Assembly (NCBI GenBank): GCA_031260965.1
Contig: JAISKK010000041.1
Location: 1-42,670 of the forward strand
Length of the DNA stretch: 42,670 nt
DNA from: Desulfovibrio sp.
GTDB lineage: Bacteria > Desulfobacterota > Desulfovibrionia > Desulfovibrionales > Desulfovibrionaceae
Direction of reading: 5' to 3'
Both the position numbers and the translations under genes were made by a program. The notes beneath the pieces were generated by a model. The model was not told where the DNA came from. It worked only from the letters and a program-made list of their open reading frames with translations, and made no database searches. Shown piece after piece: positions 1 to 42,670 of this stretch. How positions within the stretch are numbered: the stretch's first letter is position 1; each line of letters begins with the position of its first letter.

Positions 1-2
1 AA

Positions 3-1100
3 GACGAGTTGGAGTATTTCGAGGGGGATCCGGAAAAAGCCGCGCGCTTCGCCGCAATCAGCGGTCTGGCCGCGCGCCGTATCGCATCGGAAGGCGTCAC
101 CGCCTCGGACCTCTGCCTCCAGGCGGCGCAACGGCTCCTCGCCGCCACGGGCACGGATGTCCGCGAGATCGGCGCCCTGTTTTTTGTAAGTCTGACCCCG
201 GACTATCTGCTGCCCGCCAGCGCGGCCGTCTTGCAGCATTCCCTCGGGCTGCCGCAGGACTGCGCCGTCATGGACATGAATGTGGGCTGCGCCGGATTCG
301 TCAACGGAATGTGGCTGGCCGCCGGTTTGCTGCAATCCCGCGCCTGTTCCAAAATTTTGCTGCTGGTGGGCGATACGCCCGCCCGTTTTACCGATCCGGC
401 CAACCGGGTGACCGGGCCGGTTTTCGGCGACGCGGGCACGGCTTCCCTGCTTGAATACCGCAAGGACGCCGGGACCATGAGCTTTTCACCCGGGGTCAGC
501 GGCGAGAGATACGAGGCCCTGATTATCCCCGGCGGCGGCAGCCGCATCCCCCCCCTTCCGGAAGAAAGCCCTGCTGCGCCCTTCAACAGAGTCATCCCGG
601 ACGGGCAGGGGAACCCCTGGACCCTGGGCGCTTACGGGCGGATCTGGATGGAAGGCATGCTCATCTATTCCTTCGGCGTATCCACGATTCCCCCCCACAT
701 CAAGGCGCATCTGGAAAAAGCCGGTCTTGGGGCCGGGGATCTGGATTATCTGATGTTGCATCAGGCCAATAAACTCATGGTGGGGACCATTGCGAAAAAG
801 GTCGGCGTCAGCGCCGCCAAAGCGCCCTGGGGCAGTCTCGCCAAATATGGCAATCTCGGGGCGGCCTCCCTGCCTTCCCTGATCTGCGATACGCTTGTCG
901 GCAAGGAGGACGGCGGCAGGGACAATATCATGCTCTGCGGCTACGGCGCGGGGCTGACCTGGAACTCCTGCCTGCTTTCACTCCGGGACGCCCATATCCT
1001 GCCGGCAAGCGACTATGTTCCGCCGGAACACATAACTACACGCGCGGAGCGCATTCAGCACTGGCACGCCAGATTCGCGGGTGAAACGGAGCAGGAATAA
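3..1100 (+). CDS. 3-oxoacyl-ACP synthase III (FabH/KASIII-like), 5' partial
   Basis: Thiolase-fold condensing enzyme that would join an acyl-CoA or acyl starter to malonyl-ACP in the cytoplasm. The frame is open to the left edge, so the true start and probably a few tens of N-terminal residues lie outside; the TTG at 9 is only the first start-like codon. All three catalytic residues are visible: Cys (codon 288-290) in NVGCAGF, His (759-761) in LMLHQANK and Asn (852-854) in KYGNLGA. The downstream ACP and acyl ligase suggest a dedicated acyl pathway (surface polysaccharide acylation, lipid or secondary metabolite) rather than housekeeping FabH; that is inference. The tail after the Asn region is longer than in typical FabH. 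Confidence 0.88.
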   Translation, partial: DELEYFEGDPEKAARFAAISGLAARRIASEGVTASDLCLQAAQRLLAATGTDVREIGALFFVSLTPDYLLPASAAVLQHSLGLPQDCAVMDMNVGCAGFVNGMWLAAGLLQSRACSKILLLVGDTPARFTDPANRVTGPVFGDAGTASLLEYRKDAGTMSFSPGVSGERYEALIIPGGGSRIPPLPEESPAAPFNRVIPDGQGNPWTLGAYGRIWMEGMLIYSFGVSTIPPHIKAHLEKAGLGAGDLDYLMLHQANKLMVGTIAKKVGVSAAKAPWGSLAKYGNLGAASLPSLICDTLVGKEDGGRDNIMLCGYGAGLTWNSCLLSLRDAHILPASDYVPPEHITTRAERIQHWHARFAGETEQE

Positions 1101-1181
1101 AGCCGGGGTCGGAGCGGATTTTGGGGCAGGCAGGCTTTTGACTGCCGTAAGCGACCAGAATCGGGCGTAACCGCTTCAGCC

Positions 1182-1964
1182 CTACAAAGTCAGTCCGTAC
1201 AAATCCATCGGAATTTCCTGGCCGGTCAAGGTCGCGGCCTCCTCACTGGTGGCCAGCCAGTAGCACATCCTGGCAACGGTTTCCGGCTCCAGAAATCGGG
1301 TTCTGGGGTCGGCGTACATCTCCTCCGCGTTTGCGAAGCGCGTCCCCATGACCCTGTTCATATAGGCAATGAACTCTTTTGTTTCCGAAAGGGGGGTTTT
1401 GACCGGCGTGGGGCAGACGGCGTTCACGCTGATATTGCGGCCCTGCAATTCCTTGGCCAGGGTTTTGGTCAGGCCGATAATGCCCCATTTGCTCATACAG
1501 TAGGCGGCATGATAATATACGCCGACCAGAGCGGCTATGGAAGCGATGTTGATGATTTTGCCGCTGCCCTGTCGCAGCATGCAGCGCGCGGCATACTTGT
1601 TCGTGCGCCATGTGCCGGCGAGGTTGACGGCCAGGGTGGCGTTCACCTGCGCGTCCGTCAGGTTCCAGGTTTCCCCCAGCGTCACCAGACCCGCATTCGC
1701 GATGACCACGTCAAGGCGTTTGAACTGCTCCCAGGCAGCGTGAAAAAGCCCTTCCACAGCTTGCGTGGACGCCACATCGCATTGCCGCGCGAGCACGGCG
1801 CCGCCTTTCGCCTCAAGTTGGCCGATGACCTCCCGGTAGGCGGGGGAATCCGTCGCTTGTCTGTCCGCCAGAATAATATCAAAGCCCCTGTCGGCGAAGT
1901 ACAGCGCGAAACTGCGTCCTGATCCCTGCGCCCCGCCGGTAATCAGGACGGTTTTTCTGTCCAT
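1182..1964 (-). CDS. SDR-family oxidoreductase (FabG-like)
   Basis: Short-chain dehydrogenase/reductase of 260 aa, the classical length, probably an NAD(P)-dependent carbonyl reductase. The cofactor motif TGGAQGSG lies at about residues 8-15. The catalytic Ser is in NIASIAAL, and Tyr155 and Lys159 form YxxxK (YCMSK). The start ATG at 1964-1962 is preceded by GAGG, and the glycine-rich motif sits at the expected distance; the frame extends upstream to 2099 without similarity. It faces the KASIII gene convergently. It could reduce a 3-oxoacyl-ACP made by the neighbouring synthase, but the substrate cannot be told from the sequence. Confidence 0.88.
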   Translation of the reverse strand: MDRKTVLITGGAQGSGRSFALYFADRGFDIILADRQATDSPAYREVIGQLEAKGGAVLARQCDVASTQAVEGLFHAAWEQFKRLDVVIANAGLVTLGETWNLTDAQVNATLAVNLAGTWRTNKYAARCMLRQGSGKIINIASIAALVGVYYHAAYCMSKWGIIGLTKTLAKELQGRNISVNAVCPTPVKTPLSETKEFIAYMNRVMGTRFANAEEMYADPRTRFLEPETVARMCYWLATSEEAATLTGQEIPMDLYGLTL

Positions 1965-2070
1965 AGTGCGCCTCGTCGTATTTATAGAATCAGGAATTGC
2001 CCGGTACTCGCCAACGTCCTTCCGGTACCGCATGGTTTGAGGTGAGTTGTCCGATGCGCCTAATTTTAAT

Positions 2071-2099
2071 CTCATAAAATAAGCTGCCGTCGCTGTCAA
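2071..2099 (-). promoter_or_regulatory. candidate sigma-70 promoter for the SDR gene
   Basis: On the minus strand a perfect -35 TTGACA (2099-2094) is followed after 17 bases by TATGAG (2076-2071), four of six matches to the -10 consensus. It would give a leader of about 100 nt before the ATG at 1964. The stretch 1965-2253 holds no other gene I can support. Confidence 0.45.
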
Positions 2100-2253
2100 T
2101 TTTTAGGGTAAGTCGTCCTACGCCGTTTTATTGGCTGGTGTACAGTCCTGCGAGTGGGGCTGACCAAAAGGCATTTACGAGAGAATTGTCATCGGGTATG
2201 GTGAACAGCAAAGAGGAAAGACGCATTAAGCTGATTTGACCAAGGAGTATGGC

Positions 2254-2496
2254 ATGAATTCTGTTGAAATGATTGAAAAAGCCGTTCGTGCTCTTCCTCC
2301 GGGCGAACTGGCCGCATTTCGTTCCTGGTTTGAAAAATTTGACGTTATGATCTGGGATCTATAGGTTGAAGAGGATGTCTCGGCGGGGAAGCTGGACGCT
2401 CTGGCCGCTGAAGCCCTCGTGGAATATCGTGCGGCGAACGAGTTCTTCGCTTTTTCGGGCCAAAACAACTGCCAAAGAGTGTATAAAGTATCGTGA
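2254..2496 (+). pseudogene. antitoxin-like small protein, broken by an in-frame TAG
   Basis: The frame starts at ATG 2254 with a good ribosome site (AAGGAG, 2242-2247) and encodes MNSVEMIEKAVRALPPGELA, then an RSWFEKFD segment. It stops at TAG 2362-2364, where this small antitoxin family usually has Gln in a W-D-x-Q-I-E-E-D segment. After the TAG the same frame continues with VEEDVSAGKLDALAAEALVEYRA, so a CAG-to-TAG change is the simplest explanation. After about 2440 the frame no longer resembles the family and ends at TGA 2494. The family normally precedes a ParE/RelE-like toxin gene; none is visible, as the ACP gene follows directly. Family assignment is from memory of its sequence pattern. 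Confidence 0.6.
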
Positions 2497-2514
2497 ACAA
2501 AATGGAACCTTTGT

Positions 2515-2811
2515 ATGCCGGATAAAGACGCTATCCAGAATTTCATAATCGACGCGGTGGCCTCCGGCCTGGGCGAAGGGGCGAAGATCGGTCCTGAAAC
2601 CGCGTTGCTCGGCAAAGGCGCCGTGCTCAGTTCCCTGCGGCTGGTGGAACTTTTGTTGCAGGTGGAAGATTATTGCCTCGAAAATGACATCCCCTTCGTC
2701 TGGACAACGGATGCGGCCCTGTCTGAAAAACGCAGCCACTATAGAACGGTCGAGTCTCTGAGCGGCTATGTATATGGCTTTCTGAGCGACGGCCGGAAGG
2801 ATGCGCCATGA
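2515..2811 (+). CDS. acyl carrier protein, non-canonical
   Basis: 98-aa acyl carrier-like protein. The region VLSSLRLVELLLQVEDYC matches helix II of ACPs, where DSL normally carries the phosphopantetheine Ser. Here the Asp is Ser39, and Ser40 (codon 2632-2634), followed by Leu, is the likely attachment site. The C-terminal SEKRSHYRTVESLSGYV segment resembles ACPs found in polysaccharide and lipid-modification clusters. The stop TGA overlaps an ATG by ATGA, linking it to a mini-ORF and then the acyl ligase gene. It probably carries the acyl chain activated by the ligase and extended by the KASIII; this is inference. Confidence 0.75.
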   Translation: MPDKDAIQNFIIDAVASGLGEGAKIGPETALLGKGAVLSSLRLVELLLQVEDYCLENDIPFVWTTDAALSEKRSHYRTVESLSGYVYGFLSDGRKDAP

Positions 2812-2905
2812 AAAGCCTTTCCGCGGGGGGCGTGATTCCGCTGTGCACTGCGAAAGCGGAAACTGGAACGCCATGAAAGGCCTTTTCGCGGGGAGGGTGT
2901 GGTGA
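2808..2905 (+). other. two overlapping mini-ORFs linking ACP and ligase genes
   Basis: ATG 2808 overlaps the ACP stop (ATGA) and opens a 22-codon frame ending at TGA 2874-2876. ATG 2873 overlaps that stop (ATGA) and opens a 10-codon frame ending at TGA 2903-2905, which overlaps GTG 2902 of the ligase (GTGA). Both begin with nearly the same peptide (MKSLSAG and MKGLFAG) and lie in an imperfect direct repeat (2806-2834 and 2871-2899). They may be a translational-coupling device or duplicated debris; there is no sign that the peptides matter. Confidence 0.4.
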
Positions 2906-4218
2906 GCCTGCTCGGGGAGCTTCTGCGCCGCTGCCCGGACCCCGACCGCCCCTTCCTCCTGGGGCGCGGCGCTTCCCTTTCCCTGCGCGATATCGCCGCC
3001 GCCCCTCTTTCCGATCTTTCTTCCCTGCGCGCGGGCGATGTCGTGGCCCTGATCGGCGCCTTTGACCCTCTGTCCATTTCCACATTGTTGCGTCTGTTGG
3101 ACCGGGGGGTGATCGTCGCCCCCCTTACCCCGGACAGCGAAGCCAGACACGACGAATTTTTTGCCCAGGCCTTTGTGAGCGCCTGTATCCGCGCAGGCCG
3201 GGTGGAACAACTTCCTCCGGTCAAGGGCACGCACCCCGGTCTGGACTATTTGCGGCAAAGGGGCGAGGGCGGGCTTATTCTCTTCAGCTCCGGCACAACA
3301 GGCGGTCCCAAGGCCATCCTGCACGCCGCTCCGCGCTTGCTGGCCTCTTACCACAAGCCGGGCAGGTCCTTGCGCGCCCTGGCCTTTCTGCTGTTCGACC
3401 ATATAGGCGGGTTGAACACCCTGCTCCATATGCTCTTCAACAACGGTGAAGTCGTTGTGCCCCGTTCCCTCTCCGTGGAGGATGTCGCAGCGGATCTGCA
3501 AGACTATGCCGTGGAATTGCTGCCGACGACCCCGACCTTTCTGCGCCTGCTCCTTTTGAGCGGGATTCTTGACGAGGACCCTTTTCCCGCGCTCAAACTG
3601 ATAAGTTACGGCACGGAACTTATGGATCAACCCACTTTGGACGCCCTTTGCAAGGCTTTACCCACAGTGGATTTTCGCCAGACTTACGGAATGTCCGAAC
3701 TGGGTATTTTGCGCGTTCAGAGCAAGGCGCGGGACAGCCTGTGGATGCGACTGGGCGGAGAAGGGGTGCGCGCGCAAGTCAGGGACGGTCTGCTTTATAT
3801 TCATTCCGGGAACAGAATGCTCGGTTATCTGAACGCCCCCTCGCCTTTTGACAAAGAGGGCTGGTACTGCACGCAGGATATGGCGGAAAACGAGGGCCCC
3901 TGGTTTCGTATCAAGGGCAGGCAAAGCGGGCTTATCAATGTCGGCGGTCTGAAAGTGCTGCCCGCCGAGGTGGAAAAGGCGGCTCTGCTTTTTCCCGGTG
4001 TCGCGTTGGTCAAAGCCATGGGCGCGCCCAATCCCGTCAGCGGAGAGCATGTGGAATTGATTTGCCAGTTCGCGGCCCCCTTTGCGAGCGGTGAGGAACA
4101 AAAGCGCGTGAAAGCGGCGTTGCGGGAGCATCTGCAAAAAACGCTCCCCGCGAGCGCCGTGCCCTTGCGCATCCGTCTGGAAAATGTGCCCCTCAACTAT
4201 CGCTATAAAAAGAAGTAG
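2902..4218 (+). CDS. AMP-dependent acyl-CoA/acyl-ACP ligase
   Basis: ANL-superfamily adenylating enzyme that activates a carboxylic acid as acyl-AMP and transfers it to CoA or ACP. The P-loop-like motif FSSGTTGGPK is near residues 127-136, the YGMSEL motif near 262-267, the YCTQD segment near 322-326, and the hinge/C-terminal part reads IKGRQSGLINVGGLKVLPAE (written here up to 20 residues). The C-terminus ends NYRYKKK, in the region that normally carries the catalytic lysine. At 438 aa it is shorter than typical 500-550 aa ligases, mainly at the N-terminus. GTG 2902 is chosen because GGGGAGG lies just upstream and it overlaps the preceding mini-ORF stop; GTG 2899 is equally in frame. It most likely loads the ACP encoded just upstream. 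Confidence 0.85.
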   Translation: MSLLGELLRRCPDPDRPFLLGRGASLSLRDIAAAPLSDLSSLRAGDVVALIGAFDPLSISTLLRLLDRGVIVAPLTPDSEARHDEFFAQAFVSACIRAGRVEQLPPVKGTHPGLDYLRQRGEGGLILFSSGTTGGPKAILHAAPRLLASYHKPGRSLRALAFLLFDHIGGLNTLLHMLFNNGEVVVPRSLSVEDVAADLQDYAVELLPTTPTFLRLLLLSGILDEDPFPALKLISYGTELMDQPTLDALCKALPTVDFRQTYGMSELGILRVQSKARDSLWMRLGGEGVRAQVRDGLLYIHSGNRMLGYLNAPSPFDKEGWYCTQDMAENEGPWFRIKGRQSGLINVGGLKVLPAEVEKAALLFPGVALVKAMGAPNPVSGEHVELICQFAAPFASGEEQKRVKAALREHLQKTLPASAVPLRIRLENVPLNYRYKKK

Positions 4219-4319
4219 GCTATGATCTGACCTCTTTCAACGCGGACATGGGAGAATGAAGGGCGGCATTGTATTCGGGCAGATCGCGTGTTAATAAACG
4301 ACAGCCGGGGGTAAGCGCT

Positions 4320-7300
4320 ATGTCGATTCGCATAAGAGCTGTTCTCACCATCGTTATAATTTCCGTAATAATCATTCTTTTCGGCATCGGGTCCGGTCTG
4401 TTTTTTGTCCAGAGCTATCTTGAAAAGAGCATTGCGAGCGATATGACTGCTGTGGCTGATGTCGCGGACAAATTTGTCAGCAGTCAGATTGATCTGCTCA
4501 AATCAGATGTCTCTGAAGCGGCGCAACAGTTATTTGATTCGTCCGACGAAGACCTGCAAAGAGTTTTGCAGAAGCAGGTCGAAGCCCACGAGACAATCCT
4601 CGCCCTGACGGTTTTTGACCGCAACGGCGAGATTGTAAGAGCGTACGGAACAGCGCCGATGCCCGCCGAGCTTGTCAACAGCGACTATGTACAAAGAGCT
4701 TTCGCCGGTGAGGAGGTTATTTCCACCACCAGACAAGATTCGAGCGGGAAGCTTGTCTTATATGTCTGTTTGCCGATGGGAAAAGGTGTTATATCCGCAA
4801 CCGTTTCAGGCATGTTTTTCAGCGACCTGCTGTCCACGGTCAGAATATGGGATACAGGGCATCTTTTTATTTTGGACGCCGAGGGGACAATTCTGGCCAA
4901 TATACGCCCCAACTGGGTTTTGGAGCGCTACAATTTTATCGACAAAGCGAAAACGGACAGCCGCTATGCTGATATCGCCGCTACCGCCAGCCGCATGATT
5001 AAAGGAGAGCGGGGATCGGGACGCTTTACCGTGGAAGGCAAGGAACGGCTTTGCGTCTATGTGCCGATCACAGGCTCAAAGGTCGGATGGACCTTGGCCG
5101 TTGTCGCTCCGCTGGGGGAAAGTCCGATCCATGATGTGCGCAACGGGCTGTTGCTGGTCGGGCTGGTGTGCCTGTTGCTGAGCGTTGGGGCTGCCTTTGT
5201 CGCTTCCGCTATCCTGGAAAGACCCTATGAAACAATAAAGGGGCTGGTCGCGACGCTGGAAGCGAAGGGCAAGCTCCTGTATACAATCAACGAGGCGGCT
5301 GCGATATTGCTGGGGACGGAAACGGATAATTTTGCGGACAACATCCACAAGTGCCTGGAGATGGTGGCGCGATGCGCGGGTGTGGATCGAATGCGCATCT
5401 GGAAAAATTATACCATGGAGGGTGAACTGTATTGTTCACAATTATATGGATGGTCGGAGGGAGAATACGCGCAGGAGGGAGAAAATATTACGCGTGATGT
5501 CCGCTACAGAGACGACCTCCACGGATGGGAACAAAAACTTGTCGCTGGACAATCTATAAACAGTATCGCCGGCGCGTTTTCCCCCAAGGAACAGGCGACG
5601 CTGTCAGCGCAGGGGATTTTCTCCATTCTGGTTATCCCTGTGTTTTGCCAGGAAAGTTTTTGGGGATTTGTTTGTTTTCACGATTGCCGTAAAGAACGTA
5701 TATTTTCCGAAGATGACGAGAATTTGTTGCGTTCCGGCGGAATGCTGATTGTCAATGCCATACTGCGCAATGAAATGACGCATGATCTTGTCCGAGCGCG
5801 GGAGGAAGCGCTTGCCAGCGCTGAGGTGAAAGGCGATTTTCTGGCCAATATGAGCCATGAGATGCGCACGCCGCTCAACGCGATTATCGGACTCTCGGAG
5901 CTGACGCTTGATTCCGGGGAGGTGGAGGGGATTGCGCGGGAAAATCTGGAGAAAGTATATAGTTCGGGAGTATCGCTGCTCACTCTCATCAATGATATTC
6001 TGGACATATCGAAAATTGAGGCCGGAAAATTTGACCTCATCCCGGTCATCTACAGCACGCCGAGCCTGATCAACGATACCAGCGCCCTGAACATTGTGCG
6101 GATTGGCGTGAGGCCCCTTGCCTTTCATCTGGATATAGACGGGACCATACCGAGCAGGCTTTTTGGAGATGAATTGCGCGTCAAGCAGATTTTTAATAAT
6201 CTTCTGAGCAATGCCTTCAAATACACGATGGAAGGCAGGGTTGACTGGAGCATTTCCTGTGAGCAGGACGGCGATGATGTGTGGCTGGTTTCTTGTGTCA
6301 AAGACAGTGGTATAGGCATTCGCCCGGAGGATATAAAAAAGCTTTTCTCCGAATACAACCAGGTGGATACGAAAAGCAACCGCAGGATTGAGGGTACCGG
6401 ACTGGGCCTTTCCATCTGCAAAAGCCTGGTGGAGAAGATGGATGGAACGATTGACGTTGTAAGCGAGTATGGAAAAGGCAGCACATTTACGGTGCGCATC
6501 CGGCAGGGCAGGGTAAACTGTGCCCCGATTGGCGTGGAAGTCGCTGAGAATCTCAAAAACTTTCATTTCAGCGAACATAAGCGGGATCGCAGCGCAAAGC
6601 TGGTGCGCAAGCAGATGCCTTACGCAAGAGTGCTGGTTGTGGATGACGTGCCGACCAATCTGGATGTTGCCAGAGGCATGATGAAACCCTACGGGATGCA
6701 AATCGACTGCGCATCCAGCGGTCCCGCCGCCATTGAGCTGATTCGTAAAGCCGAGGTTACATATAACGCGATCTTTATGGATCACATGATGCCGGGCATG
6801 GACGGCATGGAGGCCACCCGGATCATACGTGAGGAAATCGGGACAGAGTACGCGAAAAACATACCTGTTATCGCTCTTACCGCAAACGCCATTGTCGGGA
6901 ATGAAGAGATGTTCCTGCGCAACGGATTTCAGGCCTTTCTCGCCAAGCCCATCGATATTATGCGCATGGATATTGTCATCAATCACTGGATTCGGAATAA
7001 AGATCTGGAAGAAAAGTTCTCCGCAGGCATGCAGGGCGACCAAAACACGCTGGACAGGCGCGGTGAGAAAGACAGAAGAAGCGGTATTGAAAGGAGAAAC
7101 GATCTTGACAGAAGGCAGCAGGCCGGTGGATTAAGCAGCAAAGGGCTTGACTTTGAACAGGGCTTGAAGCGTTTTGGCGGTGACGAGGAAATTTATCTGG
7201 ATGTTTTGCAATCCTATGCGCAAAATACGCCGTCTCTGCTGGAACAGTTGCGAGGATGCACGCGGGAAAGCCTGCCGGACTATGCGATTGTCGTGCACGG

Positions 7301-7694
7301 GCTGAAAAGCAGCAGCCTCAGCATCGGCGCGGAGAAGATCGGGGCACTGGCCAAGGATCTGGAATTTGCGGCCAAAGCCGGCGATTTTGCCTTTGTCGAT
7401 GCCAAAAACAATGAGTTGATCGGGGCAACGCAAATTTTGCTCGCAGCTTTGTCCGCCATGCTGCGGGATATTGCGGCCGAAAATCCCAAGCCCCAAAAAG
7501 CGGAACCGGACGCGGAGGTGCTGGCCGCTTTGCAACAAGCCTGCGAAAGCTTTGATATTGACGAAGTGGACAAGGCCATGGAGGAGCTGGAAAGCTACGC
7601 CTATGAATCTTGCGGCGAACTGGTGGAATGGTTGCGGAGCCAGGTAAATGTATTGGGCTTCAAGCAGATCGCAGAACGTTTGGAGCAGAAATAA
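4320..7694 (+). CDS. membrane hybrid sensor histidine kinase (Cache-GAF-HisKA-HATPase-REC-Hpt)
   Basis: 1124-aa phosphorelay kinase. TM1 is at about 8-30, an extracytoplasmic Cache-like sensor at 31-272 and TM2 at about 273-297. A GAF-like domain follows (about 335-485), then HisKA with His513 in NMSHEMRTPL. The ATPase domain has DSGIGI and GTGLGL motifs (about 610-728). A receiver follows with Asp821 in FMDHMMPGMDG and the Lys in LAKP. A short linker with repeated DRR groups leads to an Hpt domain with His993 in VVHGLKSSS. Start ATG 4320 is chosen because the hydrophobic segment follows at once; upstream frame has only TTG. The HD-GYP regulator starts 32 bp after its stop and is the probable output partner. 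Confidence 0.93.
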   Translation: MSIRIRAVLTIVIISVIIILFGIGSGLFFVQSYLEKSIASDMTAVADVADKFVSSQIDLLKSDVSEAAQQLFDSSDEDLQRVLQKQVEAHETILALTVFDRNGEIVRAYGTAPMPAELVNSDYVQRAFAGEEVISTTRQDSSGKLVLYVCLPMGKGVISATVSGMFFSDLLSTVRIWDTGHLFILDAEGTILANIRPNWVLERYNFIDKAKTDSRYADIAATASRMIKGERGSGRFTVEGKERLCVYVPITGSKVGWTLAVVAPLGESPIHDVRNGLLLVGLVCLLLSVGAAFVASAILERPYETIKGLVATLEAKGKLLYTINEAAAILLGTETDNFADNIHKCLEMVARCAGVDRMRIWKNYTMEGELYCSQLYGWSEGEYAQEGENITRDVRYRDDLHGWEQKLVAGQSINSIAGAFSPKEQATLSAQGIFSILVIPVFCQESFWGFVCFHDCRKERIFSEDDENLLRSGGMLIVNAILRNEMTHDLVRAREEALASAEVKGDFLANMSHEMRTPLNAIIGLSELTLDSGEVEGIARENLEKVYSSGVSLLTLINDILDISKIEAGKFDLIPVIYSTPSLINDTSALNIVRIGVRPLAFHLDIDGTIPSRLFGDELRVKQIFNNLLSNAFKYTMEGRVDWSISCEQDGDDVWLVSCVKDSGIGIRPEDIKKLFSEYNQVDTKSNRRIEGTGLGLSICKSLVEKMDGTIDVVSEYGKGSTFTVRIRQGRVNCAPIGVEVAENLKNFHFSEHKRDRSAKLVRKQMPYARVLVVDDVPTNLDVARGMMKPYGMQIDCASSGPAAIELIRKAEVTYNAIFMDHMMPGMDGMEATRIIREEIGTEYAKNIPVIALTANAIVGNEEMFLRNGFQAFLAKPIDIMRMDIVINHWIRNKDLEEKFSAGMQGDQNTLDRRGEKDRRSGIERRNDLDRRQQAGGLSSKGLDFEQGLKRFGGDEEIYLDVLQSYAQNTPSLLEQLRGCTRESLPDYAIVVHGLKSSSLSIGAEKIGALAKDLEFAAKAGDFAFVDAKNNELIGATQILLAALSAMLRDIAAENPKPQKAEPDAEVLAALQQACESFDIDEVDKAMEELESYAYESCGELVEWLRSQVNVLGFKQIAERLEQK

Positions 7695-7726
7695 AAATTT
7701 GCGCATATAGCGAGGGGAGAAATTTT

Positions 7727-8968
7727 ATGAAAAGCATCGCGACAGAACAGGCCAGGCCGGGGCAGATATTGGGGCGGCAAATTTTGAGCGGAGATGGAGT
7801 TTTATTGGCCGGACAGGGGGAAGCGATTACGGAAAATCTTTTGCAGGTGTTGAAGCGTCTGAAAATTGAAAATATTGTCATCGCGGACAGTGAGCGTAAA
7901 AAAGTTCTGCTTGTTGATGATAACATGACGAACCTGACCACCGGCAAAGACATGCTTAAAGATCAATACAAGGTTTACCCGGTTCCATCGGCCGAGATCA
8001 TGTTTGACTTGCTGGGTAATATCATCCCGGATCTGATTTTACTGGATATCGAAATGCCGGTAATGAACGGCTATGAGGCCATCAAACGCTTGAAAAGCAA
8101 GCCTGACTGGGCGGAAATACCAGTTATATTCCTTACCTCCAAAACAGATGAGGGGAGCGAACTGGAAGGACTGAGTCTCGGCGCGATTGATTATGTCGCC
8201 AAACCCTTTTCCGCTCCGCTGTTACTCAAGCGTATTGAGAACCATCTTTTCAGCGCAATGCAGAAAAAGCAGTTGAAGGCGTTCAACACCAGCCTGGAGG
8301 AGATGGTACACCAGAAAACCGCGGAGGTATTCAATCTGCAAAACGCGGTGCTGGGTACGGTAGCTGATCTGGTTGAATTTCGCGACGATGTGACGGGAGG
8401 GCACATCACCCGCACGCAAAAATATCTGGAGATCCTGCTGGACAAGTTGGTTGAGGAAAAAATTTATGCGGATGAAGTGTCCGGCTGGGATATGGAGCAT
8501 CTGCTGCCTTCGGCCCAGCTCCACGATGTCGGCAAAATCGGGATCAGCGATATGATACTGAACAAACCGGGGAAACTCACCCCGGAAGAGTTTAAAATTA
8601 TGCAGGGCCATGTGGCGATCGGGGTGGAGGCCATCAAAAAGATTGAGCAGAAAACGACGGAACATGCTTTTTTGCGCCATGCGGGGCGAATTGCCGGCAC
8701 ACACCATGAAAAATGGGATGGCAGCGGCTATCCCGATGGGCTGAGTGGAGAGAATATTCCCCTGGAAGGGCGTCTGATGGCTATCGCCGACGTGTATGAC
8801 GCGTTGATCTCGGTCCGTCCCTACAAGAGGCCGTTCAGCGCCGATGAAGCGAGGCAGATCATCGAAGACGGAAAGGGCACCCATTTCGACCCCGTGCTGG
8901 TCGATGTGTTTTCAAAGGTGGCCAACAAGTTCGCGGAGGTCGCCAAAAAGGAGCAGGGCGTCCAATAG
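7727..8968 (+). CDS. response regulator with HD-GYP c-di-GMP phosphodiesterase domain
   Basis: 413-aa cytoplasmic protein. Residues 1-50 form the short module often found at the N-terminus of HD-GYP proteins (ARPGQILGRQIL...GDGVLLAGQG). A receiver follows, with the phospho-Asp in LLDIEMPVMNG and the Lys in VAKPF. After a coiled linker comes the HD-GYP domain, with HDVGK and HHEKWDGSGYPDG both intact, so c-di-GMP hydrolysis is expected. Start ATG 7727 has GAGGGGAG upstream. It is likely co-transcribed with the hybrid kinase and could receive phosphate from its Hpt domain; pairing is inferred from adjacency. Confidence 0.93.
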   Translation: MKSIATEQARPGQILGRQILSGDGVLLAGQGEAITENLLQVLKRLKIENIVIADSERKKVLLVDDNMTNLTTGKDMLKDQYKVYPVPSAEIMFDLLGNIIPDLILLDIEMPVMNGYEAIKRLKSKPDWAEIPVIFLTSKTDEGSELEGLSLGAIDYVAKPFSAPLLLKRIENHLFSAMQKKQLKAFNTSLEEMVHQKTAEVFNLQNAVLGTVADLVEFRDDVTGGHITRTQKYLEILLDKLVEEKIYADEVSGWDMEHLLPSAQLHDVGKIGISDMILNKPGKLTPEEFKIMQGHVAIGVEAIKKIEQKTTEHAFLRHAGRIAGTHHEKWDGSGYPDGLSGENIPLEGRLMAIADVYDALISVRPYKRPFSADEARQIIEDGKGTHFDPVLVDVFSKVANKFAEVAKKEQGVQ

Positions 8969-9032
8969 AGCCCTTTACGCTTGAGGCCGGGTTTGCTCCG
9001 CCCGGGGTTGCAAATAAAATTGACAATACGCG

Positions 9033-9054
9033 CAAGACGAGGGCGGGGGTCTTG
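9033..9054. terminator. weak hairpin between convergent genes
   Basis: CAAGAC (9033-9038) pairs with GTCTTG (9049-9054) around a G-rich loop. On the minus strand it is followed by TATTGTCAATTTTATTTG, loosely T-rich, so it may end uspA transcription. No T-tract follows on the plus strand. Confidence 0.3.
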
Positions 9055-9071
9055 GCGTCAAAACCCGAAAA

Positions 9072-9515
9072 TTACTCTGCGGGTCGAATGGTCATGACCG
9101 GGATGGGGGAGCCTTTGACGATTTTTTCCGCCACCGATCCGAAGAGTATGCGGTCAATGCCGCTGCGGCCGTGTGTGCCCATGACGATTATATCCGCTTT
9201 GCATTCCCCGGCGGCATTCAGGATTTCTTCAGCCGCATAGCCGTTCACTACCCTGCCGCTGGCCTTGATCCCGGAGAAATGCTCGGATACGAACTCTTTC
9301 ATGCTTTGTTCGGCGCCAGACACAATCTCGCCCACAAAATTTTCAATGGAACTCGGGGGCACATGAAATCCCACATACTGGGTAAGAGCAGGGGCCGCAT
9401 AGACAGCCAGCACTTCCGCGTCAAAGGCCTTGGCCAGCATGACCGCGTGTTCCGCTACCAGGGCGCTCTGCTGAGACAGATCCAGGGCGCAGAGAATCAT
9501 TTTTATATCACGCAT
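9072..9515 (-). CDS. universal stress protein (UspA family)
   Basis: 147-aa single-domain Usp with an alpha/beta nucleotide-binding fold. The N-terminus MRDIKMILCALDLSQQS has the usual first strand, and the ATP-binding signature appears as MGTHGRSGIDRILFGSVAEK, then PVMTIR at the C-terminus. The G-2X-G-9X-G(S) pattern marks the ATP-binding subclass. Start ATG 9515 is supported by a strong AGGAGG on the minus strand; in-frame ATGs further upstream lack this. It converges with the HD-GYP gene. Probable role: stress or starvation response, partner unknown. Confidence 0.92.
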   Translation of the reverse strand: MRDIKMILCALDLSQQSALVAEHAVMLAKAFDAEVLAVYAAPALTQYVGFHVPPSSIENFVGEIVSGAEQSMKEFVSEHFSGIKASGRVVNGYAAEEILNAAGECKADIIVMGTHGRSGIDRILFGSVAEKIVKGSPIPVMTIRPAE

Positions 9516-9597
9516 GGCGCACCTCCTTGGCATTTTGCGTTTGAAGTCGTCGCGGGACGGGTGAAACATATTCACTGCGCCGCAACTTCTTGTAAAT

Positions 9598-9626
9598 TTT
9601 ATAGCTTATTCGCCCGTCCATTTCAA
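9598..9626 (-). promoter_or_regulatory. candidate sigma-70 promoter for uspA
   Basis: Minus strand TTGAAA (9626-9621), 17-base spacer, TATAAA (9603-9598); five of six matches in each box. The expected transcript would have a leader of about 75 nt. The rest of the 9516-9904 gap is AT-rich on its right side, and I see no gene in it. Confidence 0.6.
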
Positions 9627-9904
9627 GGATTAAACGCCGGACAAATTTCAACCCCGAATATTGACGATCTCAGGCGTAAAATGTTCCAGGGTGCTTTGGC
9701 GCGGCTGAAAAAATTTTCCGCCTTCAAAGGCCGCCTGGCGGACAAGATCTGTTTTTTTACCGGAATTTGGGGAATATTTTTCCCGCATCCATACCGGCCT
9801 TCAAAAATAACTATCTGAAATATCATTAAATAAATTACAAAGTAGACGGCGGCAGGCATTTTGCATACAAAGGACAAACACCTTTAGCCGTATAAGGGAC
9901 TGGC

Positions 9905-10438
9905 ATGAAAATCAGCACAGAGCAACTTCGCATACAACAGGAAAACGAACTCAAACGCGGGGCGCGGCAGGAAAAGCCCGTCGCCTTTGATGCCGTTTTG
10001 AACAGGGAGCTTGGAGAAGCGGATCCGGCCCAAAGCGGGGCTTTGAGCGAGACGCCGTCCGGCGTCGCCCGTCCTCTTTTGCCGGGTGCAGAGGCTTCTC
10101 TCGGGATAGGCGCAAAGGCGCTTGCCGGGACGCGGCTGGACGCGGGCATTGAAACGGGCGGCAAAGATCCGGATAGTTTGGCGGAGGAGGTCAGAATGTT
10201 CGAGGGTATGCTGGGCAGTTTTGAGGACTACGCTGAACAATTGGCCCTGGAAGATCGCGCCGATTTGCGCAATGCCTTTTCAAGCCTGCAGAATGTCCGC
10301 AAACAGCTTGAGGACTTCAAAACCCGTTTTGCCGCATCCGCAAACGAAGCGGGGGCGGCCGCGGAACTTTTAAACGAGATGGATGTTCTGGCCACAACGG
10401 AGATCATCAAATTTAACCGGGGCGATTATCTCGGCTGA
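9905..10438 (+). CDS. uncharacterised 177-aa protein
   Basis: I do not recognise a named family. The protein has no signal peptide or membrane segment. Residues 1-95 are polar and Gly/Pro/Ala-rich, probably disordered. Residues 95-177 are predicted helical, with heptad-like leucines (EEVRMFEGMLGSFEDYAEQL) and end in ATTEIIKFNRGDYLG. That organisation, a flexible N-terminus and a helical C-terminal hairpin, would suit a small adaptor or chaperone-like protein, but this is speculation. Start ATG 9905 has AAGGGA upstream. It is convergent with pncC; the AT-rich intergenic sequence before it could hold its own promoter, but no clear boxes are visible. Confidence 0.6.
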   Translation: MKISTEQLRIQQENELKRGARQEKPVAFDAVLNRELGEADPAQSGALSETPSGVARPLLPGAEASLGIGAKALAGTRLDAGIETGGKDPDSLAEEVRMFEGMLGSFEDYAEQLALEDRADLRNAFSSLQNVRKQLEDFKTRFAASANEAGAAAELLNEMDVLATTEIIKFNRGDYLG

Positions 10439-10449
10439 AAATTTGCGGA

Positions 10450-10971
10450 TTATTTAAGCCTGTCGTGCAGGGCCTCCAGACCGGCCAGGGCCGCGCTCAT
10501 GCGGATGTCGTCCCGGTAGCCGGTAAAATTACGGCGGAAAGAGGAGATAACCGGTCCTTTGGCAGGGCTGCCGAACGCTTGGGACATGTAGGCTATGGTC
10601 GAGATCCAGACCGTGCCCACGGGTTTTTCCGCTGTGCCTCCCTCCGGTCCGGCAATGCCGCTGATGGCCAGGCCGACCGTGGCCCCGGTAGCCTGCAAGA
10701 CCCCGGCGGCCATGGCTTCAACCACCGCCTCGCTTACCGAGCCGTGTTCCTCGATCAGACCCTTGTCCACATTGAGCAGACGGGTTTTAAGATAATCGGC
10801 GTAGGTCACCAGACCGCCGCAAAACCATTTCGAACTGCCCGGAACATTGGTGCACAATACCGAAACCAGACCGCCGGTGCAGGATTCGGCGACACACATG
10901 AACATATTTCTGGAGATAAGCCGCCGGCTGATATTGCCGATGAGCCATAGACCTTCTTCTGGAAATTCCAT
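10450..10971 (-). CDS. pncC: nicotinamide-nucleotide amidase (PncC/CinA C-terminal domain)
   Basis: 173-aa stand-alone CinA C-terminal domain protein, which deamidates nicotinamide mononucleotide to nicotinic acid mononucleotide in NAD recycling. Family motifs are AESCTGGLVS (with the nucleophilic Ser region), GGLVTYADYLK and ISGIAGPEGGTAEKPVGTV. The N-terminal CinA (COG1058) domain is absent, as is normal for PncC. Start ATG 10971 is chosen from homologue length; its ribosome site is weak, and upstream in-frame ATGs at 11007 and 11070 would run into the divergent gene. It is divergent from the binding-protein fusion gene, with 55 bp between starts. Confidence 0.9.
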   Translation of the reverse strand: MEFPEEGLWLIGNISRRLISRNMFMCVAESCTGGLVSVLCTNVPGSSKWFCGGLVTYADYLKTRLLNVDKGLIEEHGSVSEAVVEAMAAGVLQATGATVGLAISGIAGPEGGTAEKPVGTVWISTIAYMSQAFGSPAKGPVISSFRRNFTGYRDDIRMSAALAGLEALHDRLK

Positions 10972-11026
10972 ACAATATGCCCCGATGATCAAAAAGCCGC
11001 TTTTCATTTTTGCAAAGGAGAATGTG

Positions 11027-12322
11027 ATGCGGCAAATATTTCCTTTTACTTTACTATCTTGCGCCGGCATAAATCAAGCCCCCTTTTCCGGGTCAAAAGA
11101 TAAGCACAGCAGATGCCCTTCCTCAATCTGGCGCAAGGCTTTGCTGCCCTGCTCCCGAATCCTTCCGGCTGCAATGCTCGCACTTTCTGCGGCGATCTTT
11201 TTTTGCCTTGCTCCCCCTGTTTTTGCAACGGCCGCGCCCCTGCGCGTGGTTTACGGCTTTGACCGGGAATTCCCTCCATTCTCTTACGAGGAACCGGGCG
11301 GGCAGGCGGCCGGCTTTGAAATCGAACTGGTGGAAGCCGTTTTTCACGACTCCGGCGCGAGCATCGTCCATCGCCCCCTGCTTTGGGACCGCATCGGCCT
11401 TGAGCTTGGAAACGGCAGCATCAACCTGACCACGGGAATGGTGCAGACGGAGCAGAGGTCCAGGCTCTATCTTTTTTCGGACGCGCCCACCTTTCGTCTG
11501 CCCATTCGCGTGTTCACCAAGACTTACGGCCGTTTCCCCAGCTTGAGCCTGCTGCGCGGGCAGTCGGTGTCCGTGGAGCAGGGCAGCTACCCGGCTACCC
11601 TTCTGGAGGAATACAGGGGTTTCAACATCAAGCCCTTCGCAAACCGGGGGGATGCCGTGCGCGCCCTCTACAACGACGAGGTTCAGGCCTATTGTGGTCC
11701 GGTTCCGAACACGTATTACATCGTCAACACCCGCAATTACGGGGCCATAACCAGCATGGGCGCCCCCCTGGGCATTACGGAACTCAGAGTCGCTTTCAAC
11801 CGGGAGAGGGGAGACATCCAGCGCGTCTTTAATGAAGGCTTGAAGCGGGTCATCGATTCCGGGGAATATAACCGCATCTACCGGAAATGGTTTGTGCGCG
11901 AACTCAAGGATCAGGAAGAAAATTTGCTGCTCAAAAGCGCGACAACGGCTACTGTGGCGGCCTATGCTCCTTACGGAGGCAGCGGGCAGGGCGCGGCCGT
12001 GCTTACGGCTACGGGCAAGGTCTACGCGGCTTGCAACATGGAGAACGCGGACCCGCTCTTAAACCTCTCCGCCCTGCGCGCGGCGGTCGCCATGGCCGTC
12101 ACGGCGGGTGAATATGAACTGCGCGCCGCCGTGCTGGTGGACCAGGATGGAAGTATAGTCCGGCCGGGACCGGAGGACCTGCAAACCCTGGGTGAATTCG
12201 GGAGTGGAGTGCTGATTGTCGTCGGCAGGGAACAAAACCGCTCCGCCACAAAGATGATCGCGGAAATTACGCCGAACATCGTAAGGCGGGAGATGAAGTT
12301 GCTGCCGCGGGCAAAGCCCTGA
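11027..12322 (+). CDS. periplasmic solute-binding (family 3) protein fused to a degenerate cytidine-deaminase domain
   Basis: 431 aa. A hydrophobic export segment is at about 47-64, ending near FATAA. An SBP_bac_3-type domain (about 72-292) follows, beginning LRVVYGFDREFPPFSY, with the usual GMVQTEQR and IDSGEYNRIYRKWF patterns. Residues about 300-405 align without gaps to much of bacterial cytidine deaminase: AAYAPYGG, GAAVLTATGKVY, CNMENA. The ribose-binding N and E of the CNxEN motif are kept, but the zinc/catalytic residues are replaced: Cys by Ser348, Glu by Leu350, and the two Cys of PCGAC by Gly381 and Asp384. The tail is therefore probably a non-catalytic binding module. ATG 11027 has AAGGAG upstream; an internal ATG in front of the hydrophobic segment is an alternative. 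Confidence 0.82.
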   Translation: MRQIFPFTLLSCAGINQAPFSGSKDKHSRCPSSIWRKALLPCSRILPAAMLALSAAIFFCLAPPVFATAAPLRVVYGFDREFPPFSYEEPGGQAAGFEIELVEAVFHDSGASIVHRPLLWDRIGLELGNGSINLTTGMVQTEQRSRLYLFSDAPTFRLPIRVFTKTYGRFPSLSLLRGQSVSVEQGSYPATLLEEYRGFNIKPFANRGDAVRALYNDEVQAYCGPVPNTYYIVNTRNYGAITSMGAPLGITELRVAFNRERGDIQRVFNEGLKRVIDSGEYNRIYRKWFVRELKDQEENLLLKSATTATVAAYAPYGGSGQGAAVLTATGKVYAACNMENADPLLNLSALRAAVAMAVTAGEYELRAAVLVDQDGSIVRPGPEDLQTLGEFGSGVLIVVGREQNRSATKMIAEITPNIVRREMKLLPRAKP

Positions 12323-12331
12323 GCGTTTTTT
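12309..12331 (+). terminator. weak candidate terminator
   Basis: GGGC-AAA-GCCC (12309-12319) overlaps the end of the fusion gene and is followed, six bases on, by TTTTTT (12326-12331). The stem is only four base pairs, so it is at best leaky. Confidence 0.2.
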
Positions 12332-12349
12332 GTCGGGTAAAAAACATAG

Positions 12350-13374
12350 ATGCACTTTTCCCTGGTCAAGCTCAATCCGCCTGAAAGTCAGCCGTCGCAC
12401 GGCTTCGACGATGTGATCCTGCCCCTGTTTCATGCTTTGTCGCGCCTTGGCTACAAGGCCGAGATCCTTTTCAATCGCGTCAACCCGAAGAGCCGGAACA
12501 TCGTCTTCGGTTCCTGCATAAGCCCCGCCCGGGCCGGGCGCATGTTGCCGCCGGGCAGCATCATTTTCAATCTGGAGCAGATCAGCCCGGACAGCAAGTG
12601 GTGCAACGCCCAGTATCTGGCCCAGTTGCGCGCTTTTTCCGTCTGGGACTACAGCGGGGCCAACATCGACGCTCTGCGCCGGCATGGAGTGCGGGATCTT
12701 ACCCATGTCCCGCTTGCCTATGTGCCGGAAATGACGCGGCTCAAGCCCGAATATCCCCAGGATGTGGATGCGCTTTTTTACGGGCTGATCACAGAGCGGC
12801 GTGATGTTGCCATCCGCGCCCTGCATGGGGCGGGCGTGCATATTCTGGCCAGCCAGGACGCATTTGGGGATTTGCGCGACAAGCTTTTGGCCCATTCCCG
12901 CCTGGTCCTGAACATTCATCATTTCGTCCCGGCCCGGCTTGAAATCGTGCGTCTCGGCTATGTCTGGGCCAATAAAAAAGCCGTCGTCTCGGAGCGTGGA
13001 GCGGATACCGAAGTGCCGGCACATCTGGAAGAAGCCTGCCTGTGTACGCTCCTTATGAAGAGCTTGGCGAGGCTGTGCCGGGGCTTCTGGCCGACAAAAG
13101 ACGCCTGGAAAAAACAGCCGCTACGGGTTTTGCCGCCTTCACTTCCCTGCGCCTGGAAGATTGTCTGGAAAAGATTGTCGGACGCAGAAATATTTCTCCG
13201 GGTCAGGCTTTGGCACGGAGTGCAGAGGGCGGAGGGGAAGAAAATCTGACAAAAACCGCGTCAGCGCCCGGACCTTTGCGGGAGGCGCCTTTCTATGCCC
13301 GGCCTTCCCCGGAATGGCTGATTCACGGCGACGGGGCAGATCACGGCGACCAGTCGCCGATCGCTCCTTCGTAA
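12350..13374 (+). pseudogene. glycosyltransferase-like protein (CgeB/family 1 type) with a frameshift
   Basis: The first frame (from ATG 12350) gives a coherent protein, MHFSLVKLNPPESQPSHGF through SERGADTEVPAHLEEAC, resembling bacterial glycosyltransferases with a CgeB-like C-terminal half. After about 13040 it becomes a meaningless basic peptide ending at 13249. In the next frame the expected continuation appears: VYAPYEELGEAVPGLLADKR, followed by LEKTAATGFAAFTSLRLEDC, typical of this family's C-terminus, ending at 13374. Adding one base near 13040 would restore EACLVYAPYEEL. It is either a real mutation or a sequencing error. The gene starts 28 bp after the binding-protein fusion and may share its transcript. 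Confidence 0.7.
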
Positions 13375-13424
13375 AAAGAACGGGTCCGGACCTCGTATTC
13401 ATACTGTTCTTCAAGAGCAGTTAA

Positions 13425-13516
13425 CGCTTCAAATAGTCGCTTACGGCGAGCAAAGCTCACCTGCGCCTATTTGGCGGCAAGGATTTACAGGAAATCCTTG
13501 CGAGCATTTCATGTGT
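13425..13516 (+). repeat. intergenic hairpin repeat, copy C
   Basis: Aligns in the plus orientation to the copy at 17335-17440: shared GTCGCTT, GGCGA, GGCAAG and AATCCTTGCG blocks in the same order. It contains GAGC-aaa-GCTC and a perfect 10-bp stem, GCAAGGATTT (13477-13486) with AAATCCTTGC (13492-13501), around a five-base loop. No T-tract follows, so it does not look like a normal terminator. Confidence 0.55.
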
Positions 13517-13553
13517 GAAAGACTCCAGGCTTGCCGTTTTTTTGCCTTGCTCC

Positions 13554-15212
13554 TTACAGCGCAGGGCTAAGGCCTTTGCCGAGGATTTTGTTCAGCAGGA
13601 AGAGGGGCAGCAGCACGCTCAGGATCAGCACCGCGCCGTAGGCCGAGGCCGGACCGAAATCCCCGCTTCCGATGTACTGGAAGACCTGCACGGTCATCGT
13701 GGTCCAGGGGCCGTAATAGAGAACAATGGTCGAACTCAGCTCCGCCAGAATAGTCACCCACATGATGATCGCCCCGGCGATAATCCCCGGCAGCATGGCC
13801 GGTACCACCACCTTGAGGAAAGACTTGAGGGGCGGAACCCCAAGGCTGATGGAGGCCTCCTCCACAGACTCCTCGATCTGCTGTAAAAGGGCGGAGGTGG
13901 TTTTGACGGAAAAGGGCGTCTTGCGCACAAAATAGGCCAGGACCAGGATCATCCAGGTCCCCGTCAGGACGATGGGGCCGCTGTTGTAAGTGGCTGCCAG
14001 GGCGATGCCCAGCACCGACCCGGCAATGATGAGAGGCAGCATCATGGCCAGATCCAGCACATAGGCGGAGATGCCTTTTTTGCGCACAATCAGATAGCTG
14101 ACCAGCATTCCGAAGACCATCCCGATGCAGGTGGCCGTTGTGGAGAGAAAGAAGGAATTGAAAATGGGCCGGGGCGCGACCTGCAGAGCGGCTTTCAGGT
14201 TGTCCAGGCTGAAATGCCCGTAATACATGACCGGACCTCTGCTTTCCGTTATTGAGGCTGCCAGGATTACGGCAAAGGGAGCCAGGGCGAGGATGAGAAG
14301 CAGGGCGCAGAAGCTGAACGCCGCCAGGGTCAGGGGGCGGGAAAGCTTGTGGATCTCGGGCGGGCGCAGGGCGGACATGGCGTAACTCTTTCTTTCCACC
14401 AGGCTTTTCTGCAAAATTGTTATGCCCAGGGTGATGAGCACCAGGATGGAACTCAGGGCTCCGGCCATGGACGGGTTTCCACCCATCTCATTCATGAATT
14501 CGCTGTAGGCCTGTTCGGCCAGCACCTTGAAATCGCCGCCGATAATTGTCGGCACCCCGAAATTTTCTATGGACATGCAGAAGACCATAAGCCCGCCCGC
14601 GGCAATCGAAGGGCTGATCAGGGGCAAAGTGACAGTGTAAAAGACCCGTAGGGGACCGGCCCCCAGGTTGCGCGCCGATTCCTCCAGGGAGCGGTCCACG
14701 GAATTGATGGCCGCCGCGACCATAAGAAAGACAAAGGGGAAAAATTGCAGGGTGAAGACCATAACCACGCCCTGCCAGCCGGCTATGCCCGGAAAATCAA
14801 TACCCAGATCCGCGAGCAGACGCGTGATGAAACCGCTGCGGCCGAGCATGAGCAGCCAGGCCTCCGCCCCGATGAAGGTGGGCAGGATCAGTGGCAGGGT
14901 TCCAAGAGTACGCAGGGTGTTGGTAAAGGGCAGCTTGAAGCGGGTGATGAAAAAGGCGAAGGGCGCTCCGAGGAGAATGCTGAACAGGGTGGCCATAAAA
15001 CTCATAAAAATGCTGTTGCCCAGGCACTTCAGGTAAAATGAGCTTTTAAAGACCAGGTAATAGTGTTTGAGGGTGAATTCGCCGGGTGCATCGCCCGCGA
15101 AACTGGCCATAAAAATGGAGAACATCGGATAAACAATGAGAAAAAAGAGCACGGCCAGGGCGGACAGGAAAATGCAGTTCCAGGAGCTGAAAAGCCGCGA
15201 GATCCGGTTCAT
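13554..15212 (-). CDS. ferric iron ABC transporter, fused permease (FbpB/AfuB type)
   Basis: 552-aa inner-membrane permease made of two tandem BPD_transp_1 halves, about 12 hydrophobic segments in total. The cytoplasmic EAA loops that dock on the ATPase are visible twice: EESARNLGAGPLRVFYTVTL in the first half and EEASISLGVPPLKSFLKVVV in the second. This duplicated architecture is typical of ferric-iron (Fbp/Afu/Hit) and related 2-aminoethylphosphonate systems. Start ATG 15212 overlaps the ATPase stop by ATGA, so the two are translationally coupled. It is the last gene of the operon and is followed by an intergenic repeat copy. Confidence 0.9.
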   Translation of the reverse strand: MNRISRLFSSWNCIFLSALAVLFFLIVYPMFSIFMASFAGDAPGEFTLKHYYLVFKSSFYLKCLGNSIFMSFMATLFSILLGAPFAFFITRFKLPFTNTLRTLGTLPLILPTFIGAEAWLLMLGRSGFITRLLADLGIDFPGIAGWQGVVMVFTLQFFPFVFLMVAAAINSVDRSLEESARNLGAGPLRVFYTVTLPLISPSIAAGGLMVFCMSIENFGVPTIIGGDFKVLAEQAYSEFMNEMGGNPSMAGALSSILVLITLGITILQKSLVERKSYAMSALRPPEIHKLSRPLTLAAFSFCALLLILALAPFAVILAASITESRGPVMYYGHFSLDNLKAALQVAPRPIFNSFFLSTTATCIGMVFGMLVSYLIVRKKGISAYVLDLAMMLPLIIAGSVLGIALAATYNSGPIVLTGTWMILVLAYFVRKTPFSVKTTSALLQQIEESVEEASISLGVPPLKSFLKVVVPAMLPGIIAGAIIMWVTILAELSSTIVLYYGPWTTMTVQVFQYIGSGDFGPASAYGAVLILSVLLPLFLLNKILGKGLSPAL

Positions 15213-16261
15213 TCCCTGATTACCACCGGGCGGCGCGGGGCGAAGCACAAATCCAGACTTTCCCCCTCCTCCCGCAAACGGTCGCATTTGGCGGCGCTGA
15301 AGCGCACCCGCATGACGCAGCCCAGAGCCTCCACCGCATAGATTACATCCGCGCCAGAAAATATTGCCTCCTGTACCACGGCCCGGAAGCGGTTTTGGGA
15401 AACTCCGTCTTTGGCTTCTTCAATCCAGTCCGGGCGTAGCATAAGGGTGAAGGGCGGAGGCGGGGTCGGGCCGATGTCCAGAAAGAGCGGCATTTCGGCA
15501 ATACGGACCGCATTTTCCTGGTCCAAATCCGCCTCTGCCCGCAACAGGGCGCAGGCGCCCATAAACTCGGCCGTGAAAGTGTTCGCCGGCTGAAAATATA
15601 TGTCTCTGGGCCGTCCCACCTGTTGCAGTCTGCCCCCGGAGAGGATGGCGATGCGGTCGGAAACGGCCATGGCTTCTTCCTGATCATGGGTGACATAGAT
15701 TGTGGTGATGCCGAAGCCCTTCTGGATGCGCCGGATCTCCTCGCGCATATCCACCCTGAGTTTGGCGTCCAGGTTGGAGAGAGGCTCGTCCATGAGCAGC
15801 ACTTCCGGGCGGATCACCAGGGCGCGGGCCAGGGCCACGCGTTGCTGCTGGCCGCCGGAGAGCTGGCGGGGGTAGCGTTCGGCGAAGCCGTCCAGATGCA
15901 CACTGCGCAGGATGTCCTCGACCCTGGTCTTGATTGCGGGCGCGGGTTCTTTGCGGGCCTTCAAGCCGTAAGCGACATTGTCAAAAACCGTGAGATGCGG
16001 GAAAAGGGCGTAGTTCTGGAAGACCATGCCGCATTCCCGGCGGTGGGGCGGCGTTTTGACGATAGATTTATCGCCGAAGCGGATGTCCCCGCCGTCCGGC
16101 GCGGTAAAGCCCGCGAGCATACGCAGCAGGGTGGTTTTGCCGCAACCGCTCGGACCAAGCAAAGTGAAGAATTCACCATCCGCGACGCTTAAACTGATGT
16201 GATCGACAACGGCATGATCGGCGAATTTTTTTACCAGATTGTCAAGAACGATTGCGGCCAT
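15209..16261 (-). CDS. ferric iron ABC transporter ATPase (FbpC/AfuC type)
   Basis: 350-aa ATP-binding subunit that powers import through the fused permease. Walker A is GPSGCGKTTLL, the signature LSGGQQQRVALARAL, Walker B VLLMDEPLSNLD, and the switch His is in VTHDQEEA. About 110 C-terminal residues form a TOBE-like regulatory region, as in the MalK/FbpC/PotA group. Start ATG 16261 lies five bases after the binding-protein stop, with GGAGAAG upstream. Iron specificity is inferred from the set of three genes and not from the ATPase itself. Confidence 0.92.
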   Translation of the reverse strand: MAAIVLDNLVKKFADHAVVDHISLSVADGEFFTLLGPSGCGKTTLLRMLAGFTAPDGGDIRFGDKSIVKTPPHRRECGMVFQNYALFPHLTVFDNVAYGLKARKEPAPAIKTRVEDILRSVHLDGFAERYPRQLSGGQQQRVALARALVIRPEVLLMDEPLSNLDAKLRVDMREEIRRIQKGFGITTIYVTHDQEEAMAVSDRIAILSGGRLQQVGRPRDIYFQPANTFTAEFMGACALLRAEADLDQENAVRIAEMPLFLDIGPTPPPPFTLMLRPDWIEEAKDGVSQNRFRAVVQEAIFSGADVIYAVEALGCVMRVRFSAAKCDRLREEGESLDLCFAPRRPVVIRE

Positions 16262-16266
16262 TAAGT

Positions 16267-17253
16267 TTACTTCTTCTCCAGCACAAGCTCCCGCCATTTG
16301 CCGAGCAGTTCTTTTTGCAGGGCATTGGCTTCGCCGGGGTTGAAATCCAAGGTACACAGTTCCGACAAAGGAGGCAGCCCCGGCACGTTGAGGGCGTCGG
16401 AGCGGGCCGGGCGGCGGTATTGCATCTGGTAAATTTCTGAAACTACATCGCGCGAGATCAGATAATCAAAAAAGGCCTGCGCCTCTTTGGCGTTTTTGCC
16501 GCCTTTGACCAGAGCCAGGCCCTCCGGGGCGGAGATCGCTCCGTCCGTCGGGTAAATAATCTTTACCGCGTCCGTGCCGCCGGCCACATAACGGTAAGCG
16601 GCGTATTCCATGGTGATGCCCACGGGGAATTCGCCCTCGGCCGTACCCTTGTAAACCAGACTCGATCCGTCCAGGATGCGGACATTCCCAACCAGTTTGC
16701 GTACGCCTTCCCATCCGTAAAGTTTATAGATGCCGTAAAGCTGGGCATAGGAGGATCCGGATTTGGCAGGGTCGGCCATCACTACCTTGCCTTTCCATTT
16801 GGGGTCGAGGATGTCGGCCCAACTCTTCGGCAGGTCCGCTTCCTTGACCAGTCTGGTGTTGGCCATCAGGATCATGATCTGGGTGTTGCTGGCCGTCCAG
16901 ATTTTGTCCGGGGCGACGAAAGCAGGGGAAGTCGCGGCAAGTTGTCTGGCTTCCGGGGAATCATAGGGGGTGAAATTGTCTCTGGCCGACTCAAGCACAG
17001 CTACATCGCCGCTCCAGAAAATGTCCGCCAGGGGATTGTTTTTTTCCGCCGCCAGCCGTTTCATGGCCTCGCCCGTGCCCAAACGCACGGCCGTAACCCT
17101 GATGCCGCTTTGTTTTTCAAAACCTTTGCTCACCATATCGATGAGTTCGGGCTGATTGGAGGAATAGAGCACCACATCCGCTGCTTGCGCGGTCTGAGTG
17201 AAGACGAGAAGAAAAAGCGCGGACAGGGCCAAAAAAGTTTTCCTGAAAAACAT
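16267..17253 (-). CDS. ferric iron ABC transporter periplasmic binding protein (FbpA/AfuA type)
   Basis: 328-aa exported binding protein with a clear signal peptide, FLALSALFLLVF then TQAQAADVVLYSS-like cleavage (TAQAADVV). The mature N-terminus VVLYSSNQPELIDMVSKGF and the segment LADIFWSGDVAVLESAR match extracellular solute-binding family 1 proteins of ferric uptake systems. The iron-liganding tyrosine pair expected in FbpA may correspond to EYAAYRY (adjacent tyrosines), though this needs alignment. Start ATG 17253 has GAGG upstream; ATG 17280 would only lengthen the signal. First gene of the operon. No convincing Fur box was seen upstream, so iron regulation is not shown. A 2-aminoethylphosphonate binder is an alternative. 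Confidence 0.87.
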   Translation of the reverse strand: MFFRKTFLALSALFLLVFTQTAQAADVVLYSSNQPELIDMVSKGFEKQSGIRVTAVRLGTGEAMKRLAAEKNNPLADIFWSGDVAVLESARDNFTPYDSPEARQLAATSPAFVAPDKIWTASNTQIMILMANTRLVKEADLPKSWADILDPKWKGKVVMADPAKSGSSYAQLYGIYKLYGWEGVRKLVGNVRILDGSSLVYKGTAEGEFPVGITMEYAAYRYVAGGTDAVKIIYPTDGAISAPEGLALVKGGKNAKEAQAFFDYLISRDVVSEIYQMQYRRPARSDALNVPGLPPLSELCTLDFNPGEANALQKELLGKWRELVLEKK

Positions 17254-17334
17254 GGACGTACCTCGGTTGTTTGATTTCAAAATAGTAGGGAAGAAGCTAT
17301 TGCATTATGGGGTAAATTGCCAGACTTAACCAGT

Positions 17335-17456
17335 GTATTTTTCGCTTGCGCCTGTCGCTTGGCGGCGAAGTGAATTCGCCTTGCGGCAAGCCCGCGGCAA
17401 GTATTTTTGCCAAAATCCTTGCGGAGCGGATGTATATTTGCAATGTTCATCCGCTC
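17335..17456 (+). repeat. intergenic hairpin repeat, copy A
   Basis: About 105 bp highly similar to the reverse complement of 22045-22147, with shared blocks TTTTTCGCTTG, TCGCTTGGCGGCGAAG, CGCGGCAA and GAGCGGATGTATATTT in order. Three hairpins can form: GGCGAA/TTCGCC (17364-17380), GCAAGTATTTT/AAAATCCTTGC (17397-17422, one mismatch) and a 9-bp perfect stem GAGCGGATG/CATCCGCTC (17424-17456). The last lies just beyond the ThyX stop. It may act at the ends of both flanking transcripts. Confidence 0.6.
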
Positions 17457-17460
17457 TTGC

Positions 17461-18273
17461 TCAGTTTTTTTTTCGAGCCGCGCGCAGAATTTCCAGGGCC
17501 GCATCGCGGGTGGGGATTTTCCCTGCGCATTTTTTGTTCTGGGCCTGATTTTCCGGGCAATAGCCCAATTGCACGCAACCCGGTCCGGCTACGCTGAAGA
17601 GGTCCGGCGCCTGTTTTTTGCAAAGGCGCAGCATCTTGTTCGCAAGATCCCGGATTTCCGCCTGGGCGTTACGGCAACAGCGAATGGAGAACCAGTCCAG
17701 AAGGGCATGGGCATTCATGCCGATGATGGCTTTGAATTCCGTGGCCTGGGGCTTCATATAACGCAGATCTTCTTCGGCCAGACCAGCGAGACGCCCCTGC
17801 TCGTACCACTGCTCGGTCAGGGCGGCGAGCATTTTCACATCCAGACGCAGACGCAGACCCGCAAACAGATCCGGGTCTGCCCCCCGGGGCGATTCCAAGG
17901 TCTCGGGAGGCAAAGGGACGGTGGCGGAAAATTTGCCGATCCCCTTCGGGTAGACCAGGGAGAAGGCCCGTTTGCCCTGCAGTTCCGCTCGTCCGGATTT
18001 GATGAGATAAGAGGCGAGGCGTTTGCGCACCAGTTGGGTTTCAGTAACGCGCGAATAGCCTTCCACCCCGAAAAGGAAAAAATCGAACTCCAGAGCCGCT
18101 TTGTGACCGCTGGAGAGGATGGTGGAGACCAGGGAGCGGGAATAGGGCGAGGCGATTATTTCTTCAAGTGAGCGTTCCGATTTAACGAAACGGGCCGCGA
18201 TATCAGTGTAAATCTTGCCGCCGCCCGCTATGAGCAGCACCTTGCCGGAACCGACAAATTTTTCTGTGGGCAT
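17461..18273 (-). CDS. ThyX-like flavin-dependent thymidylate synthase homologue with altered signature
   Basis: 270 aa. The fold is recognisable: GHKAALEFDFFLFGV then SRVTETQLVR before the signature, and IGMNAHALLDWFSIRCCRNAQAEIR plus AGPGCVQLGYCPE near the end match ThyX (quoted in parts). The signature RHRxxSxNExSxRY reads RKRLASYLIKSGRA at 83-96: the His is Lys84, the NE pair is Leu-Ile, and the last Tyr is Ala, while Arg83, Arg85, Ser88, Ser93 and Arg95 remain. It may be a diverged enzyme or a paralogue with another role. ATG 18273 has AAGGAA ten bases upstream. A repeat copy with hairpins lies right after its stop. Confidence 0.78.
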   Translation of the reverse strand: MPTEKFVGSGKVLLIAGGGKIYTDIAARFVKSERSLEEIIASPYSRSLVSTILSSGHKAALEFDFFLFGVEGYSRVTETQLVRKRLASYLIKSGRAELQGKRAFSLVYPKGIGKFSATVPLPPETLESPRGADPDLFAGLRLRLDVKMLAALTEQWYEQGRLAGLAEEDLRYMKPQATEFKAIIGMNAHALLDWFSIRCCRNAQAEIRDLANKMLRLCKKQAPDLFSVAGPGCVQLGYCPENQAQNKKCAGKIPTRDAALEILRAARKKN

Positions 18274-18361
18274 CTCCCTGCGTTTCCTTGAAATGGTTCA
18301 TTTTTTTTCGAGCTTACGGGACGCATTCTGTATAGCGTATTGTCCGCCTCTTAGGCAAGCG

Positions 18362-18393
18362 GCGGCTGGAGGCCGGCCTGCACCTCCAGCCGC
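18362..18393. other. 11-bp perfect hairpin in a 525-bp gene-free gap
   Basis: GCGGCTGGAGG (18362-18372) pairs perfectly with CCTCCAGCCGC (18383-18393) around a ten-base loop. It lies between divergent thyX-like and corA genes, where a terminator is not expected. A second small stem, GCGATTT (18622-18628) with AAATCGC (18638-18644), lies in an AT-rich stretch nearer corA. I see no convincing gene in 18274-18798; frames crossing it have unusual, low-complexity composition. A small RNA or gene remnant is possible. Confidence 0.4.
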
Positions 18394-18798
18394 TCTTCCT
18401 GAATTTTATGGCCTCGGGCCGCTTTCTTCCCCGTTCTCTTCGGCTTCGCTTCACAGGACGCCCGTCCTCAGCCCGGCTCTGGTACCAGAAGGTTCAAGTT
18501 CGGCCCTTTTGGAGACCCGAAAAGCCTTTCCCGCTTCAGTTACTGGCTGCGTCAGCAGACGTGTTCACTACGGCTCGGCTTTGTTGGCTATATTATATCG
18601 CAATAAGAGATAAAATCAATAGCGATTTGCAATTAAAAAATCGCAAAATTTTGGAGGCAGGAGTGGGTTCCAACCCTTGCTTTTTCCGGGTAAACAAGTA
18701 TCGGTATTCCTCAACCAGCTGTTTCGCTTGTGGGGCATTGCGCATTCCGCTTTGGCAGGACGCTGTTTTATGTGGAAAGCACAGGAGGGCAGGCAATC

Positions 18799-19761
18799 GT
18801 GATTCACGCGTACAGTTTGGAAAATGGAGCGTCAAAGCATCTGGAAGGGGAGTGGGATGGCCTTTTTCCCGGCGCGGATTCTCCACCGGCGGTCGTCTGG
18901 TTAAATCTTGAAAACCCCACACCCGAGGAATGCGGGGCGGTGGGCGCGCGTTACGGCATTGCCCCGGATCATCTGCATGCGGCCCTTGATATTAATGAGC
19001 GCCCGCGCGTGGAATATGAGGACGGGGTGCTGCTGGTCATATTGCGTATTCCCATCAGCGCGGACAAGCAGAACCGCGTACTGCTCCGGACCTGTCCCGT
19101 GGCGGTAATTTTGCAGCCGGATCTGGCGATTACCGTGTGTCTCAAGGAGCATTTGACGGAAAATCTTCTGAACCGGAAATTTCCCGGCAAGGGGCCGCAT
19201 CTGGCCTGGCGGCTGGCCCTGACGCTTTTTCTGCGCGCAAGCGCCGCCTTTATTGAAAACCTGCGTCTTATGGACGAGCATGTAGGACATATTGAACGCA
19301 CCCTGCAGGAGTCCATGCAGAATCAGGAACTGCTGCGCATGCTGCATGTGGAAAAATCCCTGATTTATTTTCTCACAGCCCTCAAGGGCAATCACGCGGT
19401 CATGGAAAAACTGCACGGCAATTTTCCTCCAGAGGAAAATCTCGGAGAGAAGGACCTGCTGGAGGATGCGCTTATTGAGAACAAGCAGGCCATCGACATG
19501 GCCGAGATCTTCATGCAGATCACGGTGAGCCTGGGCGATGCCTTCGGGGCCATAGTCTCCAATAATCTGAACAAGGTAATGAAAGTGCTCACGGGTTTGA
19601 CCATTGTCTTTATGGTCCCGAGCATCATCGGCGCTTTGTATGGTATGAACGTGCCCTTGCCCGGGCAGGAAAGCCCTTTCGCCTTTGCCGGACTGTGCGG
19701 GGCCTGCCTCGGCATTTCCGGGGCTGTTTACTGGTTTTTGCGCAAAATGCGCTGGATGTGA
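18799..19761 (+). CDS. corA: CorA-type magnesium/divalent cation channel
   Basis: 320-aa inner-membrane protein. A soluble N-terminal cytoplasmic domain of about 255 residues, with the long helix region (MDEHVGHIERTLQESM), is followed by two C-terminal membrane helices. The hallmark YGMN motif (ALYGMNVPLPGQ) sits between them, and the second helix ends WFLRKMRWM, with the typical basic tail. Start GTG 18799 is chosen because AGGAGG lies at 18783-18788 and the length then matches CorA. The frame runs open to 18730 but without similarity. No neighbour shares its strand upstream, so it is probably monocistronic. Confidence 0.92.
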   Translation: MIHAYSLENGASKHLEGEWDGLFPGADSPPAVVWLNLENPTPEECGAVGARYGIAPDHLHAALDINERPRVEYEDGVLLVILRIPISADKQNRVLLRTCPVAVILQPDLAITVCLKEHLTENLLNRKFPGKGPHLAWRLALTLFLRASAAFIENLRLMDEHVGHIERTLQESMQNQELLRMLHVEKSLIYFLTALKGNHAVMEKLHGNFPPEENLGEKDLLEDALIENKQAIDMAEIFMQITVSLGDAFGAIVSNNLNKVMKVLTGLTIVFMVPSIIGALYGMNVPLPGQESPFAFAGLCGACLGISGAVYWFLRKMRWM

Positions 19762-20064
19762 AAATCTCGACCGGCTTTGTAATCAATCCGTCTGGAAACC
19801 TGCTGCGCATGTTTGCCCCCTAATCCTCATTATACATCCTGCATAGCATCATCTTCAACTCATTTATGTTCCAAGCTTATTTGCAATCTGGAATAAAATC
19901 TGCATATCCACAAACGCTATTGTCTGAAACTTCGCTTCCTATCAAGATAAATCCCTGAAAAATAACAGGAAAATTATTTAGGAGCAAAACAGCAGGCTAT
20001 AACCGTCGAATTTTTGACAATTAAGGAATCAAGAAGCCGCTCAGCAGAGCGCAAAGGAGAAACA

Positions 20065-20409
20065 ATGTCAGGCTCATTACCATTATTCAGGAAATCCGCT
20101 GGACCAATCCTCACCCCGGCCGAAATTGAATTCTTCAGGTCATGGGACGAGCTTTCAAGGTCCAAAGAAAACGCTACCGTATATTTCGTCCGTTTTAACA
20201 ACGACATGGGTAAGCCAGGCAGTCTGTATATACGTGTTCCGGACGATATAACCATTGAAAAGCTGCAGGCCTGGGTAGAGGCGAAGTCAAAACGGCCTTG
20301 GACCCTGTGGAAAATCCAGGTCGCCGATGACAGCAAAACCTCAACAAATAACATAGTGCAGGTTAAAATGAACGCTCCGGACAGCAGGCGCGGAGCCAAA
20401 ACAGCATGA
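20065..20409 (+). CDS. uncharacterised 114-aa protein
   Basis: No family recognised. Soluble, no signal peptide or membrane segment. ATG 20065 has a good AAAGGAG upstream, which supports real translation. Features: FRKSAGPILTPAEIEFFRSW near the start, a predicted beta-rich middle (TVYFVRFNN, SLYIRVPDD) and a helix (IEKLQAWVEAKSK). It opens an AT-richer section that also holds the 74-aa orphan and a glycosyltransferase. The 303-bp gap before it (19762-20064) is AT-rich; I see no other gene or clear promoter there. Confidence 0.6.
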   Translation: MSGSLPLFRKSAGPILTPAEIEFFRSWDELSRSKENATVYFVRFNNDMGKPGSLYIRVPDDITIEKLQAWVEAKSKRPWTLWKIQVADDSKTSTNNIVQVKMNAPDSRRGAKTA

Positions 20410-20442
20410 CGCGGCACGCGGCTGACCGCACGCGGCATAAAC

Positions 20443-20470
20443 TTGACCTTTCCTTTTGAAGTGATTTAAT
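20443..20470 (+). promoter_or_regulatory. candidate sigma-70 promoter for the 74-aa gene
   Basis: TTGACC (20443-20448), 16-base spacer, TTTAAT (20465-20470); five of six matches in each box. Transcription would start about 40 nt before ATG 20518. It is preceded by a GC-rich patch with CGCGGCA three times (20410-20437). Confidence 0.5.
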
Positions 20471-20517
20471 CTGCGAATTGCGCGCTTGCCTTTCTCTTTT
20501 TTGCACCTGGACAGCCA

Positions 20518-20742
20518 ATGAACACGATTCGAATTATCGACGGGCACTACAACGAAAAATTTACGGTCCCGGACGGCGGGATGATCTCCATTGACGGGAA
20601 GCGCTATCGGTGCCGCTATCTTAACGGCATGAATTTTGAACTGATCGGTCTTGATTTCAACAGCCGTGATATTTACCATATCAGTCAGTTCGGCCGGGAC
20701 ATTATTGACCGTGGTCGTGACGTGAAGAGGGTTGAAGATTGA
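20518..20742 (+). CDS. uncharacterised 74-aa protein
   Basis: No family recognised. Small soluble protein, MNTIRIIDGHYNEKFTVPDG onward, with alternating beta-type segments (GMISIDGKRYRCRYLNGMNF) and a C-terminal basic stretch (RGRDVKRVED). The composition fits a small beta-barrel or SH3-like domain, but this is only an impression. A plausible promoter lies about 50 bp upstream; the ribosome site is weak (CTGGAC). It precedes the glycosyltransferase gene by 30 bp and could be co-transcribed with it. Confidence 0.55.
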   Translation: MNTIRIIDGHYNEKFTVPDGGMISIDGKRYRCRYLNGMNFELIGLDFNSRDIYHISQFGRDIIDRGRDVKRVED

Positions 20743-20772
20743 AGATGGAGGACGTAATTTTATGGAGATATT

Positions 20773-22044
20773 ATGCCTGGAGAACTGAAATTTTCTGTTG
20801 TTTCTCCTGTATATAATAAGTGCGAGCTTACCTGTAACTGCATTAGAAGTTTACGCGAGCATACTCCTGAAGATAACTTTGAAGTCATAATAATAGATAA
20901 CGCTTCCCAGGATGAAACCCCACACGAAGTCCCTATTTTAGGGAAAGAGCTTTTTGGCGACCGCTTTATCTATTTGCGACAGGAAACAAATCTGAACTTT
21001 GGTCCGGCGAGTAATGTCGGAGCAGAATATGCCTCTGCTCCGCTATTACTTTTTCAAAATAACGATACCATATTCACGCAAAACTGGTTCACTCCTCTGG
21101 AAAAAACCATATCGGAATCCAACCGACTTTGTGCTGTCGGGCCTCTGCTGCTTTATCCGGACAATTCGGTCCAACATCTTGGAGCAACATACTCTCCAGG
21201 CGGCTTTACCCATTTGTATCAAGGAATATCCACGCAATCGCCTTTGGCTCATAAAAACCGTCGCTTACAAATAATTACTGCGGCCTGTATGCTTATACCG
21301 ACCAAATTTTTTAATGATCTCGGGAAATTTTATGAAGGATATATAAATGGCTTTGAGGATGTTGATCTCTGTGCCCGCATCGGCCTTGCCGGAGGCGCAG
21401 TATTTTGCAATCAGGATTCAGTTGTATATCATCTTGAGAGTCAGACGCCCGGCAGACGGAATGCGAACAATGAACGCCATAATGGGGTACTGTTGCAAGA
21501 ACGCTATGGTGATTACTTTGTTTATGATAAACACCTGTTTGCTTTAGATGATGGACTGGATGTATATATTAATGAGATAGGAACCATAGGAGTGTGCGAA
21601 GCCTTACAAACCGACATGGAATTGCGTGCTGGTCTGGTGGGAACTGATCTGCTGTATTTAATTGATACATTAAGAGTACATCCATTCTGGCTATGGGGCA
21701 TAGAGAAGCTTATTTCGATCCTGGAAGGGGCAAAACATTACGTGAGAGCGCTTCCTTTCATTCATATGTTGTGCGATCTGGACCGTAAGGAAATATGGTA
21801 TAAACGCTACCTTATGAATGCCTATAATGCAAAAGATAAGCAGGCAGCTCAGTCTGGAAAACTTGAGTATGAGAGATTTGTTAAAATAAAAAATGATGGG
21901 GCGTTACTGTATAGTAAAATAAAAAATATTTATGACAAAGCAATTAACGACAATGATGAAATACTCGCCAATCTTTATTCATCACATCTTAAAAAATTAG
22001 AAGCCCAAGTAAGAGGTCAGAGCAGATTAACATTTCAACATTGA
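20773..22044 (+). CDS. family 2 glycosyltransferase
   Basis: 423-aa cytoplasmic GT-A glycosyltransferase, probably for a surface polysaccharide or protein glycan. Motifs: VSPVYNKCELTCNCIRSL at the N-terminus, VIIIDNASQDE for nucleotide-sugar binding, a DxD-like FQNNDTIF, and GFEDVDLCARIGLAG as the acceptor-side ED motif. The C-terminal 130 residues are helical and unassigned. The gene is visibly AT-richer than its neighbours (many AAT, ATA and TTA codons), which suggests acquisition from elsewhere. ATG 20773 has GGAG upstream. Its stop abuts a copy of the intergenic repeat. Sugar and acceptor are unknown. Confidence 0.87.
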   Translation: MPGELKFSVVSPVYNKCELTCNCIRSLREHTPEDNFEVIIIDNASQDETPHEVPILGKELFGDRFIYLRQETNLNFGPASNVGAEYASAPLLLFQNNDTIFTQNWFTPLEKTISESNRLCAVGPLLLYPDNSVQHLGATYSPGGFTHLYQGISTQSPLAHKNRRLQIITAACMLIPTKFFNDLGKFYEGYINGFEDVDLCARIGLAGGAVFCNQDSVVYHLESQTPGRRNANNERHNGVLLQERYGDYFVYDKHLFALDDGLDVYINEIGTIGVCEALQTDMELRAGLVGTDLLYLIDTLRVHPFWLWGIEKLISILEGAKHYVRALPFIHMLCDLDRKEIWYKRYLMNAYNAKDKQAAQSGKLEYERFVKIKNDGALLYSKIKNIYDKAINDNDEILANLYSSHLKKLEAQVRGQSRLTFQH

Positions 22045-22147
22045 AAATATACATCCGCTCTGCAAGGGTTTGCGGGCAAACCTTTGCCGCGAGATTGTCA
22101 CAAGGCTAATTCCTTCGCCGCCAAGCGATAATCTCAAGCGAAAAATG
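22045..22147 (-). repeat. intergenic hairpin repeat, copy B
   Basis: Fills the whole gap between the glycosyltransferase and pgpH stops. It is similar to copy A in the opposite orientation. Its central stem is GCAAGGGTTTGC (22062-22073) with GCAAACCTTTGC (22076-22087), 12 bp with one G-T pair. The stem sequence differs from the other copies yet still pairs, suggesting selection on structure. Confidence 0.6.
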
Positions 22148-24391
22148 CTATTTGTCAACCTTGCGTTTGCCGTTGTCTTCCTTGCCGCCCGGATAATTGA
22201 TGCGGTGGTGGTGGATGCCGCGCAGGACCTGGGTGAAGCTGTCGGTCAGCTCATGCAGGTCGCGCAGGGTCAGGCCGCATTCATCCAGCTGTCCTGAGGC
22301 ATAGGAGTTCTTCATTACCCCCTCGACATGCTGCAGGAGACGCTGGGGCGAGATGTCGGTCAAGGCGCGCGAAGAGGCTTCGGCGATATCCGCCAGCATC
22401 ACAATGGCCGCTTCCTTGCTCTGGGGTTTCGGACCGGGGTAGCGGAAGTCGTTTTCCTCCGGCGGCGGGGCATCGGGCATCCCCAGGGCTTTGTTGTAAA
22501 AATACTGGATCATGCTGGTGCCGTGATGTTGTCCCATGATATCTGTGACCTCGCGGCCCAGGCGGTGCTGTCTGGCCAGTTCCGTGCCCTGTTTGACGTG
22601 GGATATGAGGATGAGCGCGCTCATGGAGGGGGTGAGCCGATTATGGGGATTTTCGTCGTTGGACTGGTTTTCGATAAAATATCCGGCCTTGCCCGACTTG
22701 CCGATGTCGTGATAGAGCGCGGCCACCTTGCAGAGCATGGACTGGACCCCGATGCGTTTGGCCCCGGCCTCGCACATGTTGGAGACGATGAGCGAGTGAT
22801 GGTAAGTGCCGGGAGCCTGGAGCATGAGATCCTGGAGCAGGGGCTGCTCCAGGTTCATCATCTCCATGAGCCGGAAGCGCGTGGTGTATCCGAAGACTAT
22901 TTCCACCAGAGGGGTGAGTGCGAAAGTTAAAAGCATGGAGAAGAATACCCCGCCGCCGAGCAGGGCCAGCAATTCGGAGAGATAGCGGGTATGGGCTCCG
23001 CCCTGAAGCATGGTGGCAGCGGCCCACAAGGCCAGCAGACCGACGGACAGGGGGATCATGGACCAGACCACATCGCTGCGCGAGGCGTTGCGATAGGTCA
23101 GCCAGGTGTTCCACATGTAAGAGAGGAAATAAAAGAGAAAAACTGCCAGACCCGCGCCCATCATCAAAGTGCAAAAAAGGGAGATCAGAACGCCGGTGAC
23201 CAGATAGCGACGCGTGGAAAAAATTTGCGCGGACAGCGCGGCCGCGCCGGCAACGGGCATGGCGAAAACCAGACTCTCGGGCAGAAATTTGGCGGAGATC
23301 TCCGCTATCAGCGCCCCATGCGCGGCCAGCCCCTTGGCCAGCAAGGAAAAAATCAGCAGAAGGGAGCCAAGGAAGACAAAGTCCTTGTTAAGCATGGAGG
23401 TACTGGGCGCGGTACTGGGCGAAAAGAGCAGACCCGTGGAAATGAGCAGGCCGAAAAGAGCCGTCCCCATGAAAGCCTTGGTGTTGAATCTTTCCCCCTT
23501 GTTCTGGAGGTAAATCTGCATTTTGAGCTGCTGTTCCAGGCTGACCAGTTCACCCTTGCGGATAATGATTTCCCCGCGTTGCACGCGCTGTACAACCGGG
23601 TCGACGTTTTCGGCCAGTCTTTCCGCACGTACGGCCGTGACTTCCAGATTGGGGACCAGCGAAGGTTGTATCAAAGGGCTGAAGATCAGGTCGAGCATCC
23701 GTTTTTCCGCATTGGTGAGGACAAGCTCTTTTATAACCCCATCCAGTTCAAGATCCATTCTCTTGACGTCCGGAATAACAAAGCTGTCCGGGATCAGGGT
23801 CTCTTCCTGGGTGGTCAGGTTGCGGATAATCGCTCCGCCCGGATAAGAGCCGAGGATGGAGAGATCCTGCAGGATCCCCTTGCGCATGGCCGCCTCCAGA
23901 AAGGGCAGGATGTAGTTCAAAGCCGCGCTTTGCAGGGCGGGGGAACTTAAAGCGGTCATGTCGGCGCTGTCCAGGACCCGACCCAGTTTGGAGGAGAGAT
24001 CCCGGTGTAAATCTTCCTGTTCAGTCCGGTTCAGGGTCTGATTCAGCTCCAGCAGCAGCTGTTGCAAATATTCGCGCAGAGCTCCCGGGTAGCGGGCGAC
24101 AAGGTCCAGCACCAGCGGCTGCATTCTGCGGTTCAGCTCCTGCCGGGACTGGGTTGCTCCGGTGTTCCTGTAAACGAAACTGCTGTCGGCAATGATGTCC
24201 GACGGGGCGATCTGTCCTTGCAGGAGCAGATGCGGACGCGGGGACAGATCCAGGGCGGCCGGAACCGATAAGATAACGATGAGCGCGGCCAGAAGGAAAA
24301 AAGCCTTGGGCGGCAGCGCTTTATTCAGGTTCTCAAGATGCAGGGAAAGGCCGGTTCTGGCCTTGTCCGGAATGTGTCTGGTAGTTGTCAT
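22148..24391 (-). CDS. pgpH: 7TM-HD phosphohydrolase (PgpH/YqfF type), probable c-di-AMP phosphodiesterase
   Basis: 747-aa membrane protein. One TM segment at about 30-48, an extracytoplasmic 7TMR-HDED-like domain to about 290, a block of hydrophobic helices (about 300-480) and a cytoplasmic HD domain with His561-Asp562 in LYHDIGKSGKAGYF. Known members hydrolyse cyclic-di-AMP. The start ATG 24391 lies inside the phoH 3' end, a 59-bp overlap in another frame; no better start is visible. In many bacteria the order is phoH-pgpH-ybeY; here the ybeY position is taken by a repeat and the glycosyltransferase. Confidence 0.9.
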   Translation of the reverse strand: MTTTRHIPDKARTGLSLHLENLNKALPPKAFFLLAALIVILSVPAALDLSPRPHLLLQGQIAPSDIIADSSFVYRNTGATQSRQELNRRMQPLVLDLVARYPGALREYLQQLLLELNQTLNRTEQEDLHRDLSSKLGRVLDSADMTALSSPALQSAALNYILPFLEAAMRKGILQDLSILGSYPGGAIIRNLTTQEETLIPDSFVIPDVKRMDLELDGVIKELVLTNAEKRMLDLIFSPLIQPSLVPNLEVTAVRAERLAENVDPVVQRVQRGEIIIRKGELVSLEQQLKMQIYLQNKGERFNTKAFMGTALFGLLISTGLLFSPSTAPSTSMLNKDFVFLGSLLLIFSLLAKGLAAHGALIAEISAKFLPESLVFAMPVAGAAALSAQIFSTRRYLVTGVLISLFCTLMMGAGLAVFLFYFLSYMWNTWLTYRNASRSDVVWSMIPLSVGLLALWAAATMLQGGAHTRYLSELLALLGGGVFFSMLLTFALTPLVEIVFGYTTRFRLMEMMNLEQPLLQDLMLQAPGTYHHSLIVSNMCEAGAKRIGVQSMLCKVAALYHDIGKSGKAGYFIENQSNDENPHNRLTPSMSALILISHVKQGTELARQHRLGREVTDIMGQHHGTSMIQYFYNKALGMPDAPPPEENDFRYPGPKPQSKEAAIVMLADIAEASSRALTDISPQRLLQHVEGVMKNSYASGQLDECGLTLRDLHELTDSFTQVLRGIHHHRINYPGGKEDNGKRKVDK

Positions 24392-25442
24392 AGGCTTCCA
24401 CTATACGGGCGACAAGCGGGTGGCGTATTACATCGTCCGTATGAAAATGTATCATACTGACTCCCTCAACATCCCGCAGCACCTGCAGAACCTGCACCAG
24501 CCCGGAACGGCCGATTCCGTCCGGGCCCTTGGGCAGATCAATCTGGGTGATGTCGCCGGTTACGGCGGCGCGAGCTCCGAAGCCAAGCCGGGTCACAAAC
24601 ATTTTCATCTGTTCCGGTGTGGTGTTCTGGGCTTCGTCCAGGATGATGAAGGCGTCATTCAGGGTCCGGCCGCGCATAAAGGCCAGAGGGGCAATCTCAA
24701 TGATGCCGCCGGCGATCATTTCCGCGATTTTTTCCGGGACCAGCATATCGTGCAAGGCGTCGTACAGAGGCCGCAGATAAGGGTTGACCTTCTCCGCAAG
24801 ATCTCCGGGAAGAAAACCCAGGCGCTCCCCGGCCTCGACGGCTGGACGGGTAAGAATGATGCGCCTGACTTTTTTGGACAAAAGCATGGACAGCGCCGTG
24901 GCGACCGCCAGATAGGTCTTGCCGGTTCCGGCCGGACCCACGGCAAAAGTTAATTCATTGTTGTGCAGGGAGGAGGCGTATTCGCGCTGATTCAGGGTTC
25001 TGGCCACAATGTTGCGTCTGGAGTTGGCCGAGAAAACCGCCTCGCCGTAAAGACTGGTCAGGGAGAAATCCGGTTTTTTTTCCAGAACGGCATAGGCGTG
25101 GGGCAGATCCTGCGGGTTGAGGCGTAGTCCGGTGTGGAGCAGGTCATAGAGCTGGAGCAGAAGATTGCGGGTCAGGGCGCAGGCCCTGGCCTCTCCGCGC
25201 AGTGTCACCCGGCTGCCGCAAGCGGCTATATGCAGCCCGGAACGCCTGGCCAGGGTGTCCAGGTTGGCGTTGCGCGGACCAAAGAGTTCCCGGGCAAAGG
25301 CAGGGTCTTCAAAATTCAGGTTTTGCTCGGCAAGGCCCGCGTCCGCCGGGGACAAAGAAGCCGGATCGCTGTTCGCAAGCGCGGATTTCTTGATTGGATC
25401 GCCCGCCTTTGCTGCGGAAAAGCAAGCCTTATTTTCGAACAT
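24333..25442 (-). CDS. PhoH-like ATPase (PhoH/YbeZ)
   Basis: 369-aa cytoplasmic ATPase linked in other bacteria to rRNA maturation with YbeY. The N-terminal third (to about 110) has a KH-like region; the P-loop is GPAGTGKT (169-176), and Walker B is FIILDEAQNTT with the following TGDITQIDLP. Family length is normal, with an extra 40-residue N-terminal tail. ATG 25442 has GAGGG upstream. It overlaps pgpH by 59 bp, indicating a shared transcript. Confidence 0.92.
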   Translation of the reverse strand: MFENKACFSAAKAGDPIKKSALANSDPASLSPADAGLAEQNLNFEDPAFARELFGPRNANLDTLARRSGLHIAACGSRVTLRGEARACALTRNLLLQLYDLLHTGLRLNPQDLPHAYAVLEKKPDFSLTSLYGEAVFSANSRRNIVARTLNQREYASSLHNNELTFAVGPAGTGKTYLAVATALSMLLSKKVRRIILTRPAVEAGERLGFLPGDLAEKVNPYLRPLYDALHDMLVPEKIAEMIAGGIIEIAPLAFMRGRTLNDAFIILDEAQNTTPEQMKMFVTRLGFGARAAVTGDITQIDLPKGPDGIGRSGLVQVLQVLRDVEGVSMIHFHTDDVIRHPLVARIVEAYDNYQTHSGQGQNRPFPAS

Positions 25443-25527
25443 GCAGCCCTCTTACAGTATTTTACGGGGGAAGGGAACAAAAGCCTTGCGGGCTTTTTGG
25501 TCATTCTCCCGCCGTTGAAAGACGGGT

Positions 25528-27129
25528 TCAGGGGAGGATCAGTTTGCTTCCAATGCGCAGTTTGCTCCCGGCCCCGAGATTGTTGGCATCCTGCAGGGCT
25601 TTAACGGATACTTTATGGGTTTTGGCTATGGAATACAGGGTGTCTCCCGCTTTGACGCTTACATTTTTTACGCCCGCTCCTGCCCTCGTCTGCGCTTTGG
25701 CTTCCGGCTTTTTGTCCTGCTTTTTGTCCGGAGCGGAGAGTTTGGCCTGTGCTTTGGCTTCCGGCTTTTTGACCGGGGCGGCAGGCCTGGCCTGCGTCGC
25801 GGCTGCCGCCGCCTGCGCCGAACTGCCCCTGGAGGCCGCCGCCCTCGTCGTACCGCCCCTGGACGCGGGCGACGGCTCTTTTTGGGCCGGAGAGCCATAG
25901 GCGTTCTCTCCTTTTTTGCCGGAGACAGGAATAATGAGCACCTCGCCCCGGCCGGGCTGGGAGGATAAGCCGTTGGCGCTTTGCAGGGATTGCACGGAAA
26001 TTTTGTGGCGTTTGGCAATGGAAACCAGGGTATCGCCCTTGCGCACCGTGTATTCTTGCCAGCCTGCGAAGCTGCGCGCTCCGGGACCGGATGCCCAGGT
26101 GACGGCGGCCGTCAGTTTATCCGCTGGAACATAGGCGGTGGCCGTGCCTGCGGGCGGACTGACCGTCCTGCGAAAAGCGGGATTCATGCCGGAAAAATCG
26201 CTCCATCTGATGTCCAGATGTTGGGCCAGACCAGCCAGATTTGTGCCGGCCGGCAGACTCAAGGGTGAAAGATCCCAGGCCATATCCGGGGAAGGCTCTG
26301 CAAAGCCGAGAATTTTCAGGTTACGCATGATCTTGGCTACGGCAAGCAGACGGGGCACATAGTCGCGGGTTTCCGGTTTAAGGCGGGCGCGTTCCTCAAG
26401 CCGCTCGTCCAGGCGGCAGATATCGAAAAAATTTTTGGCTCCCGTGCCTTCCACGGCCTTGCCTATCTTGCCTTCGCCCGCGTTATACGCGGCTGCGGCC
26501 AGGGGCCAGTCCTCGAAGTCATTGTACAGTTTCAGCAGGTAGTCCGAGGCCGCGTAAGTGGATTTATAGGGGTCGCGCCGCTCGTCCAGCCAGGCGTTCT
26601 GGGTCAGCCCGTATTTGCGGCCGGTCCGAGGGATGAACTGCCAGAGTCCGGCCGCCCCCGCCGGGGAAAAGGCGTTGGGGTTACCGCCGCTCTCCACCAT
26701 AAACAGATAGACCAGATCGGCCGGGATGCCGCGCGAGATGAAGACTTTGCGCGTATAGGGCAGAAAGCGCGCGCTGCGGGTGAGAAAACGCTCGAAAGTC
26801 CCGCGTTTTTCGTGGACGAAGAATTTGAAATGCAGCTCAACGATCTGCGCGTCCTCCGGGCTCAGTTTGCGGTCCAGGTCACTGACGGTCTTGAAGGCCT
26901 GAAGTTCGGAAGGGGAAAGCGGACGGCCGTCGTCTCTGGGAGTATAGGAGCCCATCATTTCCGGCAAATCCGCCTGATATTTGTCCAGGTCGTCGGTATG
27001 GGACGCGCAGGCGTTAAGGAGCGCCGCTATGAGCAGAAGGGGCGCGAAGCGGAAGATCTTTCCGCCCCCCCGCGCCTTTGGGCGGATCGGAGGCCAAACT
27101 GACCAGAGAACCCCTGGAATCAAGGTCAT
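25528..27129 (-). CDS. MltD-like lytic transglycosylase lipoprotein with two LysM domains
   Basis: 533-aa murein hydrolase. A lipobox LLNAC gives Cys41 as lipidation site. The SLT domain has the catalytic Glu in FMVESGGNPNAFSP and the conserved GLWQFIP and AYNAGEGKI motifs. A first LysM (YTVRKGDTLVSIAKRHKISV) is followed by an Ala/Lys/Pro-rich low-complexity linker of about 85 residues and a second LysM (VSVKAGDTLYSIAKTHKVSV) at the very end. It cleaves glycan strands to 1,6-anhydro ends. ATG 27129 (or the GTG two codons before) has AGAGAGG upstream, 12 bp after the amidase stop. Confidence 0.92.
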   Translation of the reverse strand: MTLIPGVLWSVWPPIRPKARGGGKIFRFAPLLLIAALLNACASHTDDLDKYQADLPEMMGSYTPRDDGRPLSPSELQAFKTVSDLDRKLSPEDAQIVELHFKFFVHEKRGTFERFLTRSARFLPYTRKVFISRGIPADLVYLFMVESGGNPNAFSPAGAAGLWQFIPRTGRKYGLTQNAWLDERRDPYKSTYAASDYLLKLYNDFEDWPLAAAAYNAGEGKIGKAVEGTGAKNFFDICRLDERLEERARLKPETRDYVPRLLAVAKIMRNLKILGFAEPSPDMAWDLSPLSLPAGTNLAGLAQHLDIRWSDFSGMNPAFRRTVSPPAGTATAYVPADKLTAAVTWASGPGARSFAGWQEYTVRKGDTLVSIAKRHKISVQSLQSANGLSSQPGRGEVLIIPVSGKKGENAYGSPAQKEPSPASRGGTTRAAASRGSSAQAAAAATQARPAAPVKKPEAKAQAKLSAPDKKQDKKPEAKAQTRAGAGVKNVSVKAGDTLYSIAKTHKVSVKALQDANNLGAGSKLRIGSKLILP

Positions 27130-27141
27130 GCGCACCTCTCT

Positions 27142-28059
27142 TTAACCCGGCGCGTTGGCGGCCAGCTCTTTTTTATATTGCAGGATCCCTTCGGCCAGAC
27201 CATCGCTCTGTTTTTGCAGGTAGCTGTCCCGCTTGAGGTTGGCGGCATCGTCCTTGTTGCTTATGTAACCGAATTCCACGAGTATGGCCGGCATACGCGC
27301 GCCTACCAGGACATAGAAAGGGGCGGCGCGCACCCCGTTGTCAAGGACGCTGACCCGCGCCTTGCGCAGGCTGCCCAGGATACCCTTGTGCGCGCATTCG
27401 GCCAGATGGCGGGATTCCTTGACCTTGGAACTGAGCATGAGATCCGTGAGAATAAACTGCAAGTCACTGATCTCCTGAACGGGTACGCCGTTTTCGCGCG
27501 CGGCGACGGTAACGGCGTCATTGCTTTTGGCTTCGGAGAGATAATATGTTTCAAGGCCGCGCCGGGCGGGGTTGGGGTTGGCGTTGGCATGGATGGAGAT
27601 GAAGAGGTCGGCTTTTTTGGCGTTGGCCGCGTCCGGGCGTTCCTGAAGGCTTAAATAGTTGTTGCCGGAACGAGTAAAGATGACGGTGAAACCCTTTTTG
27701 CGCAGACTGTCGCCTACGCGCCGGGCCATGTCCAGGGTGAAATTTTTTTCTGTCAGACCAAAGGCCTGAGCGCCCGGATCTTTCCCGCCGTGCCCGGCGT
27801 CAATCATAATCGTCTGCACAGTAAGACCGAGCTGTTTCAGCACGGCGTTGGTCTTTTGATCCGCATCGGAGACGGGCGGGGGGGGCTGCTTTTGCGCGGC
27901 TGCGGGTTTTTGCGCGGCGGGCTTTGCTTTGCGCGCCGAACTTGCGGCTTTGCCTTGAGCGCCCGCTTTGGGATTTTGTCTTTGCGCGGCCTCCAGTTCA
28001 GACGCGCAAAGACCTATGCTCAGAATCGAGGCAAGAAAGAAGAGCAGAATGTCGCGCAT
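27142..28059 (-). CDS. N-acetylmuramoyl-L-alanine amidase (AmiC type)
   Basis: 305-aa periplasmic Amidase_3. A signal peptide is followed by an Ala/Lys/Gln/Pro-rich spacer (25-65). The catalytic domain has the zinc residues in DAGHGGKDPGA, the Glu in SLQERPD-adjacent sequence, His in SIHANANP and the catalytic Glu in LVEFGYISN. It removes stem peptides during septum splitting and turnover. No AMIN domain is present. It lies between bamA and the transglycosylase, 23 bp after the bamA stop, so the two murein hydrolases are probably co-expressed with outer-membrane assembly. Confidence 0.92.
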   Translation of the reverse strand: MRDILLFFLASILSIGLCASELEAAQRQNPKAGAQGKAASSARKAKPAAQKPAAAQKQPPPPVSDADQKTNAVLKQLGLTVQTIMIDAGHGGKDPGAQAFGLTEKNFTLDMARRVGDSLRKKGFTVIFTRSGNNYLSLQERPDAANAKKADLFISIHANANPNPARRGLETYYLSEAKSNDAVTVAARENGVPVQEISDLQFILTDLMLSSKVKESRHLAECAHKGILGSLRKARVSVLDNGVRAAPFYVLVGARMPAILVEFGYISNKDDAANLKRDSYLQKQSDGLAEGILQYKKELAANAPG

Positions 28060-28082
28060 GAGCCCTTTCTTTCCTGCCCGGA

Positions 28083-30863
28083 TCAGAACTGCTGGCCCAT
28101 GGAAAATTCAAAGCGTCCGCTGTTCTTGTGTCCCTTACGGTCCTCGTCAAAGGGAATGCCGTAGGAGAAACGCAGGTCTCCCATGGGTGAGCGCCAGCGG
28201 ATCTCCAGTCCCGCCGATTTCAGAAGTTCATCATTGAACTTGTAATCCCGGTCCGAGTCCAGGTTAAAGCCCATGTCAAAGAAGGGGACCAGATAAAGCC
28301 CGACCTCATTGCTCAGGGTATAGATGTATTCCAGGTTCATAAAGGCCATGCGCGTGCCGCCGATGCGGTCGTCCGTGGCGGGGTCGCGCGGGACTATGTC
28401 TTCGCTGTCATAGCCGCGTATGCTGTTCATGCCGCCCATCCAGAAGCGCTCAAAGACCGGCACCTCGCTCTTGCCGTTGTGGAAGATGGCCGCACCCTTG
28501 ATGCGTCCGTGCAGGACATGGTCTTTCCAGAGTTCATAGAAGGTCTGGTGTTCGGCGGTAACGGTGACGAAAGCGTCGTCCCCGCCGAGTATGCCGCCGC
28601 CGTATTCAACGCCGATCATGTCGATGTTGCCGGAGGTCGGGTTCTGCCTGTTGGTCGTATCGCGGACGATGCGGGCCAGACCCACGCTGGTGTAGCGCGT
28701 GCCGTTCGCATAGTCCATGATGATTTTGGAGGTCCAGGGATTGGTGTCGAAGATGTCGTACTGTTCCAGACGATACCCCCAGCCGACGGAGGTGTATTCG
28801 CCTATGGGGTAGGAGAAGCGCAGCAGACCGCCCGAGGTGCGCTTGACAAAGTCGATATAGTCGTCGCGCCAGTGGTAGAGGTCAACGCCCACGCTCAAAT
28901 TCGTGTCGTTCCAGCGCGGGTTGGTGAAGGTGAAGGTATAGGCGTTGCGCCGGGCGGAAAAAGCCGCCTGCAGGGATATATTGTAGCCTTTGCCCCAGAG
29001 GTTGCGTTCCATGATCGTGCCGGCCACGCCGACCCTGGAAAAAGTGGAATAGCCCACGCCGGCCATCAGCGCGCCGGTGGGTTTTTCTTTGACCTTGACC
29101 TTGATGTCCACCTCATCGTCGTTTTCCGTGGGGACGAGCTCGGCCTCGGCCACCTCGAAGAAGTCGAGCTTGTTCAAGCGCTCCGTGCTGCGGCGCAGGC
29201 GGTCGCCTTTAAATTCCTCCCCGTCCGTCAGCCGCATTTCACGCAGAATGACGTTGTCGCGGGTTTTGCTGTTGCCTTCTACCGTGACATTGCGTATATA
29301 ATACTTGTTTTTTTTGCCGATGTCGAAGGTGATGTCCACTACGTTTGAACCATCGCCGTGTTTTTCGGGCCGGGGGAGAATGTCCGCGAAGGCGTATCCG
29401 TAGTCGGAATAGAAATCCGTAAGTTTTTTGGTGTCGCTCTGCATCACCGAAAGGTTGAAATAACCGCCGCCGGCAGCCAGATCATCCATCTGGATCTCCT
29501 GCCTCAAGCGCTGTTCGGTGTCAATCAGGTCGCCGGCAAAATTTATATTCCCCAAGGTATAGCGGGGGCCTTCCTGGATGGGGAAGGTAATGATTATTCC
29601 GTCTTCCGTGTAATCAATACGCGGCGCGGCCACGGTCACGTCCATAAATCCCTGGTCCAGATAATAGGCGGCCACGGCCGAGGAATCCCGCTCGATAAGC
29701 TCTTCTTTCAGCACCCCGGTGCCGGTTATCCAGGAGATCATGGTGCGTTTCGAGAGAAGCAGCTGATCCCGGATCTTGTCCGGGTCAACCTGCGAGCATC
29801 CTTCCAGACGGACTTCGCTGATGAAGAGTTTTTTGCCTTCGTTTATGATGAGGTTCAGGGTGACGCCGCCGCTTGAACGGGGCTCGGGGCGCTGTTCGAC
29901 CGTGGCAAGATAATAGCCGTCCTTGCGGTAGGCTTCGAGTATTTTTTGCAGGTCGTCGGCCAGCAGTCTTTCATTAAGGATGGAACCGGGTTTGCTGCCC
30001 ATAACGGCCAGAAGATCGTCATCGTCAAGTTCCTGGTTGCCCTCGAAAATTATGTTTTCCAGACGGGGTTTTTCCGTGACCATATAGATCAGCCAGATCC
30101 CGTCCGCGCGCTGTTCAAGTTTGATCTGCACGTCGCTGAAATAACCCAGGTCCCATAACTGCTTTACTTCCTGATCCAGAGTCGTGGCGTCAGGTCTGTC
30201 GCCTTTGCGCGTGGAAATGCGCGTCAAAATCACGTCAGGGTCCAGGACCTTGTTTCCCTGCACCTCTATCCCGGCCAGGGGCGCACCGGAACCGGCCTGG
30301 GCGTTTGCCTGGGCGCTGGCCTGCAAAAGGGCCGGTTTGGGAAGTTCGGCGATCAGGGCCGAGGCCAGATCGGCCGCCGCCCCCGCCCGTTGTCCCTGTC
30401 TGCCCTGGGACTCCACAAAGACGGGGATGGGGGCAAGACCCGCCGAGGCGCTGACTATCCGGGCATCGATGCTTGATGAGCCGCCCGCCTCGTTCACGCT
30501 TCCGTATACGGCATAGGAGGCCCCGGCGGCGGAAGCGAGGGAGCGTACGGCCGCCACGTCCAGGGTGGCCACGCGCCGGGCTTTGAGCAGCGCGGTCACG
30601 CGATCCTGGGGCACAACCGGCACACCGGAGGCGGACAGACGTTCCCCGACCAGACGCGCGAACTCCATATCCACGGAAGGCTCGGCCGCCTCCTTGTGGA
30701 CATTGAAGGGCAGAACCAGAACACGCTGTTGCGCGTGAGCCTGCCCGGACTTGCCTGCCCTGGGCGCGGCCTGCGCCTGGGGGGAGGCAATGAGAAAAAG
30801 GAGGAGCGCCGACAGGACGAAGCGGAGTGAAAACGTCAAATTCCGCTTGATGCTATTGCTCAT
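28083..30863 (-). CDS. bamA: BamA outer-membrane assembly protein with an N-terminal extension
   Basis: 926 aa, longer than typical BamA (about 800). Signal peptide 1-32; residues 46-175 form an extra domain resembling the TolB/CsgG/FlgO N-terminal fold (VLVLPFNVHKEAAE, ASYAVYGSVNEAG); POTRA repeats begin near 196 (AGIEVQGNKVLDPDVILTRI). The C-terminal 16-stranded barrel region carries the IRGY motif (SIRGYDSEDIVPRD) and ends with aromatic F (SMGQQF), the C-terminal signature. It inserts barrel proteins into the outer membrane. ATG 30863 has GGAG inside the lolD end; the genes overlap by 11 bp. Confidence 0.93.
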   Translation of the reverse strand: MSNSIKRNLTFSLRFVLSALLLFLIASPQAQAAPRAGKSGQAHAQQRVLVLPFNVHKEAAEPSVDMEFARLVGERLSASGVPVVPQDRVTALLKARRVATLDVAAVRSLASAAGASYAVYGSVNEAGGSSSIDARIVSASAGLAPIPVFVESQGRQGQRAGAAADLASALIAELPKPALLQASAQANAQAGSGAPLAGIEVQGNKVLDPDVILTRISTRKGDRPDATTLDQEVKQLWDLGYFSDVQIKLEQRADGIWLIYMVTEKPRLENIIFEGNQELDDDDLLAVMGSKPGSILNERLLADDLQKILEAYRKDGYYLATVEQRPEPRSSGGVTLNLIINEGKKLFISEVRLEGCSQVDPDKIRDQLLLSKRTMISWITGTGVLKEELIERDSSAVAAYYLDQGFMDVTVAAPRIDYTEDGIIITFPIQEGPRYTLGNINFAGDLIDTEQRLRQEIQMDDLAAGGGYFNLSVMQSDTKKLTDFYSDYGYAFADILPRPEKHGDGSNVVDITFDIGKKNKYYIRNVTVEGNSKTRDNVILREMRLTDGEEFKGDRLRRSTERLNKLDFFEVAEAELVPTENDDEVDIKVKVKEKPTGALMAGVGYSTFSRVGVAGTIMERNLWGKGYNISLQAAFSARRNAYTFTFTNPRWNDTNLSVGVDLYHWRDDYIDFVKRTSGGLLRFSYPIGEYTSVGWGYRLEQYDIFDTNPWTSKIIMDYANGTRYTSVGLARIVRDTTNRQNPTSGNIDMIGVEYGGGILGGDDAFVTVTAEHQTFYELWKDHVLHGRIKGAAIFHNGKSEVPVFERFWMGGMNSIRGYDSEDIVPRDPATDDRIGGTRMAFMNLEYIYTLSNEVGLYLVPFFDMGFNLDSDRDYKFNDELLKSAGLEIRWRSPMGDLRFSYGIPFDEDRKGHKNSGRFEFSMGQQF

Positions 30864-31557
30864 ACAAATCTCCGGACTTTAGTTCGAAGCGCCTGGCCAT
30901 GCGGCCTGCCAGCTCCGGATTATGCGTGACAACGATCATGGACATTTCCTGTTCCGCGTTCAAACGCATCAGGAGATCCGCGACCAGCCTTCCGTTTTTT
31001 TCGTCAAGGTTGCCGGTGGGTTCATCGGCCAGAAGAACGAGGGGTTTTTGCACTATCGCCCGCGCTATAGCCGTTCTTTGGCGTTCTCCGCCGGACAACA
31101 TCCCGACCTGAAAAGCGGCCCGCTCCGCAAGACCCACCTCGTCCAGCATCGCCGCAGCCTTTTTCAGGGCCCTTTTGCGCGGCATGCCGCCGATTATTGC
31201 CTGCATGGCCACATTTTCCAAGGCGCTGAACTCCGGCAAAAGGTGGTGGAACTGGAATACGAAACCGATTTTTTCGTTGCGCAAATGCGCTGTATCGTCC
31301 GCGTTCAGGCTCTGCAAGTCCTGTCCGCAGAAATAAAGTTCCCCTGCTCCGGGCCTGGCCAGTGTGCCGAGGATGTGCAACAGTGTGGATTTGCCGGAAC
31401 CCGAGGCCCCGACCACGGCCACACTTTCACCTACTTGTATATCAAGGTTTAAGCCTTGTAAAACACTAACTTTCTCTCCCGGCCCGACAAATTCTTTGAC
31501 TAGGTTGCGCATGGAGTAGAGGGGAACCTCGTTGTCGCCGGCAAAAAGCGTGTTCAT
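30853..31557 (-). CDS. lolD: lipoprotein-releasing ABC transporter ATPase LolD
   Basis: 234-aa ATPase of the MacB/LolD family. Walker A is GASGSGKSTLLH, signature LSGGERQRTAIARA, Walker B VLLADEPTGNLDE and the switch VTHNPE. Together with the LolC/E-type permease it releases lipoproteins from the inner membrane to LolA. ATG 31557 overlaps the permease stop by four bases, and its own end overlaps bamA by 11 bp, so three envelope genes are coupled. Confidence 0.93.
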   Translation of the reverse strand: MNTLFAGDNEVPLYSMRNLVKEFVGPGEKVSVLQGLNLDIQVGESVAVVGASGSGKSTLLHILGTLARPGAGELYFCGQDLQSLNADDTAHLRNEKIGFVFQFHHLLPEFSALENVAMQAIIGGMPRKRALKKAAAMLDEVGLAERAAFQVGMLSGGERQRTAIARAIVQKPLVLLADEPTGNLDEKNGRLVADLLMRLNAEQEMSMIVVTHNPELAGRMARRFELKSGDLYEQ

Positions 31558-32804
31558 TCCTGCCTCAGCGCTTCAGCCGGCTCAAGCCCTGCCGCCTGCC
31601 GCGCCGGATAAATGGTGGCCAGAAAACAGAGCAACATGGAACAGACCCCGGTCAGAGCCACGTCCGTCCAGTGCAGCAGCACGGGGAGATAGTCCAGAGA
31701 ATACACTCCTTTGGGCAAATCAATGAATTTGTATTGCTGTAACAGATAACAAAGGGCAAGTCCAAGCATAAAACCGAGGCTGGTGCCCATAAATCCGATA
31801 ATCAGTCCCTGGACCCGGAAGATGCCGCGCACCATGGACCGGGTGGCGCCCATGGACATGAGCACCGCTATGTCGCGTTTTTTTTCCATGACCAGCATGA
31901 CCAGGGCCGTTATGATGGAGAAGGATCCCACAAGCACCACCAGGGTCAAAATTATGGCCATGGCCGTTTTTTCCAGTTTGAGGGCGGCGAAGAGGTTCGC
32001 GTTCATCTCCTGCCAGGTGCGGAAATACAGTCCGGGATCTCCTGCCAGAGCCAGGGCTTTTTTCAGGATCGGCCCGACCTCGTAAACATCGTCCACGGCC
32101 ACTTCAATGCCGGTGATAAATTTGTCGGGCCGGCCCAGGATGTCTCTGGCGTTGCGCAGGTTGACGAAGGCCAGGGCGCTGTCGTAGTCCGCAAGACCGA
32201 TCCGGAAGATTCCGACAACGCGGAAGGGTTTGATGAGCGGGGTAAAACCGGCCGCGCTTTGCTGCCCGGTCGGGGACATGACGTTGATGCGGCTGCCTAC
32301 CCAGGCCCCCAGTTTCTCCGCCAGGGCCTCGCCGATGATGATGCCGGGCAGTCCCTCTTTCGAGTCCAGTTCGGCCACCTGCCCCTGGGTCATCTTTTTC
32401 AGACCGCCCAGCACTTTTTCCGCCCGGCCTGGATCCACTCCGCGCAGGTAAACCCCGGAGCCGCCCAGACGGCTGGAAAGCAGCACTCCGGAATGGATGA
32501 AAGGGGTGAGGCCCGCTATGCCGGGGGCTTCGCCCAGGCGTTTCGTCATTTCCGGGTTTTCTTCAAACTGGCCCTCGCTGCTGTAAATTACCGCATGGGA
32601 GGTCATACCGATGATTTTGTCCCGCAAATCCGTGGTAAAACCGTTCATCACCCCCATAACCACAATGAGGGAGGCGACGCCGAGGGCAACCCCGGCTACC
32701 GAGATCCAGGAAATGACGGAGATGAAGGCCTGTCCCCTGCGGGCAAAGAGGTAGCGCAGGGCGATAAAACATTCGAAACGCAGGGCTACGGCTCCCGAAT
32801 TCAC
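31554..32804 (-). CDS. lipoprotein-releasing permease LolC/E family
   Basis: 416-aa MacB-type membrane subunit with four TM helices, one near residue 25-50 (FISVISWISVAGVALGVASL) and three at the C-terminus, and a periplasmic domain between. It ends with the conserved PARQAAGLEPAEALRQE pattern. Only one LolC/E gene is present, so it may act as a homodimer (the LolF-type arrangement). GTG 32804 overlaps the fliW stop (GTGA), with no clear ribosome site; translation is probably coupled to fliW. Confidence 0.92.
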   Translation of the reverse strand: MNSGAVALRFECFIALRYLFARRGQAFISVISWISVAGVALGVASLIVVMGVMNGFTTDLRDKIIGMTSHAVIYSSEGQFEENPEMTKRLGEAPGIAGLTPFIHSGVLLSSRLGGSGVYLRGVDPGRAEKVLGGLKKMTQGQVAELDSKEGLPGIIIGEALAEKLGAWVGSRINVMSPTGQQSAAGFTPLIKPFRVVGIFRIGLADYDSALAFVNLRNARDILGRPDKFITGIEVAVDDVYEVGPILKKALALAGDPGLYFRTWQEMNANLFAALKLEKTAMAIILTLVVLVGSFSIITALVMLVMEKKRDIAVLMSMGATRSMVRGIFRVQGLIIGFMGTSLGFMLGLALCYLLQQYKFIDLPKGVYSLDYLPVLLHWTDVALTGVCSMLLCFLATIYPARQAAGLEPAEALRQE

Positions 32805-33250
32805 GTGCCGGCCGCGCTGATAAAAAATTTGGCAGGGCCGCCCCTGTCGCTTTGCGGGGACTGCAGGCCGAGGCGGGTCTGGTGATTGATCAGTATGGGG
32901 CCGAGCAGATTCAGGGCCGTTTCCTGCGGCTTGCCCAGGGGTATGGAGGCGGTGACCAGCACGGCCACATCTTCCGCCTTTTGCGCCTGCAAAATTTCCT
33001 GTTCCGCATCTTCTACGGTCAGACTGTAGTTGGGGATAAAGGCGAAAGGGTCCGCGACCAGAAGGCCCAGACTCGCCATTTCCATACTCTGCAAAAAGAG
33101 CAGGGGCGCGTTGTCCCGAATCTGGAGCAGGGTGAATTCGCGCAGGCGTTCAAAGCCTATCAGTCCGCGGGGAAAGATGATTACCTTGTCCAGCAGCACT
33201 TCGCGCCGGCCAAGGCGGGAGTCGATGACCTTTATTTCTGTCTTTTCCAT
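32801..33250 (-). CDS. fliW: flagellar assembly factor FliW
   Basis: 149-aa protein that binds flagellin and antagonises CsrA. Family features: [37 protein letters not shown] and FIPNYS. The C-terminal [17 protein letters not shown] matches the region that contacts CsrA in other bacteria. ATG 33250 overlaps csrA by 19 bp, and the stop overlaps the lolE start. A weak ribosome site suggests coupling to csrA translation. Confidence 0.93.
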
Positions 33251-33465
33251 AACGTCGCAGCCGCCCGCAAATCGTTTTCCGCAGCCATCAGGGCCTGCCT
33301 GTTTTCTTCGCAAATCCGTTCATACACTTCATCCCGGTATACGGCGGCATTTTTCGGCACGGCGATGCCGAGTTTCACCTGTTTGCCCTGAATACCGAGC
33401 ACGGTGATTTTTATGTCGTCGCCTATGTGCAGGCTTTCGCCCTGCCGCCGTGTCAGAATAAGCAT
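33232..33465 (-). CDS. csrA: carbon storage/flagellin translation regulator CsrA
   Basis: 77-aa RNA-binding dimer. [20 protein letters not shown] and the [19 protein letters not shown] segment are typical. It binds GGA motifs in leaders and represses flagellin synthesis until sequestered by FliW. The tail after residue 58 is longer than in E. coli CsrA, as in FliW-partnered homologues, where the extension contacts FliW. ATG 33465 is 11 bp after the flgL stop. Confidence 0.95.
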
Positions 33466-33476
33466 TTTCCGCCCGC

Positions 33477-35219
33477 TTACAGGAAGTTCACCAGACCCAT
33501 CTGCATGATCATGGAGGAAGATTTCAGCACGGCCTGATAGGCCGTCTGCTGTTGGGCCAGTTTGGTCATAAGTTCGGTGAGGTCTATGTCCTCGATCTGG
33601 CTCAGGTGGTCCTCCTCGCTGAATTTGCGCATAATCAGGGAACTCTGGGTGGCGGTAACGCGATTTTCGCGCCCGCCGATTTCTCCCGCCTTGGACATGA
33701 TGTGGTTCATCACCGCGTCCAGTTTGTCAAGGGACATCTGTACCCCGTGCTGACTGTTGCACTCCAGGGCGCAGATCAGTTCCCCGACGCTTTCGAAGAG
33801 GTTGGGGATATTGTCGTTGTAATAAGGCTGCTCCGAACCCACGCGGATGGGGTAGCGGTTCAGGTATCCGCCCGGCGGGGGCGGGGTATAGCCGCTGCTG
33901 CTCCATTTGATCTTGTCGCCCGGATAATTGTAGATGCCGCCGAAGACATCCTTGCCGACCATGTTCACCGTGATCCTGGAGTCCTCGCCGATCTGGAGGT
34001 CCACATCCGCCCGGTGCGGGTGGATGATGAACTGGGTTCCGGCATCGCTGGGACCTCCGGCAACGGGAGGATCCTGTATGTTGAGTGATCCTCCGGTGAT
34101 TTGCAGGGAACCGCCCGGCACGGGCAGGGTGAAGTCGCCCGTCGGCATGGGTATGCTGGTCTGGGTCCAGTTGCTACCGTCATCCACGCTGTATGAATAG
34201 TACAGCATGTCTGTACCAGGTGTCCCCACGGTGATTTCCCTTCTATCCAGACGCACGGCCACATCGCGCGCAAAATAGCCGGAGGCTGTAGTCGTGAATG
34301 TGCCCGGTGGATTGCCGGGGTTGCTCGGTGTATAAGTCTGCGTAACCTGGGTGTCGTTGTCGTCGCCGAGGTAGATGGCGGTCGGGCGCACGCAGAACCA
34401 GGATCCCTTGTCCAGGCTGCTCTGATCGTTCAACTCCGGTTCGCCGCCTCCGGGCTGGTTATAGTATTCGGCAACGTCGACGTTCTCATCCGAGAAGTAG
34501 ATTGTCACCCCGCCGCCGCTGATGCTGCACGCGTTTCCGTACGGTCCCTGGCCGGTGATTGGGGGATCCGCATGCTGCCAGCTTTTGCCGCCGTCCGTGG
34601 TGTAATAATAGTCGGCCGTGCCGATGGTGCCGCCGCCACCCTGCACCGGCACAAAGGAAACTACACGCGAGGGCAGGGACGCGCCGTTCAGGGTGGGGAC
34701 AGCGAAGTCAACATATTTGTAGTCTTCCATGTTTTCCCCGTGCACGGAAACCGCAAGCCCCTCCACATAGGCGGGTTCGGTGGTCTTGTGCCCGGCGAAG
34801 ATATGGCTGCCCGCATAGGTGGAATTGGACAGGCTGACCAGTTGGGAGAGCAGACCGCGCACCTGCTGGCTGATCTGCAGGCGGTTTTCCGCCGTGACCG
34901 TGCCGGTGGCCGCCTGCAGGGCCAGCCCCCGGATGTCGGAAATGAGGCTTTGCACCGAACCTTCGCCGGAGGCCAGCACGGAGTCCGCTGTGGACAGCCA
35001 GCCCAGGGCTGTATTGACATTATCCTGATAGGTGTCAATTCTCCCCAGGGTAGCGCGCGAGGCCAAAATCCGCCCGGCCCCGACAGGATCGTCCGAGGGT
35101 CGGTTTATTCTTTTTTCACTTGTAGCCTGCATGTTGGATTCCATGTAGTCGCTCAGGGTCCGGTTCATGTCCCGGACGAAGGAGCTGTACATCATACCCT
35201 GGGTTATGCGTATGGCCAT
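33477..35219 (-). CDS. flgL: hook-filament junction protein FlgL with a large insert
   Basis: 580 aa against about 300-400 in enteric FlgL. N-terminal helix ([20 protein letters not shown], then [20 protein letters not shown] region) and C-terminal helix ([20 protein letters not shown]) give the filament core. The middle, about residues 175-460, is an insert of beta-rich sequence with two Asp-box-like motifs: TTDGGKSW near 206 and SVDDGSNW near 343. It caps FlgK and seats the first flagellin. ATG 35219 has GAGGA upstream. Confidence 0.93.
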
Positions 35220-35236
35220 GACATTATCCTCAACTT

Positions 35237-37504
35237 CTATTTCATCGAAAGCAGGGTCTGCAACATCTCGTCCGCCGTGGTGATCAGCTTGGCCGCCGCC
35301 TTGTAGGAAGCCTGGAATTTGATCAGGTTGCTCATCTCCTCATCCAGGTTCACGCCGGAAATCTCTTCCTGCCGGTTATAGAGATCCGTGGCCATGGCCG
35401 TTTCCGAGGCCGCCACAAATTTTGTGCTCATGGTGTCCGTGCCGATCTTGGTGACGATGCCCCCGTAATAGGCGGCGATACTTTGCGTGGTCGGGCGGTT
35501 CCAGAAGGTGCCTATGGACACCTGCTTGATCGCCAGATTCTCTATCTCCAGGGCCGTGATGTTGTCGCCCGGGTTTATTTCGCCCGCGCCGTTCAGGCGT
35601 CCGGCATTGATCAGGTTTGTGTTGGTGAAGAGTTCTCCCCGGATGGCAAAGGTGTCTGCATTCGTGCCCTCGAAAAAGGTGTTGATGCCGAGGGCCGCCG
35701 CCAGCCCCGTGGTGTCGGCGGAAACGGCGAAGGAATAAACCTTGCCCGGCTCTCCGGGAATGGGTTTGCCCGTCACCTGGAGCTTGTTGTTGACTATGGA
35801 GGCCGTGATAAACTCGCTGATCGGATTGGCTGGGTCGTTGATCCCGGCTACCAGATCCTGAAGACTGTGTATGCTGGGGTCGAAATTGCCTCCGGCCTGA
35901 CCGAGAACGTCAAAGCCCGGATAAAAGGGCGGCACGGTGTCGGCGGAATAGGGCGAGGAACCGGGCAACATCTGATTCCCGTTCGCGTCGTAAATGGCGA
36001 AGGTCAGGTTGCCGGACTGGAGCTTGTCGGCCCAGACGAAGCGCGCTTCGGGCGAACCCATGGGCTGGGCGGTGTTGCCCACGACATAGGTTCCCAGGGC
36101 ATAGGTCATGGGTTCAAGTCCCCCGCCCTGGCTGTGTATGCGGTTCACTTCCCAGATCGTGCTCTTGGCGAAGGCGTCCAGGCGGTCCCGGTATTCGGCC
36201 AGTTGGTAGTCGCGAAATTCCAGGTATCCGGCCAGAGAGCCGCCGGTCAGGCGCAGGGAATTGTCCGAGCCGTCCTTATAGATCTGGGTGGAAATATTGA
36301 TGGGGTCGGAAGTGGGTTCGATCCAGTAAACATCGGGCTTGGGCCAGATCAGAAAACGGTCGCCGTAGGCTATGCTGTCGCCCCCAATGTCGTTGCAGGA
36401 GTCGAAATAAATCTCCAGTTCTCCCACACGCACTGCGTTTTCTTCCGTCTGGGCGTTGAAGGTCACTTCATGCCCGGCTTCGTCCGTAAGCCAGGTTTTG
36501 CCCCCGTCAATGGAGACCCGGAAGCGGGCCGGGCCAGGGTCAGCAGGCGGGTTAGTAGGATCTGGCGGGTTATGGATGGTCTTTCCGGCCGTTTCCATTT
36601 GTCCGGTCTCCGAGTTCCAGTACCGCTCAACCATTTCAATTGTGTATTCAAAATTGTCCGAGCCGTTGAAATAGATGTTTCTCTGGCTGCCGTCGGCCTG
36701 TCGGGTCCGGAACGGAGAATTCGTCGTCAGGTTGTTCTCGGCCTGCATGCCCTTGAATTCCAGGGAGAAGGGAATGGTGTCCTGGACCAGGGTATAGCCG
36801 TTGGCCATGCTCACGTTGTAATGGCCGGGGCCCTTGTCGTCCACCTTGACGTCGATGATCGCGCCCAGAGCGCGCACCTTGGCGTCGCGGGCGTCCATGA
36901 GATCATTGGGGTTGTTGCGCCCTTCCAGATAGTGGGCGTTAATCTGCTTGTTCAGTTCCGCGATTTCCCGCAGGAGCAGATTGGCCTTGGCCACATCCTC
37001 GCGGATCATGGTGTTGGTCTGTTCCTCCAGATCGCGCAGGGCCCGGTCCGTGTTGTTTATATCGTCCATCAGCACCGCGGCCTTGCCGAGCAGGGCCTCG
37101 CGCGCCGTGCCTTCGGCGGGGCTCTGGGCCAGTTTGTTCCAGGCGTTGAAAAATTCGGAGAGGGCAGAGGCTGTGCCGTTCACATTGGCTTCGTTGAACA
37201 GGTTCTCCACATAGCGCAACTGGTCGTATTCCGCCGTATAGCGCGAGGAGGTGCCGAGCTTGTTTAAATAATTGCTCTCAATGAACTTGTCGAAATAACG
37301 CCTGACCTCCTTGGCCAGCACGCCTTCGCCCACCCGGCCCGGATAGAAATCCAGTCCGTTTCTTTCCTCCAGAACGACATAGCGGCGGGAATAACCCGGC
37401 GTGTTCACATTGGCGACATTGTTGCCGGTGGTCTGAATGGCGGCCTGGGAGGCGAAAAGCGCCCCCACGCCCACGTTCATGACGGAATTAACGCCCCAGG
37501 CCAT
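35237..37504 (-). CDS. flgK: hook-filament junction protein FlgK
   Basis: 755 aa, longer than the usual 550-ish. The N-terminus after MAWGVNSVMNVGVGALFAS has the conserved NNVANVNTPGYSRR. A variable middle includes an Asp-box-like SIDGGKTW at about 331-338. The C-terminus (EEISGVNLDEEMSNLIKFQA then SYKAAAKLITTADEMLQTLL) is the conserved helix. ATG 37504 lies two bases after the flgN stop, with AAGGATG upstream. The long open frame to 37576 is not used. Builds the first ring between hook and filament. Confidence 0.95.
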   Translation of the reverse strand: MAWGVNSVMNVGVGALFASQAAIQTTGNNVANVNTPGYSRRYVVLEERNGLDFYPGRVGEGVLAKEVRRYFDKFIESNYLNKLGTSSRYTAEYDQLRYVENLFNEANVNGTASALSEFFNAWNKLAQSPAEGTAREALLGKAAVLMDDINNTDRALRDLEEQTNTMIREDVAKANLLLREIAELNKQINAHYLEGRNNPNDLMDARDAKVRALGAIIDVKVDDKGPGHYNVSMANGYTLVQDTIPFSLEFKGMQAENNLTTNSPFRTRQADGSQRNIYFNGSDNFEYTIEMVERYWNSETGQMETAGKTIHNPPDPTNPPADPGPARFRVSIDGGKTWLTDEAGHEVTFNAQTEENAVRVGELEIYFDSCNDIGGDSIAYGDRFLIWPKPDVYWIEPTSDPINISTQIYKDGSDNSLRLTGGSLAGYLEFRDYQLAEYRDRLDAFAKSTIWEVNRIHSQGGGLEPMTYALGTYVVGNTAQPMGSPEARFVWADKLQSGNLTFAIYDANGNQMLPGSSPYSADTVPPFYPGFDVLGQAGGNFDPSIHSLQDLVAGINDPANPISEFITASIVNNKLQVTGKPIPGEPGKVYSFAVSADTTGLAAALGINTFFEGTNADTFAIRGELFTNTNLINAGRLNGAGEINPGDNITALEIENLAIKQVSIGTFWNRPTTQSIAAYYGGIVTKIGTDTMSTKFVAASETAMATDLYNRQEEISGVNLDEEMSNLIKFQASYKAAAKLITTADEMLQTLLSMK

Positions 37505-37506
37505 GA

Positions 37507-37971
37507 CTACATCCTTCCGGAATACAGGGTTGCCGCCGGTCTGCTTTCCTTGAGTTTTCCTCTGGCGCCGTAGCACTCTTCCTGACGGGGGGCGATTTGT
37601 TTGTGCAGGAAAAGGAGCAGGGACTGGCTCTGATCCAGCAGGGCCAGGGACAGCTCCGAATTGCGCGCGGCCTGACGTGAGCCGCTTTGTTCAAGGGCAT
37701 CGATAAGATGATGCAGGCGCATGATTTCCTGTCCGTCTTCGTCCGGCAGCATCCCGGCGTATTCCAGAACGGTGGCGCCCTGAATCTGTTTTTTGAGGTC
37801 TACCCGCTCCGCCACAATCTGGCGCAAAAGCTCGTGTATGGAAAATTCAAGGGCGCTCACCGAATCTGTGTCGTGAGCGCAGAGCAGGGAGAATTCCTCG
37901 TCGAGCAGGGAGCAGAGAAGTTCGAGTCCCTTGAATTGGCGGTGCAGGTTTTGGCGGATGAGTTCGTACAT
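37507..37971 (-). CDS. flgN: FlgN-like export chaperone
   Basis: 154-aa helical cytoplasmic protein, MYELIRQNLHRQFKGLELLC onwards, matching FlgN in length and in the long N-terminal helix. FlgN escorts FlgK and FlgL to the flagellar export apparatus, and its position just before flgK fits. ATG 37971 has GGAG upstream; its stop is two bases from the flgK start. FlgN sequences are poorly conserved, so the call leans on context. Confidence 0.82.
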   Translation of the reverse strand: MYELIRQNLHRQFKGLELLCSLLDEEFSLLCAHDTDSVSALEFSIHELLRQIVAERVDLKKQIQGATVLEYAGMLPDEDGQEIMRLHHLIDALEQSGSRQAARNSELSLALLDQSQSLLLFLHKQIAPRQEECYGARGKLKESRPAATLYSGRM

Positions 37972-37986
37972 TTCTTGCTCCAGATT

Positions 37987-39684
37987 TTATGTATCCGTCC
38001 CCTGCTGCGTACCCCGGACGATTGCGCTTTCCGGGTTCAGGGCCATTTCGCCCTTCTTCAGTTCAAAACGCAGGGAGGCAGAATTTTCCCCTTGCGGTGA
38101 AGAGGAGGGGCCTGCTGCGATTTTTGCAAATTCCGCGCCATGTTTGACCTGTTCGCCCACGCGCAGTTTTGAGGGCTGCAAATTACCGTAATAGCTGCGA
38201 TATCCGCCCTTGTGCTCAAGCACGACGGTGTTGCCCGCGCCCTCGCGCGGTCCCGAATACACCACCGTGCCCGGCAGAATGGCTTTGACCGGGCTCCCGG
38301 CAGAGGCGGCTATTTCCACTCCCGGATTCCAGCGTCTGCGCCCGCCGGCGTCGTCCGTCCAGCCGAAGCGGCTGAGCATCGGACCGTCCAGGGGCCAGAC
38401 GGAAGCCGCGACGGCGTCCGCCGGAGCGGCGGGAGCGCTTGCGGTTTTGGCTTGCGCCGGGGCGGACGGCTTTGCCGCCTGGGCTGGCGCGGGCGAATTT
38501 TGCGCAGCCGCTGCCGGCGTCATGACCGTGTTTGGGGCGGTGTTTTGGGGCGCGTTGACCTGCCCCTTGTTTTGGGCTGTTGCCCCGCTGCCTGCGTTCG
38601 GACCCGCGGTGGGCGGGGTTGGGGAATTTTTGGCGGCGGATCGGGATTTGCGGTTGCGGGTGAATTTGCTGATCGGCCTGGGATTTGCCGAAACCGGACC
38701 CGGACCTTTCCAGGACAGGGTTGCCGGGTCTGCCGAAGCGCGTTCCTGTTCCGGATTTGCGCGCATCGGTTCCAGAGTCGCAGCGGTCTGTCCCGGATTT
38801 GCGCGCGTTTGGGACAAGGGATTCTCCGCAGTTGCGGCGGCCAGGTCTGCCCGCGCGGGTTGGGCGGGCTGCCTGAGAGGCGGCAGAGGGTCGGACAGCA
38901 CGCTGCCGGTGCGTACGGAGGCCTCTATGGACCTTTCATCTGCGGCGCGGGGGGCAAGATCCGCCGATTTTTCCCCTTTCGGATCGGCGGGGCCGAAAGC
39001 GGCTTCTCGCAACAGACCGGCGTCCGGTGTCTCCATCTCGCCTTTTGAGCCTGTAGCCAGTTCCCGCGCCTGCGCCCATTCGCGCGCGGCCGCGCCTTCC
39101 ACTTCCAGGCGCAGACTGTTCAGGGCCGTCTCCAGGCTGGAAGACCGGGGCGGGTTTTCTTCTCCCCGCTCGTCTGTTGCGGCGGGGATTTGCTCATAAA
39201 GTTCCGCCGCCGTCAATTTTTCGGAACCCGGCTTGTCCGCCGCTGTCCCGCTTTGGGCGGGCAGAAGCCCGGAACTGGGAGGGATGGGCAGCGCCCGGCG
39301 AAAACTCCCCGGGGTCGTTGTGCGTCCGGTGTTCTCAAGTTGCTGCGAGAGCTGCTCATAGAGCATGTCCGCAAGGCCTATGCCCCCGGCCGAGGACATT
39401 TTTTTGCACAGTTCGACATCAAAAAGAGACTGGTACATTTCTTCGTCTTTGCTGTGCAGAAAACCCTCTTTGGGCACGGTTTTACGCATCTGTTCCCATA
39501 TTTTCTGCAAAAAGACGGACTCAAAACCTTCACAGGACTCGCGCAGTTTGGCGCTCTGGCTTTTGCTTCCGCTGAGGCGCTTGCGCAGGGCGTCCATGTC
39601 CAGCTTGCGCTGGACGAGATCATGCTGCGCGGCTTCGCGCGCCGCGTCGGCGGGATCGTGGGATGCGGTCAGCGGAGCGCTCAT
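37987..39684 (-). CDS. flgJ: FlgJ rod-binding protein fused to a degenerate M23 (LytM) domain
   Basis: 565 aa. Residues about 45-115 are a rod-binding FlgJ domain (ESVFLQKIWEQMRKTVPKEG, SSAGGIGLADMLYEQLS). A Pro/Ala-rich low-complexity linker (about 120-425) follows. The C-terminal 135 residues are an M23 peptidase fold, but zinc ligands are missing: the HxxxD segment reads N453-P-G-V-E457, and the LHFE motif reads L-R539-F-E. FlgJ normally helps the rod through the murein; here the second domain may bind rather than cut. The start overlaps the flgI stop (TGATG). Confidence 0.88.
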   Translation of the reverse strand: MSAPLTASHDPADAAREAAQHDLVQRKLDMDALRKRLSGSKSQSAKLRESCEGFESVFLQKIWEQMRKTVPKEGFLHSKDEEMYQSLFDVELCKKMSSAGGIGLADMLYEQLSQQLENTGRTTTPGSFRRALPIPPSSGLLPAQSGTAADKPGSEKLTAAELYEQIPAATDERGEENPPRSSSLETALNSLRLEVEGAAAREWAQARELATGSKGEMETPDAGLLREAAFGPADPKGEKSADLAPRAADERSIEASVRTGSVLSDPLPPLRQPAQPARADLAAATAENPLSQTRANPGQTAATLEPMRANPEQERASADPATLSWKGPGPVSANPRPISKFTRNRKSRSAAKNSPTPPTAGPNAGSGATAQNKGQVNAPQNTAPNTVMTPAAAAQNSPAPAQAAKPSAPAQAKTASAPAAPADAVAASVWPLDGPMLSRFGWTDDAGGRRRWNPGVEIAASAGSPVKAILPGTVVYSGPREGAGNTVVLEHKGGYRSYYGNLQPSKLRVGEQVKHGAEFAKIAAGPSSSPQGENSASLRFELKKGEMALNPESAIVRGTQQGTDT

Positions 39685-40781
39685 CAGATCACCTCAAGAT
39701 GCGCGTGCAGGGCGCCCGCGGATTTCATGCTGCGCAGTATGGAGATCAGATCGCGCGGCGTCGCTCCCACGGAATTCAAGGCGTCCACCAGCTCCTGCAG
39801 GGTGGCGCCTTCCAGGATGTTCAGATTGCGCAGGTCCTCGCGCGAGGAGAGGTCGGTGCTGGGCGTGACCACGGTGTTGCCGCTGCTGAAAGGTCCGGGC
39901 TGCGAGACTTCCTGATTTTCCTGCACCGTCACATGCAGATTGCCGTGAGCGACAGCCACGCGGGAAATACGCACGTCGCGACCCAGAATGATCGTTCCCG
40001 TTTTTTCATCCACCACTACCTTGGCGGCATTGTCCGGGGTGACTTCAATGTTTTCCAGAGAGGCCATCAGAGGGACCATGTTGCCCTTGAAATCCGCAGG
40101 AATCTCCAGGGCGATGGAAGACAGGTCAATGGGTCTGGCAAAGTCGCCGCCCAAAGCCTTGTTGATGCGTTCCACAACCTGGTTGGTGGTGGAAAAATCC
40201 GGATTGTTCATGTTCAGGGTCAGGGATTGCTGGCTGTTGAATTCAAAAGGCACGGCCCGTTCGATTATCCCGCCGCCCGGCACCTGGGCTACGGTGGTTA
40301 CGTTTTTTTGGGCCTGGGCCTGGCTGCCGGAAACGGAAAAGCCCCCGACCGTAAGAGGACCCTGGGCCAGGGCATAAACCTTGCCGTCTATGCCCTTGAG
40401 AGGGACCTGGATGAGTACGCCGCCGAGCAGGCTGGTGCTGTCTCCCAGAGAGGACACGGTTACATCAAGACGGGTTCCGGGTTTGGAGGAAACGGGCATG
40501 CGGGCCGTGACCATTACCGCGGCCACGTTTTTGGGCTTCATCTGTTTCATGTCCACGCGCACGCCCATTTTTTCCAGCATGTTGACCATGGAACGCATGG
40601 TGAAGGCGGAATCCTTCTTGTCACCGGTTCCGGAAAGACCAACCACCAGCCCGTAGCCGGTGAGCTGGTTGTCGCGTACCCCGCTGAAGGTGGCGATGTC
40701 CTTGATGCGCACCGCTCCTGCTTCCAGAGGCAGAAGGGTTATACTCAATAAAATTATGAAGGCGCGTAGCGGCAAAATCAT
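39684..40781 (-). CDS. flgI: flagellar P-ring protein FlgI
   Basis: 365-aa periplasmic protein of the basal-body bushing. A signal peptide ([16 protein letters not shown]) is followed by [20 protein letters not shown] and [14 protein letters not shown], both hallmark. The C-terminus has [23 protein letters not shown] 40781 has GGGGAG upstream. It is the first gene of the flagellar run here; flgH, which usually precedes it, is absent, replaced by a divergent HD-GYP gene. Confidence 0.95.
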
Positions 40782-41136
40782 GTTTTTCTCCCCAGTTCGG
40801 CGACATTATGGAGAACTGGCGCCATGTATGGACTCTCCCGAGACGTGGAGGGGCGGAGCGGCGCAAGGGGCGCCGTCAAAATAACAACATAAATCCGTCC
40901 TGACCTGCTTAAGCAATAAACATTCCAGAACGGCGGATGCGGCGGCTATTCGCTTGGAAAAGTTTTAAAAAATGAAAAAAACGAAAAATATTGACAAAAA
41001 ATGGAAAGAATGTCATTTTGCAACAATCCTCCAAAAGCTTGGGGACATGTGGCAATGCCCTGTTTTGTCACCCCATTTTATGTAGCGACGCTTAGGCAGT
41101 GCGCTTTCTTTGAATTTTCAAGTCGAGGAGAAAGCT
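40782..41136. other. 355-bp divergent gap, flgI / HD-GYP
   Basis: No gene seen. On the plus strand TTGACA (40991-40996) with a 17-base spacer and CATTTT (41014-41019) is a possible but weak promoter for the regulator. On the flgI side a GC-rich inverted repeat, CGGCGC with GCGCCG (40859-40875), lies in the leader. The middle (40940-41000) is strongly A-rich. No sigma-54 or sigma-28 box was convincing. Confidence 0.35.
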
Positions 41137-42249
41137 ATGCAGGCAGGCGAACGGCCTGTGATCGTTGCCGTTGATGACGAGGCCATGATTCTGCACAATC
41201 TGGCCGAGATGCTGAAGAACGATTACAGTGTGCGGCCTTTCACATCTGCGGAGACCGCTCTGAATTTTCTGACCCGGGGGGAGCAGCAGGCGGATCTCAT
41301 TCTTCTGGATTTTCATATGCCGGGTATGAGCGGCTTCGAGTTTTTCAAAATTTTGAAACTTTCTCCCCGGACATCCGGGATTCCCGTTATTTTTCTGACC
41401 GGCTCCTTTGGCGGAGAATCTGAAGCCCTGGAACTGGGAGCGGCGGATTTTATCGCCAAACCCGTTACCCCCAGAGTGCTGCTTTTGCGCATTCGTCACC
41501 AGCTTGAACTGCAGTACCACCGCAGGCGTCTGCAAGGTATGGTTGATGACAAGACCCGCATTCTGGACCTCACAATCAGCAAACTGCGCGACAGAGAGTC
41601 CGTCATTCTTAACATTCTGGCGCGCATGACGGATTTACGCGACCATGAAACCGGCGGTCACATCGAGCGCACCACGGGTTTTGTGCGCATCATTGTCGAA
41701 CATATTTTCCGGGAGCCAAGCGAGGGTTATACCTTGACCCGCTCCGAGGCGGATAACATCATCACTTCCGCCAAACTGCACGACCTGGGGAAAATAGCCA
41801 TGCCGGACAGCGTCCTTCTGAAAAAAGACCGGCTTTCCAGGGATGAGTTCTCCATTATCAAGATGCACCCTGTACACGGCGAGCGCTTTCTCGAATTTTT
41901 TATCCGCCAGATGGACGATCCCTTCCTGAACACGGCCCGCGACATCGCTTATGCCCACCACGAGCGCTGGGACGGTACGGGCTATCCCCTGGGTCTGGCG
42001 GGAGCTCTCATCCCCTTGTCGGCGCGCATTGTGGCCATCGCCGATGTCTATGACGCGCTCATCTCCGAGCGTCCCTATAAAATTGCTTACAGCCACGCGC
42101 AATCCATGAGCATGATCAGCGAGGAAAGCGGCCGGCATTTTGATCCCTATCTGGTCCGGGTTTTTGCCCTGCACGATGCGGAGATTGGCGTCATCGCCGG
42201 CAGCATTGCCGGCAAAGAGGCCTTAAGTTCCGCTTCCGATCCGGCATGA
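41137..42249 (+). CDS. response regulator with HD-GYP c-di-GMP phosphodiesterase domain
   Basis: 370-aa cytoplasmic protein. Receiver domain with acidic pair VAVDDEAM, phospho-Asp in LLDFHMPGMSG and Lys in IAKPV; then a linker and HD-GYP domain with KLHDLGKIAMPD, HHERWDGTGYPLG and ADVYDALISERPYK all intact. ATG 41137 has GAGGAG; upstream TTG 41110 in the same frame has none. The stop overlaps the start of the next gene (ATGA), which encodes a membrane sensor, so the two are likely functional partners. Confidence 0.93.
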   Translation: MQAGERPVIVAVDDEAMILHNLAEMLKNDYSVRPFTSAETALNFLTRGEQQADLILLDFHMPGMSGFEFFKILKLSPRTSGIPVIFLTGSFGGESEALELGAADFIAKPVTPRVLLLRIRHQLELQYHRRRLQGMVDDKTRILDLTISKLRDRESVILNILARMTDLRDHETGGHIERTTGFVRIIVEHIFREPSEGYTLTRSEADNIITSAKLHDLGKIAMPDSVLLKKDRLSRDEFSIIKMHPVHGERFLEFFIRQMDDPFLNTARDIAYAHHERWDGTGYPLGLAGALIPLSARIVAIADVYDALISERPYKIAYSHAQSMSMISEESGRHFDPYLVRVFALHDAEIGVIAGSIAGKEALSSASDPA

Positions 42250-42670
42250 AAAACATCCGTCTGCCGATTCTCATCCTCCTGTCCTTTCTGGCGCCGTGTC
42301 TTGCCCTTGTTCTGTGCGCCGGTCTGGTCTGCATCGTTTTTCCGCCCGCAAGCGGGACATTCTTGGGCCTCAGTCTGATGGCCGGGATTGTTCTGGCCGG
42401 TCTGGGCCTTGGCCTTGCCGCCCTGCGTGCCGCCTGCCGCCGCGTTACCGGGTTGCGGGCGCTTACGCTCAGGGCCACTGCCTTTGCAGAGGAGGTGGAG
42501 AAGGGAAATTTTACCGTATCCCTGTCGCCGTCTTCGCACGAAGGTTTTGAGAAACTGTTCACAGCCATGCGTGGGATTCGCCGGGAACTGCAAGGCAAAA
42601 CCGAGGAAGCGGCGCGCCGGACAAGGGAAGCGCGGGAGCTGGTTGAAGTCAATGAAAGAATAATCGCCCA
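42246..42670 (+). CDS. membrane sensor protein, 3' partial
   Basis: Open frame to the right edge starting MKNIRLPILILLSFLAPCLA, overlapping the preceding stop by ATGA. Two hydrophobic helices (about 5-32 and 38-57) are separated by only a few residues, so there is almost no periplasmic part. A HAMP-like charged helical stretch (AFAEEVEKGNFTVSLS) and an amphipathic coiled coil (KTEEAARRTREARELVEVNE) follow. It is probably the N-terminus of a histidine kinase, chemoreceptor or GGDEF protein; the output domain is outside the window. Pairing with the HD-GYP regulator suggests a kinase. Confidence 0.75.
   Translation, partial: MKNIRLPILILLSFLAPCLALVLCAGLVCIVFPPASGTFLGLSLMAGIVLAGLGLGLAALRAACRRVTGLRALTLRATAFAEEVEKGNFTVSLSPSSHEGFEKLFTAMRGIRRELQGKTEEAARRTREARELVEVNERIIA

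Follow-up and report, generated by a model that had tools for sequence, protein, structure and literature searches.

A conserved fusion of a predicted exported binding domain to a cytidine deaminase domain that has lost its zinc site

What might a cell do with a cytidine deaminase (CDA) fold that has lost its zinc ligands and is joined to a binding protein that looks exported? The question is raised by an ORF in the window, by which we mean the whole stretch of 42,670 nucleotides of Desulfovibrio sp. DNA (contig JAISKK010000041.1) that was analysed. A preliminary description made from the letters alone read this ORF as a family-3 periplasmic binding domain (SBP) fused to a catalytically dead CDA, proposed a two-site periplasmic sensor or scavenger whose deaminase fold binds a nucleoside-like ligand without processing it, and named homologues of the two-domain architecture and their gene neighborhoods as a check. 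The reading we tentatively prefer, with a probability a little over 0.4, is that of a non-transport periplasmic binding or sensor protein in which the dead domain would assemble a tetramer. The features are as follows, with counts out of 121 being rows of a protein search, among the matches listed.

10450..11070, minus strand: cinA (PF02464), divergent neighbor of the fusion gene
11027..12322, plus strand: SBP_bac_3 plus pseudo-cytidine deaminase fusion gene for a protein of 431 aa, with an uncertain start codon
11141..11233, plus strand: predicted signal-peptide region, residues 39-69, a hydrophobic core and then small residues (sequence and hydrophobicity test, not SignalP)
11249..11893, plus strand: Venus-flytrap domain SBP_bac_3, residues 75-289
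11456..11458, plus strand: Arg144, equivalent of GlnBP Arg75, kept in 117/121 listed rows
11699..11701, plus strand: Pro225 at the position of GlnBP Asp157, which is Asp or Glu in 0/121 listed rows
11909..12277, plus strand: pseudo-T-CDA domain, residues 295-417
11972..11974, plus strand: Tyr316 at the position of a tyrosine with a reported role in CDA tetramer stability, present in 121/121 listed rows
12035..12046, plus strand: Asn337-Met-Glu339-Asn340, remnant of the ribose-binding motif
12068..12076, plus strand: Ser348-Ala-Leu350 replacing Cys53-Ala-Glu55, where Ser/Thr opens a predicted helix
12167..12178, plus strand: Gly381-Pro-Glu-Asp384 replacing Cys86-x-x-Cys89, where much of the family has a capping-box-like S/T-x-x-D/E
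12182..12196, plus strand: Gln386 and Glu390, equivalents of CDA Gln91 and Glu95 (listed interface residues), retained in 116/121 and 119/121 listed rows, respectively

Architecture and spread of the fusion

The N-terminal domain scores above the Pfam cut-off for PF00497 and has the Venus-flytrap fold, and the C-terminal domain has the full-length fold of a tetrameric-type CDA (T-CDA), with bounds drawn at residues 296-376 by Pfam and 295-417 by NCBIfam. The monomer model of the two-domain protein has a pLDDT of 94.3 and a pTM of 0.90, and the join is short in it, the last SBP helix ending at residue 289 and the first CDA helix beginning at 295. The fusion and the deaminase fold that had been described are supported. 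Chance similarity to CDA and SBP was considered as an explanation and is rejected on the domain, alignment and fold evidence. Export is predicted, as it had been before, from a hydrophobic N-terminal core followed by small residues that recurs in 107 of 112 motif-anchored family rows (out of 154, the other 42 being set aside). No kinase domain was found in the fusion chain, the ORF stops after the CDA domain, and the chain does not join a transmembrane helix to a kinase in the manner of kinase-linked flytrap sensors.

The protein search scored 7997 candidates and found 201 proteins, of which the best 120 are listed, and precomputed Pfam assignments place both domains in all 120 of those, one being the window's own protein. 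Within the class, a match at E = 1e-20 or better occurs in 50 of 348 genomes; three of them (G314, G061 and G021) match the SBP part only, which leaves 47/348 with the fusion. One further full fusion lies outside the class in G362, a genome of the same phylum and a different family. Carriers with names include Desulfovibrio cuneatus and Halodesulfovibrio spirochaetisodalis. Another precomputed Pfam family, PF26947, is also seen here, and it occurs as well on P0124, an ordinary CDA. The observation is confirmed, and this is a conserved family, not a single odd gene. Among the matches listed in the literature searched by title and start of abstract, no SBP-deaminase fusion is described. The family is of interest because many Desulfovibrionaceae conserve this pseudoenzyme, whose predicted compartment is unexpected. 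It also carries a warning for annotation, in that an above-cut-off Pfam deaminase call and the source name 'cytidine deaminase' attach to proteins that have neither the zinc ligands nor the catalytic acid.

Descent of the deaminase domain and loss of the zinc site

For the class we aligned 44 of the 47 copies, leaving out G182 and G235 as partial or split and G206 as lying in a larger stretch. The three Cys zinc ligands and the catalytic Glu of T-CDA (Cys53, Cys86, Cys89 and Glu55) are invariant in 41 T-CDA rows, 40 of them different, and not one is found in the dead domain, with 0/44 class copies at each position (0/176 cells), 0/4 in G362, 0/4 in the window protein, and absence in 121/121 rows of the protein search, among the matches listed. 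The loss that the preliminary description had noticed in one protein (with Ser348, Leu350, Gly381 and Asp384 there) recurs in every aligned copy. The place of the catalytic Glu is taken by a hydrophobic residue, usually Leu.

As to which CDA this was, hhalign of the dead-domain profile gives 99.9% probability and E = 1.6e-34 over 123 columns against T-CDA, whereas the broken C-terminal domain of the dimeric CDA gives 97.7% and 2.5e-12 over 63 columns. Because the T-CDA match is far stronger, the ancestry is assigned to T-CDA, and the broken half of a dimeric CDA is rejected as the source. A tree was built from the 41 T-CDA rows and 20 dead ones, the latter being G362 and 19 of the 44 class copies. 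All the dead domains in it fall into a single clade with support 100/98, and G362 branches first among them with support 91/80.

Selection was measured in ten close pairs (six among four genomes), for which both parts had to stay below 0.25 in dN and below 0.85 in dS; distant pairs were saturated, with values up to 1.4, and were excluded. The dead domain has omega values of 0.09-0.33 and the SBP domain values of 0.06-0.14, so purifying selection acts on the dead domain in these pairs. Recent decay is rejected, because the loss is shared by every aligned copy and the close pairs are under purifying selection.

How does the fold stand without its metal? Among the matches listed, Ser or Thr stands at the Cys53 position in 121/121 rows, Asp or Glu at the Cys89 position in 120/121, and one of Ser, Thr, Gly, Asp and Asn at the Cys86 position in 94/121. 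In the model these former zinc positions stand at the starts of helices 349-359 and 382-390, and S/T-x-x-D/E is a helix capping box. Going by the model, Ser/Thr and Asp/Glu at the two helix starts probably stabilize the fold without metal, and the capping residues would have taken over the structural role of zinc.

The dead domain is the sole PF08211 match in the window's assembly (G000), where no standalone cytidine deaminase was found. Another CDA match occurs in 0/47 fusion genomes and in 53/301 remaining genomes, a weak negative association in which 32 of the 53 belong to one genus. Some other CDAs met on the way have arrangements of their own. In order-mates, L115:918-2081, L116:5601-6635 and L117:1679-3229 encode CDAs of the dimeric type with an intact HAE...PCGYC first domain and an apparent signal peptide, and these are possibly exported active deaminases. 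An active-type CDA (CAE, PCGAC) lies C-terminal to another domain, presumably GrpB-like, in L112:4239-5564 and L113:2747-3961, and in L118:3973-5316 and L119:5561-6970 an active-type CDA is fused to a second domain that we take to be a nucleoside phosphorylase.

Retained residues, ligands and neighboring genes

If the domain no longer catalyzes, the residues it keeps may tell what it does. The available text of a T. brucei CDA paper (PMC6686228) lists residues for substrate contact (F24, N42, E44, Y48, A54, F124) and for quaternary structure (Y21, S22, R90, Q91, E95, L120), and we mapped both sets by motif, accepting an aromatic or His at 24 and an aromatic at 48 and 124. In the 44 copies the quaternary residues are kept in 190/264 cells and the substrate residues in 119/264; in the 121 rows, among the matches listed, the figures are 489/726 and 268/726. 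G362 has 6/6 substrate residues and 5/6 quaternary residues, with Ile at L120. The window protein has 3/6 of each, Asn337, Glu339 and Ala349 for Asn42, Glu44 and Ala54, and Y316, Q386 and E390 on the quaternary side, and so exhibits no contrast in itself; both stacking aromatics are lost. Judged by these residues, the nucleoside cradle appears intact in G362 and much of it lost in the Desulfovibrionaceae copies. From the retention counts it seems that the pocket was lost after catalysis was, and that across the family, though not in the window protein, assembly residues have been retained at a higher rate.

The first alternative to weigh is that the dead domain is a second site that binds a nucleoside-like compound without turnover, so that the protein reads two ligands, a serious rival that we nonetheless place on the unlikely side. 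G362, the first branch, fits it well, having the whole substrate set with the catalytic set gone. So do the high counts for Glu44 (42/44 copies, 120/121 rows) and Ala54 (42/44 and 121/121), the rows being among the matches listed, and so do L050, L052 and L053, which keep 4/5 scored pocket residues. Loss of Tyr48 means little, because its substrate contact runs via its NH group in the available text of PMC6686228. The stacking positions count against it, with position 24 aromatic or His in 3/44 copies, position 124 aromatic in 5/44, and both at 0 in the 121 rows among the matches listed, and so does the hydrophobic residue where the catalytic Glu was. Nucleoside binding as first proposed is weakly supported for the window protein and suits G362 better.

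A second alternative has the dead domain as a monomeric rigid appendage, either a cap that stabilizes the binding domain or a face on which a partner docks. The confident two-domain model and the purifying selection would suit this, as would the modest retention of S22 (22/44 copies) and R90 (19/44). Tyr21, Gln91 and Glu95, kept in 38, 35 and 40 of the 44, would be unneeded by a monomer if their published role carries over, and we consider the appendage unlikely.

On the side of the binding domain, the canonical amino-acid site consists of an Arg and an Asp, for which GlnBP Arg75 and Asp157 are presumably the holders of the ligand carboxylate and amino group, respectively. The fusion keeps the Arg and has lost the Asp, and for that reason we infer that the ligand is a carboxylate compound other than a standard alpha-amino acid. 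The best sequence matches of the fusion among solved structures are transport-type SBPs, a point against the sensor reading. In a tree of 39 rows, containing 18 fusion SBPs, six E. coli transport SBPs, and domains of long sensor ORFs, the fusion SBPs group with the sensor-protein domains, apart from the six transport SBPs (100/99 on the branch), in a sample biased towards this grouping by the choice of sensor rows as matches to G362 or the window protein. Nine of the 12 sensor-group loci have HisKA or HATPase, and three, cut by the locus end, have PAS. The G061 SBP (L067) sits inside the fusion clade without a dead domain, so the domain may have been lost in that lineage.

The third alternative is an ordinary transport SBP that feeds an ABC permease encoded elsewhere and carries the deaminase as a passenger. 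The SBP_bac_3 fold with its retained ligand Arg speaks for it, and HEQRo permeases are present in 7/11 fusion genomes of one survey and in 7/13 fusion carriers among 15 congeners, which makes transport possible in those genomes. An ABC importer also lies at 13554-17280, 1.2 kb downstream on the opposite strand, with an SBP_bac_6 protein of its own. Against it, homologues of glnP, artQ and hisM were found in 0/43 loci, in fetched flanks of varying length, and a HEQRo permease was found neither near the window protein nor in its assembly (95.66% complete, 164 contigs), nor in five congeners with the fusion (G183, G184, G187, G190, G192), nor in the single contig of G362. The absent amino-group Asp also counts against it, and we regard plain transport as very unlikely. 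As between sensor and scavenger, the sensor is the part we favor, because no family-3 permease was found in the 43 flanks, the window genome, the five congeners or G362.

Comparison of neighborhoods turned up a recurrent companion and no revealing partner. A cinA homologue lies within 2 kb in 31/43 other loci, 11/43 have a glucokinase gene in the 1 kb after the fusion, and neither suggests a mechanism; a chemoreceptor gene follows the fusion in just 4/43, and no conserved signaling-gene neighbor was found in the 43 loci. In G362 the fusion gene is L133:8483-9655, and the ORFs adjoining it are, we assume from their appearance, dnaN and dnaA. In the window, 4269-8968, which lies about 2 kb upstream of the fusion gene, holds a hybrid histidine kinase (Cache, GAF, receiver and a weak Hpt below cut-off) and, after it, a receiver-HD-GYP gene. 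Downstream, at 12350-13374, an ORF without a Pfam hit overlaps an ORF in another frame that resembles its continuation, possibly a frameshift. Besides the fusion, PF00497 has three matches in the window genome. One is in a hybrid kinase that carries two such domains, and the remaining two share an ORF that is truncated at the end of its contig.

Proposed function and known systems

The reading as a tetrameric, non-transport binding or sensor protein would run as follows. The protein would be exported to the periplasm, where the flytrap would close on a small carboxylate-bearing ligand while the dead domain would hold copies together as true T-CDAs do, its fold kept stable metal-free by the capping-type residues at the former zinc positions; with ligand bound, the protein would dock on a membrane signaling partner encoded elsewhere. 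Some SBPs activate sensor kinases in trans, according to the available text of PMC11113362. The higher retention of quaternary residues across the family is indirect support for the tetramer. Against a scaffold stands the equal count of the two sets in the window protein; Gln91 and Glu95 also adjoin the old zinc site and could be retained for folding instead. A pure scaffold does not explain why Glu44, the ribose ligand of true CDAs, and Ala54 are kept, and by sequence this retention favors ligand binding over the tetramer. The interpretation first offered is, all told, partly supported.

A longer history can be imagined, and we hold it as doubtful. A salvage enzyme would have been captured by an exported SBP, would have lost its metal and acid with the cradle still kept, as in G362, and would then have become a metal-free tetramerization hub with four flytraps facing membrane sensors. 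If true, this would be a new receptor architecture, and the surviving copies, which suggest that metal and catalytic acid were lost ahead of much of the substrate pocket, would record the steps of the conversion. Reuse of an enzyme fold in a sensor can be tested in this family.

Several known systems come near to this protein in one part or another. T-CDAs such as those of B. subtilis and human have the zinc ligands and catalytic Glu that the fusion is without, and the fusion differs further in its added binding domain and predicted signal peptide. GlnH, ArtJ and HisJ, the family-3 ABC SBPs, have the fold and ligand Arg in common with its SBP domain, whereas the fusion has Pro for the amino-group Asp, an extra domain, and no cognate permease found nearby or in the assembly. 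The cyclohexadienyl dehydratase half of certain fusions with chorismate mutase has an SBP-like fold. Those fusions are likewise exported but, in the available text of PMC10520331, both of their halves are active enzymes, unlike the present case. The Venus-flytrap sensor domains of histidine kinases (PDB 3h7m) differ in that the domain here is soluble, without transmembrane or kinase parts. Another is the broken C-terminal domain of the E. coli dimeric CDA, which by the available text of PMC6686228 is likewise a CDA fold without a zinc site of its own and forms part of a dimer; its profile match to the dead domain is much weaker than that of T-CDA, and the zinc site would appear to have been lost independently in the two.
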